NCBI RefSeq assembly: GCF_032884065.1
Contig: NC_088864.1
Coordinates: 20,811,654-20,875,653, forward strand
Origin: Artemia franciscana
Lineage: Eukaryota > Arthropoda > Branchiopoda > Anostraca > Artemiidae
Length of the DNA: 64,000 bases
Direction of reading: 5' to 3'
How positions within the stretch are numbered: position 1 is the stretch's first letter; each line of letters starts with the position of its first letter. The translations under genes and the position numbers were made by a program. Shown here piece by piece: positions 1 through 64,000 of the stretch. The notes under the pieces were generated by a model, which made no database searches, had not been told where the DNA came from, and was given only the letters and a program-made list of their open reading frames with translations.

Positions 1-1289
1 TTAATTTTCAGCTCAGGATTGCTAAAGTTGTTATGTAAACTTGCAAAAATATTTATTGTGTCTGAGCAATAATTTTAATTTTTTTAATTTAAACTAGAAA
101 AATACCTGAAAATTTTAAAATTGGCTTTGGTTTTTGCTAGGTTTTAAGTACTTGATTCGTGATTTTATGGATGATTTTAAACATTGACGAGAAATGGTCT
201 GAAGTGAAAAAAGAATAGAAAGTGTATAAGTATCAGAGTCAAGTAATTACAGTGATCCGGGTTGCAGCAACTTAGTTAGAGACGGTCACGTCCAGTGCTA
301 TTATGTTAAAGAACGAACTATAGACAATAGTAATTAATATGTTTAAATAAACAATTTATATATATAGATGACACACCACACGCTTATCTTTCGACAGGAT
401 AATATAAGTAAAATGTCTATTGAAAGTATATTTACCCATATTCGTCTCAGCACTATCTTGCTTGCAGCTGCCGGTCCAATCATTTCATATAAAGGATCGG
501 TATAATGAATCATAAAAAGAGATTAAGTAGGTTTCATGGGTATCGTGGCTGCAGAGATAGTTGAGACCTAGTAAAGAATATTTATATTAAAAGGCGATCA
601 TTAGAAGAACTAACCATTGCATAGATTGGAGTTCAGTTAGTTTCCTGATTCTTTGAGGCTCGTCTCTTACTTTTCCAAAGAATAAAAAATAGTAGTCTTT
701 TTCCTGTTTGTAATCAGGTTTCTTTATAAGTGAGCAATAATTGTTTTAATTTAATGTCGTTTAAAATATATAAGGGGTTGATTGAATTTATCTTAGACAA
801 AGACTGTAGCCAATGGTACTTGAAGTATTTAAGTAAATGTTGTGTTTTAAAGCAATTTCAAGTTGTTATCCGGGTGCAGGGGTAGCTAACAACTTAGTAA
901 GAGACGATCACGTCCCATTGGGAAAAATAAATAGCTCATAACTCCGTAAAACAGAGTCAGATCAAAAAACGAAGTAAACTATTAGAACTGCCATGTCTGA
1001 AACTCCTACATAAGAAATTTATATTCTCTTGGCTTGATCAACAAAGAAAACACTTCGGCTCGAAAAAGAAGAAAAGTGGCTTGAACTGCGATATTTTGTA
1101 TCGACGACATCTTTCTTTTCCGTTTGTTTCTCTTCAGCTAGCTCGGTACGAGAAAACCATAGAGAGCTGTTTAATGGCTTATTTGAAAGGAAATTGATGT
1201 ATTTAAAAAAAAAGTTTAAACTAACAAAAAAAAATTAAAACAAAAAATCATTTTACGAAAAATGGCATTCTTTTATAGCTCTACAGTAG
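1..1289. other. Last intron of DHX16, 5' part visible in window
   Basis: This stretch lies upstream of the DHX16 terminal exon and should be part of that gene's last intron, so the intron is at least 2.1 kb. I found no further DHX16 exon in it. It holds three diverged copies of a short repeat sharing the core 'cttagttagagac..tcacgtcc' (about 254-292, 530-580 and 868-917); related copies lie at 56092-56145 and 56472-56535. Nothing else is recognised. Confidence 0.5.
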
Positions 1290-1790
1290 CAAATGTTATT
1301 AACATCTACTTGCGGTTGAATATTCTTAACATTAATATTCAATCCTACTCTTGCACCCTGAACCCTCAAAACTTACAAAATTCATACATTTTGTCAATAC
1401 TTTTATCTCGGACACTCAAATCATCTGCAAATTCTAAGTCTAGGAAATGTTCCCTTCCTGTTTGATTCCATACTCTCCCGTAGGCTTTTCCGGCCTCCTT
1501 AGGACGAATTCCATCAAACTAATCCGCATAAAGGAGAATAGGATACAACCCTGCTGAACTCCTGATTCATCATCAAACGAGCTACTAACCCTACTTACTG
1601 TCTTCATCGTATCCATATTTCTCTCGTGCATAGTACTAATCCCTTTAATACACTTTTCTGATATACCATACAAGGATATGAACTTCAATAAATCTCTTAT
1701 GTTGGTTGAATAAAATGCATGTTTATAATATATAAGTTGAGGACTAAAGGGCTGTGATGACTCAGACATTGTTCAATTATTAATTTAAGG
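1290..1790 (-). pseudogene. RTE-type LINE reverse transcriptase fragment
   Basis: On the minus strand the translation reads through RT palm motifs: a GVQQGCILFSF block (family form GVRQGCVLSPF) near 1540-1570, then LDLEFADDLS (the catalytic YADD box as FADD) near 1400-1440, then VLRVQGARVGLNINVK after a frameshift near 1370. The same family occurs at 30660-31030, 34555-35145, 55045-55330 and 63000-64000. Two frame breaks and missing flanks show it is a dead 5'- and 3'-truncated copy. It sits antisense in the DHX16 intron. Assignment to the RTE/CFDP2-like group is from motif resemblance. Confidence 0.75.
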
Positions 1791-2139
1791 CGAAAATTGT
1801 CGATACATCCTCTCTTCTTCCTTAATCTGCACTATTCTTCACTTAAGCTTTATCTGCAGCGTCTCCTACTCTAATAACTATCATCATGCTAAGTAATTTG
1901 CTCTATGTAGAAACCAAGGTAACGCCTCTATAATTACCACACTTTTTTTTATCACTTCTTGTCAAAGGGGTTGAATAAAACTTCTCCCAAAGTTCAAATC
2001 AATTTTGTTTCTTCTATATAGGAAATGAAAGAAAAAATTGAGACAATCCTTTTGAGTTAGAGACCGCTGAATAGTCTGTAAAATATGATTTATCTTCTTA
2101 TTTTTTCTTATCCTGAATTATATTTGAATAATTTTATAG
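1791..2139. other. 3' end of DHX16 last intron
   Basis: AT-rich intronic DNA ending in a pyrimidine/AT stretch and the acceptor 'attttatag' at 2131-2139. It may contain the diverged upstream end of the antisense RTE fragment. No other coding signal is seen. Confidence 0.5.
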
Positions 2140-2271
2140 GTCATCGAAATTGAAAATAAATGGCTTCTTGAAGTTGCTCCTCATTACTACAAGGCAAAAG
2201 ATTTGGAAGATTCATTATCTAAGAAAATGCCCAAAGAAAAAGGAAAGTCTAAAGAAGAATTAGGAGATTGA
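2140..2271 (+). CDS. Dhx16: DHX16 (PRP2-type) DEAH-box RNA helicase, terminal exon
   Basis: DHX16/Prp2 is a spliceosomal DEAH-box ATPase that remodels the activated spliceosome before the first catalytic step in the nucleus. The exon encodes 43 residues and a TGA stop. Its core, [17 protein letters not shown] followed by [15 protein letters not shown], matches the extreme C-terminus of DHX16 rather than DHX15 (WLVKIAPQYYDMSNFPQ) or other family members. It opens directly after an AG acceptor at 2138-2139 in phase 0, so the previous exon ends on a whole codon. The helicase core, OB fold and ratchet domains are encoded left of the window. The protein ends in a charged Lys/Glu tail, as in the family. 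Identification is by recalled family similarity over a short piece but the match is specific. Confidence 0.9.
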
Positions 2272-2334
2272 TCTTATTTTTCTTGTTTTATAACTTCAAT
2301 TATAAAAATATGTCTTATAAATATTTTGTATCTA

Positions 2335-2340
2335 ATTAAA
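2335..2340 (+). terminator. Probable poly(A) signal of DHX16 (ATTAAA)
   Basis: The first common poly(A) hexamer after the DHX16 stop is the variant ATTAAA, 64 bases downstream, in AT-rich DNA followed by T/GT-rich sequence. No canonical AATAAA precedes it. A very short 3' UTR is therefore inferred. Confidence 0.45.
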
Positions 2341-2449
2341 TTTGTTTGTGTTTATATTTCGTCAGAATGGCTATGCTTGGACATTGAACTGTTTGGCTGG
2401 AGCTATGGTTCGAACTCCACTATAAAAAATTGTAAAAAAGAAACCATAT

Positions 2450-2826
2450 TGTAAAAAAAAAATTCTTTGTTTATTTCTGATTCTGCTCCATATAGCCTTC
2501 GTTCTTCATATAATATCTGCGGTCCGCCTACCCATACTATTCGATCAGATTTCAATCCCCACATTACTTATCAACAGGTCTGGAATTTACTGCGTTCTTC
2601 ATTACAGAGATACCACTCATTTTCGATTTTTAAAAGGATTCTTAATGATCATTTAGTAAAGAATCAAATAGAATAGCATTTTGTTTTTGTTTGTTGTTGT
2701 TTTTTTTTTTTTTTCCTTTTCCTCTGAGTTGATGTCCCTTGAGTGTTTGTTCATGGTGTATGGTTGTCTTCTCTGCGCTTTGAATCCCAGGCCTCATATA
2801 TGTTTTCTTTTTCATTTTATATGTTA
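2450..2826 (+). pseudogene. LINE 3' end: RT C-terminal tail and start of 3' UTR
   Basis: The plus-strand reading frame at 2467-2673 (ending FKRILNDHLVKNQIE, stop TAG) has the form of the last residues of CR1/Jockey-type RT polyproteins, where a WN-L-P-S-L segment precedes an F-K-R-x-L-x-x-H-L block. After the stop comes a G/T-rich, T-run-rich 3' UTR. This UTR is cut at 2826 by the Helitron cluster and appears to resume at 4961. The rest of the LINE is absent. Family assignment is tentative. Confidence 0.5.
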
Positions 2827-2956
2827 CTAGGTGTTGGGGTGCTTCGCGCCCCCCCAAGGCCCCCAGCGCGCGTAAGTCGTTACGTGCCATATTAGTTATG
2901 CGCCATTGTAGTTGTGTCCCGCCTGTGAATATAGATAGATATATATATATATGTTT

Positions 2957-3180
2957 TTAACTACGTAAAACTTGCGAATATACAACATTCTTCGCTGTCC
3001 CATTGTCTGTGCATATAAATAGATTGTCAGGTTTACCGACTCTTGAACATGCAACATATAATTGTCCATGGGAAAAACAATCCGTATTCAGATCTATACC
3101 TCATTATTCTAATGATTGCCCTTGAGCTTTGTTGATAGTGATTACTAATCGAACATTTCCTGTGTCCCCGTCGTCATTTA
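2957..3180 (-). pseudogene. Helitron helicase C-terminal fragment, copy A
   Basis: The minus strand encodes VRLVITINKAQGQSLE, two in-frame stops, then GIDLNTDCFSHGQLYVACSR and VGKPDNLF.. to a stop at 2957. 'TINKAQGQ' and 'FSHGQLYVACSRV' are the SF1/Pif1-type helicase motifs of animal Helitrons. Only this terminal part survives. Directly upstream on the minus strand the sequence passes into the minisatellite, so the helicase domain is truncated there. Confidence 0.8.
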
Positions 3181-3305
3181 TATATCCCCCTGTGCCCCCA
3201 GGTGTCCCCGTTGTAGTTGTGTCCCTGTATCCCGGTCGTCATTTGTGTCCCGGTGTCCCAGTCTGTAATTTCTCTTTGAGTGTCCCGGTCGTCATTTATT
3301 TTCCC
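3150..3305. repeat. Minisatellite in Helitron, block 1
   Basis: Degenerate tandem units built from 'gtgtcccggtcgtcattt' with variants carrying 'atattccc' or 'ctgtaatttctctttgag'. The same units form blocks at 3940-4310 and 4590-4800. Read on the minus strand each core gives an N-D-D-R-D-T-G pattern, directly fused to the helicase fragment. It has the look of an expandable satellite carried by the element. Confidence 0.75.
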
Positions 3306-3528
3306 TGTGTCCTGGTGTCCCGACAAACATGCTTCTTCTTTTTTTTTGCAGCTTTTTTTGTTTTTTTAGCTTTTTTTCTTTTTAGTTTTTTACCTTTTTT
3401 AGTTTTTTCCTTTTATTTAAGTTTTTTTCTTTTTAGGTTTTTTCTTCTTTTTCGCGCCATATTAGTTACGCGCCATTGTAGTTGTGTCCCTGTGTCCCAC
3501 CTATGAATATAGATAGATAGATATATAT
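3306..3528. repeat. T-rich low-complexity stretch inside Helitron cluster
   Basis: Runs of 'ttttttagttttttt' type separated by short spacers at 3335-3455, then a duplicate of the subterminal Helitron block ('cgcgccatattagttacgcgccattgtag') and a (GATA)n-like tract. The plus-strand frame through here is antisense low-complexity sequence, not a gene. Confidence 0.6.
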
Positions 3529-3605
3529 ATATGTTTTTTAACTACGCAAAACTTGCGAATATACAACACTAGCTGTTGGGGTGGCACTTCGCGCCACCCC
3601 AACAC
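3529..3605 (-). mobile_element. Second Helitron 3' terminus with strong hairpin
   Basis: A near-perfect hairpin (plus strand 3574-3604: 'tgttggggtggc' / 'gccaccccaaca' around 'acttcgc') is followed on the minus strand by AGCTAG and then T, the expected Helitron end. The sequence beyond ('tgttgtatattcgcaag') is the last part of another helicase frame. One Helitron therefore inserted into, or ended within, the tail of another. Confidence 0.75.
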
Positions 3606-3729
3606 CTAGTAGGTGGGGGCGCTTCGCCCCCCCCCCGCGCGTAAGTCGTTACGCGCCATATTAGTTACGCGCCATTGTAGTTGTGTCCCTTTGTCCCACC
3701 TGTGAATATAGATAGATATATATATGTTT

Positions 3730-3940
3730 TTAACTATGTAAAACTTTCGAATATACAACATTCTTCGATGTCCCATTGTCTGTGCATATAAACAGATTGT
3801 CAGGTTTACCGACTCTTGAACATGCAACATAAAATTGTCCATGGGAAAAACAACCCGTATTCAGATCTATACCTTATTATTCTAATGATTGCCCTTGAAG
3901 CTTTGTTGATGGTGATTGCTAATCGAACATTCCCTGTGTC
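3730..3940 (-). pseudogene. Helitron helicase C-terminal fragment, copy B
   Basis: Near-identical to copy A across the FSHGQLYVACSRV region. An extra base in 'cttgaagctttg' (copy A 'cttgagctttg') shifts the frame after ITINKA. It stops at the same relative place and is joined upstream to minisatellite block 2. Confidence 0.75.
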
Positions 3941-4310
3941 CCCGTCGTCATTTATATATCCCCCTGTGCCCCCGTCGTCCCCGTTGTTGTTGTGTCCCTG
4001 TGTCCCGGTCGTCATTTATATTCCCAGTATCCCGGTCGCTAATTGTGTCCCAGTGTCCTAGTCTGTAATTTCTCTTTGAGCGTCCCAGTCGTCATTTATA
4101 TTCCCAGTATCCCGGTCGCCAATTGTGTCCCAGTCTGTAATTTCTCTTTGAGCGTCCTGGTCGTCATTTATGTTCCCGGTGTCCCGGTCGTCATTTGTGT
4201 CCCGCTGTCCCGGTCTGTAATTTCTCTTTGAGTGTCCCGGTCGTCATTTATTTTCCCTGTGTCCTGGTGTCCCGGTCGTCATTTGTGTCCCGGTGTCCCG
4301 GTCTGTAGTT
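3940..4310. repeat. Minisatellite in Helitron, block 2
   Basis: Longest block of the 'gtcccggtcgtcattt' units, with higher-order units alternating 'ggtcgtcatttatattccc' and 'gtctgtaatttctctttgag'. Copy-number differences between the three blocks indicate independent expansion. Confidence 0.75.
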
Positions 4311-4467
4311 TCGTCAGTCGACAAACATGACATCAGACGACAAACAACTTCATGACGATATACAGCTCAACCCTAACAATGACGTCAGTCGACAAACATG
4401 ACATCAGTCGACACACAAACATGACGTCAGTCGACAGACACACAAACAACTTATTTTTATATATACA

Positions 4468-4592
4468 ACATTTTTCGCTGTCCCATTGTCTGTGCATATA
4501 TATAGATTGTCAGATTTACCTACTCTTGAACATGCAACATATAATTGTCCATGGGAAAAACAATCCGTATTCGGATCTATACCTCATTATCC
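4468..4592 (-). pseudogene. Helitron helicase C-terminal fragment, copy C
   Basis: Third copy of the FSHGQLYVACSR region ('gtccatgggaaaaac' on the plus strand near 4547). It is truncated at about 4592, where 'cctcattat' runs straight into minisatellite block 3, before the TINKAQG motif. Its downstream side (4440-4475) joins a Helitron 5' end ('acaacttatttttatatata'). Confidence 0.7.
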
Positions 4593-4800
4593 CGGTCGTC
4601 ATTTATATATCCCCCCGGCGTCCCCGTTATAGTTGGGTCCCTGTGTCCCGTTCCTCATTTATATTCCCTGTGTCTGGGTAATTATTTGTGTCCCGGTGTC
4701 CCAGTCTGTAATATCTCTTTGAGTGTCCCGGTCGTCATTTATATTCCCTGTTTCCCGCTGTCCCGGTCGTCATTTGTTTCCCGGTGTCCCGGTCTGTAAT
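4590..4800. repeat. Minisatellite in Helitron, block 3
   Basis: Shorter, more diverged block of the same units, passing directly into the TGACGTCA-rich Helitron 5' region at 4800. Confidence 0.7.
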
Positions 4801-4960
4801 TTCGTCAGTCAACAAACATGACGTCAGTCGACAAACAACTTCATGACGGAATAATGCTCAATCCTTATAATGACGTCAGTCGACAAACATGACGTCAGTC
4901 GACACACAAACATGACGTCAGTCAACAGACAAACAAACAACTTATTTTTATATATATAGA

Positions 4961-5115
4961 TTTGGCTACTGTTCTCTTGTTTTGGTTGTTGCTTATATTG
5001 TATTTTTTTGTATCCCCCTTGTATCCCTGGCCATGGAGCCTTTCGAGGGGGAATAAGAAAATTGTATTTCCATTTCGTATTTATTGGTGAATAAACTCTC
5101 TGAACTCTCTCTTTC
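4961..5115 (+). other. Probable LINE 3' UTR continuing after the Helitron
   Basis: The flank begins with T/G-rich DNA like that just left of the Helitron and ends 'ggtgaataaactctctgaactctctctt'-like (5090-5115), an AATAAA signal with a short CTCTGAA-type tandem tail as seen at 3' ends of CR1-like LINEs. It is read as the second half of the UTR that starts at 2676. This is inference from position and composition. Confidence 0.45.
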
Positions 5116-6312
5116 TCTGTGAACTAGTGTTAGACTAGTCATGGCCGTTACCGTTTTCCTTTCTCCTTTTGTGAGAATCAGTCGTTTGTGTCATGGCTGA
5201 GACTTAATTATTGACGAAAACTGCACTGCTTTACTATCCTATCGGGAAAAAAACTAAAAATTTTAAACTTTGTCTCATCTGACAGACGAAGAATTTAAGG
5301 CTTAGGTTCCGTCTGAAGTAAACGATTTTACTTGCATAAAGCATAAATGTCTATCTTAATATTTTTATTGAATATGTTTGGGGAAATGACGGACGTGGGG
5401 GCACTGTTTGCCCTTCAACTACTTTCAACTAGAAAAAAGAGCACTAGCCCTCTAAATTTCCAATTGATTGAGCCCTGCAAGAAAGTTTATACAACAACTT
5501 CTATACGAAGTGCCCTGGTGTAAAAAAAAAATAATAGTAATAATGCATTGTGCCAACATCGTTCTTTACTTAGGCAGCGCTATTATGCTGCCTATGATTG
5601 TGAGTTTTTCCCTTCTGCAAAACAAAGGCATTGATCTGGAATTGGTGGCCCCCTTAAGCAGACTGAAGCCGAAAGCAGCCCCTTGAATGAGGTGAAAGCC
5701 TTGGATCTCGATTCGTGTTATCTATATAAAAGAATCTTCTATTGCAACTACTTTTGACGTAATTTTCAGTCAACGTCATGTCCAATTCGCTATGATCAGA
5801 ATTATGAATGAAGAAACTTCAGTCAAAATCTAAAATTCGCAAATAAAATACAATGCAATAATATGCTCTTCGATTTGAATTACCAATGAGAATACTCAAG
5901 AGTAAATTGGATAGTATCAGCATTTCTATTGAATAAAAGCAATTGTATGAGAGATCATATGACGCTGCACGTGCGATTTTTTTCCATTGCTAATAGGTCA
6001 GCAAGAACACTAATAATAATCGTTTTCCTTATGCACATGTGGATGTTCTTCGGGTGGAATTGGTTTAGCATCAACACAGTATCATACCCCGCCTTTCAAT
6101 ATTTTACGAATATTAGAAAGGCAGGGTAAGGCACAAGAAGATTTGTTTACTTATGTTGGTTGTTCTTGTTCTGTGCTGATTGTTGCTACGTAGAGAAGCC
6201 ATGTCTTCCTGATTCTGAAAGAAAGAAAAGAGAAAATTTATCGTAGTACAAATCTTCCAGAGGCCAACACAGTGGCACAAAATGCTGCCAGTTTCTGTTT
6301 GTATCAGATTAA
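5116..6312. other. Intergenic, no gene recognised
   Basis: AT-rich sequence. Around 5410-5700 there is a weak resemblance ('gcactagccctctaaatttccaattgattgagcc') to the interior of the 1.7-kb hairpin-headed element at 13175-14880. Short frames at 5468 and 5929 have no family resemblance and are not called as genes. Confidence 0.4.
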
Positions 6313-6435
6313 CGACGCTTCTTGACTACTAAAGTCCCTGCGTCGGCCCTAGAGTGCATTGCTGCAGCATGATTCGATCTCTGGGTCCCGTATTACCAAG
6401 CTAAGGTCAAACCAACTGCGCCACCACAGGACATC
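6313..6435 (-). mobile_element. tRNA-derived SINE, copy 1
   Basis: On the minus strand the element begins near 6435 and carries a pol III box A (GTGGCGCAGTTGGT, 6411-6424) and box B (GATCGAATC, 6371-6379), spaced as in a tRNA head. A non-tRNA body ('cagggactttagtagtcaagaagcg') follows. A second, more diverged copy lies at 25711-25832. The tRNA-like part does not fold as an intact tRNA, so this is a SINE and not a tRNA gene. Confidence 0.75.
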
Positions 6436-7810
6436 AGTTTATGTTTTACTTCGAAGCTCCCACCTTTCAAACTCTACAACCTAGGGACTTCAGGTGAGAC
6501 TTGATTCAGTGCCCTGTCACAATGTTAAAGTCTGGTTATTTTATAGTTAGTTGCAGCGATTGCAATAACCATAGTTATCGATTTTTTTAATGGAAAGTAG
6601 AAAAAATTGCTATTTGTAGTTGATTCAGGAATGGTAAGTATAATTTCGATTAATCTTAATAATAAAGTTTTAAACCAAATCCATTGCTAAAAATCCAGTA
6701 CAGGGAAGTTAGAGCATCCCCTCCAACCTAGAACAGCAAAAAAGGTGTATCTATTTTTGTTCTTTTTTTTCAAAACTCCTTATGAGTTTTGGCCTCAAGG
6801 CCCTGAGACAGGGTGGATTCAACCGCAAGTTTTCTCCTTGGGGATTTCCAAACAATCATCAAAAATGATGTACAGTATACCATTCTCTTCTTGCAAATTT
6901 TGCAAAAAAGTACTGGACTCATACTGGGAACTAGGATGAATATTTGAGTCTCTTAACCGTTTCATGTCTTTTTTAAATTCTTGTAAATTCCATTGTCAAA
7001 TCACTTGATTGACTTCATACATTTAAAAGGATAGTATCAATAAAGGATTATTACAAAAATTGAGAAAAATTATTTTAAAAGCTCTTTGGCAGTCTTTTTG
7101 TTAAGAAACTTATGAGCCTTCTGAATAAACAAGCACTCAAGCAGTATATAATATTGTAAAATTGGTGTGAATTCAAACCAAAACGAGCATTAGCGTGGTT
7201 GGATTGGTAGCTGCAACTTACTTCCCCATTGCTATTGAATTCAAACAAAATACTGGATTTACCGAAAACGATTTCCCAGAGTGGTTTCAGAAAGTAACTT
7301 CTGAGTGACAGAGAGCATACAAGAATTTCCCAGACAAAATTGGAATACGAAGCTGCAATATGACCTAAAATCTTTGAAAGAACTAAAGAGGATCGTAAAA
7401 AAAAATTCTAATGGCTTCGTATTGGTCTTAAATAGACGATATGATCTAGTGACTACATTTACTATACAAATACTGTCTCCAGCTTCGTTTTTTTAAAAGT
7501 AATCATATAGGAAGTCCTCGCTTTTGTTGCTTTCTGGAACAAAACAAGGACTTTGTTTATTTCCCTGTGTCATCGAACATAAAGATCAAGTTTCAGGAAA
7601 CGACAGATTTTCTTTGCTTTTTTGTAATTAGATAAGACACAGTTTTTGATACAACAAACGCAAAATAAACTCTTAGAAACAAAAGGAAAAAACTTAGAAA
7701 AAGAAAAATACTTAAATTGTTAGAAAAGAATTGACGTGTTCCATTTTTAATCGTTGGTATTGTTTATCTGACAATGTTGGAATCTTGAAATGTCTTGTGC
7801 ATTAATATAA
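6436..7810. other. Intergenic, interspersed repeat remnant
   Basis: Contains a short repeat at about 6545-6670 ('tatttgtagttgattcaggaatggtaag' type) that recurs at 56180-56265. The rest is AT-rich with no recognised gene. The 250 bases before the USP14-like frame show no clear promoter element. Confidence 0.4.
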
Positions 7811-9106
7811 ATGCCTGTATACTCGGTTAATTTGAAGTGGTTTAAAAAATTATATCATAATTTAAAATTAAATACTGATAAGCAGCCATGGGCTTTTAAA
7901 AGACAGTTGTTTACGATCACAGGCGTCATTCCTGAGCGACAAAAAGTCATAATGAAAGGGAAAAAGTTGAAAGACTATACTTGGCATGGGTTTGATATCA
8001 AAGATGGTGTTACGTTGACATTAGTAGGAACTGGGGAAGAAAACATCCTTGCCGAGCCTTGGGAAAATCAAATGGCAATGACTTATATTACAGCAACCTT
8101 ACATTTATTGTTAACCATTACTGACCTATTTGAGTGTATATTTTATAATGAAATTGATATTGCTTGGTCTGGTTCAGTTCGGAAGATTGTAGACATATTG
8201 ATGAATCAATTTAATTTTTTTAATGTTAACCATTACACTGATCCTGCAGAACTGATCGAACATGTTATTGGTGAATTCCCTCGTCTTGATGAAGAAGGTA
8301 TGTTTGTCCGACAAGATGCCAACGAGTTCTTATTAAGGGTATTATCTGCACTTAAGCAAGGACTTTCACCGCTACAAGTTAGAAATCAACCCACAAACTA
8401 CTCCTCATTTATTGATCAGTTTTTGGGTGTTTTTTTCTCGTGTAAAATTAGTAATTTAGAAGATCAGCATGAGCCAGTTTCGTATGCTATTGAGGGTTTT
8501 TTTCAGTTGAACTGTATTATTTCCAGTGAGGTGAACTCCCTGGAAGACGGCATAAGGCTCACATTGAAAGAAGAGATCATTCAGTGTTCTCAGATTACGG
8601 GCCGTGATGCAGTATATGAGAAAAGATATGAAATCAGCCGTTTGCCTTCGTATTTGTTCATTAAGATGGAACGTTTTTCAAAGAAGAAAGGAAAAAGTGA
8701 ATATGTAAAAAATTATAAGGATGTGCAGTTGCCTGTTCAATTGGATGTTAACGAGTTCTGCAGTGAAGAACTGAAATCTAATTTAATGCCAATGAGAAGA
8801 AAACTTGAAAATAATATTGAAAATATAAAAAACAAACGAGTAAGTGAGGAGGAAATTACTTGGTTCCTCAATGACATTGGATCAAACAATTCAGGATACT
8901 ATGAACTTAAAGCTGTGTTGATTCACCATGGGGAATCACTTTCAAACGGATATTATGAAGTATGGCTCAAACGAGGGAATAAATGGTTACAATATGATAC
9001 TAATTTTTATGCTGAAACAGAATACATTTTGGAATTGTGTAGAGGCACAAAGGAATCCTGTGCCTATATTTTGCTTTATGGTTCAACAAAGATTATTAAG
9101 AGCTAA
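7811..9106 (+). CDS. Intronless USP14-like pseudo-deubiquitinase
   Basis: An uninterrupted 431-residue frame. Residues 1-75 match the N-terminal ubiquitin-like domain of USP14 (opening MPVYSVNLKW, then RQKVIMKGKKLKD), which in USP14 docks on the proteasome. The rest follows the USP fold: the Cys box aligns (..MAMTYITATLHLL), QDANEF at 168-173, IDQFLGVFF at 201-209, ISRLPSYLFIKMERF at 275-289, DIGSNNSGYYELKAVLIHHG at 355-374. USP14 cleaves ubiquitin from proteasome-bound substrates, but here the nucleophile position (NTCY in USP14) is Thr91 and the catalytic His (GHY) is Tyr381. Only the Asp position (YD at 395-396) looks kept. It should not cleave by the normal mechanism. USP14 genes normally have many introns; a single exon suggests an old retrocopy. 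No poly(A) tail or target duplication is evident. An intact frame suggests retained function or youth. Confidence 0.85.
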   Translation: MPVYSVNLKWFKKLYHNLKLNTDKQPWAFKRQLFTITGVIPERQKVIMKGKKLKDYTWHGFDIKDGVTLTLVGTGEENILAEPWENQMAMTYITATLHLLLTITDLFECIFYNEIDIAWSGSVRKIVDILMNQFNFFNVNHYTDPAELIEHVIGEFPRLDEEGMFVRQDANEFLLRVLSALKQGLSPLQVRNQPTNYSSFIDQFLGVFFSCKISNLEDQHEPVSYAIEGFFQLNCIISSEVNSLEDGIRLTLKEEIIQCSQITGRDAVYEKRYEISRLPSYLFIKMERFSKKKGKSEYVKNYKDVQLPVQLDVNEFCSEELKSNLMPMRRKLENNIENIKNKRVSEEEITWFLNDIGSNNSGYYELKAVLIHHGESLSNGYYEVWLKRGNKWLQYDTNFYAETEYILELCRGTKESCAYILLYGSTKIIKS

Positions 9107-10789
9107 AGTGTTTTAATTTAGATGGTCTAGCCCTTTATTCAAGGTACAGATTATTCTTATTCTTGCATGTTGTGTACAAAAGAGCAATGTTCACTTGTAA
9201 CAATCCTTTAATTGTCGTCATTTGCTGAATACGCGCTATGAATATAGCATACTTGCAATATCTCAGGGAAAAGGAAAATGGATTTAAAATCTCTTTGTGT
9301 CTGAACCACATAAACAAATTTGCACCATAACTCTTATGGGACTTGGAATCTATTTACAATTAAACAATGATTGAAATCAAATTTAGAATCGTAACTAAAC
9401 CAAATGATACACCAATATACTGCATCTGCAATATCTTGGGAGCAACTGTGAGGATTTAGTTTTAAAATTTCTCAGTGTTGAGAGCAAAGGGACATCAAAT
9501 TGTACAATTATGGGGGATTAGAGGACACAAATTTATGTCTCGAATCTGCACAAACAACCTCGCACCATTAACCCCAGTAAATTAGCTCCATGATCCATCC
9601 ATGTTGAAACAGTGAGGTATATCGAGGTACATGTACCCAAGCTATCAAACCAGTCATATCAAAAATATCTTCATTATTCACATCAAAAAACATGGCAAGA
9701 ACGTTCGCAATATCCCTGGAACAGCTCGGGGGTTTGAGTTAAAACTATCAAATTGCTTGGAAGAGAAGGGGATTAGAATACTTTTACTTAGGGGAGGATG
9801 AGAAAAGAAAGAAAATTTTGTTCTTCATCCGCCTGGAATTTTTTCCACTATTTACCCATGGAGCTTAAAATATAATCACAGGGAGGCAGTGAGAAAAATC
9901 AGTAAACATTTATATGCACCCTAGTTATATATATATGTATGTATACCTTATATGTGCTCAAGATATACCCTTCAAATTTTATTTCTGCGGAAGGAATGGG
10001 GGGGGGTGTTTAGTTTTTAGTTTTTTATTACGGACTACTATACGACAATTCTTTTTGGCGGCGATTTGAATAGGCAAGTTGATGAACAGTGTTTACACTT
10101 AGGCCAACAAAACATACATCTTATATATCTTGGGGTGTGCTGAACCTTTTAAGGAGTGTTAGGAGAAGACAAGATAGGGGGTTCAATGATCATGTTTGGG
10201 AAGAAGTTTGCCCAAAAATGGCCTAAATGAGGACGAAGCCGAAAAGTTTGCCTATTCCTTTTAAGTTATCTAGAAGTATATTCATTCCTTAATAAATCAT
10301 AGAGTAGCTTATGAGTTGGAATGATACTTTCTTAATAAAATAGGCCTAGAACTTCCTTCTATATTCCAACATATTAAAAACACTGTTAACACACATTTAA
10401 GCTTCTTGCACCTCTGGTGACCTTAGTTGTGTAGTATGTGGAAAAATTCCCGCTTAAAATCCCAAAAGTTTTGAATATTGGATATTGCCCTGGGAATAAA
10501 GGATTTTCATCCTCAAGTCACACCAGTGAGAAGGAAAATTAAATTCGTCATCATCATAAAGGATTTTCATTGGTATTTTCTTGTTACTGTGCAAAAGGCC
10601 CGAAAATCCCCTTTAGGCTGAAAAAAGAACCAGAACGGAGTATTGTGCTGCCATCTGCCTATAACTATTAACGCGATTATTAAAGAAGAAATTAAAATCC
10701 CAAAGCTGTTATAAACAAACAATTGGAATGTCTTCTTCTGTTCCTGTTACTGAAGGAGGTATTTTTGTCATTTGTCTTAAAATCATAAG
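9107..10789. other. Intergenic, degenerate tandem repeats
   Basis: Between about 9200 and 9800 three loosely similar blocks share 'gcaatatct/ccctgggaac' followed by 'ggatttaaaatctc' forms, suggesting an old tandem repeat. From 9940 to 10790 there are G-runs and two copies of 'ataaaggattttcat', but no gene is recognised. Confidence 0.35.
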
Positions 10790-11065
10790 TAATAAGTGGA
10801 ACAATGGGCAAGTTTATAAGACAGTGGAATGCAACTTTGAATGAATATTTCAACCCTAGCCTATATCCAAGGATTGTCCTTCGCAAAACAAATGAATAGG
10901 CTATATAAGAACTCACATTAAAATATATTGTCTTAAATGAATTGTCTTTTTTCACTCCATTTGAAGTACCAGTCCTGGTTGACAGCTCTTGGATATAGGG
11001 TCAAAATACTCATTCAAAGTTGCATTCCACTGTCTTATAAATTTCCCTATTGTTCTAGCCTACTT
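10790..11065. mobile_element. Inverted-repeat MITE
   Basis: A left arm at about 10797-10870 ('gaacaatgggcaagtttataagac' ... 'ctatatccaag') is the reverse complement of 10990-11063 with few mismatches, around a loop of about 120 bases. The left half recurs at 55600-55680, showing it is an interspersed element. It has no coding capacity. Confidence 0.7.
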
Positions 11066-11749
11066 GTTGTTTATGGTGAAAAGGCACTGTGCTCTTTGTT
11101 ACTATTTAATAATAATCACCACTGAACCTTTCCCCTCCCATAGGCACTGTCTTTTTACAATCTTTGTGCTACTAAAGTAAAACTTGATAAATAGGCCCAC
11201 TGCTCAAATAAGGCACAAGAGAAGTGTTTTGAACCTCATGAATAAAACTCATAATTTACTCAGAGCCTCAATGATCCCCTGGGGAGGTTTTTGAAGTACC
11301 TGTCTGAACTCTTCTGCTACCAAAGGACACTGACCTTTTTACAATTTTCATGTTATAGGTTAAAAGGAAGATCTTGAGAAATAGATATAGGCCTTGCCTA
11401 CTGCTGAAATGAGGTAGGAGAAAAGTGTTCTAAGCTTCAGACCTTTGCTCAAACCTAATTTATAAGGTTTCAAAATTTTTATAAAGTCTATTCCTTAAAT
11501 TTTGGGAACAAACCTAGATAGGCCTATGGTAGTTAAGTTCTAGTTGAGGCTTTTCTTACTGTATTGGAAAACAGTTGAATTAAGCAAATGAAGCATTCAT
11601 TGTAAAGTTCTACTTTAGCCACTTTTGACTAACTTGGAAAAGGATTTGGTTAAGAAAATGAAACTTTCAGACAGGCTAAAGTATGTCCTGAGAAGCTATT
11701 TTGAAGTACTTACTGGTAAAATTCTAGTTTATTGACTTTTGGCTCTCTA
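11066..11749. other. Intergenic, diverged foldback-family remnants
   Basis: Contains short diverged stretches resembling the arms of the 11750-12297 element ('ggttaggttaagaaaatgaaac', 'atgtcctgagaagctattttgaagtac'), so older copies of that family probably fill this interval. No gene is seen. Confidence 0.45.
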
Positions 11750-12297
11750 AAAGGGGTTAGGTTAAGAAAATAAAACTTCCAGGGATGGGTCTAAAGGCTA
11801 AAATATGTCCCAGGAAGATATTTTGAGGTACCCACCTCCACTCCTTCTGCCTCTAGAGGGCCCTGAAATTTGCCTACATGACAGGTCTATACCTATTGAT
11901 ATTTTGACAAAACAATATTTTACCTTAATTTTAGTTATCAGTTGCTTTTTCTCTGCCTTTAGTTCTGAAAATGCAATTCTTGTTATTTGAGCAGAATTTT
12001 GAGTCATATCAATGTTTTTTTTTTTAACTTAGGAAATGTTTTCGCATATCTTTAAAACCTTATAAGTTGGGATTGAGCAAAGTTGTGATGCTGAAAACAA
12101 TTTTGTTTTACATCATTCAGATCTATTTTGCAAGGTTTCACTTTTGTAACACACATAATTTAAAGATCATCAAAGGTCAGGACCCTCTAGAGGGAGAGGG
12201 AGTAGAGGTTGGTATTTCAAAATACCATCCCATGACATACTTTAGCCTTTAGGCCCATCCCTGAAAGTTACAATTTTCTTAGCCTAACCCCTTTCCA
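11750..12297. mobile_element. Foldback/MITE element, copy 1
   Basis: The terminal inverted arms (about 11750-11868 and 12176-12295) pair outward-in from 'aaaaggggttagg' and 'cctaacccctttcc' through 'cctctagagggccctga' / 'aggaccctctagagg'. The interior of about 300 bases has no frame. Size about 548 bp. No flanking target duplication could be assigned with confidence. Confidence 0.75.
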
Positions 12298-12841
12298 AGA
12301 TAGCCTAAAGTCAATAAACTAGAATTTTACTGTACTTACATCCACTCCTTCTCTCTAGACAGTCCTGAAATTTGCCTACATGACATGTCTATGCCTATTG
12401 AAATTTTGACAAAACAACATTTTACCTTAATTTTTAGTTATCAGTTTCTTTTTCTCTGCTTTAAGTTCTGACAATGTGATTCCTGTTGTTTGAGCAGAAT
12501 TTATACCATATCAAAATTGTTTTTTTTTTTTGCTTTTTTTAATTTAGGAAATGTCTTTACTCATATTTAAAACCTTATAAAATGAGATTGAGCAAATTTG
12601 TGAAGCTGAAAACAATTTAGTTATACTTTGTTTAAGGGAAAAATCTATTTTGCAAGGTACTGCTACTACAACATTCTACTTTTATGACACTCAGATTTTA
12701 AAGGTCATCAAATTCCAGGACCCTTTAGAGAGTAAAGGAGTTGAGGTAGGTACTTCAAAATCCCTTCCCAGGACATACTTTTGTCTGTAGACCCATCCCT
12801 GAAAGTTTAATTTTCCTAGCCTAACCCCTTTTCAAGATAGC
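12298..12841. mobile_element. Foldback/MITE element, tandem copy 2
   Basis: Repeats the interior and right arm of copy 1 in the same orientation ('gaaatttgcctacatgacatgtct' to 'agcctaaccccttttcaaga') with about 10-15% visible differences and a shortened left arm. The pair is a head-to-tail duplication, older than a recent event. Confidence 0.7.
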
Positions 12842-13174
12842 CAAAAGAAGCTCAGGAATAAATTCAGAGCCCAAAATAAATCATATGAAGGTGCTACCAT
12901 GTTACTTTGTCTACTCTTTCCTTATTTTTGGGGCTCAAAAGATTACAAAGACATCAGTTTTATACCTATCTGACATCAGTGGTGGATGGAGCTGGATTTG
13001 GGGTTGGGACTGCTTGCTATGGTTGGGGATGGGAGACCCAAGTTATTTTTTGTAATTGATTCTTAGAAGTTGAATTTTTAATAAGTTATTAATTGTTAAG
13101 ACTATTTCTTTTCACAAACAAGTTTAAAACAAAGTTTTGGTTACTTTGTGTGCTCTCTGTTAGATTTTACTGAT
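12842..13174. other. Intergenic, nothing recognised
   Basis: AT-rich spacer between the foldback pair and the hairpin-headed element. No frame, repeat or RNA gene was recognised. Confidence 0.4.
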
Positions 13175-14880
13175 AATTAAATAAAAAAAACAAGTTTTTT
13201 AACTGAAAGTAAGGAGCAACATTAAAACTTAAAACGACCAGAAATTACTTTGTATATGAAAGAGGCTGCTTCCTCATCAACGCCTCACTCTTTACGCTAA
13301 AGTTTGACTCTTTCTCTCAATTCTTCTTTTTAAAACAGTAAAAAACTTTAGCGTAAAGAGCGGGGCGTTGATGAGGAAGCAGCCTCTTTCATATACAAAG
13401 TAATTTCTGGTCGTTTTAAGTTTTAATGTTGCTCCTTACTTTCAGTTAAAAAAACTTGTTTTTTTTATTTAATTTCTGGACGTTTTTGAATCAATGCATG
13501 TTTTGATTTTGGCTCTCCAAAAAGGAATAATTAAAACAAAATTTGCATTTTTTTTTGGCTAAATGGCTTTCTCATAATTTTGATCAAATGATTTTGAGAA
13601 AAAAAGAGCAAGGGAGGAAGCCTAGTTGCCCTCCGATTTTTTGGTTAATTAAAAAGGCAACTAGAATTTTTAATTTTTTACAAATATTTTTATTAGTAAA
13701 AGATTTATGTAACTTATAAATTAGCTTATGTAAAGAACTTTTGTATTCTCATATTTTTATTACATATATGAGGGGGTTTGCCCCCTTGTCAGATCCTTGC
13801 TCTTTACACTAAAGCTTAAATTTTGTCCCAATTCATTAAGAATGACCCCAGAATCACAAAAGCCATAGAATAAATAGTTGAAATTGCTAAAGATACTTTA
13901 GCGTAAAGAGCAAGGTATTAGGAGGAGGTGAGCCCCTCAAATGGGTAATAATTTCTGTTTGTTTTAAGTTTTAATGCTGCTACTTACTTCCAGCTGAAAG
14001 AACTTTTTCATATTTATTTTTTCATTGTTTTTTTTTAAATAATGCTAGTAAATCCTGCGCTCCCTTCATGGAGATTTTCTTCCCCCATGACAAACTATCA
14101 ATGGAAAGTTCCCCCAGAATATCCCCCTCTTCTCAACCCCTCCCCCAACCAAAAAATCCTCCTGAAAACGCCTGTACACTTCCCAATAACCATTACTATA
14201 TGTAAGCACTGGTCAAAGTTTGTAACTTGTTGCCCTTTCCCATGGGGACTGTGGGGGAGTAAGTCGTCCCCAAATACATAGTTATAAAGTTTTTCGACTA
14301 CGCTGAATAAAATGGCTATCTCAGAATTTTGATCTGTTGACTTTGGTAAAATAATTAGCGTGGGAGGGGGCCTAGGTGCCCTCCAATTTTTTTGGTCACT
14401 TAAAATGGGCACTAGAACTTTTCATTTCCGTTAGAATGAGCCCTCTTGCAACATTCTAGGACAACTGGGTTGATACGACCACCCCTGGAAAAAAAAAAAC
14501 AACAACAAAAAAACAAATAAACACGCATCCGTGATCTGCCTTCTGGCAAAAATACAAAATTCCACATTTTTGTAGATAGGAGCTTGGAACTTCTACAGTA
14601 GGGTTCTCTGATATGCTGAATCTGATGGTGTGATTTTCGTCAAGATTCTATGACTTCTATGGGGCATTTCCTCCTATTTTCTAAAATAACACAAATTTTC
14701 TCAGGCTCGTAACTTTTGATGGGTAAGACTAAACTTGATGAAACTTATATATTCAAAATCAGCATTAAAATGCGATTCTTTTGATGTATGTATTGGTATC
14801 AAAATTCCATTTTTTAGAGTTTTGGTTACTATTGAGCTGGGTCGCTCCTTACTACAGTTTGTTACCATGAACTGTTTGAT
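13175..14880. mobile_element. 1.7-kb hairpin-headed transposable element, copy 1
   Basis: Begins with a long hairpin: arms about 13180-13304 and 13344-13470 are near-perfect reverse complements, loop about 39 bases. A further 1.4 kb follows that is shared with the copy at 32884-34550. The interior repeats the words 'ctttagcgtaaagagc' and 'gttttaagttttaatg.tgctccttactt' three times in different orientations. A minus-strand frame near the right end (14701-14889) is similar in both copies (KNGILIPI, FSLTHQKLRA), but no known protein domain is recognised. It is non-autonomous by appearance. Confidence 0.75.
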
Positions 14881-15289
14881 GAGTACCAACTAAAAGTATT
14901 TATCAAGGTAATCTGTCTGTATTACAACAAAAGCTTACTGGGAGGTGAAAGTCTTCATTCCATAATAAGAAGGAGGGGAAATTTAAAATCCCAACTTTTT
15001 TAGGCTGTCAAAATGATACTTTAGAATTCTGCTGTTGCAACAGGGCTTAAAAACTTAATATGTAAGCTTCTTTTTAGGCTGTCAAAAAGTTGTTTTTGGG
15101 TCTTGCTATGGCACAGAGATGAAGAAATTGATATCATTAATTTTTTAGCTGTCATAAAATTTGAGTTTTTTTGCAAAATTTTACTGATCCACATAGGGAA
15201 AACAAGCTATTAGAGTTAGTTCAATGTGAACATCAAAGCAACTGAGGAAAAATTATAAAAATTGAAACTAAGTTGACTGTTTTGTTGCA
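14881..15289. other. Intergenic, nothing firm recognised
   Basis: AT-rich; 'tttttaggctgtcaaaa' occurs twice (near 15000 and 15073). It may include further remnants of the adjacent Penelope-like element, but no motif supports this. Confidence 0.35.
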
Positions 15290-15930
15290 AAATAATCCTT
15301 TTGTTAGCTAGTATTGAAGTAACTTTTTGTTTTAGTAGGTAATCTTGTCCCCTGGTGATTGTGTAAAATTTTAATTCCCTTATTAACTATTGTTTCATTT
15401 TTCAAAAGACAATCATAAATTGGGTCCTATTTATTGAAAGTCTGTAATGGGTCCTATAAATGTCTCTATTTATTGAAAGATTAGCAAACATATGTTATTT
15501 TAATAAATTGTTGGTGAGTTCTACCAATATAAAACTTTCCACAAGAACAAGGAATTTTATACACCCCACTAACTAAATCTCCCTAGGTTAAATCCTTCCC
15601 AGAATTAAGAAAACTACCTAGTGGTCTCACTGATTGGAAACAGTTATCAGTGTTATATTTGAATGTTATATATGCTAATATTCAAGCAACTCTTTTTGGT
15701 CTAGTAGGAAATCTTGTCCCCTGGTGATTGTGTAAAATTTTAATTCCCTTCTTGACTACTAGTTCAATTTTCAAAAGAGAATCATAATTTGGGTCAATAT
15801 TTAAATTCACTGTGTCTCTATTTATTGAAAGATTAACAAACACATGTTTTTTCATTTCTTCTGCAAAAGGTATACTTTTATTTAAAGAGTAAGTGTTGAT
15901 GCAAGCTCTCCTTGCCTTTAATTAAAGGCA
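15290..15930 (-). pseudogene. Penelope-like element: GIY-YIG endonuclease and duplicated C-terminus
   Basis: On the minus strand 15495-15583 encodes SGVYKIPCSCGKFYIGRTHQ, the N-terminal part of the GIY-YIG endonuclease fused to RT in Penelope-like retroelements. The C-terminal tail, NLSINRD..NYDSLL..GIKILHNHQGTRFP, occurs twice: complete upstream on the minus strand (about 15690-15870) and again, broken, just after the GIY-YIG part (about 15310-15500). Penelope elements often integrate as partial tandem copies, which fits. In-frame stops and missing RT show both are dead. Confidence 0.75.
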
Positions 15931-16237
15931 ATTAGAAAAGCTGAAATTCAAAAAAGAAGAAGTTTTTTCAAATGAAAATAAAGAACAAAAACAAAAGTCA
16001 AGAATGAACAGGAACTGTTGCATATTTAGAGGGACTGTCCCCTTAAGCCCCTGCTCTTTACACCAAAGGTTGACTTTTTGCCCCTAATGCTCAAAGAAAG
16101 ACTTCTGAAGCATAATGGTAATTGGAATGGGATACGAAATATGTTTCACAATGCTTCAAGAATGTAAGAGCTTGTTTGTTTGGATTTGTTTTAAACAATA
16201 AAATTTTAGATGCAAATGTCTTAAAAGGTAATTAGTA
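15931..16237. other. Intergenic spacer
   Basis: About 300 bases between the Penelope remnants and the RTE 3' end. It holds a fragment ('gactgtccccttaagcccctgctctttacaccaaaggttgac', about 16030-16072) related to the hairpin-headed element family. No gene is seen. Confidence 0.4.
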
Positions 16238-16350
16238 AATGACTTGACTTGACTTGACTTAAGTCCCATCTGGCCTTTGTGGCTGTATTAGGGCTTCTTC
16301 TCTTCTTAACAAATGATGGATGTGGGAATGGTAGTTCAATCTATCTGGTG

Positions 16351-18223
16351 CTAGACAAAGTAGCTGGGGGAGGTTATTGGCCTAGAAGTTGTCAGTCTAT
16401 CTCTTTCTGGGGCGCATGCAATGACCTCATCCTTCAAATATGATTTTTGGGAGCTGGCTGGCCAACATTTGCTGGATATGGCCAAGCCAGCAGAGTTGCT
16501 GGATTCTGACCCAGTCCATGATGGTGTGGGGACAATGGAGTAGTTTTCAGAGGTCTTCATTTGAGACTCAGTCAATGTAGGTGATCCCTGCAATGCATCT
16601 AAGGCATTTAGTTTCAAATGCAGAGATTCTTTGCTCATTGTCAGCCTTTATTGACCAAGTTTCGCTTGAGTATAAAGCAATTGGGATTATGAGGGAGTTG
16701 AAGAGTTGCACCTTCAGAGAAGTTGACAGAGTCTTGTTTCTCCAGATTGGCAAGAGGTTCTTGAAGATGGCGCCTGCCAGGCCAAGTCTTCATTTGATCG
16801 ATCTTGAGCACTCGTTATCAGAAGTGAGGAGGCTCCCTAGGTAGATGAAGGATTCAACATTTTCTACTGGCTCTCCTTTTATTGTTAGCTCCACGTTTCT
16901 TAGAGTAGGGTCTCCAGACACCCACATAACCTTGGTTTTGGCTGTGTTAACAACCATCCCAAAGGCCTTGGTTGCCAACACTAGTTTGTTGGTGTCACCT
17001 TGGAGTAGATGCTTTTGACTGTTGAATTTTTTGATGTCATCTGCGTATGCCAATTTATTGATAAGCTTCCCTCCAATTTCTGCACTGTCAACAATCTTGG
17101 CAAATGATAGTGCTGCATTGAGGAATAGGTCAAAGAGGTGGAGTGACAAGGGACAACCTTGAAGAACGCCCGCCAATGTCAGAAACCTTTCTGTCAATCC
17201 TTCAGGCGTTTGGACTTGGCTGATGAAATGTGAATACATGTCTTTTATCAGGATTACTATGTTTTCAGGGACTCCATAGTGTAGCAGGATGTGCCATAAT
17301 CCATCTTGCCATGTCAAGTCAAAAGCCTGCTTGAAATCAATGAAGAGTAGTAGCAGCTCTTTTGCAAACTCAATATACTTCCCCATCATTTGCTGAGTGG
17401 AGAAAATCTGGTCTATGGTGGAGCAGTCTTTTCGAAAGCCTGCTTGGTATTCCCCTAAGATATGGTTTGTCAGAGATTTCATACATTCAAGGAGTTTTTT
17501 TGTAAGAATCCTTGCCAGTTAGCTAGTTAAACTTATTGGTCTGTAGTTGTTACAGTCACCCTTTTCCCCCTTTTTAAAAAGGGGGATGATGGGAAGTGGC
17601 CCGTTTCCCAGACACTTGTTATGACTTTGGGATAGATATCAACCAGTTCTTTTGGGCCTGCTTTTAATAGTTCTGACTGAATACCATCCGGGCCTGGGGC
17701 TTTATTAATTTTTAGAGATTTTATTGCTGAGAGTACTTCATCTCTTAGTGGGGGAGGGCTTGGGTCTACTGGGTACTGCGGTAGTGGGAAAGATAGTAAG
17801 ATGTTTGGGTCAGGTGTTATTGTGGGGTTCAGTTTTTCTCTGAAGTGATCCTTCCAACATTCTGGTTTTGCCTTGGAGCCCATGTTTATCTAACAGTGTA
17901 GGAGTGGCTGATGACTTCTTTTTTGACAGTTCCTGGACTTTCTTGTACATGAAGTGGCTATTACCTTTTTGAAAGCCTTCTTCACATTCACAACATTTAT
18001 CATTGATGTAATGTTGTAGAGCTTGCCGGATTTTCTTTTCTACTAGGTGCTTCAGCCTCTTGTACTCGTCCTTGCTTTGTGGATCTACCTTGTTAGCATG
18101 GACGTGCTTCTGCACACATAGATCAATAATTTTGGGGGTGATCCATGGTTTATCTGAATGGGTCTGAATTCCCAGGATTTCACTAGCAGTTTCTCTGATG
18201 ATGGATGTGCTTTTGTCAACCAA
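16351..18223 (-). pseudogene. RTE LINE linker and reverse transcriptase, frameshifted
   Basis: Pieces in order: linker (18223-17810, 17883-17533, with the NKAPGPDGIQSELLKA block), RT palm (17482-16790: FIDFKQAFDLTWQDGLW, GVLQGCPLSLHLF, LAYADDIKKF with the catalytic YADD at about 17035-17050, VNTAKTKVMWVSG, YLGSLLTSD), then thumb and C-terminus (16753-16351: LPIWRNKTLSTSLKVQLFN, YSSETWSIK). The order is normal for an RTE RT. At least four frameshifts separate the pieces, so it is not expressed as one protein. Confidence 0.85.
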
Positions 18224-18455
18224 TTGCTTGACAAAAGCACATGGGTTGGATTCTTGACAACTTGCTTGAGAGTGTTGTTCTATACCTGTTCCTTGTTTCT
18301 ATGTTTTTCAGCAGGTTGACACAATATCTTGGTAAGCTTTTCTTAAGCTGTTGGGGCTTCTGAATACGCAAACGGAGCTCAGACATGACTAGAACGTGGT
18401 CCAAGTTGAAGTCGCCACTGGCTATGGAGACTGTATTCATTACTGATGATTTCCA

Positions 18456-19280
18456 TCACTTGCCAACAAGTATGTAGTCGATCATGTTTGCAGTGCGGCC
18501 GTCAGGGGATCTCCAAGTAACTTTCCTTTGTTCTCTATGATGGAACATGGTGTTCGTTGTGAAAAGTTCGTTATCCCAACAAAAGTCAATGAGCATTTCA
18601 CCCCTGTGGTTTTGCTGCCCATGCCTGAACTTGCCCATGACGTCTTCAAGTCCATCATTTGAGTGTCCAATAATGGCGTTGAAGTCCCCAATCACAAACA
18701 GAACATCTTTCTTGGGAGCCGTGTCAATGGTGTGTTGGAGTTGGCTGTAGAATTCTTTGGCTTCTTGGTCATTCCAGGACAAGTCTGGGGTGTAAACTTG
18801 GATTATGGTCATATTGGCAATGGTTCCTTTCAGACAAATGGAGAGTAGGAATCCGACACCTTGGCAGTGAACTCCATCACTTCTTCCAGACGTGATGAGC
18901 GTGATGTCTTTTATTCTTTCTATTCCTGTGGAGGGAAGGTGAGTCTCAGAAAGTCCAACAATGTCCCAGTGGTAACGGTTCATCTCGTTTAGGACTAGTT
19001 CCCTTTTTCCTGGTTTGGCTAATTTGTGTACGTTTAGCATTCCTAGTGAGAGATATGTTTTTGGGGTTAGGATAAACAAAGTCTTCTCTGACTGGAGAGT
19101 CGTCAGATTGGATAAATGATCGTCGGTTGCCCTGGACGCGGTAACAAAATCATTTTCATTCTCATTGTTATCAACATTATCATCATTTTCATTGTTGCAA
19201 TTTGCAATTCTTGGTCTCATACTGTCGGTTACCCTGGACGTGGTAGCACGAGTTCTTACTTTCTTATTCGCCATTTTCAT
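18456..19280 (-). pseudogene. RTE LINE endonuclease domain
   Basis: The largest intact frame of the element (274 aa). After a charged Asn/Asp-rich leader it shows the AP-endonuclease series: LGMLNVHKL, DIVGLSETHL (catalytic Glu), IIQVYTPDLSW, VIGDFNAIIGH (catalytic Asp/Asn) and DGRTANMIDYILV. The C-terminal SDH-equivalent falls after a frameshift, in 18216-18440 (FNLDHVLVMSELRLR). The ATG at 19278-19280 is a reasonable start because the 5' UTR upstream has no longer frame. Confidence 0.85.
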
Positions 19281-20060
19281 AATTTGTATTTAAGAGAAGG
19301 AGTTTCTTGGCTAATCTGTCGGGGTAGCGGTAAGCCACTCCTCTCTATCCTTAGCAGAGGCCATTGTCCATGAAGCTGGATCGTCTGCCCTTCACAGTTG
19401 TCTCTCTAGGAAGGGATCCTCCCATTTGGTGGTCTGCGATGCTGAGCAATTTTTCCCATTGCTGAGGGAAGGTGAGTAACCACTGGGACATGTCCACACG
19501 CCAGTGGGCCCTGCTTGGTGTACATCAGAGGGGCCTTCCTCCTCCTCCGCCTGTATTTCTGACCCCCGGGCTAGTGTGTCCCAGTTTCAATTATTGGCCC
19601 CCAGGAACTAGGTCCCCCCTTGGTCCGCGTTTTCTGTGAAGGTATCCTACATATTTGTAGAACGTTCCCCTATCCGCCACTCATTTCACTCATAAACGTT
19701 TTCAGCATTGGACTGTATAAGTTTGGCTTCAAGGCCTCAGGAAGGGGCACCCCATCTTGTATGGAATAATTTTTGTTAATTTTAAGTTTAGATAATGCGC
19801 TTTAGTTGCATTTGAAAAAAGAAAACTTTTCTTTTTAGCATATGGAAGCTAGTTGTGGCATTATGCTTTGAAAGAGTTTGAATAAGTTTTTTCCTCTTTT
19901 GTATAAATAATGAATAATTAAAAATAATGAAATGCTGACATAGATAAATGAAAGGAACTAAAGCTCTTGCTACTCCTTTTGTTTGAGAAGTATTCTTTTG
20001 CTTTTTCATATAAATTTATTGCGTGGTTAGAGTCTCTGGAATTTCCCTCTCCTGAACTCA

Positions 20061-21577
20061 ATGTTTCCTAACTCTTCTAGCCCCCTCAGGGAAGGGGGCC
20101 AAGCATCTAATTGGTTATCAGAAGTGGATATTCCTATTGTTGTATCTCCAATATCCAATGATGATAGCCTGAATGAAACCATGATTACTGTCTCTGAGTC
20201 ACCAATCTCTGAAACTGATAACCTGCTAAATGAGGATTTTCAGACGTTGGGCAGAAAACAGAAACAAAAAAAGCCTTCTATGAGTCCTCATGAAATAATT
20301 TTACTCTCAAACTCAGTCCCAGCTGTGGAGATAAAGGACAAACCCATTATCCTTTTTACTCCAACAGTAAAAGATCAATCTTTCTCTATCAAAAATATTA
20401 CTAATATTAGAATGAATCTTTTCAAAGCTTTTAGATGCAGCTTCACTGTGAATGTGAACAGAGATGGTTCACTAACGGTTATGTTTCTAGACAGAAATGA
20501 AGCATGCAAAGCACTTAGCCTACGTAAAATTGGCAATATCCCTGTTACACCTGAATGGTGGAAACCAACCCTGAAAAATTCTCAGAAAATAGTGCTGTAC
20601 AACATACCATTGGAACTTTCAGATGATGACTTGAAAGATGGTCTTATGAACAATAAGAAGGAGATGCTGGAGGTTCGGGATGTTCATCGTATGGGCAAGC
20701 TAGATTCTAAGGGAACAAGAAGCAGTAAGAGTGTCCTCTTTATCTTACCTGCTAGTTCCCAATTCGACTCAGTTTTCCTTTTTGGTCAGCAAAAAGCTCA
20801 TAAAAATACCAAGAAAAACCTCTTCAATGCTCAAAATGTTTTAAGCTTTGTCACTCATCTAAGTATTGTTCTTCTTCTGAACCAGGGTGCCCTAATTGCC
20901 TTGGTAATCACTCCTTGTCTACAGAAAGTAGATGCACTGAAGTGCATAAATGTACAAACTGTGATGGTAGACATCAATCAACAGATCACAATTCATGTCC
21001 TAAATATGTTCAACGAGCTAAAGTTTTAAAGATTGCTCTTCAAGAAAATGTCCCTTTCCTGATAGCTGCAATGGAGCTGGCCAAGCTCTACAAAGTACCA
21101 TCAGGTCCAAGAGTTAATGAGGCCAAGGAAGGGAATTTAGCCCTTCCTCAAAAACCCTGGTTACAGGTCCACAAGAACAACCAAAATCAGGCACTCATAC
21201 CTCCTACTGAGACTTCTTACCCTCTGTTGGCTAAGGAGCATCCCAAGGTGGCTGAAGCTAGTCCATCCCTCAACAATCTTAAAACTAATCCTAAATCTTG
21301 GTCTGAAAGAGTGGCAGCTTTTCCTAATATTTCTACTCAAGCCATCACTATGCAAGATAGAGTTGGACCTCATATTACTAATTTAATTAAATATGTTGCA
21401 TCAGTGGACCTAATCTTACAATCAAATATGGCTAAAGATAAAAAAGCCAGTATAACAAAAGAAATTGCAGAACACTATTTTTCCAATTCTATTTTCAATG
21501 AAATAGGAACAGAATTATCAGCGATTCTCTCAAACTATCATGCATGTCACCTATTCAACCCTTCCTATGTTAACTAA
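20061..21577 (+). pseudogene. I-group LINE ORF1 (gag-like), one frameshift
   Basis: The first part (20061 to about 20800) contains an RRM-like region around NIRMNLFKAFRCSFTVNVN..GSLTVMFLDRNEA. After a frameshift in the A-rich tract near 20790-20820 the other frame carries three zinc knuckles at about 20827-21005: CSKCFKLCHSSKYC (CX2CX4HX4C), CPNCLGNHSLSTESRC and CTNCDGRHQSTDHNSC. It then runs to TAA at 21577. Such proteins bind element RNA in the RNP. ORF1 would be about 500 aa if in frame. The shift is read as a mutation, though a programmed event in the A-run is not excluded. Confidence 0.8.
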
Positions 21578-24500
21578 GCTGCAGATCCTACAATGGAATT
21601 GCGTCTCTTTAAATTCAAATAAACTTGCTGATCTTATCCAGTATGCAAATGATAATAGAATTGGAATTATTTGTCTACAAGAGACTAATCTTCATCAGTA
21701 AAAGAAAATCAAAATGCCTGGGTACAAGTGCTACAGGAAAGATAGATCAACTAACAGAAAGGGAGGGGATGTGGCAATCTTTGTTCATGTTTCAATCCAA
21801 CACTCCCCTCAACCCTTAACTATCTACAGGGATGAAATAGATGTTGTAGGTATAATAATTACCTTAGCCAATGGTAACCGTCTTGCCATAAAATCCTTTT
21901 ATAATCCATGTGGGAATAAGGACATCCAAAGTATCTTGGAAACAGAATTATCAGGTAATAATACCGTTATTTTTGGTGATTTTAATGCCCATAGTCCTCT
22001 CTGGGAACATTCAGCTGGTAGCAACAAAACAGGAAGAGGAATAGAGTACATTTTGTCCGATTTTCCTGACACCTTGATTTTCACTCCATTTGACTTTCAG
22101 ACCAGGTATAATATTTCTTCTAACTCTTTCTCAACTATAGATTTGCTTCTAGGTCCTTCTTCATATTATGATTTAGTTCAGATGGTAAAGGTGTCGTCTC
22201 TTCAATCTGATCATTGTGCAATTCTTACATCATTTCAAGATTTATGCTAAAATCCCTACATTTATTAACTCCAAAGGTAATTGGTCCCTTTTTCGTGAGA
22301 TATTAAATGAAGTAGATTTTTCCTTTGTTTCTCCTAATTCTGATATTAATGCCATTGAGTCTAATTTGAGATCAATCCTGCTGGAGTCAGCTAAATTGGC
22401 AATTCCAATGACTAGGGAGCATTTTTACAATGGCTCCAAAAGACCCAAGAATTGGTGGAATGATGAGTGTAGGGTTGCAGTTCTGGCAAAAAGAAAGGCT
22501 CGTAAAATGTTTCAAAAGCACCCATCTCAGTCAACAGCAATCTCTTATAAGCAGTCATGTGCTAAGGTGAAACTAATTTGTAGGAGAGCCAAACAGAGTA
22601 CATGGCTGAATTTCAGCTCAAGTATCAGTTTTAGAACCCCAATTTCAAAGGTCCATAATTTCATTAGCCAACTAAATAGTGGAAAGCAGCCTAATGATGA
22701 CCGTAGATATGATATCATTCAGGATGGATATCCAATTGTCTCAGATAAAAAGAAGGCAGATCTGTTTACCGATATTTAAAAAAATGATTGCTCAGATTTT
22801 CATCCCAGCCGACCTCCTTTTTGTAATCTCCCTCTTACCTGTTCTTATAAGGGTACTCTGATGAAACCTTTTTCCCAAGATGAATTTTGTGTAGCACTTA
22901 ATTCTCTTAACATCAAGTCTTCCCCAGGTTATGATGGTATTTATATGAAGTGGATTCTTGAGTCCCCAAAGGTGATTCATACAGCCCTCTTAAGTCTTTA
23001 TAATCTTATTTGGTCAAGTCAAAAGTTCCCAGATGCTTGGAAGATTGCTCAGGCATTCCCAGCTTGAAAACCTTCTTATTCATCTAATGATCTTAGGTCT
23101 TACCGTCCTATATCGGTATTACCTTCCTTTAGTAAAGTTCTGGAAAGGCTTGTCTTATCAAGAATTGAGTGGTTTTCTGAAGTCAACAATCTCCTTCCTA
23201 GTGAACAAACAGGTTTCAGAAAAGGACATAGCTCTTTAGACAACATTACCCGCCTAGAAATTGATGTTTGTAACTCTCTTAAAATAAGACATGTCACAAT
23301 GGCTCTTCTGTTTGACTGGTCGAATGCCTATGGCAATGTAGTCCACAATAAATTATTGGAAATCGTAATAAATCTTGACTTCCCGTATCCTTTTATAAGT
23401 TTTATAAAGTCTTCTTTAACTGATAGATATTTTTACGTTCAAGTAAATCAGTCTATAGGTGAGCAATGCCCCATTACGAGAGGACTTCCTCAAGGTGCAA
23501 TATTGAGTCCTCTTCTATTCAACTTGTATGTTTCTGAATTTCAAGTATCTCATGCATCATTTGGCCTTTATGCAGATGATTTGATCATTTGGAAGTCGGG
23601 AAGGGATATTAGCCTTCTTCAAAGCCTTATTCAACAGGATATAAGTTTAGTCCAGAGATTCTCTTTAGCATTTGGCTTCCCAATCTCAATCAGTAAAACT
23701 AAAGCCATTATATTTACTAAAGGTACTCTAGATCCTCCTAATCCACTGACAATTTTCTCAAGGGAGATCCCATATTGCAATTCAGTGAAGTTACTTGGTT
23801 TATTAATGGATTCTAAAATGCAGTGGCACAAACATATTAATTCTTTGAAATCTCTGATTATTCAGAGACTTTGTATTCTAAAAAGACTTGCTGGAAGTAA
23901 GTGGGGATGTCACCCAAAAATTATTTTGGATTTTTACAAATTATATATTCGTTCAAATATAGAATATGGGATTCAAATTTTTTCAGCTCGTCCTCCATCC
24001 TCGTTCAAAATCCTTGAATCTTTACAAAATTCTGCTATTCGAATAGCTTTGGGTGTGCATAAGCATACTCCTCTGTCAAAGTTAAGAATGCTGTCGGGAT
24101 TGGTGTCCCTAAGTGAAAGAGCATCTAGTCTAAGGATAAAATATTTCTCGCAAATCCAGGCTTATGGAGCCAAGCATGCTGTATATGCACATACCTTTGC
24201 TGAGAAGTCAGCCTGTCCCAATGCCCATTCATCATGGAATCAGTTTCAACTGGAGGTCCCAAACTGGAATCAACTTTCGCTTTATGCATATCCCTTTACT
24301 GAATCCCCTCCATGGGAAATGAGTCCTCCAAGCTGTCAAGTAGAACTTATCTCTATTAGTAAAGATTTGATTCCTAATTACAAGATCCAGACTATTTTGG
24401 CTGAATACATCTCAAAGGCTTACCCCAACTATAGAAAAATATATACAGATGGATCTGTCCAAAGGGAAAGAGCTGGAGCAGAAGCATGTATTCCATCCCT

Positions 24501-25230
24501 GAATTTGAACATTTATTCTCCTCTCCAATTGGGATCTTCTATCTTGTCTGCTGAATTATGTGCCATCCGCCTGGCCTTGGATGCACTAATAAATTATAAC
24601 ATGGAATCTGGAAATATACTCTGTCTCTCCGACTCTAAATCAGCATTACTACTGATCCAAAATATTAATAGAATTGCTAATGACAAAGATTTATATAATA
24701 TTAGAAGACAGCTTCTTAATCTTAAGATCAAAGAAAATGAAGTTTATTTTCAACATGTTCCTAGTCATAAAGGTATAAAATATAATGATATGGCTGATTC
24801 TCTAGCAGCAAAGGCTTCCATGTTATCTCCTAGTCCTTCCTCTGACCTCAGTTCACGAGATATTATCAGGCAAAGATCCCAAGTTAATCACAGTAAATTA
24901 ATGTTATCTCCATTTCATACAAGATTAAATACAGTGCTATATTACCGGTTGAAATCAGGTGCCCTACTTCTAAATAGCTTGTTATTTAATTGGAAGCTAC
25001 ATCATTCCCCTTTATGCCGAATCTGCTTTACAGCAGAGGAAACAATCCAGCATATTTTATTTGATTGTCAGGCTCAGAGTGAGAAGACTGTTGCTCTTAA
25101 GCGTTTCTGCTCCTTGGCTAAGATTTCAAATGCTTATACAGCTATCCTGGATTCTAACCTGCCATGGGAAATTGATCGTAAGATATTTAAGTCAGCAATT
25201 GATACCTTAAAGAAGAGAAATATTATTTAA
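21567..25230 (+). pseudogene. I-group LINE ORF2: endonuclease, RT, RNase H
   Basis: Endonuclease 21567-22250 (LQILQWNCVSLN, GIICLQETNLH, VIFGDFNAHSPLW, SSLQSDHCAIL). RT about 22860-23900 (RSYRPISVLPSFSKVLERL, ALLFDWSNAYGNVVH, GLPQGAILSPLLFNLY, LYADDLIIW at 23566-23592). RNase H about 24425-24815 (IYTDGS, SAELCAIRLAL, CLSDSKSALLL, HVPSHKGIKYNDMADSLAA, giving the D-E-D-D set). C-terminal CRICFTAEETIQHILFDC (CX2CX7HX4C) near 25015-25070. Lesions: stop TAA at 21699 (codon 45), frameshift near 22240, stops at 22777 and 23065. The 643-codon stretch after 23299 is intact. Function would be target-primed reverse transcription in the nucleus; this copy is dead in cis. Confidence 0.88.
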
Positions 25231-25265
25231 TAAAGATTAAAGCTTGAAGAAGTCTATTTTTAAAG

Positions 25266-26379
25266 AGACGCGATTTATCCATAGTTTTTGATTGTGCAGA
25301 AGAGAGCGGGAATGAGTAGGAAGAACCGTATTGGTACCGGCCGGCCTAGTGCCTTAAACTGCTGGGGACAGGTAGCTCAGGTACTCGCACTTCCCACAAT
25401 CAATAACAGTGTATTATTGTTCATAATCGTATATATCCATTGTTTGCAGACTGGAGGAGAATAGCGCTTCCAGTAGCTAGTTTTTCTGGAGAAGAAGTCA
25501 AAGAGGTGAAAGGACTTGTTGTTAGTCCATATACCTCCCTACAATTTTTGGAACTGGAACTGGTATAACAATGAAGTAAAACTTTTTTTTTTAATATAAA
25601 TATTAGCATAATGTGTTTATTTATGAAAGATATTGAAATGTCTCTAGTTCAGAGCTTCCAGTTGATTCTCATTTTTGGTTTATGATTTATTAAGTAAGTA
25701 ATTGGATTTACAACGCTTCTTGACTACCAAGGTCCCTGTGTCAGCCCTATGGTATATTGCTACAGTAGGGTTTGATCTCTGAATCCCATATTATCAGGCT
25801 GAGTTCAAACCCAGAACACCACTACAGGACGGATTGTGTTTTCAAATGATATTCTGTGCCTTTTGAAAAGGAAAACGTATTAATTTAATGTCTGATCATT
25901 TGAATAATTAAGATCGAAAATTCAGAATTGTCCAAATTAGAGGGAAAAAAGCTGGTTAATTTTGGCCTCATGTTAAGAAACAGAGATAATCAGTTGATCT
26001 TTTTATAATTTATGGGAAACTTGTAAAGGATTATATATGTCTAAATTTGCATGATCAGCAAAGATAGAAAATAATGACTTTATTTGGTTTGTAGGCTATT
26101 AAGGTCTTTCCCTAGATTGCATTAATTTTCTACTCTTAATCTTGGCACAGGGGAAACACCAAAAGTCGAATACAAGGCTAAGATATATGACTAATTACCA
26201 ATTCTATATAATCCAATACTAAATAAGCCCAAAGCTAATTTTTCAACATTATTCCCTCCCCCCTTCTTCTCATGTGAAGGCTGTAGTTTAAAACAAAAAA
26301 ATTTGTGTTTTTGACCCAATTTCCTCTTCAAATTTTTTCTTAACGTGAATTATAATGCTGCATCATAATACTCTTCTAG
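25266..26379. other. Intergenic or first-intron DNA before visible brahma exons
   Basis: Contains SINE copy 2 (25711-25832) and otherwise AT-rich DNA. The brahma exon at 26380 starts in phase 1 after an acceptor, so at least one upstream exon with the start codon should lie in this interval or further left. I could not identify it. Confidence 0.4.
25711..25832 (-). mobile_element. tRNA-derived SINE, copy 2
   Basis: Same layout as the copy at 6313-6435 ('cttgactaccaaggtccctg' body; box B-like 'gatcaaacc' on the minus strand), but box A is eroded ('gtggtgttctggg'). It is older than copy 1, so the family was active over a long span. Confidence 0.65.
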
Positions 26380-26610
26380 GAGCTGCCCCATCACCAATAA
26401 CACCACATCATGGTGAAAGTCATCCAACAGCAAATTATGAACATCCTCCAGATGGGTACCACCATACCCAAAGAAGTGTACCCCCACCTCAATGGGGTCA
26501 TCCTAACCCCAATTTTCCACCAAATCCAGGATTCCAAGGACCAGCTGGACATCAGAGGCCTCCGAGTCAGCAGTATAGTCAGTATCTACACCCACAACAA
26601 CATCCTCAGG
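26380..26610 (+). CDS. brm: brahma (SWI/SNF ATPase), Pro-rich N-terminal exon
   Basis: Brahma is the ATPase of the BAP/PBAP chromatin-remodelling complexes in the nucleus. This exon (77 codons with shared ends) encodes the low-complexity N-terminal part rich in Pro, Gln, His and Gly (NPNFPPNPGFQGPAGHQRPP, QYLHPQQHPQ), as in arthropod Brahma. It opens after 'cttctag' (AG at 26378-26379) with the last two bases of a codon and ends at CAG G|gtaaga, phase 1, matching the next exon in frame. An in-frame ATG lies 25 bases upstream of the acceptor, so use as a first exon is possible but less likely than splicing. Identity rests mainly on the downstream exons. Confidence 0.8.
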
Positions 26611-29600
26611 GTAAGACATGGCTATAATCAGGGTAGCATCAAGAAATGCTTCAGTCAGCATTTTTTGTGATGATGGCTTTTAAATGTTTATTTGAAAAGT
26701 ATAAGTGGTAATAACAATCTCTGAATGAGATGCAGGTATTAGGTCAATGTGTAATTAAATTGAAGCTTTGAAAATTATATGTGTTGGAATGGTTTATGCA
26801 TGTTCACCCCTTGGTTAAATATTGAACGGTTTTTGAAAAAGTTAATTTTGGATCTAAGTATTACAGGGATTGTATTCATTGTGTCTATCAGGAAAATCCC
26901 ATGTCGTAAAGTGTTTGCAAACACACACATAAGACAGATGGCTGGGTTTTTTCTCCTTTGGTTGCTTGGGCTCTTTGTCTGACTAATGACAAACATTCGC
27001 CTTTGGCACTTTCAAGTTTAGTCTAACAGTGCCTCCCTCTGTTTACTTTAGTTGGCAGCTCTGGCCATCAGCTTCTCTTTGTGAATATGATGCAGAATTT
27101 CTAATTTCTTTTCTGTTGTTTTCTTGTTTATACTTTTGTAGTCTTTGTCCATTCTTGTGGTTCCATATTTGTTCTGGATAAATTTTATCATCTTTAACTT
27201 GATCAGTGCAGCTTTTTTTCCAGTTGTAAAGCTAATAGTGCACACGCACCCACACACTCATTTTTATATATAGATCGATTAGACACTGCCATGCCATTTT
27301 ACAAAAACAAAATAATTCCAATAAATGAAGTTATTTCAAAATAATGTCAAGAAAAGTAATATATACAATTATGTTCACTTTGTAACCAATAGACATCCTA
27401 AGTAAGCAAAACCCACCTGATAACAGACTATTAAACAACTCATAACGAAAAGTTAAAAATAAAAGCTAAGAACCACAATTAAAAGGCAACTAAAACTAGC
27501 CTAGTATCATTACATATGAAAGTTATGAGAAGAGTCGTTTGAGATGATTCCCCCCCTCCCATAACTCCTTGACCTTTTTATCTGGTATTGTTTTGATTCT
27601 TTTACCTTGATTATCCAAAGATGAATAACATAAGAATATTGTAAAAAAAAACCTTTTTTCCTCAATGATTTGAAAACGAAGTGTTCCTTTATTTCTATTT
27701 GCTTTTGTATAGAAGATTTTCAAAGGCAATTGTCAACTACAACACTTAAAATTATGAACTGGGTATGGATTTATATCATCATACCATAATTTAAGGAAAG
27801 CTTTGGTCATTCTTCAGCATCAAGAGAGAGGGTGTTTAGGAAGTGGCAATCCCTTCTCATATCTAAGATAGCTTGTGATAGGGGTTATAATTTGAGTGGT
27901 CAAAAATTAATTGACGTCAGAATTTTTACTCTTCACAAGATGATTTCATATGATAAAGCCTTTATTTGTGATATGCTCCATCCCTTCCAACCCTCTCTGT
28001 GTAGTTAAGTAACCTATATGATCATAATGGCTCATGTAAATACTGAAAATTTTATTCATTAGGATTGACCTTCCTCCTTCCATATCTATCTGAAAGACTT
28101 CTCAGAAAGATGTAAAATTGGGCCTAAAATGTAGTATTTTATAGGGATCAGGTACTCACCATCTGCAAAAAGATGTACCAATTTCACTTCTATTGGCTGG
28201 TGGGTAGCTTAACATTGATGGAAATAAATAATGATGCCTCTAGTGAATCAATTTATTAATAAAGCTTTAATCAATTGTCATAGTAAATAGCTAGCTAAAT
28301 AGTAAATAGCTTGATTCTTTCAAAGTAACTGGCTGTCTCAGAATGTTGATTTGATAGTGTGCTGGCCCTCTACATGCCGAAAGTATTATTTGGTTTTTGT
28401 ACCATTTGTGTTGTTACTTAAAAGGGGCTGGAACTTTTGATTTTTATTCAAATAAAATCCATTCAAGGGAATATCTCCCTATATCCTACAGCCACTCGTT
28501 TAATATGATCTTTCATAGTCAGATAAAGAACACAAAACGCATCCATGGTCATCCTTCTGAAAAGAAAAATGGCAACTGGAATTTTTTTTAGAAAGAACTT
28601 TGAAACCTTTGATGAATGGTATTCATGTAAGGCGAATTGGATAGTACAATTTTCATCAAGATACGTTCATTTTTCGTAGGTGCTACTTTGATATCTCAAA
28701 AATTATTAAAAGGGTTTTGTGGTAATACCTATTGAAGGGTAACATGAAAATGAATGAATTTTAAATATTTAAAATCATCGCTGGAAAGCCTGAATTCGTT
28801 ATATTTAGAATCACCATGAAAGCTTTTCTTTTTACAAAACTTCAGTGCGAAAGTTTGCCAACAACATGTAAAACAAGTGTAAAACTTCGCTCCTGGTATT
28901 GATCCATAATGCTCCAGGAGAGAAACTGACTTGAAAGTCCCTTTTCAATCATAAGGCAAGTAACCCAACAGTAAGTCCTCTCTCGTTCTGTATCAAAGAC
29001 AATCATAACTTTATTACATGCGCTGTATGATATGATCTGGCAGTCCCTAGGCCTTAGTTTGTTCGCTTCTGACTTAGGAGATTTGGGGCTCTGTTTTTTA
29101 CAGTTTCAAGTACTAATAGCATGAGTTGCTCTTTACTTACAGTTCATTTCCGTGAACTGATCAAAGTTGCCTTTTCTTGCAGCCATCCTGGTACTGTTTC
29201 TTGATACACGTCTTTTGATTTTGCCAATGAAATTTTTATGCCATCGTTTTTTATTAAATCAGCATGCAAAGTGAAGCTTGTGTTCAGTCATATCTCTCTT
29301 TGAGGTAATGTTGTCTCTTAAATTCCTTCTTATTCGTGCTGCTTTACTGACAGCATGCTTAGTTCTCTGACTCTGTTAAGTAGAGCTATTTCATTTAAGT
29401 GAAAAACTAATTTAATGAAAACAATGTGACGTGTTGCCAAAGTTAACCAATTATGGTGTGGATTTCCACCCTACCCTTTTGATTTTGCTAATAAGTTACC
29501 ATTCAGTCCAAATATTTTACACAGCTATTAGCCCTAGATTTACTAAAATGAAACGATTCTGTTATGTGATGAATAATAGAAAGTTTCGCTATTATTGTAT

Positions 29601-29719
29601 AATTAAGTAATTTTTGTCAATTTTCGTTATCTTGGCCCTCTTCTTTCCAGTATTTTAAGGGGATTTTAAAAATTTGGAACAGAGAGAAAGAATTTGCTAA
29701 CTTAAGATTTTTCTTAAAG
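26611..29719. other. brahma intron, 3.1 kb
   Basis: AT-rich intron. Around 28310-28560 is a diverged relative of the hairpin-headed element interior ('tggctgtctcagaatgttgat', 'aaaggggctggaacttttg', 'acgcatccatgg'). A plus-strand frame near 27790-28007 could be an old transposon piece but matches nothing I recognise. The intron ends in a short acceptor tract before AG at 29718-29719. Confidence 0.5.
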
Positions 29720-30066
29720 GAGGACCTCCGCCTGGTATGGGACAGCCATTAATGCGACCACAAGGACCATCATCGCTTGCTCCAGAGCCGAGAATGCCCC
29801 TTCAACACATGCCTCTGCAGGGACCACCTCAACATCATCCACAGCACCACTCTCCTGCCCCTGGACAACAGCCGCCGTACCCTCAGCCACAAGGACAGTA
29901 TACTCAATCTTCAGCAGAAAATTTTCAGGGCCTACAGAGGGCTATACAAACTATGGAGGATAAAGGCCTTCAAAATGATCCTAGATATGGCCAACTTCTC
30001 AATATTAGGAGCAAGCATCCTGAATACGTTAAAATGTATCCTTCTGGGCCTCCTAGTTCTGACCAG
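29720..30066 (+). CDS. brm: brahma exon: Pro/Gln-rich region and conserved pre-QLQ helix
   Basis: Phase 1 in, phase 0 out; 115 whole codons plus a shared Gly. It begins GPPPGMGQPLMRPQG and continues with His/Pro/Gln runs, then the conserved segment LQRAIQTMEDKGLQNDPRY found just before QLQ in BRM/BRG1 (human: LQRAIDSMEEKGLQEDPRY), ending HPEYVKMYPSGPPSSDQ. The donor is CAG|gttggt, weaker than the other donors in this gene. The conserved helix makes membership in brahma secure. Confidence 0.9.
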
Positions 30067-30659
30067 GTTGGTTTTTTCTGTAACTGTTTTGTAGTATGCT
30101 TCTGTTTTTGAGTATTTATGAGGTTTCTAAAAAAAAACAAAAAACAATTGATATTTTTACTCTCATATCATTTGTCTAAAAGTAATGGGAAGTGGCAACG
30201 CTGCAGATGCAAAGTAGTGCAAAACTCTCTTTTTATTTTGAAGAACATTTATTATATTTGTCAAAAATATTGTGTCAGTAAAGACAGAAACCTTTACTAA
30301 AACAATAGGAATGGCTGTCGAAAAAAAATACTTCAGCTTTTCATCTTCCGATTTTATTTACAGTATCCAAAGCTGAAAGAGTATGAAAAAATAATTTTAA
30401 TGTTTGTAATTCTTTCCACCAACTAAATATCCTTGCAAAGAAAGGTTGATTTTTTGCCTGGTTAACTTTTTGGTGAATCACTAATATTGAGCATGTCAAT
30501 GGAACGAATCCTTTTCTCTTCTCAGGGAACTTAGCATGTCAATGCGTTTTCTATACATTTTTGAGTTTGAGAGGGGCTGATAAGTCTGTACAACAATGTC
30601 AAAGAGACAGTTTATTGTTGCAAGGGGAAAATGAGTGGCTAAAATGGCAACGTCTGTCA
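30067..30659. other. Start of brahma intron between pre-QLQ and QLQ exons
   Basis: AT-rich intronic sequence with no recognised element before the RTE fragment starts. The whole intron runs 30067-35952 (5.9 kb) and is mostly nested transposon. Confidence 0.5.
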
Positions 30660-31030
30660 TGTTGAGGAGGTTTATAGAATTCTTAAAAGAGGCCTAAAAA
30701 ATGATGGGTGGTCAACCCTAAGTATGGTTGTGTGCTATTTCCCTTTATATGGATCATTTTGATAAATTTCGTCTTAAGCAGCACAGGAAAGGCAATAAGA
30801 GACCATGGAATCAAATAGGGAGGGAAAAATCTCCTGGACTTAGATTGTACTGGTGATTTAAGTATCCTAGATGAAAGTCTAAGGAACATGACTGAACTTT
30901 TAGAGGTTTTACAAGTTCAGGGTGCTAGAATATGTTTGAAAATTAATGTCAAGAAGACTAAGTCACTAATGCTAGGAATAAGTGAAGATGAAAAGGTGAC
31001 GTTTGATAATGAAAAGATTGATAACGATTC
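30660..31030 (+). pseudogene. RTE RT fragment, left half of a split copy
   Basis: The plus frame gives FIWIILINFVLSSTGKAIRD, a stop, then NLLDLDCTGDLSILDES (the YADD box decayed to CTGD), NMTELLEVLQVQGARICLKI, KKTKSLMLGISEDEKVTFDNEKIDN. It breaks at about 31030 right after 'gattca', where the family protein continues into ..FTYLGSIISKDGG. The continuation is found at 34551. Same family as 1290-1790. Confidence 0.8.
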
Positions 31031-32883
31031 ACGCAAATTAACGGTCCTGTGTCAATTCTAAATTCATCGTCAACCTACTTGAGACCATAGGTGGGTGGGC
31101 CTTGCTTGTCTCTCATTCCAGGCAATCTAACGGCCCTAGATCAATTTAAATTATTGGTCAACCTGCCTAAGACTAGGCGGGCGTGCCTTTCCAAAAGTTG
31201 ACACACAAGTATTTGTCCAATAAGAGAATCATACTTACTCCCGCTGTTTACGCGTGTCTTTTAACCAAACACTTGGAAAACTATAGGTTTTACCAGTCGC
31301 CTGCGATTTCAGGGGACTTGAATGCCGGACACCTTTAGACTGCAAGCGGCCAAGCCTATTAGGCTTAGGTTCACTTGTTCGAATTTGAGTCCAAGCAAAT
31401 TTAGCCCAAGATTTTGCATACAAGTCCAGTGAGCATTGTCCGTCATGCGTCAACCCAAAATAAATAATATCTTCCATTCTACCTTAGTTCTGCCCTAGAA
31501 ATATCATATGGAAGGATTGATGATAGACTTATGATTGATGATAGAACGGAAAGATCTGTCAACAAGCGAAATGACATCTTTTTTATAAAATCCCATAGTT
31601 TGATGCCCCCCAACCACTCGATTTTAATTCAACATCAATCATGAAGTTGTTGGGGGGCATCAAACTGGCTAATTGTAGAAAAAGCCAAGACAGATAGTCC
31701 AAGTGAGTGAGAGGCAAATATGACATACGCCCTGTCTAGGATGGTATAAAAATAATGCCATTTCAATTGTTAATAGATAAGTCTATCATCCATCCGTTCA
31801 TACGTCACTCCTAGGGCAGAACTAAGGAATTAAAGGCTGTGTTGATTTTGGGTTGTCGCGTGACGGACAATGTCCACTTGACTTGAATGCAAAATCTGGA
31901 CTTGAATTGAAATCAAGTGGTTAGGGGGCATCGAACCATAGCTAATTGTAGAACCAGCCAAGACAGGTAGTCCCAGTAAGCGAGAGGCAAATATGGCAGA
32001 AGCCTTTTTTAGGATTACATAAAAATGATTTAATTTCACTTGTTGATAGATAAGTCTATCATCCATCCGCCATTCTTAGGGTAGAATTAAAAGAAGAAAG
32101 ATTGTATTGATTGTGGGTTGAGGCGTGACAACCATGGCTAATTGTAGAACAAGCCAAGACAGATAGTCCAAGTGAGTGAGAGGCAAATATGACATACGCC
32201 CTGTCTAGGATGGTATAAAAATAATGCCATTTCACTTGTTAATAGATAAGTCTATCATCCATCCGTTCATACGTCACTCCTAGGGCAGAACTAAGGGATG
32301 AAAGGCTGTGTTGATTTTGGGTTGTCGCGTGACGGACAATGTCCACTTGACTTGAATGCAAAATCTGGACTTGAATTGAAATCAAGTGGTTAGGGGGCAT
32401 CGAACCATAGCTAATTGTAGAACCAGCCAAGACAGGTAGTCCCAGTAAGCGAGAGGCAAATATGGCAGAAGCCTTTTTTAGGATTACATAAAAATGATTT
32501 AATTTCACTTGTTGATAGATAAGTCTATCATCCATCCGCCATTCTTAGGGTAGAACTAAAAGAAGAAAGATTGTATTGATTGTGGGTTGAGGCGTGACGG
32601 ACAATGTCTATTGGACTTGTATGCAAAATCTGGCATTGAATTTGCTTGGACTCAGAGGCGAACAAGTGAACCTTAGCCTAATAGACTTTGCTGCTTGTAG
32701 TCTAAGGGTGTCCGGTATCCAAGTCCCCTGGACTCGCAGGCGAACGGTGAATCTATAGCTTTCCAAGTGTTTGTTTAAATGGCACGGGTAAACGGTGGGA
32801 GTAAGTATGGCTCTCTTATTGGATAAATACTTCTGCGTTAGCTTTTGGAAAGGCTCGCCCGCCTAGATCTTACCTTGATAGTA
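31031..32883. mobile_element. Foldback element with long inverted arms and inner tandem repeat
   Basis: Left arm (about 31160-31457) and right arm (about 32583-32870) are reverse complements over roughly 300 bases ('aggcgggcgtgcctttccaaaag' pairs with 'cttttggaaaggctcgcccgcct'). The interior holds a direct tandem duplication of 469 bp (31668-32136 and 32137-32605), each made of two related blocks of about 200-270 bp. An extra perfect 17-bp inverted repeat, 'gtttgatgccccccaac', occurs at about 31598 and 31651. No protein is recognised; the identical minus-strand frames (31830-32066, 32239-32535) simply reflect the duplication. Confidence 0.8.
31668..32605. repeat. 469-bp tandem duplication inside foldback element
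   Basis: Two copies with an exact offset of 469 bases, checked at three landmarks ('ggctaattgtagaa' 31668/32137, 'aatagataagtc' 31772/32241, 'ttgtattgattgtgggttg' 32102/32571). They differ at only a few positions, so the duplication is recent compared with the arms. Confidence 0.85.
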
Positions 32884-34550
32884 GTAAATAAAAAAAAAAC
32901 AAGTTTTTTTACATGAAAGTAAGGAGCAACCTTAAAACTTAAAATGAACAGAAATTACTCCGTATATGAAAGGGGCTTTTCCTCCCCAACGCGTCGCTCT
33001 TTATGCTAAAGTTTGACTCTTTCTCTTAACTCTACTTTTTAAAACAGTAAGAAACTTCAGCGTAAACAGCGGGGCGTTGAGGAGGAAAAGCCCCTTTCAT
33101 ATACGGAGTAATTTCTGTTCGTTTTAAGTTTTAATGTTGCTCCTTACTTTCATTTAAAAAAAACTTGTTTTTTTTAGTTAATTTCTGGACGTTTTTGAAT
33201 TAATGCATGTTTTGATCTTGGCTCTCCGCACATAATTAATTAAAACGAAATTTGTATATTAATTAATTACAATTAATCGGAACATTTTAAGAAAAAAGGA
33301 GCGAGGGAGGAGGCCTAGTTGCCCTCCAATTTTTTGATTACTTAAAAAGGCAACTAGAACTTTTAATTTTTTACAGAAGTTTTTATTGGTAAAAAATATA
33401 CGTAACTTAAGTAACGAACTTCTATATTCGTATTTTATTATTGCGTATATGAGGGGGTTCAACCCTCGTCGATACCTCGCTCTTTACACTAAAGCTTAAA
33501 TTTTGTTCCAATTCCTTAAGAATGACCTCTGAATCAAAAAGGCCGTAGAATAAATAGTTGAAATTACTAAAAATACTTTAGCGTAAAGAGTAAGGCATAA
33601 CGAGGAGGTAAACCCCTCATATGCGTAATGATTTTGTTCGTTTTAAGTTTTAATGCTGCTCATTACTTTTAGTAGAAAAAACTTTTCATATTTATTTTTT
33701 CGTTGCTTTTTCAAATAATGCTGGAAAATCCTGCGCCCCCTTCATTGAAATTCTCTTCCCCCATGAGAAGTTCCTCCGTGGAAATATCCTCCCAAGTAAC
33801 CCCTCCCTCAACTCCCCCCCTCTAAACCCGAAAAATTCCCCTGAAAACCTCTGTACACTTCCCAGTAACCATTGCTATATGTAAACACAGGTCAAAGTTT
33901 GTAATTGCAGCCCCTCCAACGGGGACTGCGGGGGAGTAAGTCGTCCCTAAAGACATAGTTATTAGGCTTTTCGACTGTGGTGAATAAAATGGCTCTATCA
34001 GAATTTTGATCTGGTGACTTTTAGGAAAAAATTGAGCATGGGAGGGGGCCTAGGTGCCCTCCAATTTTTTTGGTCGCTTAAAAAGGGCACTAGAACTTTT
34101 AATTTCCGTTAGAATAAGCCCTCTCGCGACATTCTAGGACCAATCAGTCGATACGATCACCCCTGGGAAAAAAACAAGCAAAGAAACAAATAAACACGCA
34201 TCCTTGATCTGTTTTCTGGCAACAAATGCAAAATTCCACATCTTGTATATAGGAGCTTGAAACTTCTACAACAAGGTTTTCTGATACGCTGAATCTAACG
34301 GTGGGATTTTCGTTAAGATTGTATGACTTTTAGGGGGTGTTCCCCCTATTTTCTAAAATGAGGCAAAATTTCTCAGGCTCGTAACTTTTGATGGGTAAGA
34401 CTAAACTTGTTGAAACTTATATATTTAAAATCAGTATTAAAATGCAATCCTTTTGATGTAACTATTGGTATCAAAATTCCATTTTTTAGAGTTTCGATTA
34501 CTATTGAGCCGATTCGCTCCTTACTACAATTCGTTACCACGAGCCGTTTG
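32884..34550. mobile_element. 1.7-kb hairpin-headed element, copy 2
   Basis: Same architecture as 13175-14880: hairpin arms about 32886-33014 and 33052-33176 around a 37-base loop, then the shared 1.4-kb body ending '..ttcgttaccacgagccgtttg'. It ends exactly where RTE sequence resumes. Differences from copy 1 are scattered, and a few positions are changed in both hairpin arms (for example 'tccgtatatgaaagggg' here versus 'ttgtatatgaaagagg'), with both arms of each copy agreeing. That pattern suggests arm-to-arm correction or replication as a hairpin. Confidence 0.8.
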
Positions 34551-35145
34551 ATTATTAGTAAAGACGGTGGGAGCAGTGAAAATGTTAAAAGTAGAATAGC
34601 CAAGGCTCAGGGTATTTTTCACAGTTAAAAAAAAAAATCGGAGGAATAAGTAGATAAGTCTGCAAAACTACATTGATGCCAGTGGCTAGCTATGGCTCTG
34701 AAGCATTTGCTTCAGAATGAAGCAAATGCTCCATTTGCTTGATGTTTTGAAGCAAATGCTTCAAATGAAGATTTGCTTGATGTTTTCGAGAGAAATTTTT
34801 CCACGGGTTGTTCTAGGTACCAGGCTGACCGACCATACTTCAAACAGTGGGCTGTACGAAAAGTGTGGCTTAATCCAGCTTTCTAGGGCTATAATGAGAG
34901 AAAGGTTGAGATGGCTAGATTGTCTTTTTTGGCCAACCGTCTAGGGCTAAACGGAAAGTAGGTCGTCTGCGACTGGGTGGGAGGATGTCATAAAGAAAGA
35001 TTTAAAAAAAATGGAAACTTTCTGCGAGGGTGTAAAGGGAGAGGCTTTGAATAGATTGGGATGGAGGAGGAGCGTGCGTAGCTGTTTTGGCCTCAGGCGG
35101 TTTAGTGCTGCGGTGAGCTGTTTGTAGTAGTAGTAGTAGTAGTAA
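34551..35145 (+). pseudogene. RTE RT fragment, right half of the split copy, with (TAG)n tail
   Basis: Resumes as IISKDGGSSENVKSRIAKAQGIF, followed by decayed frames with recognisable LLDVFERNF, GTRLTDHTSN, YEKCGLIQLSRAIMRERLRW and a 3' part ending at a (GTA)n microsatellite (35123-35144), the usual RTE 3' tail. Several stops and shifts are present. Together with 30660-31030 it forms one element interrupted by about 3.5 kb. Confidence 0.8.
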
Positions 35146-35952
35146 AAAATGGCCTCAAGTGTCTTAGCACCAAGCGTCATAAAAACAAGACTCGAGTTAA
35201 CAAGTTTATTTGACAAGTTGATTTTGGAGATCTTCAGGGCGACTGTAAAGATCTCGACTGACTTTAATCTGTACAGGTGGTTGGTGTTATTACTTTTTCG
35301 GTGGATTTAGATCATGAGTAATTGCTCAATTTTCTACTGGCTAATTGTTAAATTTGAAGCGTAAAAATGGGTATGCTAGATTTTGAAATTGATTTAACCC
35401 AGCAGAAAACTTTTTAAGATTTGTTTATATCATGATTCATGGCGAGTTTTGTGTATATGTTAATTTCTAGAATCCATGGGTTTATGAATATATAGTATCA
35501 TCAATATTTATGTATGGGTAAACAATGTCAGTTTTTTTTTACAACAAAATCTATTTATGAAAAAAATAAATATAATTAGCTCTATCAAGGATAGTTGCAG
35601 TGGCTGTAATTTTGATCATAATGAGCTTTTCAACCGTGATATTTGCTTAAGGCCTGGGCAGAATTGGCGGAATATGAAACGCATGGAGGAATTGTCATGA
35701 GTGTAAACTCAGCAGATAAATGAATCAAATCCAGAACTTCTCAATGTTGAACTTTGTTTTCTTCAGAATACCCCACTGAAGGTTTAACGATATTTTCGAA
35801 ATTTTTGGATACTTCATTTCAATTTGTAAGACAGAATTTCGGTTTGCTCTATTCCTCATTGTATTGTATTTTAAGTATTCTATTCAGTTCTTGGCTGAGT
35901 TTGACAAATATCATTGCTCGTTTTACTATAACATTCAACTTAATTTTTTTAG
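35146..35952. other. End of brahma intron before QLQ exon
   Basis: AT-rich, no recognised element. It ends with the clear acceptor 'taatttttttag' at 35941-35952. Confidence 0.5.
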
Positions 35953-36730
35953 GGCTATCCTGCACAACCCCATCCTACGCCACAGCCAGGACAAGCACCG
36001 TCACCAACAAGTCAACCTCTCCCACAAGGAGCTGATAAAACTCATTTGAACTCGCATCAGATGCAGCAACTACGAGCACAAATAATGTCTTATAGACTGC
36101 TTGCTCGTAATCAACCTCTGCCGCAAAATATCGGTTTGATGGCTCAAGGAAGAGGTATTCCACAAGGACCTTCACAGGGTCCGTCTGTATTCCAACAAGA
36201 ACAACCTTCGCCTGGGCAACAAAATCAGTCTGTACAACAAGAACAGACCCCAGCACCTCAACAACCTGCACCTCCGTTAGTCCCGCCCAAGGCAAATAGA
36301 GTAACACCCCTTGCTAAACCTACAGGATTAGACCCTATATTATTGCTACAGGAGCGTGAAAATAGATTGGCCTCTCGAATCGCTTTAAGAATTGAAGAGC
36401 TGAGTAGTCTTCCTACGTCAATGGATGATGATCTCAAAATAAAGGCAGAGATTGAACTAAGAGCTTTGCGATTGCTCAACTTTCAAAAGCAGCTTAGAGG
36501 GGAAGTTTTGAATTGTATGAAACGAGATACAACTTTGGAAACTAGCTTAAACTTAAAGATGTACAAAAGGACTAAGAGACAAGGCCTCCGAGAAGCCAGA
36601 GCTACAGAGAAGCTGGAAAAGCAGCAAAAAGTTGAGGCTGAAAGAAAGAGACGACAGAAACACCAAGAATATCTTTCTGTTGTTCTGCAACATGTGAAGG
36701 ATTTCAAAGAATTTCACAGGAACATGCAAT
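35953..36730 (+). CDS. brm: brahma exon: QLQ domain and HSA domain
   Basis: The largest visible exon, 259 codons plus one base. After a Pro/Gln linker comes QLQ ([20 protein letters not shown] then RNQPLP, near 36046-36130), a protein-interaction motif at the N-terminal side of BRM-type ATPases. A Gln/Pro linker follows, then [20 protein letters not shown], and the HSA domain (about 36430-36725: [20 protein letters not shown] .. [16 protein letters not shown]-like [16 protein letters not shown]). HSA is a long basic helix that binds actin and actin-related proteins. The exon starts in phase 0 and ends caa t|gtaact, phase 1; spliced to the next exon it gives HRNMQ-S-KISRCN. Confidence 0.95.
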
Positions 36731-38825
36731 GTAACTATAATTTTTTTTTTCATTTTATGGTGTGTTTCTTTTAACCATCATATTGGAGATTATTCTTTAT
36801 AGCCCTCGAATATATGCAGTATTTGGTTGTAAATAAATAATGAGATTTTAATTTGAACTGACCAACCGTGGCAAAACTTGGAAACTAATGACAAGTAGTA
36901 TATATATAAAAAAAGAACGTCACAACAAAAGAATAGGACTTCAGCCAGTGAAATTCAAAGAAGAAAAATATTTATAATTAAATTTTCCTTTTAACTGGAT
37001 CTCAAAAGAAAGAAAAATCAAGGCCGTTTTTTTTTCCTCGTAACGAAAAACGCTTTTTTAGACATATGCAATATATATAACAGGCCAGAGCCTGATTTTT
37101 ATGAGTTTATTCTTTACATTTTTCAATATTGGACAAGTATTTCGATTAATCTGTCATTCGTTAGCTGAAATTCAGTTTCATCCATCTGCCAAATTGTATT
37201 CTTGAAATTTGCTTTGCATCTTATTTTTGAAACTGCATTGGGTAAACTCTGTATGCATTGCTAAATTTCGTATTCCTAACTGAGTTTAATTTCTAATTGC
37301 ACTGGAAAATCAAAATAATTTTAAAAGTACTGAATTTGCTTTAATTTACATATTTATCTCCAAAGATTTTTTTGTGCCCTTCCATAGCTTTTAGTTCATT
37401 AACTCTTCGGAAAAAATCTTGTCTTTTGTGGTAACAACTAGCAGAGGATCGGTTTTAGTGGGCTTTTTATTAAAGTAGCCAAATGCTCATACATTGAAAA
37501 AAAAATATTGCTGGAAAATGAAAATTGCGCTTACAGCTTTCTTTCTTTGCAAGATAGAACATAAATAGGGAAGCAATATAAAATATAGAATATATAATCT
37601 AAAATATAGAGCAAAACAGCTGAACTTGTGGAATTGTTTGACGGGTATTCACCTTCTTAAAAGAGCTCTGACCAGAATTAGTGTTTTTGTATTTGCCTCC
37701 CCCCTCCCTAGCCGCAAAAAAATTCAATCATAATGGATTGTAAGAGTCGCAAAAGACACGTTATTAAAAAGTAGACTCCCGGTCAAGTATTTGACGTGGG
37801 TGTACCTCGTATGTCATTTTGATCTCTACCGTCGTAGTAACATAAAACATGTGTTTTACGTCTCTCCGACTTCAGACAAACGTTGAGGAGAGAAATATTG
37901 CTAGTTTTGACTATAATATACAAACTACTGAGTGTAAAAACTTTTAGTTATCGTTTTGTGCATGGTTTTTCTTGAGTGTTTGAGTATAGAACAAGTTCTT
38001 AATTGTGGTCTAGCACATAGCCCTCCAAAGGGCAATATAAAAGCTTGTTAACTACTCAGCAATCAACAAGTTGTTAGGGTATTATTCTTTTTCTTAAGAA
38101 TTATCTTAGGAAAACTCTTAGGAAAATATCTTAGGAAATATCTTAGGAAAATGCTACAGTCAATCAAATGCTTTGATGCTTGAATACTTCTAGAGTTTCG
38201 GAATGCTACAATGGAGTAGCAAGAGAAATAGCAGTCATGGGATACTTTTCAATTTTTGCTCATAGGCACAAGACAGGACATATTTGATATCGAAATTTGT
38301 ATCTTGTAATTTTAGGATGCAAATATTTAAGCCACTTTTACAGTCACTTGTAATTTTCTGTTCTAAGGGGTTATGGTAGGCTATGCTAATTATAACGAAA
38401 ACATTAATAACAATTATAATTGAAAAAAAGATTATAACATTTTACGATAAGACAAGCTCTTTCACTTTAGTCACGGCTAAGGTACAAGTCTATAGAACTA
38501 TTATAATGATTGTCTAAAATTGTCCGAGTCTTCATATTAAAATAATAAATATGTAGAATGAAGATATATGTTCAAGTTCTGATCATGCTTGAAAACCTTT
38601 CTAAGAAGTTTTACTAGTAGTAACTTAGGAACTTATTAATTACTTATCCAAAAAATTCCATTTCGTTGCTGCTGTATTGAATTTTTTCTATAAAGCAACA
38701 TAAGCGTACGTAATGTAAAATTGTATGTAGAGCTCGAGTCTACCTGTCACTGCCTACCTTAAGGGCTTTATGCCCTGTATAGATTGCGTAACGCATCGTA
38801 TAGTCTTTAAAGACTTGAGTTTATA
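36731..38825. other. brahma intron, first part
   Basis: AT-rich with short tandem words 'cttaggaaaa(ta)t' at 38090-38155. I recognise no gene or transposon here. The intron continues to 39665. Confidence 0.45.
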
Positions 38826-39480
38826 CAAGACCATTATTTTTAGAAATTAAATAAATAAAATATAGAAAAATGGGTATAATATTTTTAATAAGAAAGTAGG
38901 GAAAACTTTTATAATGAAAAAAAGGTCCGAATATTTTGACTTCGTGTCCGGAACTCTTTGCCAACAGAAAAAAAAACCCACTAAAATTAAACAGAACATA
39001 AATAAAATGCAAATCAAAAATGCGACGGAAAAAATCCCAAAAAACTCACATACTAAAAATATCTAACGTCAACTGTTCGTCACTTCAAATAGCACGAAAA
39101 TCAAATAAAATTAGGATAATTGGTTTATTGATTAAGTACATTAATGATGTCCAATATTGTGACTGTCAGTCACTTGAAATATCAACCAAAATCAGGATGA
39201 TTTTGGTCGATATGGTCATAGTTACTATCATCTTGTTTGATTTTCGTGCTATTGATAAAGACGGAATATATTCGACATATTGGATGTTAATAAAATTGAA
39301 GCTCTTTTTATTTCCCCTCTGTGTTTTATATTTTTCCTTTGACTTTTATTTGTATGCTATGGTCAGTTTATTTTTTTCTCCGTTCCGTACATGAAGTCCA
39401 AGTATTTGGACTTTTTTTTTATTATGAAAAGTTTTTTTTTTTACTGTCTTATTAAAATATTATACCTCTTTTTATATTTT
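38826..39480. mobile_element. Inverted-repeat element in brahma intron
   Basis: Arms at about 38840-38965 and 39385-39480 pair: 'aaataaaatatag.aaaatgggtataatattttt' with its complement in '..aaaatattatacctctttttatattttattt', and 'gtccgaatattttgacttcgtg' with 'catgaagtccaagtatttggac'. The interior carries shorter internal palindromes and a 124-codon frame (39020-39394) that matches nothing known and is probably by chance. Likely a MITE. Confidence 0.65.
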
Positions 39481-39665
39481 ATTTGTTTAATTTTGAAATC
39501 GAATGGCAATATGGCCTGAGAAAATTATTTATTGTACTGATAAAACACTCATTCCTAAAAAAATTTTCCGCCCACAACTTTTCTCTCTAATTCACTGCAG
39601 AGATTTCATGTATATGGCAAGAAATCCCTAGAATTGATGCTTATTTCTATAAAAAATCTTTCTAG

Positions 39666-39878
39666 CTAAAATATCTCGTTGCAATCGGGCAATTAATATG
39701 CATCATATGAATGCTGAACGTGAGCAGAAGAAGGAACAAGAAAGGATTGAGAAGGAGCGTATGAAAAGGCTGATGGCAGAAGATGAAGAAGGATACAGAA
39801 AGCTGATTGATCAAAAGAAAGATAAACGCCTTGCATTCTTGCTCTCACAAACTGACGAGTATATTGGAAATCTTGCTG
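39666..39878 (+). CDS. brm: brahma exon: end of HSA and post-HSA helix
   Basis: 71 codons including shared ends. It reads [60 protein letters not shown] and [10 protein letters not shown], a nearly invariant block of BRM/BRG1 between HSA and BRK (post-HSA). It couples the ARP module to the motor. The acceptor is 'ttctag' (39660-39665); the donor is gctg|gtaagc at 39879 in phase 1. The last ~23 coding bases and this donor are the seed of the tandem array that follows. Confidence 0.95.
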
Positions 39879-41330
39879 GTAAGCTCTAATTTGCTCTTAT
39901 CAATGCTAATTGTATTACATTGGAGTGCAATTGTCATTGCCAGTTGAGTATGTTGGAAATCTTGCCGGTATGCTCTAGTTAGCTCTTTTCCATGCTAATT
40001 GTATTAATAAGACCCCTTTCAATGCTGACTGTATTACATTGGACTACCATTGTCATTGCTTGTGAAATATGTCGGAAATCTGGCTGGTAAGCTCTAATTT
40101 GCTCTTATCAATGCTAATTGTATTAATAAGACCCTTACCAGCACTAACTATATTACGTTGGGCTACAATAGTCATGGCTGTTTGAATATGTTGGAAATCT
40201 TGCTGGTAAGCTCCAATTTGCTCTTTTCCATGCTAATTGTATTGATAAGACCCTTATCAATTCTGATTGTATTACATTGGACTACCATTGTCATTGCTTG
40301 TGAAATATGTTGGAGATCTTGCCGGCAAGCTCTAATTCGCTCTTTTCCATGCTAATTGTATTGATAAGACCCTTACCAGCACTAACTATATTACGTTGGG
40401 CTACAATAGTCATGGCTGTTTGAATATGTTGGAGATCTTGCCGGTAAGCTCTAATTCGCTCTTTTCCATGCTAATTGTATTGATAAGACCCCTTTCAATG
40501 CTGACTGTATTACATTGAACTACAATTATCATTTCTATCTAAGTATGTTGGAAATCTTGCGGGTTAGGTATAAATTGCTGTCTTTAATGCTAATTTTATT
40601 AAAGACCCATATCAATGCTAATTGTATTAAATGGGACTACAATTGTCATTGCTAATTGAAAATGTTAGAAATCTTACTGCTAATTTCTGTTTTGTGCTTG
40701 CCAATGCTAATTATAATGGACTACGATTGACAGTGCTAATTGAATGCATTTGGAAATATCGCTGGTAAGATCTAATTTCCTCTTTTTTTTCTAATTGTAT
40801 TGATAACACACATGTCAATGCAATTCGTATTGTATTAGAATACAAGCGTAAATGTTAATTAAATATATTGGAATTATTGCTGATAAGCTCTAATTTGTCC
40901 TTATCAATGCTATTTGTATTAATAAGACCCTTACCAGCACTAACTATATGGGCTACAATAGTCATGGCTGTTTGAATATGTTGGAAATCTTGCTGGTAAG
41001 CTCCAATTTGCTCTTGTCAATGCTAATTTTACTGTATTAGAATACAAATGTCAATGTAAATTGTATTAATGCTTGTAGCACGATTGTCAATGCTTTTGTC
41101 AGTACCATTTGCATTATATTGGAGCACGATTGACATTGCTAATTGACTGTATCGAAAATCTAGCCGGTAAGCTCTAATTTGCTCTTGTCAAGGCTACTTG
41201 TACTAAAAATACACTTAGTCAATGCTAATTGTTTTATACTGGAATAAAATTGTCAATGCTAATTGAATATACTGGAGATCTTGCCGGCAAGCTCTAGGTT
41301 GCACTTGTCAATCCTAGTTGTATTAATAAC
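39856..41330. repeat. 119-bp tandem array carrying copies of the brahma 5' splice site
   Basis: Units of 119 bp repeat the exon end (coding for EYIGNLAG) plus donor and following intron. Donor-equivalent positions are 39879 (real), 39968 gtatgc, 40087 gtaagc, 40206 gtaagc, 40325 gcaagc, 40444 gtaagc, 40563 gttagg, ~40680 lost, 40765 gtaaga, ~40882 lost, 40996 gtaagc, 41167 gtaagc, 41287 gcaagc. Five successive intervals are exactly 119. So about twelve extra copies exist, seven with a usable-looking GT donor (six with GTAAG) and two with a GC donor. Confidence 0.9.
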
Positions 41331-41774
41331 CTACTAGTAGCGTTGCTAGTTTCGTATTATGGAGGATGGAAAATTAGACCCATGCATATGGATTTATAGA
41401 GGCAGGGGAATATAACAACACACAATGGAAAAAGCAAACCATATAACAGTTAGTACAAAAAGGGAGATTTTTTTGGTCAGTTATTAGGTCCGGACGCACT
41501 GAACCTGAAAAGAAGAATTTCAACCTTCGAAAGTATATGAATATGTAAAAACAGCATTTGTAACTTTAAAATAACTTTAAAAATATAATATGAAATTGTA
41601 GTGACCCCTATGTGTCCCCGAAAAACCCTTGTGCTATAACCCCTCTTCTTGAGGAAAATACACAACATAAGTTAATTTTTCAGCCTATTATTTTGTCGGG
41701 TATGAGATACATCTGGTTGCCTCATATTTAATTTATTTTAGTTCAGACCGTGATATATGCCATCATTCAATGAG

Positions 41775-41815
<41 letters not shown>

Positions 41816-42369
41816 CAAAACTGAGACGGAAGACCTAAATAGAAAAAAAAATCTTGTGTAGCAAATAATTAATTGTATTCCAAGATTCGAAAATTAAGTC
41901 AATTTGGCTCTGCACATTTTATGTATGGTGCTGCTCATCTGTAAATTAAATTATGTTATATGGAATATAGCTAAAAGCTCGTTAATTTAAAATTTATAAT
42001 TTTATATTTTCTTTGTTTCTTCTTACTATGCTTCTAAATGTACATACAAAACAGTTTTGTGAAATTAAATTTTTTTAACCGAAAAGTAACAAAAACTGAC
42101 AATTCTTGTGAATGATTCTGCCAAGTAGTATGTTTCTTTTTTAAACTGTTGGTTAGAAAGAAGTGCTAGAACAATAATTTTAGGTATAGTGCACTAAATA
42201 TGATTATTTGCACCATTATGTGGTTTTGGTATTGGTTGGAAAGAAGTGCTAGAACAATAATTTTTGGTATGGTGCAGTAAATATGATTATTTGCACCATT
42301 ATGTGGTTAGGTAACGTTTGGGGGTCCACTAAATGCATCCTCTTTTGATTGGTCATTTTGTCTTCCTTG
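41331..42369. other. brahma intron segment with poly(T) and local duplication
   Basis: Includes an uninterrupted T35 tract at 41778-41812 and an 83-bp-offset direct duplication at 42151-42226 / 42234-42309 ('agaaagaagtgctagaacaataattt' block). No gene is recognised. The T-run could be the poly(A) of a minus-strand retroposed copy, but nothing identifiable adjoins it. Confidence 0.6.
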
Positions 42370-45350
42370 AAAATTGGTCAAGACATTAATAACAAAGAAA
42401 CATTTTTGTTTCAACTAAAAGTAAGAAGCAACAGAATTGCTACATCAGAAAGTTGAGTACCAAATAGAATTCATTTATATTTGGAAATTACTCTCTGGAA
42501 AATTAATTGTCTAGAAATACGAATGAATTGAGAATATTCTTTTTTCAAATTATTTTTCGCACATTATTTTTTGCTCCACTAATGTCTTTCTTACCTGCGT
42601 TTGCATGCCTGAGTAGGTTTCAAATCAAGGTTTTTGCAAAGTTAATAATATCCAAATAAACAAAAGGGAACATAACCAAGATTAGTAATACCTGATCAAG
42701 TTGTTTTGGCTATCACAGGCTCTGATAGATCAAAATAATCATTTTCAACGAACAGAAATTATTCTACATATTGAGGGGGGGGTTTACTTTTGGTCACAAT
42801 TCTTCAAGAAAGACTGCTCAGACACAAAGGGTGGTGAATTTGGATGAGATGTATTTTTAAAGAACTCTGAGACTTTAGTATAAAAATCGATGGTTGGGGG
42901 GGGGGAGTTCAGGGGAAAATTGTGTGGAGGAGATTTTCTGGCATTATTTGAAAATCGGTCAAGAAATAAAAAAAAAGCACAATTTGTTTTCAACTGAAAG
43001 TGAAGAGGAGCGGAATTGCTACACCAGAAAGTTGAGTGCCAAATACAATTCGTTTGTATTTGGAAATTACTCTCTGGAAAATTAATTGTCTAGAAATACG
43101 AATGAATTGAGAATATTCTTTTTTCAAATTATTTTTCGCACATTATTTTTTGCTCCACTAATGTCTTTCTTACCCGTGTTTGCATGCTTAAATAGGTTTC
43201 AAATCAAGGTTTATGCAAAGGGAATAATATCCAAATAAACAAAAGGGAACATAACCAAGATTAGTAATACACTATCAAATTGTTTTGGCTATCACAGGCT
43301 CTGATAGATCAAAATAGTCATTTTCAACGAACAGAAATTATTCTATATCTTGAGGGGGGGGGGTTACTTATGGTCACAATTCTTCAAGAAAGACTGCTCA
43401 GACACAAAGGGTGGTGAATTTGGATGAGATGTATTTTTAAAGAACTCTGAGACTTTAGTATAAAAATCGATGGTTGAGGGGGGGGGTTCAGGGGAAAATT
43501 GTGTGGAGTATGTTTTCTGGCATTATTTGAAAATCGGTCAAGAAATAAAAGAAAAAAAAGAACGATTTGTTTTCAACTGAAAGTGAGGAGGAGCGGAATT
43601 GCTACACCAGAAAGTTGAGTGCCAAATACAATTCATTTGCGTTTGGAAATTACTCTCTGGAAAATTAATTGTCTAGAAATACGAATGAATTGAGAATATT
43701 CTTTTTTCAAATTATTTTTCGCACATTATTTTTTTGCTCCACTAATGTCTTTCTTACCTGCGTTTGCATGCCTGAGTAGGTTTCAAATCAAGGTTTTTGC
43801 AAAGTTAATAATATCCAAATAAACAAAAGGGAACATAACCAAGATTAGTAATACCTGATCAAGTTGTTTTGGCTATCACAGGCTCGGATAGATCAAAATA
43901 ATTATTTCAACGAACAGAAATTATTCTGCATATTGAGGGGGGGTTTACTTTTGGTCACAATTCTTCAAGAAAAACTGTTCAGACACAAAGGGTGGTGAAT
44001 TTGGATGAGATGTATTTTTAAAGAACTCTGAGACTTTAGTATAAAAATCGAGGGTTGAGGGGGAGGGGGGAGTTGAGGGGAAATTTGTGTGGAGCATCAT
44101 TTGAAAATCGGTCAAGAAACTAAAGAAAAAAAGAACAAATTGTTTTCAACTGAAAGTGAGGAGAAGAAGAATTGCTACACCAGAAAGTTGAGTGCCAAAT
44201 ACTATTCATTTGCGTTTGGAAATTACTCTCTGGAAAATTAATTGTATGGAAATATGGATGAATTGAGAATGTTCTTATTTCACATCATTTTTCGCACATT
44301 TTTGCTCCGCTCATGTTTTTATTACCTCCATTTGCGTACTTCAGTAGGTTTCAAATCAAGGTTTATGCAAAGCAAATCCAATAAAACATAAGGAAACGTA
44401 ACCAAGATTAGTAATACCTAATCAAATTGTTTTGGCTATCACAGGCTATAATAGACTAAAATAATCATTTTTTTACGAACAGGAATTATTCTGCATACTA
44501 GGGGGAGGGGGGTATATTGTTGCTCTTTACGGTGTAGTTTCACTTTTGGTCACAATTCTTCAAGAAAGACTGCTCAGACACAAAGGGTGGTGAATTTGAA
44601 TGAGATGTATTTTTAAAGAACTCTTGAGGCTTTAGCATAAATATCAAGGTTGAGGGGGGGGGGAGGTTCAGGTGGAAAATTGCATAGGGGAGATTTTCTG
44701 GTATCATTTGAAAATCTGTGAAGAAATTAAATAAAAAATGAACAAATTTTTTTCATCTGATAGTGAGGAGAAGCAGAATTGCTACACCAGAAAGTTGAGT
44801 GCCAAATACAATTCATTTGCGTTTGGAAATTACTCTCTAAAAAATTAATTGTATGGAAATATGAACGAATTGAGAATGTTCTTATTTCATATCATTTTTC
44901 GCATATTTATGCTCTGCTCATGTTTTTATTACCTACATTTGCATACTTCAGTAGGTTTCAAATCAAGGTTTATGCAAAGCGATTAATATCCAATAAAACA
45001 TAAGAAAACGTAACCAACATTAGTAATACCTAATCAAATTTATGTGGCTATCACAGCCTATAATAGACCACAATAATCATTTTTGACTCGCAGAAATTAT
45101 TCTGTATGCTAGGGATGGGGGTCTATTATCCCTGTTTACGGAGCAGTTTTACTTTTTGTCGCAATTCCTTAAGAAAGATTGCTCAGACACAAAGGGCGGT
45201 GAATCTGAATGAGAAGTATTTTTAAGAACTTTTTGACTTTAGCGTATAGAGCAAGGGTTGAGGAGGGGGCAGCCCCCTGACATACGGATTGATTTATGTT
45301 TGTTTAAGTTTTCGTGTTGTTCCTTACTTCCCTTTAAGAATTTTTTTTCA
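42370..45350. repeat. ~580-bp satellite array, about five units
   Basis: The landmark 'gaattgctac' recurs at 42434, 43013, 43596, 44169 and 44776 (spacings 579, 583, 573, 607). Units share 'gtcacaattcttcaagaaagactgctcagacacaaagggtggtgaat'-type blocks, G-runs of 6-10, and 'ttggctatcacaggct'. The last unit is most diverged and ends 'gttgttccttacttccctttaag', matching words of the hairpin-headed element, so the array seems to have grown from that family. No coding capacity. Confidence 0.85.
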
Positions 45351-45439
45351 ATTTATTTAACATCATTGTAAATTAGATCCAATTGGATTGAATCTGATGT
45401 GATCATAATGGAACTATTTTGTATTTAGAATACGAGCAA

Positions 45440-46330
45440 ACTGGACTTTAGACGCGGTGAGCACGGAATATGGCTTTCTTTACAGTCGATTGAGTTGCTT
45501 ATAATGATCTCTCCTTTCACCGTCTTGCCTAATGACGAGATTGCGTTTTCCTTCAGTGAGAAAAACTATTTTGTGAGCGATTCAGGGCTTTGGGTCAATC
45601 TTTGGGATAGCGAGTGCGATCGACATCACAGATAATACGCATACTACTATTCACCTGGTTGTCAATGTTCTTAGACAGAGTAGATGAGGTAGTTTGACCT
45701 TGGCTCTGACATCTTCGTAGATGCAATGGTAATGCATGTTGTTTGGGTTGATTAATCACTTTATAAACTTAGTTTTTTGGTCTCTCATTTTAAGTCTGGA
45801 TATTTTGCTAGGCAGCGTTAAAGCTGATTTATATTTTATTCTCAAAGAAGACATAAAAAAGGAGTGGTCTCTGCTCACACTAGCCAAGATGACCGTGTTA
45901 GTAAATGAGGTCATCTAGTGCCGCTTAGACACTAGGGTGTAATCTATCTGATCGTCAGCTGTCAGGGTCTTTGCTTAAGAGTGTGTTCGGGATGACTAAA
46001 TCCTTAATCTAAAGGTAAATTATCCCCTAGTTTTAAATACGGGTTTTATTAAAAAAAAAAGAAGTCAAAAGCCTTAGCCTTCCGTAAGCTTTTACTTGTT
46101 TGTTCACGTCTTTTGTCTAGTTGCCCATGCCCGATCATGGTTTGCATGGTTCTAGCGAACTATGGCACTGAAGTCACCAATGACACTAGTCATTTTTAGG
46201 GATTCCTTTTTGAAACCATCATAGCCGAGAACGACCTTTTAGAGAATTGTTGTGAATCTTGAGCACCAAAGAAAATACTTTTTTTTTGCATGGGAAGCAC
46301 TAACGTATCTCTTTTTTTTCTCTTTTTCTT
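45440..46330 (-). pseudogene. Degenerate RTE-like endonuclease fragment
   Basis: On the minus strand near 46200-46140 a frame reads VIGDFSAIVR (endonuclease motif GDFNA), and near 45960-45880 ADDQIDYTLVSKRH (the IDY motif), then VSRDHSFFMSSLRIK (the DH motif). Order and spacing fit an AP-type endonuclease of an RTE/CFDP2-like LINE. Many stops. It lies downstream, on the minus strand, of the RT fragment at 46490-47260, but its motifs show no continuity with it, so the two are separate insertions or rearranged. Confidence 0.6.
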
Positions 46331-46489
46331 TTGCCACTAGGGGGTGGGGGGGGTGACACTGGAAGATTATAGAGAGACGTTTAAGGCTCCATTAAAAGGG
46401 AATGTCTGTAGCTAGTGCCTTTCGTAATTAAAGAAACCACTATGTTTGAAGGGTTTCACGTTTTTTCCTAAATTCTGTAAGATTTAGAC

Positions 46490-47260
46490 AGATATATTTA
46501 TTGATACACTCGACATAGCACTAAAAAGCATTAAAACTGAGAAGTTTACAATGTACATACAAATTGCACAAACACGAATTACAATTATTTTATGCTGTTA
46601 AACAAACACGTGAAAAAAGAACAAACGAATGTTGGTACCGTGTTTTGCGGCAATAAACTCGCTCCAACCTGTTCTGTCTTCAGTTGAGTGCGTTCGGGGT
46701 GATGATACACCTGTGTTTTGAGCTTCTTAAAATGTACTGTCCAAAATTGACTATAAGACATTGGCGGCGGTTGTGGAGAGATTCAAGTCTCAGTAAACGA
46801 AGGGCCTTTTCGTAGGAAGTATAGCTTTCTCCCATCATAATTCTCAAGCATGTTTTTGTATGGTGTTAGTATCTTGGCTTAGCCCAGAGCTTAACTGAAC
46901 ATTTTGGCCCCAAATAGGACACATGTATTCTACTACAGGTAGAACGTAAGTCATGTAGGCCAGTTTTATTGACTTGCTCTTAAAATCGAACCTTTTCATT
47001 GTAACAAGCGGTTGCAGGGCAGCTTAGCCTTATCGGACTAGCTCATTCACATGGCTGTTGAATTTGCAATCCGTTGAGAAAGTAACATCCAGCAGTATTG
47101 GCTCTTGGAAGTCAGTTTTGGGGATTGAACTGCGTTGCCTTGCACTTGATTTCATTGAGGTGTGAGACTTGCTAGCTCACAATCGGTGTGAAACATACCC
47201 GTAATTTTAGGGTCAAGTTTCGGCACAGCAAAGTCTCCTTCGAGTACATTTTTCAGTAGG
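46490..47260 (-). pseudogene. LINE RT C-terminal fragment (Jockey/CR1-like)
   Basis: The minus-strand translation gives FSTDCKFNSHVN, KRFDFKSKSIKLAYMTYVLP, VVEYMCPIWGP, YEKALRLLRLESLHNRRQCL, the usual thumb and C-terminal region of Jockey/CR1-type RTs. The YADD part is absent. The fragment ends near 46490 in an AT-rich tail. The relative at 52490-52650 shares the LGV-F-S-DC-F--HV pattern. Confidence 0.65.
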
Positions 47261-47535
47261 AAGGATGAATCCTTCAACAGGATTTGTCTCCATAATTCCA
47301 AATTATTATTCCTAAGAATCTGAATGTTAGTTAATACTTTTTAAATCAGTATCCATTGGAAATTATTTCTCACCAAACTGTTTTTTAGGACATACGTTTT
47401 GAACGTTCAGTTACTATTGACTGTGGTTTGCTTTTGGCTACATTGCAGCCATTCGAACAACCATGATCTTGCGTTTCTAATAATTTTTGCTGATTTTCCT
47501 GAACTTATTTACTAATGCTTATTTTTTTTCAAAAG

Positions 47536-47678
47536 AAATGGTGAAACAGCACAAGCTCGAACAAAAGCGAAAGAAGAGAGAATTGAAGCAAAAAAGAAAT
47601 GTTCACGTGACGGTTGTTGAGACGGCGACTGGGCAAACTTTGACTGGAGATAATGCCCCACTCCTCTCCAATTTACAG
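47536..47678 (+). CDS. brm: brahma exon: post-HSA tail and first half of BRK domain
   Basis: 48 codons with the shared first Glu. It reads MVKQHKLEQKRKKRELKQKR then NVHVTVVETATGQTLTGDNA and PLLSNLQ. The first part is the basic segment after the post-HSA block; the second (V-T-G-x-L-T-G-x-x-A-P) is the N-terminal half of BRK, the small domain typical of metazoan BRM/CHD7 proteins. Acceptor 'caaaag' at 47530-47535, phase 1 in; donor ttacag|gtgaat, phase 0 out. BRK is completed by the next exon 9 kb away. Confidence 0.93.
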
Positions 47679-48984
47679 GTGAATTTTTTTTTAAGATAGG
47701 AACTGTTATCCTAAGGGCAGCAGAAGCCAAAAAACTTGGAAGCATTTCCCTATTTTTCTCTAATTAAGTAATTTTTGGTCATTTCCGTGTCCACCAAAAA
47801 GCACTAATTTATTTAAGACTTGGAATGAATGTTTAAAGAATTCGTGGTGCCGAACTGTAAGTAGGGAGTGACCTGGACTAATAGTAAAATGAAAGTTATT
47901 TTTTACAAAGTTTGCCTTTTTGTCCCTACCCTCTAAAAACCACTGCCCAAACACTGGGGCCGTTTAATTGGAATAACAAATATTTTTAAAGCACCAAAAA
48001 AACTAGCGGATAGTTGAGGAAGGGGCAGGCCACCTCATATACCGAATGCTTTTTGATCGTTTATTGCCGGAGAGTAGAAAAAAATTAGCTTTTAAATTTA
48101 GTACCTTGGATCGTCATAAGGGTTTCACAAGTTAGATTGTTAACAATTTATAAGTTATTGGAATTAGCAAGTGAATCACCGTCAATGTACAAATATAAAA
48201 AGGAATTAAAATAAGATGACTGTTTCAGTATATAGTACCGGGTTAATCGATTATATTGCAACTTGTTTGATGATTCCCATCTCTATCTGTTTTCTGAGAA
48301 ATGTACTTTTCTAGCTTTTTTGTGATTAAAGAGACGGATCACGCTCAGCCTTCCTGTTACTATTAAAAACATGATGTTCAGTGTCCATCATCCATCAAAT
48401 GGAAAGTCCGAAGTTCAGTTAAAATACCGCTGATTTTGTAAACTATTTTCTAAAGATTTGTTTTTACGCTTTACGTAACAGTAGAAGTAAAATTTCTGGA
48501 ATATTTGAATATAGGTGCTCGCAGAAGAGGTTGCATCCTGTATTTTAATACTGGGCTGGTAGTTACTGATGTAGATTCATTATTATTATTATCAAAATTA
48601 AGCTAAAATAATTTTAAAAAATATGGAAATTCGTGAAACATTATATGCCTTAAATTTCAACGAGTTAAAAATATTTATTGGTACTATTTAATGCCATTAA
48701 TGCCCTTTTGGTAATATTGGTAAGTTGAAATGTAGAATTCATAATATTGGTAAATGTGCTGTTGGTAAAATGTATCATGCCATACCTAGGAGTACCACGT
48801 GGTGCGTAATGCATGGGTGCATAATTTATTTATAGAATTTGTAAAAATACGTTTAGTAAAACTATGTCCTCTGGAGTGCCTCGAATGGTTTTTTTTTGTA
48901 TTTTATATATTCATTGACAGTAATTTCTGTTTGCTTTAATGCTTTATATAATGATTGTATGACTATATTTGCTGGTCTTGGATC
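47679..48984. other. brahma intron (9 kb), first part
   Basis: AT-rich DNA. At 47980-48100 are remnants of the hairpin-headed/580-bp family ('agtagggagtgacctggac', 'ttgaggaaggggcaggccacctcatatac'). No gene is seen. Confidence 0.5.
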
Positions 48985-49105
48985 ATTTACCCGATTAGAA
49001 TGTGCACAAAACTCCACATCCCAAACTGGAGTGTGCACATACCTGATTGGAATGTACGCATACAGGATTAGAATGTCCACATACCTGACTGGAATGTGCA
49101 TGTAA
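48985..49105. repeat. Short tandem repeat, ~20-bp unit
   Basis: Five or so units of 'acctga.tggaatgt.cacat' type. The block sits directly at the downstream end of the antisense ABCF1 fragment. Confidence 0.65.
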
Positions 49106-49132
49106 GTTCTGCAACTTAAGTGTAAATACGCA

Positions 49133-49330
49133 CTGCAACCTAACTACATTCAAGTCGAAGTGTTTCATTTGTTCATCAAATAAAAGAAGAACGGGTTCTA
49201 GGTATAAGGCACGTGCAAATGAAATTCTCATGTGCCAGCTACCAGAAAAGTTGTTTGGGGCTTTGTCTTGCATATCTGAATCAAATCCAAGACCAGCCAA
49301 AATTTGACAAGCTCCGGGTTCTGCCGAGTC
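49133..49330 (-). pseudogene. ABCF1-like ATP-binding cassette fragment
   Basis: 66 codons on the minus strand without a stop: [20 protein letters not shown], then [20 protein letters not shown], then [19 protein letters not shown]. This is the ABC signature (family FSGGWRMR), Walker B (LLLDEP) and D-loop (NHLDLN) of ABCF1/ABC50, a ribosome-associated ABC ATPase in translation initiation. Signature Gly to Ser and the altered DEPTNHLDLN to [10 protein letters not shown] would damage ATP hydrolysis. Flanks are not ABCF1, so it is a decayed fragment, probably of a retrocopy, antisense in a brahma intron. Confidence 0.75.
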
Positions 49331-49865
49331 TAATTTCTTTCGATGTATTATATATATTTTTAAGTCTTTCTACTATTTTCCATACATCTTGTCTAAATTT
49401 TTTTCACATAATTCTAGATTCATTTGTTAAAGGGATTGGTGAGTTACAAGATCTAATAGGTAATAAATTGTATCAATGAATAAAAAAAAATGGTAAGTCA
49501 TGAATGTGTGTCACTGTCAAGTTGTTTATTCGACGGTTGGGTTAGCACTGACTGTCCTCTAGATTTCAGTCCTTGAATCATCAGCTGTGGCACCTTAACT
49601 ATCTGTATGAAAACTTATCTCATGATCTTCAATATTGATCATCATGATATTCAATCTTCTTCAATCCCGATCGTAGTCAAGTTCAAAGTGTTGGATGTAT
49701 AATTTCTTGAGCCATGGATTTCTTACAGTGAATCTTCAGCGAAAGTCTATAAACCTCTAGTTGCCTTAAATAGTATTGATGTTGCAAGTGAACCTATGCT
49801 TGAGCTTTGGAAACCGAATGGGGGCCACTCCCCTTGTCATCTTCGTTATAATAGTATTACTGTTA
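49331..49865. other. brahma intron segment, nothing recognised
   Basis: AT-rich spacer between the ABCF1 fragment and the LINE fragment. 'tgatcttcaatattgatcatcatgatattcaatcttcttcaat' style local repeats occur near 49626-49665. Confidence 0.4.
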
Positions 49866-50985
49866 GTTGCCAGTAAAATTACTACTTCGAAAATGTGAAT
49901 TTTATGGACTAAGAGGGGCTACTTTGGCTTTGCTTTGTGAATACCTCAAAAATAGGGAGCAGTATGTTCACATTAATGGATTTTCTTCAAGTAAGAGTCT
50001 TTTAAATTTGGTATCCCCCAGGGCTCTGTGTTAGGTCCTACTCTTTTTTCTTTATTAATGATGTGCCAAATGCTGTTGCAACTACTTCTAGAATTAGGGA
50101 TCTAGTTGATCCTGCAGCTTTGGGATCCAGGATCACTACACCCTTATTTGCTGATGATGCGACATTGATGCGTGTCGCTTCAACTGAACAACAAGTTACC
50201 TCAACAATTAATACAACTATGACTACGACATGTCTTTGGTTGAAGATAAACCGACTTGACCTAAATATAAATAAGTCAAGTTTTGTTATCTTTTCACGAT
50301 CCCGAAATTGCTATCCTTGGATTACGGAAATAGCTCCACCGAAGGGAATTATTAAGAGGTCAAGTTTCGTTAAGTACCTTGGGATTATTATTGACGAAAT
50401 TTTATCATTTAAGTACCATGTAAAAGCTATAAGTAGAATACTATCGCGGAATTTAGGGATTATCCGTAAATTAAAACACTTTTTTCCTTCAAATGTTTTA
50501 CGGTTATTATATTTTTCTCTGATTCATCCGTATATTTTGTATTGTTCGTCTGTATGGCTTGGACCATTCCCCTCATTACTTTGCCCAATCCGTGTACTGC
50601 AGAATAATGCCATCAGATCATTTTGTGGAATAGGGAACCGGGATTCGATCAGGTCAATGTACAGTATGATTAATATTATGCCTGCAGCCGGATTGCGTGA
50701 TTTTTATCACTAGTTTTTATGTATAAGTACTATTATGGGTGTGTTCCAGAATGTTCTACAGGAATTTTTCGGGAAAGATCTAATGTTCATGGTCACAGAA
50801 CTCGAACAAGTAGACATATTGAAGTTCCTCGCCTAGTTTCAAGTAGGGCGGCTTTTTCAGTTATTTATAGAGGGGCTAAGCTGTGGAATAAGGTTGTTAC
50901 AAGTACCAAAGTATTGCCCATTAATCAATTCAAAACTGAGCTGTTTGCGGGGTTACTTGGTAGGTATACCTTTGAAATAGATTGA
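49866..50985 (+). pseudogene. CR1/Jockey-type LINE RT, 3' half
   Basis: RT fingers/palm at about 49895-50060 (ALLCEYLKNREQYVHINGFS, then after a frameshift GSVLGPTLFSLFINDVPNA); catalytic LFADDATLM near 50143-50170; WLKINRLDLNINKSSFVIFS; VKYLGIIIDEILSFKYHV; YILYCSSVWLG; and a C-terminal tail WNKVVTSTKVLPINQFKTEL. Frame changes near 50015 and 50715. The thumb and tail are typical of CR1/Jockey elements without RNase H. A 3' UTR-like region follows to about 51200. Confidence 0.8.
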
Positions 50986-51185
50986 GATTGTTGGATTTAA
51001 TATTGGCAATAATTGTTTATTGTTTGTTTTTTTTTCGCTTCGGGATCATGATATTATGTTGTTTTATTGTGTATGAATTATTTATGTAAGTTTTTTTCTC
51101 GGTACGCGGTTTCACCTTCTGCTTATTATAGATTAACTTATTGTTGTTTTTATTTATTATTATTATTTTTCTCTTCTATTTTTTG

Positions 51186-52660
51186 TTCTTTTTTGTTAGT
51201 AGCACACCCTCTCAAGCGACGCTTTTGGTGTGCTACCGATTGATTTTGTCTCTGTTATTTCTTTTGGATAACAAATTAATATTACTACTAACAACTCATT
51301 GCAACAACATGCCGAAACCGAAAAGAAGCAAAGTGACACTTCGTCCACTGAATCGGGACTCTACATGGGCCTTTGGTTAGTTGGTCGGTAATTACTCATT
51401 CGAAGCCGATCACTGACTTGAACCTAAAGGTTGAAACGCTGAAAGTTACATGAATTTTTCCCGACTAAAGTAGTGCCAGTTTTTGAATCTGACAAGCTTT
51501 GGATCGCAAAATACCTGAAGCGATTGATCAAACTTAGATGCCGAGTTCATAGTTCAGGGTCTATTTTAGCTGCGAAAAAGTTAAGGAACCGCATTGTCAG
51601 TGTCAGTAGACATGCTGCAAAGGTATATGTCATTGAGAAAATTCCCCCCCCCCCCCCTTGCTTAATAGTAATTCGCGTAAGTGGTATTCGGCAGTAAAAA
51701 AATGACTGGAAAATCTGTTAGTAGTGAGCTACGGATGCTGAAAAAAGATGGGACTTTAATATCAGCACCAGAAGGCTATTCTTTCTTTAACGAAATCCGT
51801 ATCACGTATCCATCATTGAGTGAAGTCGAGTTGAATACTCTGATGAAAGACTCCGAATGTGATGAAATCAAAGAAGTTTCTGAGTACGAAGTTTACAGGG
51901 AGATACAGAAACTGCGAAATAACTGTGTTTCCTATCATGGCGCGTTGCCAGTAAAACTTTTGCGTGAATTCGCTATATTTCTTGCGAAACCTCTAACTGC
52001 AATCATTAATCAGTGCTTCAATAATCAGTCGTTCCCCCTGCCTTGGAACCAAGCTTATGTACGTGTCGTTCCAAAAGTGAAGCATACCAAAAGCTGTGAT
52101 CAGTTAAGATACATTTCAATCACCCCGAATCTTGTCAAAGTTACTCAGTCCTTTGTTTACCGTGAATTTATGTTGTAAGTCGCAGATTCACTTGATCCGT
52201 ACCAATATGGCTGTTTAAAAGTAGTAATTGTGGTAATTAATTATGTTATGGGCAACATGGATGACCGACTCAACTACGTAGATAATCTATCTTCGCTTCT
52301 TTAGTTCACATTATATACAACCAAAGCTATGCCCCAATTCAGTCTTGATTTTTTTAACAGAATTCAGGGAAGACTTTAGTACAAATAGTTTGCAAATCAA
52401 CAAAAGTAAAACCAAAATCGTACGGTTTAATCCGCTGAAACGAGTTCTTGTTTGCCCAGCTCCCTGGTTTCCTCTTGTATCATCAGCTACAGTCCTGGGA
52501 GTTAATTTCAGCGCCGATTGCTCATTTGGTACTCATGTTCAAAAGGTAGTCCAGAAAGGCAACTGTGTACTATGTTTTTATGGCACTTGGTATTTACCAA
52601 CTGACATAAAGCGATCGCAAATTCTGTTGGTCTGTCTGTTCCGGTTTTGCTAGTTTAGGC
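51186..52660 (+). pseudogene. Second degenerate LINE fragment (endonuclease end, linker, RT)
   Basis: A linker-like frame (51473-51697), then 51681-52178 with EIQKLRNNCVSYHGALPVKL, KPLTAIINQCFNNQSFPLPW, DQLRYISITPNLVKV, which is the RT fingers region of Jockey/CR1-type LINEs. 52345-52653 has ATVLGVNFSADCSFGTHVQK. The palm with YADD is missing between them. Stops and frameshifts throughout. Confidence 0.7.
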
Positions 52661-52689
52661 ACTTCCAGATAAGCCAGGACGATGAAATT

Positions 52690-54715
52690 TGGCAGGCGCA
52701 TCACGGACCAGACGAGATTAAATTAGAAATAGTCGTTTCCCCTATTCAACCATCTGGGGGGGGGGGGGGGTTAATTTGGAAAAATTTGAAAAAATGAGGT
52801 ATTTTTAACTTACGAACGGGTGATAGGATCCCAATGAAATTTGATATTTAGAAGGTTATCGTGTCTCAGAGCTCTCATCTTAAATCCCAACCGTATCCGA
52901 TGACATTGGGGGAGTTGGAGGGGAAAACCTAAAATCTCGGAAAACCCTTAGAGTGGAGGGATCGGGATGAAAGTTGGTGGAAAAAAATACGCACAAGTCC
53001 TAAATACGTGATTAACATAACCGGAACGGATCCACTTTCTTTGGGGGAGTTGGGGGAGGGTTAATTCTGAAAAATTAGAAGGAATGAGGTATTTTTAACT
53101 TACGAAGAAGTGATCGGATCTTAATGAAATTTCATATTTAGAAGAAACTTGTAACTCAGATCTCTTATTTTAAAATTCGACCGGATCCATTGTCATTGGG
53201 TGGAGGGGGGGGGGGTGGTGCGGGGGGAATCTTGGAAAGCGCTTGAGTGGAGATGTCAGGATGAAACTTGGTGGGAAGAATTAACACAGGTCCGAGATAC
53301 GTGACTGACATAACCGGACTGGATCCGCTCTCTTTGGGGGGGGGGGGGGAATTCGAAAAAACTAGAAAAAATGAGGTATTTGTAACTTTCGAACGGGTGA
53401 TCAGATCTTAATAAAATTTGATATTTAGAGGGATCTTGTGCTTCAGAGTTGTTATTTTAAATCCTGATCCGGTGACATTGGGGAGAGTTGGAAGGAGAAA
53501 CCGGAAATTTTGGAAAACGTAAAAATTGAGGTGTCTTTATTTTGTGTCTCAGATTCTCCATTTTCAATTCAAATCGGATCCGGGGATATGGGGGGCCGGA
53601 GGGGGGGGGGAAAGACATCTTGGAAACTGGAAATCTTGGAAAACGCTTAGAGTGGAGAGATCGGGATGAAACTTGATAGGAAGAATGAGCTGACATAATT
53701 GGAACGGATCTGTTCTCTTTGGGGGAGTTGGGGGGATTTCCAGTGCTTTGGCGAGTTTGGTGCTTCTGAACGTGCTATAACGATGAAAATTGGTGGGCGA
53801 GTCAGGGATCTGAACAAATCGACGTGATAACAGTGGTTTTCCCGATTTTGCCATATGGGGAGGCTGGAGGGAGAACAAAAACTGAACAAAATGAGGTATT
53901 TTAACTTACGAATGAGTGGTCGGATCTTAATGAAATTTTAAATTTACAAGGAACTCGTGTCTCAGAGCTCTTATTTTAAATCCCAACCGTATCCGGTGAT
54001 ATTGGGGGAGTTGGAGGGGGAAATGGGAAATCTCGGAAAACGTTTAGAGAGGAGAGATCGGGATGGAACTTGGTGGGAAGAATAAGCACAAGTTATAGAT
54101 ACGTGATTGACATAATTGTAACGGATCCGTTCTCTTCGGGGGAGCTGGGGGGGGGTGTTAATTTGGAAAAATTAGAAAAATTGAGGTATTTTTAACCTAA
54201 GAACAGGTGACCGGATCCTAATGAAATTTGATATTTAGAAGGAACTCATGTCTTAGAGCTCTTATTTCATATTCCGAACAGATCTGTTGACATTGGGGGG
54301 AGTTGGAGGGAGAAGCTGGATATCTTGGAAAACGCTTAGAGTGGAGCAATCGGGATGAAACTTGGTGGGTAGATAAGCAAATGTTGTAGATACGTGATTG
54401 ACGTAACCGTACTGGATCCGCTCTCTTTGGGGGAGTTAGGGGGTGGGGATCAGTGCTTTGGCGAGTTTGGTGCTTCTGGACATGCTAGGACAATGAAAAT
54501 TGGTCGGAGTGTCAGGGAGCTGCACAAATTGACTTGATGAAGTCGTTTTCCGCGATTCGACCATCTGGGGGGCTGAAGGGAGAAGAAAAATTTGAAAAAA
54601 TGAGGTATTTTTAACTTACGAGTTGGTAATCGAATCTCAGTGAATTTTGACATTTAGAAGGACCTCATGTCTCAGAGCTCTTATTTTAAATTCCGCCCGG
54701 CATCAAGCCTCTGAT
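52690..54715. repeat. Degenerate satellite, ~290-bp subunits with ~715-bp higher-order unit
   Basis: Recurring blocks: 'aaaaatgaggtatttttaacttacgaacggg', 'tcttaatgaaatttgatatttagaagg', 'gtctcagagctcttattttaaatcc', 'cattgggggagttggaggg', 'gatcgggatgaaacttggtgggaag', 'acgtgattgacataaccgga'. A longer block, 'tttggcgagtttggtgcttct', recurs at about 53744 and 54459 with a diverged form near 52643. It is rich in G8-G12 runs. No coding function. Confidence 0.85.
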
Positions 54716-55044
54716 TTGCCTTTTAAATCAATCTATTGATTCTTAGAATTTTGTTAGAGCTCATGTAATATGAGCTCTTGGCTCTTCCAACCTCGTCACA
54801 AGTGCCATATGAGCTCTTGGCTCTTGTTTCATTTCAATGCGCCGCTTGGTTTTCCCAGTAAATCAGTTGAAAATGGCATATCTAACATGCATACGTACAA
54901 TATTAGAATATGCATGTCCCGTTTGGGTGCTTCAGATTCATAAGATTGAATTTCTAAGGATGATGTGGAAGGAGTCTAACAAAGAACAGTTAAAATCATC
55001 CTAGGAGAAAAATTTGTAGATTGCAAGTCTGCTCTTGGTTTCTG
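54716..55044. other. brahma intron spacer
   Basis: Contains 'tatgagctcttggctctt' twice (about 54768 and 54808). Between 54835 and 55010 there may be remains of a LINE C-terminus ('cgtacaatattagaatatgcatgtcccgtttgggtgc', compare the LEYACPVW motif) on the plus strand. No intact feature. Confidence 0.45.
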
Positions 55045-55330
55045 ATTTCTGATTTCTAATCCGCCTGAGGCCAACACAGCTACACACGCTCTTCCTCTAT
55101 TAAAATATGCTTAAAGCCTGCCTCTTTATACTCTTCTAAGAAGTTCTAATTTCCCTTTAATCCTTTTTATGACCTCCTCCCATCCAATTTGGTGATGGTT
55201 AATAAAATGTTATCCTAGCCATCTCAACCGTTCTCTTATAATAGCCCTAGTAGGTGGGATAGAACCACAACTCACTGTCTGAGATATGATCAGTCTGACA
55301 GGTACACAAAACAATCCGTTTTGATTAGAT
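55045..55330 (-). pseudogene. RTE C-terminal fragment
   Basis: The minus strand gives IGWEEVIKRIKGKLELL and a following RACVAVLASGGLE segment, decayed from the W-E-D-V--KD and SVRSCVGLRRLG parts of the RTE family seen at 34551-35145 and at the right end of the window. Minus orientation. Highly degenerate. Confidence 0.6.
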
Positions 55331-56721
55331 ATTTACTCTGGAAAACATCTAATTAATTCTTCCTCCATCTTTTGGAGCGCGCAGAACCATATTTGAACCT
55401 TTTTTTAAGAACGATACTTGACCACTGTCATCACAGTAGCTTCCAGTATTCTAATCTGGGTTCGCAGATGCTTCGATAAAATTGTATAAAGCACAGTAAT
55501 CTTACCAAACAAATTGTAATCAAATGAATTTACATCCAAGCAGACCCAATGATGGTTGACAACCTCTTCTGGGTAGTATCGCTTTTAAAACCACACATTA
55601 GGGAATTTACAAGACAGTGAAACTTTTTCAAACCTTAAATGAATATTTCGGCTCTATATCCAAGGGCCGTCCTCGGCAAAGCATTTATATTTAATTTCAG
55701 TATGACAATTCCCAAACAAATATTTCCAAACAATTTTGATGTGATTTTTTTACCCTAGTTTAGGATTAATACCTTTTCACAAGTTCCAGATTCGAAAACT
55801 TTCATATAATATTTTGTCTTCTTGGTTTAGTCTCGACTTTCCAAGATTTTTCTCGTAAAAACGCAAATAATGTTTGTGCAAAGTTTAACCCGTCAAACAG
55901 TTTAGTACAAAGAGGAGGAAAAAAAAAATTGGGCTACTGGTTGAACATTTTACTATGAAATGAAGAAATATCAATATAAGCAATTTTGATATTTGGTCGA
56001 AATGTCTTGAATCTTAAACTATTAGTCATAAAACTGAACTATGAAGATATTATAGCATCATTTTGTATTAAAAAAAAAAATTGCCAAGTTTCATCATGGC
56101 TGCAGCGGTAGCTGTAACCTAGTAAAGAACAAACCACGGCCCATAGCAACCAAAAATTTAAGAACGGTTTCAAATAAAAACTGGCTACTGATAAAAGAAA
56201 TGCCATTTGTAGCTAATTCAGGAATAGTAGCTATTATTCCGATTAGTCTTTGCAGTAAAATGTTATTTCGGAAACAAATTTCGAAAAATAGCCTCAAAAC
56301 CCCTAAAAAACGGCGTCGGATTGGAATCGCTATTGCTGAAAACTTTTTACTGAAAACTTACAGTCACCCTTTTTTCCGTTTTACGCCTTGGCTAACAAGG
56401 AGAATCAATTTTTTGCAGAGGTAACACTGATGTGTGTTCGTTTATTCTTTTTTTTCCTCCAATGCTAGTGGTGCACTGGATCGTCATAGGTAGCTGTTTC
56501 AGGACTCAGTAAAGCATTAGATGCAACCTTGTAAAGAACGAATTGCAAAATAGAACTGAATATTTGATAAGTCCTTCTGTCAACGACGTAAGTAAAGGGT
56601 GGCTTCAAACACCCAAACAAACACACACACACACACCATGAGAAATAAGTCTAAAATAGATTTTGTCGCGTGTAATCGTTTTGTATGATGAATTTTGTTA
56701 AACTTATTTTTTCATTTTCAG
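55331..56721. other. brahma intron, last part
   Basis: Includes a copy of the 10.8-kb MITE arm (55600-55680) and two copies of short interspersed repeats (56092-56265, 56472-56540). The acceptor tract 'ttttttcattttcag' closes the intron at 56721. No gene in between. Confidence 0.55.
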
Positions 56722-56938
56722 AACTGGTTGGCTGAGCACCCCGGCTGGGAAGCTCCAAATATACCCAAAGTGGAATGGGGCGATACATCTTCAGAGGAAG
56801 AATCCGAACCTGAAACTGAAAAGAAGGAAGAGGAACCAGCTGTAACTGAAGAATCAGAAATAGATCTAACTAAAGCTATAGAAAAAGCTAAAAGTGAAGT
56901 CAAAGCAAAGGGGGAGGATGATGAATACAAAAACATTG
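56722..56938 (+). CDS. brm: brahma exon: second half of BRK and acidic linker
   Basis: 72 codons plus one base. NWLAEHPGWEAP completes BRK (family L-x-x-W-L-x-x-x-P-G-W/Y-E). Then comes an acidic linker, SSEEESEPETEKKEEEPAVT, and EIDLTKAIEKAKSEVKAKGE leading to DDEYKNIG. This matches the region just before the SNF2 motor in BRM/BRG1. Phase 0 in, phase 1 out (attg|gtaagt). The next exon joins in frame at 58990, giving [16 protein letters not shown]. Confidence 0.93.
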
Positions 56939-57250
56939 GTAAGTAATTCGAATTGGTTCTAAGTAAATAATAAAGCGGAAAACCAAGCAGTATTTTAGTG
57001 TTTGAGAAGGGGATATGTATGAAAAAAGGACATCAAAGACAGGGAAATACATCATGGATATGAGGTGTATATTTCAACTCTAATAAAACAGTTGCTTTAA
57101 GTAAAAACCAAAAATTAAAAGAAAGAGAAATATGCAGTTAAGGGAAAATATGTTTCAGAAAGAAAATACAATACGGGATTTTTAACAGGTGCTCGTGGGA
57201 GTTAAAGAGTTATTTAATTTTACGATCTACAAGGACCTTTGTTGAAAAAT
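56939..57250. other. Start of brahma intron before minisatellite
   Basis: AT-rich spacer of about 310 bases, nothing recognised. Confidence 0.45.
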
Positions 57251-58130
57251 TTAAAATGGGAATCTCTAAAAAATGCTATCTGAAATAGGAGCCCCTATAA
57301 AAGGCTATCTGAAACGGAATCCTTTAGAAAATGCGAACCCTTAGAATATGCTATCTGAAAAGGGAGCCCCCATAAAATTTCAGCTGAAATGGGAACCCCT
57401 ACAAAATGTTATCTGAAATGGGAACCTCTAGAAAATGTTATTTGAAATAGGAACCCCCCATAAAATGTTATGTGAAACGGGAACCCCCATAAAATATTAT
57501 CTGAAACGGGATTCCCTAGAAATTGCTATCTGAAATGGGAACCTTTTTGAAAGGTTATCTGAAATGGAAACTTCTTGAAAATGTTATCTGAAATGGGAAC
57601 CTATTTAAAATGGGAACCCCTAGAAAATATTATCTGAAATGGGAACCCCTATAAAATGTTATCTGAAATGGGAACCCCCATAAAATACTATCTTAAATGG
57701 GAACCTCTATAAAAGGTTATCTGAAACGGAACCCCTTGAAAATATTATCTGAAATGTGAACCTCTAGAAAATGTTATCTGAAATAGGAACCCCCCATAAA
57801 ATGTTATCTGAAATGTAAACCCCCCATAAAATGTTATCTAAAATGGGAACCCCCCATAAACTGTTATCTGAAATGGGAACCCCCATAAATGTTATCTGAA
57901 ATGGGAACCCCTAAAAAATGCTATCTGAAATGGAACCTCTATAAAATATTATCTGAAACGGAAACCTCTTGGAAATGTTATCTGGAATGGGAACCTCTTG
58001 AAAATGTTATCTGAAATGAGAACCCTCTATAAAATGTTATCTCAACTGGAAACGCTTTAAAATGTTATCTGAAATGAGAACCTCTGAAAAATGTTATACG
58101 AAATGGGACAATCTATAAAATGTTATATCG
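57251..58130. repeat. ~29-bp minisatellite in brahma intron
   Basis: About 27-30 copies of a unit like 'gaaatgggaacccctagaaaatgttatct', varying at the 'ctaga/ccata/ctata' core and by small indels. The strand is strongly biased: A-rich on plus, with C-runs in the middle of each unit. Period is close to 29-31 bases. No frame is maintained. Confidence 0.9.
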
Positions 58131-58683
58131 AATTTTGACGGTCACTCAACCCTTCCAGAGTACCTGCTAACAGAATTTAATGTAATGTTTACATTTATCA
58201 CTGTCAAGATAAATCAATCATCCTGTCTAAGCTTAAAAACTAAATCTATTTTAGATCACGTTGAAGTTGTTTTTAATTCATTAAGCAAAGAAAATAATTC
58301 AGTATCTTATATCTTTCCCATGAAGTGCGTTCATTCTTGTCTATGATGGATTGAACAGAAAAAATCTCAGGTTGGAATTAAAAATGAGTATTTAGCTTAA
58401 AATTCCCATCAATATCCCCTTCTTGGGACATGCTCTGTGTTTCAAATTAAGTTTGAAACGTCTTACTTCATATAATTTGTAAGTGGCCGTAACAGCCACT
58501 TGACTTCATGCGACGGGTAACCGAAGCGAGCATTTCTTTATTGTACAATGCAATTCAGTTGGTTTCTGATGCCCTTGCCCTTATCTTAACTTATGCGAGG
58601 GTAAATTTTGGGTGGGTAAATTTCACTTTTTAGCATGTATTTTATGAATATTGTGTCTTAAAAATATTGAATTTTTGTTGAAG
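58131..58683. other. brahma intron segment between minisatellite and candidate cassette exon
   Basis: AT-rich, with a small perfect hairpin 'agtggccgtaacagccact' at about 58482-58500. Ends in the tract 'attgaatttttgttgaag', which acts as a plausible acceptor at 58682-58683. Confidence 0.5.
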
Positions 58684-58730
58684 GTGATGCTCTGTTTCAA
58701 CTAGTTACTAACGGCAAATATATGGAAGAT
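58684..58730 (+). other. Candidate 47-nt cassette (poison) exon of brahma
   Basis: Bounded by an acceptor-like 'tttttgttgaag' and a consensus donor gaagat|gtaagt. In phase 1 it reads GDALFQLVTNGKYMED without stops. Its length, 47, is not a multiple of three. Spliced between 56938 and 58990 it would shift the next exon into [10 protein letters not shown].. and a TGA at 59062-59064, cutting the protein before the ATPase. The normal frame needs it skipped. It may be a regulated nonsense-mediated-decay exon or a chance pseudo-exon; I cannot tell from one sequence. Confidence 0.4.
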
Positions 58731-58989
58731 GTAAGTCAATTTTTATTGCAGATATTTTCTGTTGGTTTGTTCTGGTATTCAGCACAAATTTAGTTTGAAA
58801 CATCAATGAAACCACAAAAGAAAACATTTTATTTGATAAAACAAGCGTATCTTTCAAATGTTGATTATGATTTGAACGTCTTATCCCATAGTCATCATAT
58901 AAATTGCTTTTGTTTAAGACTTAAAAATACACTTATCTAATTAACGGTCTCCCAGAGAAAGCTAAGATTTTTTTATGTTTAAATTTCAG
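58731..58989. other. brahma intron segment
   Basis: AT-rich DNA of about 260 bases between the candidate cassette and the next constitutive exon; ends in 'tttaaatttcag'. Nothing else is recognised. Confidence 0.45.
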
Positions 58990-59136
58990 GTGGCGAAGAA
59001 AATTATTATTCGATTGCTCATACAGTCCGTGAAGAAGTTAAAGAACAAGCATCTATCTTGGTGAATGGAAGACTCAAGGAATACCAAGTCAAGGGATTGG
59101 AATGGCTTGTTTCTCTTTACAATAACAACTTAAACG
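58990..59136 (+). CDS. brm: brahma exon: entry to the SNF2 ATPase
   Basis: 49 codons with shared ends. [20 protein letters not shown] then [27 protein letters not shown] (motif Q and the start of RecA lobe 1 of the SNF2 family). The block is nearly identical to Drosophila and human orthologues as recalled ([20 protein letters not shown]), so identity is firm. Phase 1 in; donor aaacg|gtaggt, phase 1 out, inside the codon for the Gly just before [11 protein letters not shown]. Confidence 0.96.
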
Positions 59137-62100
59137 GTAGGTAGTAAATTGGCTTCTTGGCGTCTGGACAACGGTGCCCATTAAATCCCCCCACCTATTG
59201 CAACGTTTACGAAGAGTAAAGTAATATAATAATTGGAAAAAATATGATGTTGTTGTGAAGAAGAAGAAGAAAAACTGTTTCCAAACATTAGCCATTATCG
59301 TTGCAAGTTTTTGTAGTACTCCTTGTTGTAAATCATAGGCAAAATCCGAAATTGGATGTATTTCCTACAACTTCCTTGGCTATAGAATTTCCTTGCTAAT
59401 CTAGGGTCTTCTCATATCGTTCAACGTTACAAGCCATAAGTCGAGAACTGTTTTTGGCAGACAAAATAAAGAACCAAATTGTCAGGGTCACAAATCATCA
59501 TGAACCTGTTAACCTATATCAGCAGGGCACATGTGACGTGCGGGTTGTATATTTTTCGTATCTTTGTTGTTGTTGTTTTTTTTTAATGGGGAGTGGCTTT
59601 AATCCACCTCCCCCCGTATTTTGTTTTATACGAATAAAATATTAACGATAAAAACATGCATCTCAATAATGTCCAATATGATGATTATCGCCATGTAATA
59701 CGCCAATAAAACGAATAAGCGGGATAAAATAGGTTTTCTTTCTGATAAATAGAAAGCCTCGATGCAACATGGTAAAAAAAAAAGTAAATAAAGAATAGAT
59801 TGGAAAAACAAAACTGATAGGAAATCTAGCAAAATGAAATTCTACTGATTATAAAAAAAGAAGTTACATATGCTCTAGGTTAATTTTAATTCAATTCAGG
59901 TCAAGATAACTATTGCGTTTGGTAAATAGCACGAATCTTTTAATTTGCTAATGTTGCAGAAGTGCGTTGACTCTTTCTAAATTCATTTTATGTTTACCTT
60001 TATTTGTGAATTTTAAACTTGTATGGCGCTAATTATGCTTAATGTTTATATTTGGAATTTTTTTTGGACCCGTCTTTGATTTAAGCTATTATAAATGCGA
60101 TTATTTCCCTTCATCTATATTTATCCTAACCCCTCCCCCCCCCCCCCCCCTCGATAACTTTCTTAGTTTTTATTTCTTTCGTAAAACTTCATAATAACCC
60201 AACACAAATAATGCGTTATGGTGCTGAATACCAAACAAATGTTCCACCACTCGTGATTTAAAAGTTTCTGGTTATTTTTAAATTTAGGGGAGAATCCAAA
60301 AATTTTACCGAAAGGTTACCAAAAATTTGGCAACCCTGAGTAATACCGCCTAATTTCCTGATGATACCGCAATTGTACCGGGAAATGACTTTGATCAGCG
60401 CATTTAATCACCGCAAAGTGACTTTTATCACTGAATGTAATGTTTACATTGCTACCAATAATCCTTTATTTTAGAACTATGACTGATCTAATTTTTGAGA
60501 TTTCATGACGGACACATTTTAGCTAAAAATTACATATTTTTGGATGCTCAGGGGACACATTTACGGACCAAAAGTTGACAACCCTGTGTGCCTCGTCGTG
60601 CACTGTTCTTGAGACCATTGTATTTTTAAGCTGTTGCAGTCTATTTTCTAAATGTTGCTTTCTGTTTTGCCTCATAAATTTTTCATCAAGAACAATGTGT
60701 TTTATGTACTCCGCCTTGTATGTTCTTTTCTAATTACATCTTTTCCTGTATTTATTTCAAGATCCTGTAGCTACTTGGGTTTTAAAATCGTTGGTTTTCT
60801 AATGCCTTACCTAGATTTGGATAAGCTAGGAACAAATGGTAAAGTTATCTAATTGTTTTTAGTCAATTCATCTGTATTACTACAGTTTGAAAGAAAATCT
60901 TTTCAAGATATCCATCCCATTTAAAATATATATAATAAAGGTGAGTTTATTATTTATGTATTTTGGTAACATTGATTTGAATACCCTATCAACTAAAGAA
61001 AGAATTATTCCGCTAAATATATACAAAATTCTATTATTGACTTGAGACAAAGTGAACACACTCATCGACGTCTTTTTTTATGGTCTTTGTAAATGTAATT
61101 GCCATGTTACTTATAAATGCACACCCCTCCCTCTGATGGTCCCGTACATAAGGTATACCCTAGGGTATAGGTTTGTATAAAACTTAAAAAAAAACCAGTT
61201 AAACAGCAAAATTTTTACTTTATAATACGCAGCATTTTTCTATTAATTACATTATCATATTTACATTTATTCTTATCCACACTCATAAATCATTTTAAAT
61301 AATTAATCTAAAATCAAAAATAGGCCAGGCCTAATGGTTACGACGGCCCAAGGAACCTGTCCACAAAGAATATAAAGCATCAACAGATAGAAAAAAAACA
61401 ACAAGAAAACATACTAATTTAATTTCAATTTAATAACGGGGTTTATTCAAGAAAGAAAAATCAGCAAAAAGACACACAAAGAAAACACTAATGAAGCAGT
61501 TGGTAACAAAACACTTAACACTCCTTCGGCTTTCTTTTGCCTGGAGTAACTCCTTAAACATAGGAATACTATTTAAAAAGAAGAAGTAAAAGAAAGAGAA
61601 AAAATCTGCACTTGCCCTGCTCCTGGTCGCAACAACCCTTAAAAAAATCAACTTATTCCACCTGCCAAATCCACTCATAAAACCCCTCGTTCCATCTAAC
61701 AAAGAATTAAACGATTTATTTCTATTATTTTTTTTTGTGGGAACTTGAGAGTGGAATGAAATTCAATAACTTTTCTTCAAAATCATACTACTGGAGACAA
61801 AATTTTAAGATCTATGCGAAAATAACGGCTAAATATGAGACCATCAGGAGTGTATAGGTGTGTATTGGGCTATCTTTCCACCTTGTCTCATGTCAGTAAG
61901 GGAATCTCGTATATATTTACCTACTCCTCTTTTAACTTCAATTGGTCGGTTTGACATGGATATATAACGATTTTGTTCATGGGCTTACGGTATATAGAGA
62001 AATTGCAAAACGTTGCTTAGTGAAAAATTATTCTGTTTGTCTATAAGGTTTTTTACGATTACTTTAAGGCAACTGTGTATTTTAATATTTGAATTTTGGT

Positions 62101-62693
62101 CACCCAAGAAATTGAGTACCTAGCCGTCATTTCTTGTGTGCTTGGAAAACATTTTCTGGTACATTAATATTAATTAACTTCCTAGTTTTCGAATGACTTC
62201 CTGCACAATGTCGGTCCTTTGAAAGTAACAATTAACAAATTATAATGCTGATGTAGATATTTCAAGAACAAAATCGCATAATTATTGAACCAAAAATATA
62301 GGACTATAACTGTTTTCGTTTTTTATTGTTTTTGCCACAAATTAGGGATCGTAATAAGACCCAAGTTACAAGAATGTCTAAAGGTAACTGTGTCATAGGC
62401 TGAAAAGATAGGAGTGATAAGAAATAGCATATTGGGCCATCGTTGTTACCAAGACCGTAGCCAAGGGGGGAGGTAGGGGTTTTGAACCACCTTATTAATT
62501 TCTAGATAAACCATGTCGTTCACAATAGCACAAATTACAAGAAATATATGTGACGAGACCACCTTTAGCCACTTTTAGATTTTGATGGAAGCTGATACTT
62601 ATGTGTTTTCATATATCTAAGTTAGGCCTAAACTTATCTGTAATTTATATCTTTTGGTTAAAAACAGGATATAACCATTCTTTGTTTTTATAG
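59137..62693. other. brahma intron, 3.6 kb
   Basis: AT-rich intron with a C18-type homopolymer run at about 60136-60151 and low-complexity tracts. A stretch at 60270-60600 ('accgaaaggttaccaaaaatttggcaaccctg', 'ggcaaccctgtgtgcctcgtcg'-like words) may be an old transposon, but no family is recognised. The intron splits the ATPase just ahead of Walker A and ends with 'ttttatag' at 62693. Confidence 0.5.
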
Positions 62694-62876
62694 GAATTTT
62701 GGCTGATGAGATGGGCCTGGGAAAAACAATTCAAACTATTTCCTTGATTTGCCATTTAATGGAGAAGAAAAGAGTAAATGGACCTTTTCTTATCATCGTC
62801 CCTCTCTCGACACTTTCCAATTGGTCTCTCGAATTTGAAAGATGGGCACCGTCTGTTAATGTAGTCGGCTATAAAG
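62694..62876 (+). CDS. brm: brahma exon: Walker A and motif Ia of the SNF2 ATPase
   Basis: 61 codons with shared ends. [20 protein letters not shown] contains the P-loop (motif I, GLGKT) with its catalytic Lys; [20 protein letters not shown] is motif Ia; it ends [17 protein letters not shown] hydrolysis here drives DNA translocation along nucleosomes. Donor ataaag|gtcagt in phase 1. The motifs that follow (DEAH box II, lobe 2, SnAC, bromodomain) must be encoded to the right of the window. Confidence 0.97.
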
Positions 62877-64000
62877 GTCAGTGTTCTATTTAGTTTCCCT
62901 CAGAAAATGGAACAGCTGGGTATTGTTTTAATATTGTTTCGTTTTTGAAGTTCATGGGACAATTTACTTGTAGCTTTTTAATTAATTTCTTTATGGCTAA
63001 TAATGGTGCTACTAACAACTTGGTGCAGAACCAAGCTGACTGGGGCCAACACAGCTGCGCACACTCCTCTCTCACTATACGCAAAACTTCACTCTTTACC
63101 CCCTCAAATGAAGTTCCAATGCCTTTTAATTCCTTTCGTATCTCCGCTTCAGTCGTATTTGGAGACGATCCGCTTGTCGTCTGGTTCTAGAAGGATGGTT
63201 TAAAAGCACAATCCTTTGCAACTTCTTGTCCTTCAGTCTTAAAACTTGGCCTACCCAGAAGCTCCAATTTCTTTTTAATCTGTTCTTATGACTGCTTCAA
63301 TCCTAAATGGAGACGGCCCACGTGTTGTCTGTTCCCAGAAGGATGGTAAAAAAGCACAATCTTTGGCAATGTATTATCTTTCAGTCTTAAAATGGAGCCT
63401 AGCCAGAAGTTCCAATTATTTTTAATCCTTTCTTATGGCCACCTCAGTCCCATTTGGAGACAACCACTTGTTGTCTGGTCCCAGAAGGGTGGACAAAAAG
63501 CACAATCTTTGGTAGCTTATTATCCTGCAATCTTAAGACGTGGCCTACCCAGGAGTTCCAATTTCCCCTTCATTCTTAAAGTACCCTTCATATTCAAAAC
63601 ATGGCCTAACCAGAAGTTCCAACTCCTTTCGTATGACCGCTTCCATTCCATTTGGAGACGACCTCCTTGTTCTGTGGTCCCAGGAAGATGGTAAAAAAGC
63701 ACAATTTTTTGTGACCTGTTATCCTTCAGTCTTAAAACGGGGCCAAAGTTCCAATTTCTTTTTAATCCTTTCTTATGGCTGCCTCAATCCCATTTGGAGG
63801 CGACCACTTGTTGTCTGGTCCCAGAAGGATGGTCAAAAAGCACAATCTTTGGTAACCTATTATCCTTCAATCTTAAAACGTGGCCTACCCAGAAGTTCCA
63901 ATTTCTTTTAAATCCTTTCTTATGACTGCTTCCATCCCATTTGGAGACGACCTCCTTGTCCTTTGGTCCCAGAAGGATGGTAAAAAAGCACAATCTTTGG
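62877..64000 (-). repeat. RTE 3'-end-derived tandem array at right edge (in brahma intron)
   Basis: After about 120 bases of intron, the minus strand shows RTE C-terminal coding pieces: a CAAVLAPVSL-type end near 63045-63070, and from 63240 onward several copies of a unit of about 145-165 bp encoding forms of NFWVGHVLRLKDNRLPKI..F--PSGT. Landmarks 'cttaaaacttggcctacccagaag' and variants recur near 63239, 63387, 63532, 63731 and 63872; 'cagaaggatgg..aaaaagcacaatctttgg' precedes each. The array runs off the window. It is a tandem amplification of an RTE coding segment. Confidence 0.75.

Follow-up and report, generated by a model that had tools for sequence, protein, structure and literature searches.

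The window analysed here, a 64,000-nucleotide stretch of the Artemia franciscana genome, carries an old, intronless USP14-like reading frame that is very probably a conserved protein-coding retrogene without USP catalysis. USP14 is a deubiquitinating enzyme of the proteasome. In the copy, the catalytic Cys and His have been replaced by Thr and Tyr, and the codons appear to have stayed under purifying selection, which sets the frame apart from a neutral relic. The frame is predicted to encode a folded pseudo-deubiquitinase. The features on which this argument draws, numbered by position in the window, are the following.

7811..9106 (+): intronless USP14-like open frame, 431 codons plus stop, whose only genome match at the DNA level is itself
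7811..8050 (+): UBL domain, codons 1-80, with the highest constraint within the copy
8018..8020 (+): Thr70, aligned with human Leu70 of the RPN1-binding patch; Met in the parent
8059..8060 (+): point of an in-frame loss of 24 parent residues (UBL-USP linker), between codons 83 and 84
8060..8155 (+): Cys-box segment, codons 84-115, with the weakest constraint by regional omega
8063..9079 (+): USP (UCH) domain, codons 85-423, from Pfam
8066..8068 (+): Asn86, aligned with human USP14 Asn109, retained
8081..8083 (+): Thr91, replacing the catalytic Cys (human Cys114) in alignment to parent and human USP14
8711..8716 (+): Asn301-Tyr302, aligned with and replacing ILR residues (human Val343-Leu344; Ile-Leu in the parent)
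8951..8953 (+): Tyr381, replacing the catalytic His (human His435) in alignment to human USP14
8996..8998 (+): Asp396, the catalytic Asp (human Asp451), retained in alignment to human USP14

The Reading Frame and Its Homology

The six-frame listing gives a frame of 431 codons and a stop at 7811-9106 on the forward strand, with an ATG start and no internal stops, and the intact frame described in the first-pass annotation is thereby confirmed. For the reverse-complement strand of the window, coverage consisted of the six-frame listings. Window and frame lie on contig C2 of a 1.27-Gb genome. Pfam assigns residues 85-423 to the UCH family (E 1.4e-26; 94.1 bits against a cut-off of 23.9) and matches residues 16-73 to the ubiquitin family with an E value of 0.0013, below that family's cut-off. 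Human USP14 is the top PDB match (E 1.1e-67; aligned residues 1-83 and 127-428), and its UBL pairs with residues 1-83 of the window protein (domain i-Evalue 1.5e-18). The proposed alignment with USP14 along nearly the whole frame, ubiquitin-like domain included, is thus supported by both the Pfam and the PDB matches.

Two other origins were considered and rejected. A viral or phage source found no support, as no relative was present in viral contigs (searched with peptide patterns) or in phage records (tblastn). Membership of a repeat family was likewise set aside because the frame alone is returned from the genome at the DNA level; its flanks match themselves and, elsewhere in the genome, short stretches about 53 to 99 bases long.

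The Parent Gene and the Origin of the Copy

The multi-exon parent whose existence the first-pass annotation had anticipated is encoded on another contig of the same genome, at about C6:5007327-5045408, in six exons with GT-AG introns. This gene is a splice model without transcript support, its 16-base first exon being the most tentative. It encodes 483 residues, and NTCYINAT, GHY and the Asp are all intact. A protein search of the genome with the window frame gave 24 matches, among which the C6 loci rank best after the frame itself, and the start MPVYS is common to copy and parent. Protein identity amounts to 190/427 (44.5%) between copy and parent, 158/427 (37.0%) between copy and human USP14, and 270/465 (58.1%) between parent and human USP14. 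Because of these identities, the copy is assigned to the USP14 of its own lineage, with which it groups on a long branch of its own. In terms of sequence, then, it is an intronless copy of the lineage's USP14 gene and by descent a USP14 paralogue.

None of the parent's five modelled introns is present in the copy, and from the missing introns we infer that it arose by retroposition. No A run of seven or more was found in 9107-10700, and the sole exact 10-mer common to the flanks compared is the low-complexity AAAAGGAAAA; loss of the poly(A) tract and of the target-site duplication is expected at the copy's age. Neither flanking repeats nor a poly(A) tail offered anything usable for dating.

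The window also contains putative LINE-type reverse transcriptase and endonuclease fragments at 16790-17482 (-), 18456-19280 (-), 21714-22250 (+), 23299-25230 (+) and 50063-50713 (+), in whose translations YADD or FADD is visible. Such LINE-like pieces are a possible source of retroposition machinery.

Catalytic Residues

The replacement of Cys by Thr91 and of His by Tyr381, reported in the first reading of the sequence, holds at the human Cys114 and His435 positions, with the Asp kept. In the Cys box, human Asn112 is Ala and Asn117 is Thr in the copy, by alignment to human USP14. The retained Asn86 corresponds to a residue that we presume to have an oxyanion role in human USP14, and the human letters over the Cys box and linker (about residues 83-114) used in the comparison are likewise taken as given. 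The register of the Cys box was obtained in three ways: the Pfam UCH match begins at residue 85, which is profile position 4; phmmer sets Tyr92 of the copy opposite the Tyr following the Cys in chain 6lvs_A; and MAFFT sets NTCYINAT of the genome's own USP14 opposite AMTYITAT of the copy. The NTCY box is also encoded by the DNA of that parent gene.

A different alignment that would restore the catalytic residues had been held open as an objection. It is ruled out by the agreement of the Pfam, phmmer and MAFFT registers, and it does not apply in any case because AMTYITAT contains no Cys. By its catalytic residues, the copy is not a USP14-type enzyme.

Selection on the Frame

Copy and parent are identical at a fraction of 0.59 of first, 0.70 of second and 0.43 of third codon positions. 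Pairwise omega was estimated by maximum likelihood at 0.12, with an omega of 0.5 worse by 57 in twice the log-likelihood; the fitted pairwise dS is about 4, synonymous sites are near saturation, and the omega values lean on the model. A three-sequence codon model, with human USP14 as amino-acid tip and outgroup and with equal neutral time assumed on both branches, gave an omega of about 0.19 for the copy's branch and 0.036 for the parent's, and an omega of 1 on the copy's branch is worse by 79.5 in twice the log-likelihood. When neutral time was split 30:70 or 70:30, an omega of 1 for the copy was worse by 35.4 or 120.9; under such unequal times the copy's omega ranges from 0.13 to 0.30, and 1 is still rejected. 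Fixing neutral time at about half of what was fitted doubles omega for the copy, to 0.40 (UBL 0.25, Cys box 0.95), the likelihood differences being conditional on that fixed time. The dN/dS comparison with the parent proposed at the outset thus speaks for constraint, both pairwise and on the copy's own branch.

Four regions (UBL, Cys box, BL1-ILR and C-terminus) were compared for omega. The Cys box stands at 0.45 vs 0.18 elsewhere in the copy (test statistic 11.7 at one degree of freedom), the UBL at 0.13 vs 0.21 elsewhere (statistic 6.6); for BL1-ILR (statistic 0.05) and the C-terminus (statistic 2.0) omega did not differ from the rest of the copy. Outside the Cys box, constraint runs across the USP domain. 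Residue retention, tried in five regions, gives a similar contrast: of the residues shared by parent and human, the copy retains 35/48 in the UBL vs 105/201 aligned elsewhere (p 0.0098), and 5/21 in the Cys box vs 135/228 elsewhere (p 0.0023).

When the parent coding sequence was evolved neutrally in 300 simulated runs to 0.05 substitutions per site, a mean of 3.5 stops arose and 3% of the runs stayed stop-free, in agreement with the earlier expectation that a neutral retrocopy should gain stops; the divergence of the copy from its parent is far above that simulated distance. A retrocopy neutral from the outset is ruled out by the pairwise omega, the branch omega and this simulation. Starting from the present frame, with substitutions only and indels excluded, 4.8% of 1000 runs remained stop-free at 0.04 and 2.5% at 0.05 substitutions per site. 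Because so few runs stay open, any neutral period or recent loss of function must be short.

Decayed USP14 Copies in the Genome

Decayed copies of the intron-bearing USP14 gene occur on C1, C4541, C6043 and C7, with pieces on C6, C2171, C3889 and C13. All ten exon-4 copies compared are broken by one or more frameshifts and, read in the parent frame, by 1-3 stops; their DNA identity to the parent is 88.6-95.2%. They illustrate the course that decay takes among copies of this gene in the genome. In seven of these ten, pairwise omega is 0.23-0.30 and significantly below 0.5, so a low pairwise omega alone is no proof of present function. These controls are DNA-level copies and not retrocopies, and they are non-independent, as most of them have lesions in common; the C1c and C4541 copies, with identical values, are probably one sequence. 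A further genome search listed 25 matches, and the comparison was made without the stop-bearing C3889 pieces, the C13 piece (open, 54 codons, query residues 1-64), the 71-base repeat piece beside the parent exon and matches of 30-35 bases.

The intron-bearing decayed sites lie at C1:13634000-13643999, C1:13792000-13811999, C1:36748000-36757999, C4541, C6043 and C7:40000-59999. Several of them have common stops and lack the same 7 bases of exon 4, a pattern that would fit the spread of a decayed USP14 pseudogene by DNA duplication. The repeat piece beside the parent exon, at C6 ~5023614-5023684, is a 71-base near-duplicate (95.8%) of the exon 4 start, about 580 bases upstream of the exon.

Linker, ILR and Proteasome Contacts

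The 24-residue loss after codon 83, a feature absent from the first-pass annotation, removes most of the UBL-USP linker, a flexible segment of 23 residues in human USP14 (PMC9117149). In that report, a 4-residue linker deletion lowered activity by 20-30% and the architecture tolerated linker change; the changes made there fell short of a near-complete loss. The same source describes the UBL and USP domains of active USP14 as bridging RPN1 and RPT1 and places Leu70 at the centre of the RPN1-binding patch (PMC9117149). The Thr found at that centre in the copy argues against tight RPN1 docking. The ILR, two residues of which are replaced in the copy, is described as an element of activation by RPT1, and inactive yeast Ubp6 needs two residues of this element to exert its noncatalytic effect (PMC8837689).

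Contact residues were compared as named in PMC9117149 and PMC8837689. In human numbering, Glu202, Phe331, Lys334 and Ser430 are retained in the copy; Trp472 is replaced by Glu and Tyr285 by Ser, and Phe332 and Tyr333 are also altered. Asn383 falls in a gap of the copy, and the parent also lacks that Asn.

Weighing the Explanations

The copy is probably no dead gene but one that encodes a functional protein with a task other than catalysis. The relaxed Cys box together with the tightest constraint in the UBL fits a protein that has lost its enzymatic function and acts by binding. Under the reading that we favour, catalysis would have been lost and the UBL would lead, acting at the base of the proteasome or at a different UBL receptor; the USP domain would be an inert scaffold or a weak ubiquitin holder that does not cleave, and the copy would dispense with the RPN1-to-RPT1 bridging and the ILR switch of active USP14. 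With linker and ILR lost, bridging by the copy is unlikely, and a UBL-led role is favoured for that reason. Placed on top of a conserved non-catalytic retrogene, this UBL-led mechanism is offered tentatively, at slightly less than even confidence, and our best guess puts it first, with a role away from the proteasome next. A reading that goes further, with a selected but catalytically dead USP14 whose UBL does the docking and which governs proteasome behaviour with neither deubiquitination nor the ILR-RPT1 switch, is rather unlikely.

Retrogenes are often expressed in the germ line, and there, for instance, the UBL and USP folds may have been taken into a new role off the proteasome, in which they would bind ubiquitin or some different partner. 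Constraint on the USP domain outside the Cys box and the altered published proteasome contacts agree with this possibility, but UBL constraint exceeds that of the rest of the copy, and we regard it as doubtful. The idea put forward in the first-pass annotation, a decoy that docks like USP14 and, sitting at its site, blocks or modulates the active enzyme, survives in part. The constrained UBL and the kept Glu202, Phe331 and Lys334 are in its favour, and inactive relatives offer precedents, as human C114A causes build-up of ubiquitinated proteins in cells, an effect that requires the proteasome-binding domain (PMC6839854), and inactive yeast Ubp6 still inhibits the proteasome (PMC8837689). Yet the copy lacks the linker, and the ILR, Tyr333, Phe332, Trp472, Tyr285 and the Leu70 position are all altered; in yeast, ILR mutation almost completely abrogates the noncatalytic effect of Ubp6 C118A (PMC8837689), and human C114A, in the in vitro assay described in PMC9117149, did not obviously inhibit degradation. 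Taken together, these points make a decoy of this kind unlikely.

A gene that was long functional and has died recently, its frame not yet broken, would also leave a low omega, since omega records history and the decayed parent copies share pairwise values below 0.5; moreover, omega along the copy's branch is about five times as high as along the parent's. Against this, the scarcity of stop-free runs from the present frame leaves room for only a short neutral period, and recent death seems decidedly improbable. Least probable is that the copy is still a deubiquitinase through another nucleophile. For USP52, activity through non-conserved cysteines is claimed in the literature, and for USP39 it has been suggested (PMC10919355), but here Cys and His are both gone, and the Cys box is near-relaxed and has no Cys to offer.

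Other Observations in the Window and Genome

A window frame at 36046-36774 (+) contains QLQ and HSA domains according to Pfam; we take this pair to be SMARCA4/brahma-like, and the frame is probably part of such a gene. The proline/glutamine-rich frame at 29737-30111 (+), which Pfam leaves unmatched, is possibly an exon lying upstream.

In the genome as a whole, 75 matches to COX1 were found, 13 of them covering nearly the full family model, and in 11 of these 13 TGA codons are the sole 'stops'. The loci include C4:9980752-9982092, C12:16543503-16544840, C8:20125253-20126593 and C10:43712228-43713568, and several matches lie at inner contig positions. Eight copies compared pairwise are 95.9-99.3% identical over their best-matching stretch. 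The copies fit the invertebrate mitochondrial code (TGA = Trp, AGA = Ser; ATA presumably Met, judging by conservation). They look like many large, recent mitochondrial insertions, and one match may be the mitochondrion itself.

Known Relatives and Significance

USP26, USP27X and USP51 are intronless retrogene deubiquitinases described as active enzymes. The copy resembles them as a DUB gene copied by retroposition and kept, and differs from them in having lost its catalytic residues. USP53 and USP54 were reportedly annotated as pseudo-deubiquitinases until shown to be active. With USP14/Ubp6 the copy shares its domain order, a UBL at the N-terminus and a USP domain after it, and homology along almost the full length; it differs in being intronless, in the missing linker, in the replaced Cys and His, and in the altered ILR and several proteasome contacts. 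The USP-family pseudo-deubiquitinases USP39/Sad1 and USP52/PAN2 have, like the copy, a USP fold without the standard catalytic triad, and USP39 likewise lacks both Cys and His (PMC10919355). Unlike the copy, proteins of this type are splicing, RNA-decay or other factors, and none is described as USP14-derived in the available text of PMC10919355. No description of a USP14-derived retrogene or pseudo-deubiquitinase was found in the open-access papers searched, subscription literature lying mostly outside the search; this hints weakly at novelty.

If the copy is not expressed, it would be merely a slowly decaying gene copy of little importance. If it is what we propose, it would add a further independent case of a pseudo-deubiquitinase born by retroposition. 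Besides cleaving ubiquitin, USP14 regulates the proteasome in a cleavage-independent way, and these two roles are hard to separate. The copy would be a natural separation-of-function protein, in which catalysis and the ILR switch have been lost and the UBL is the most constrained part; should the reading of UBL docking also be true, it would represent evolution's own split of the catalytic and allosteric roles of USP14.
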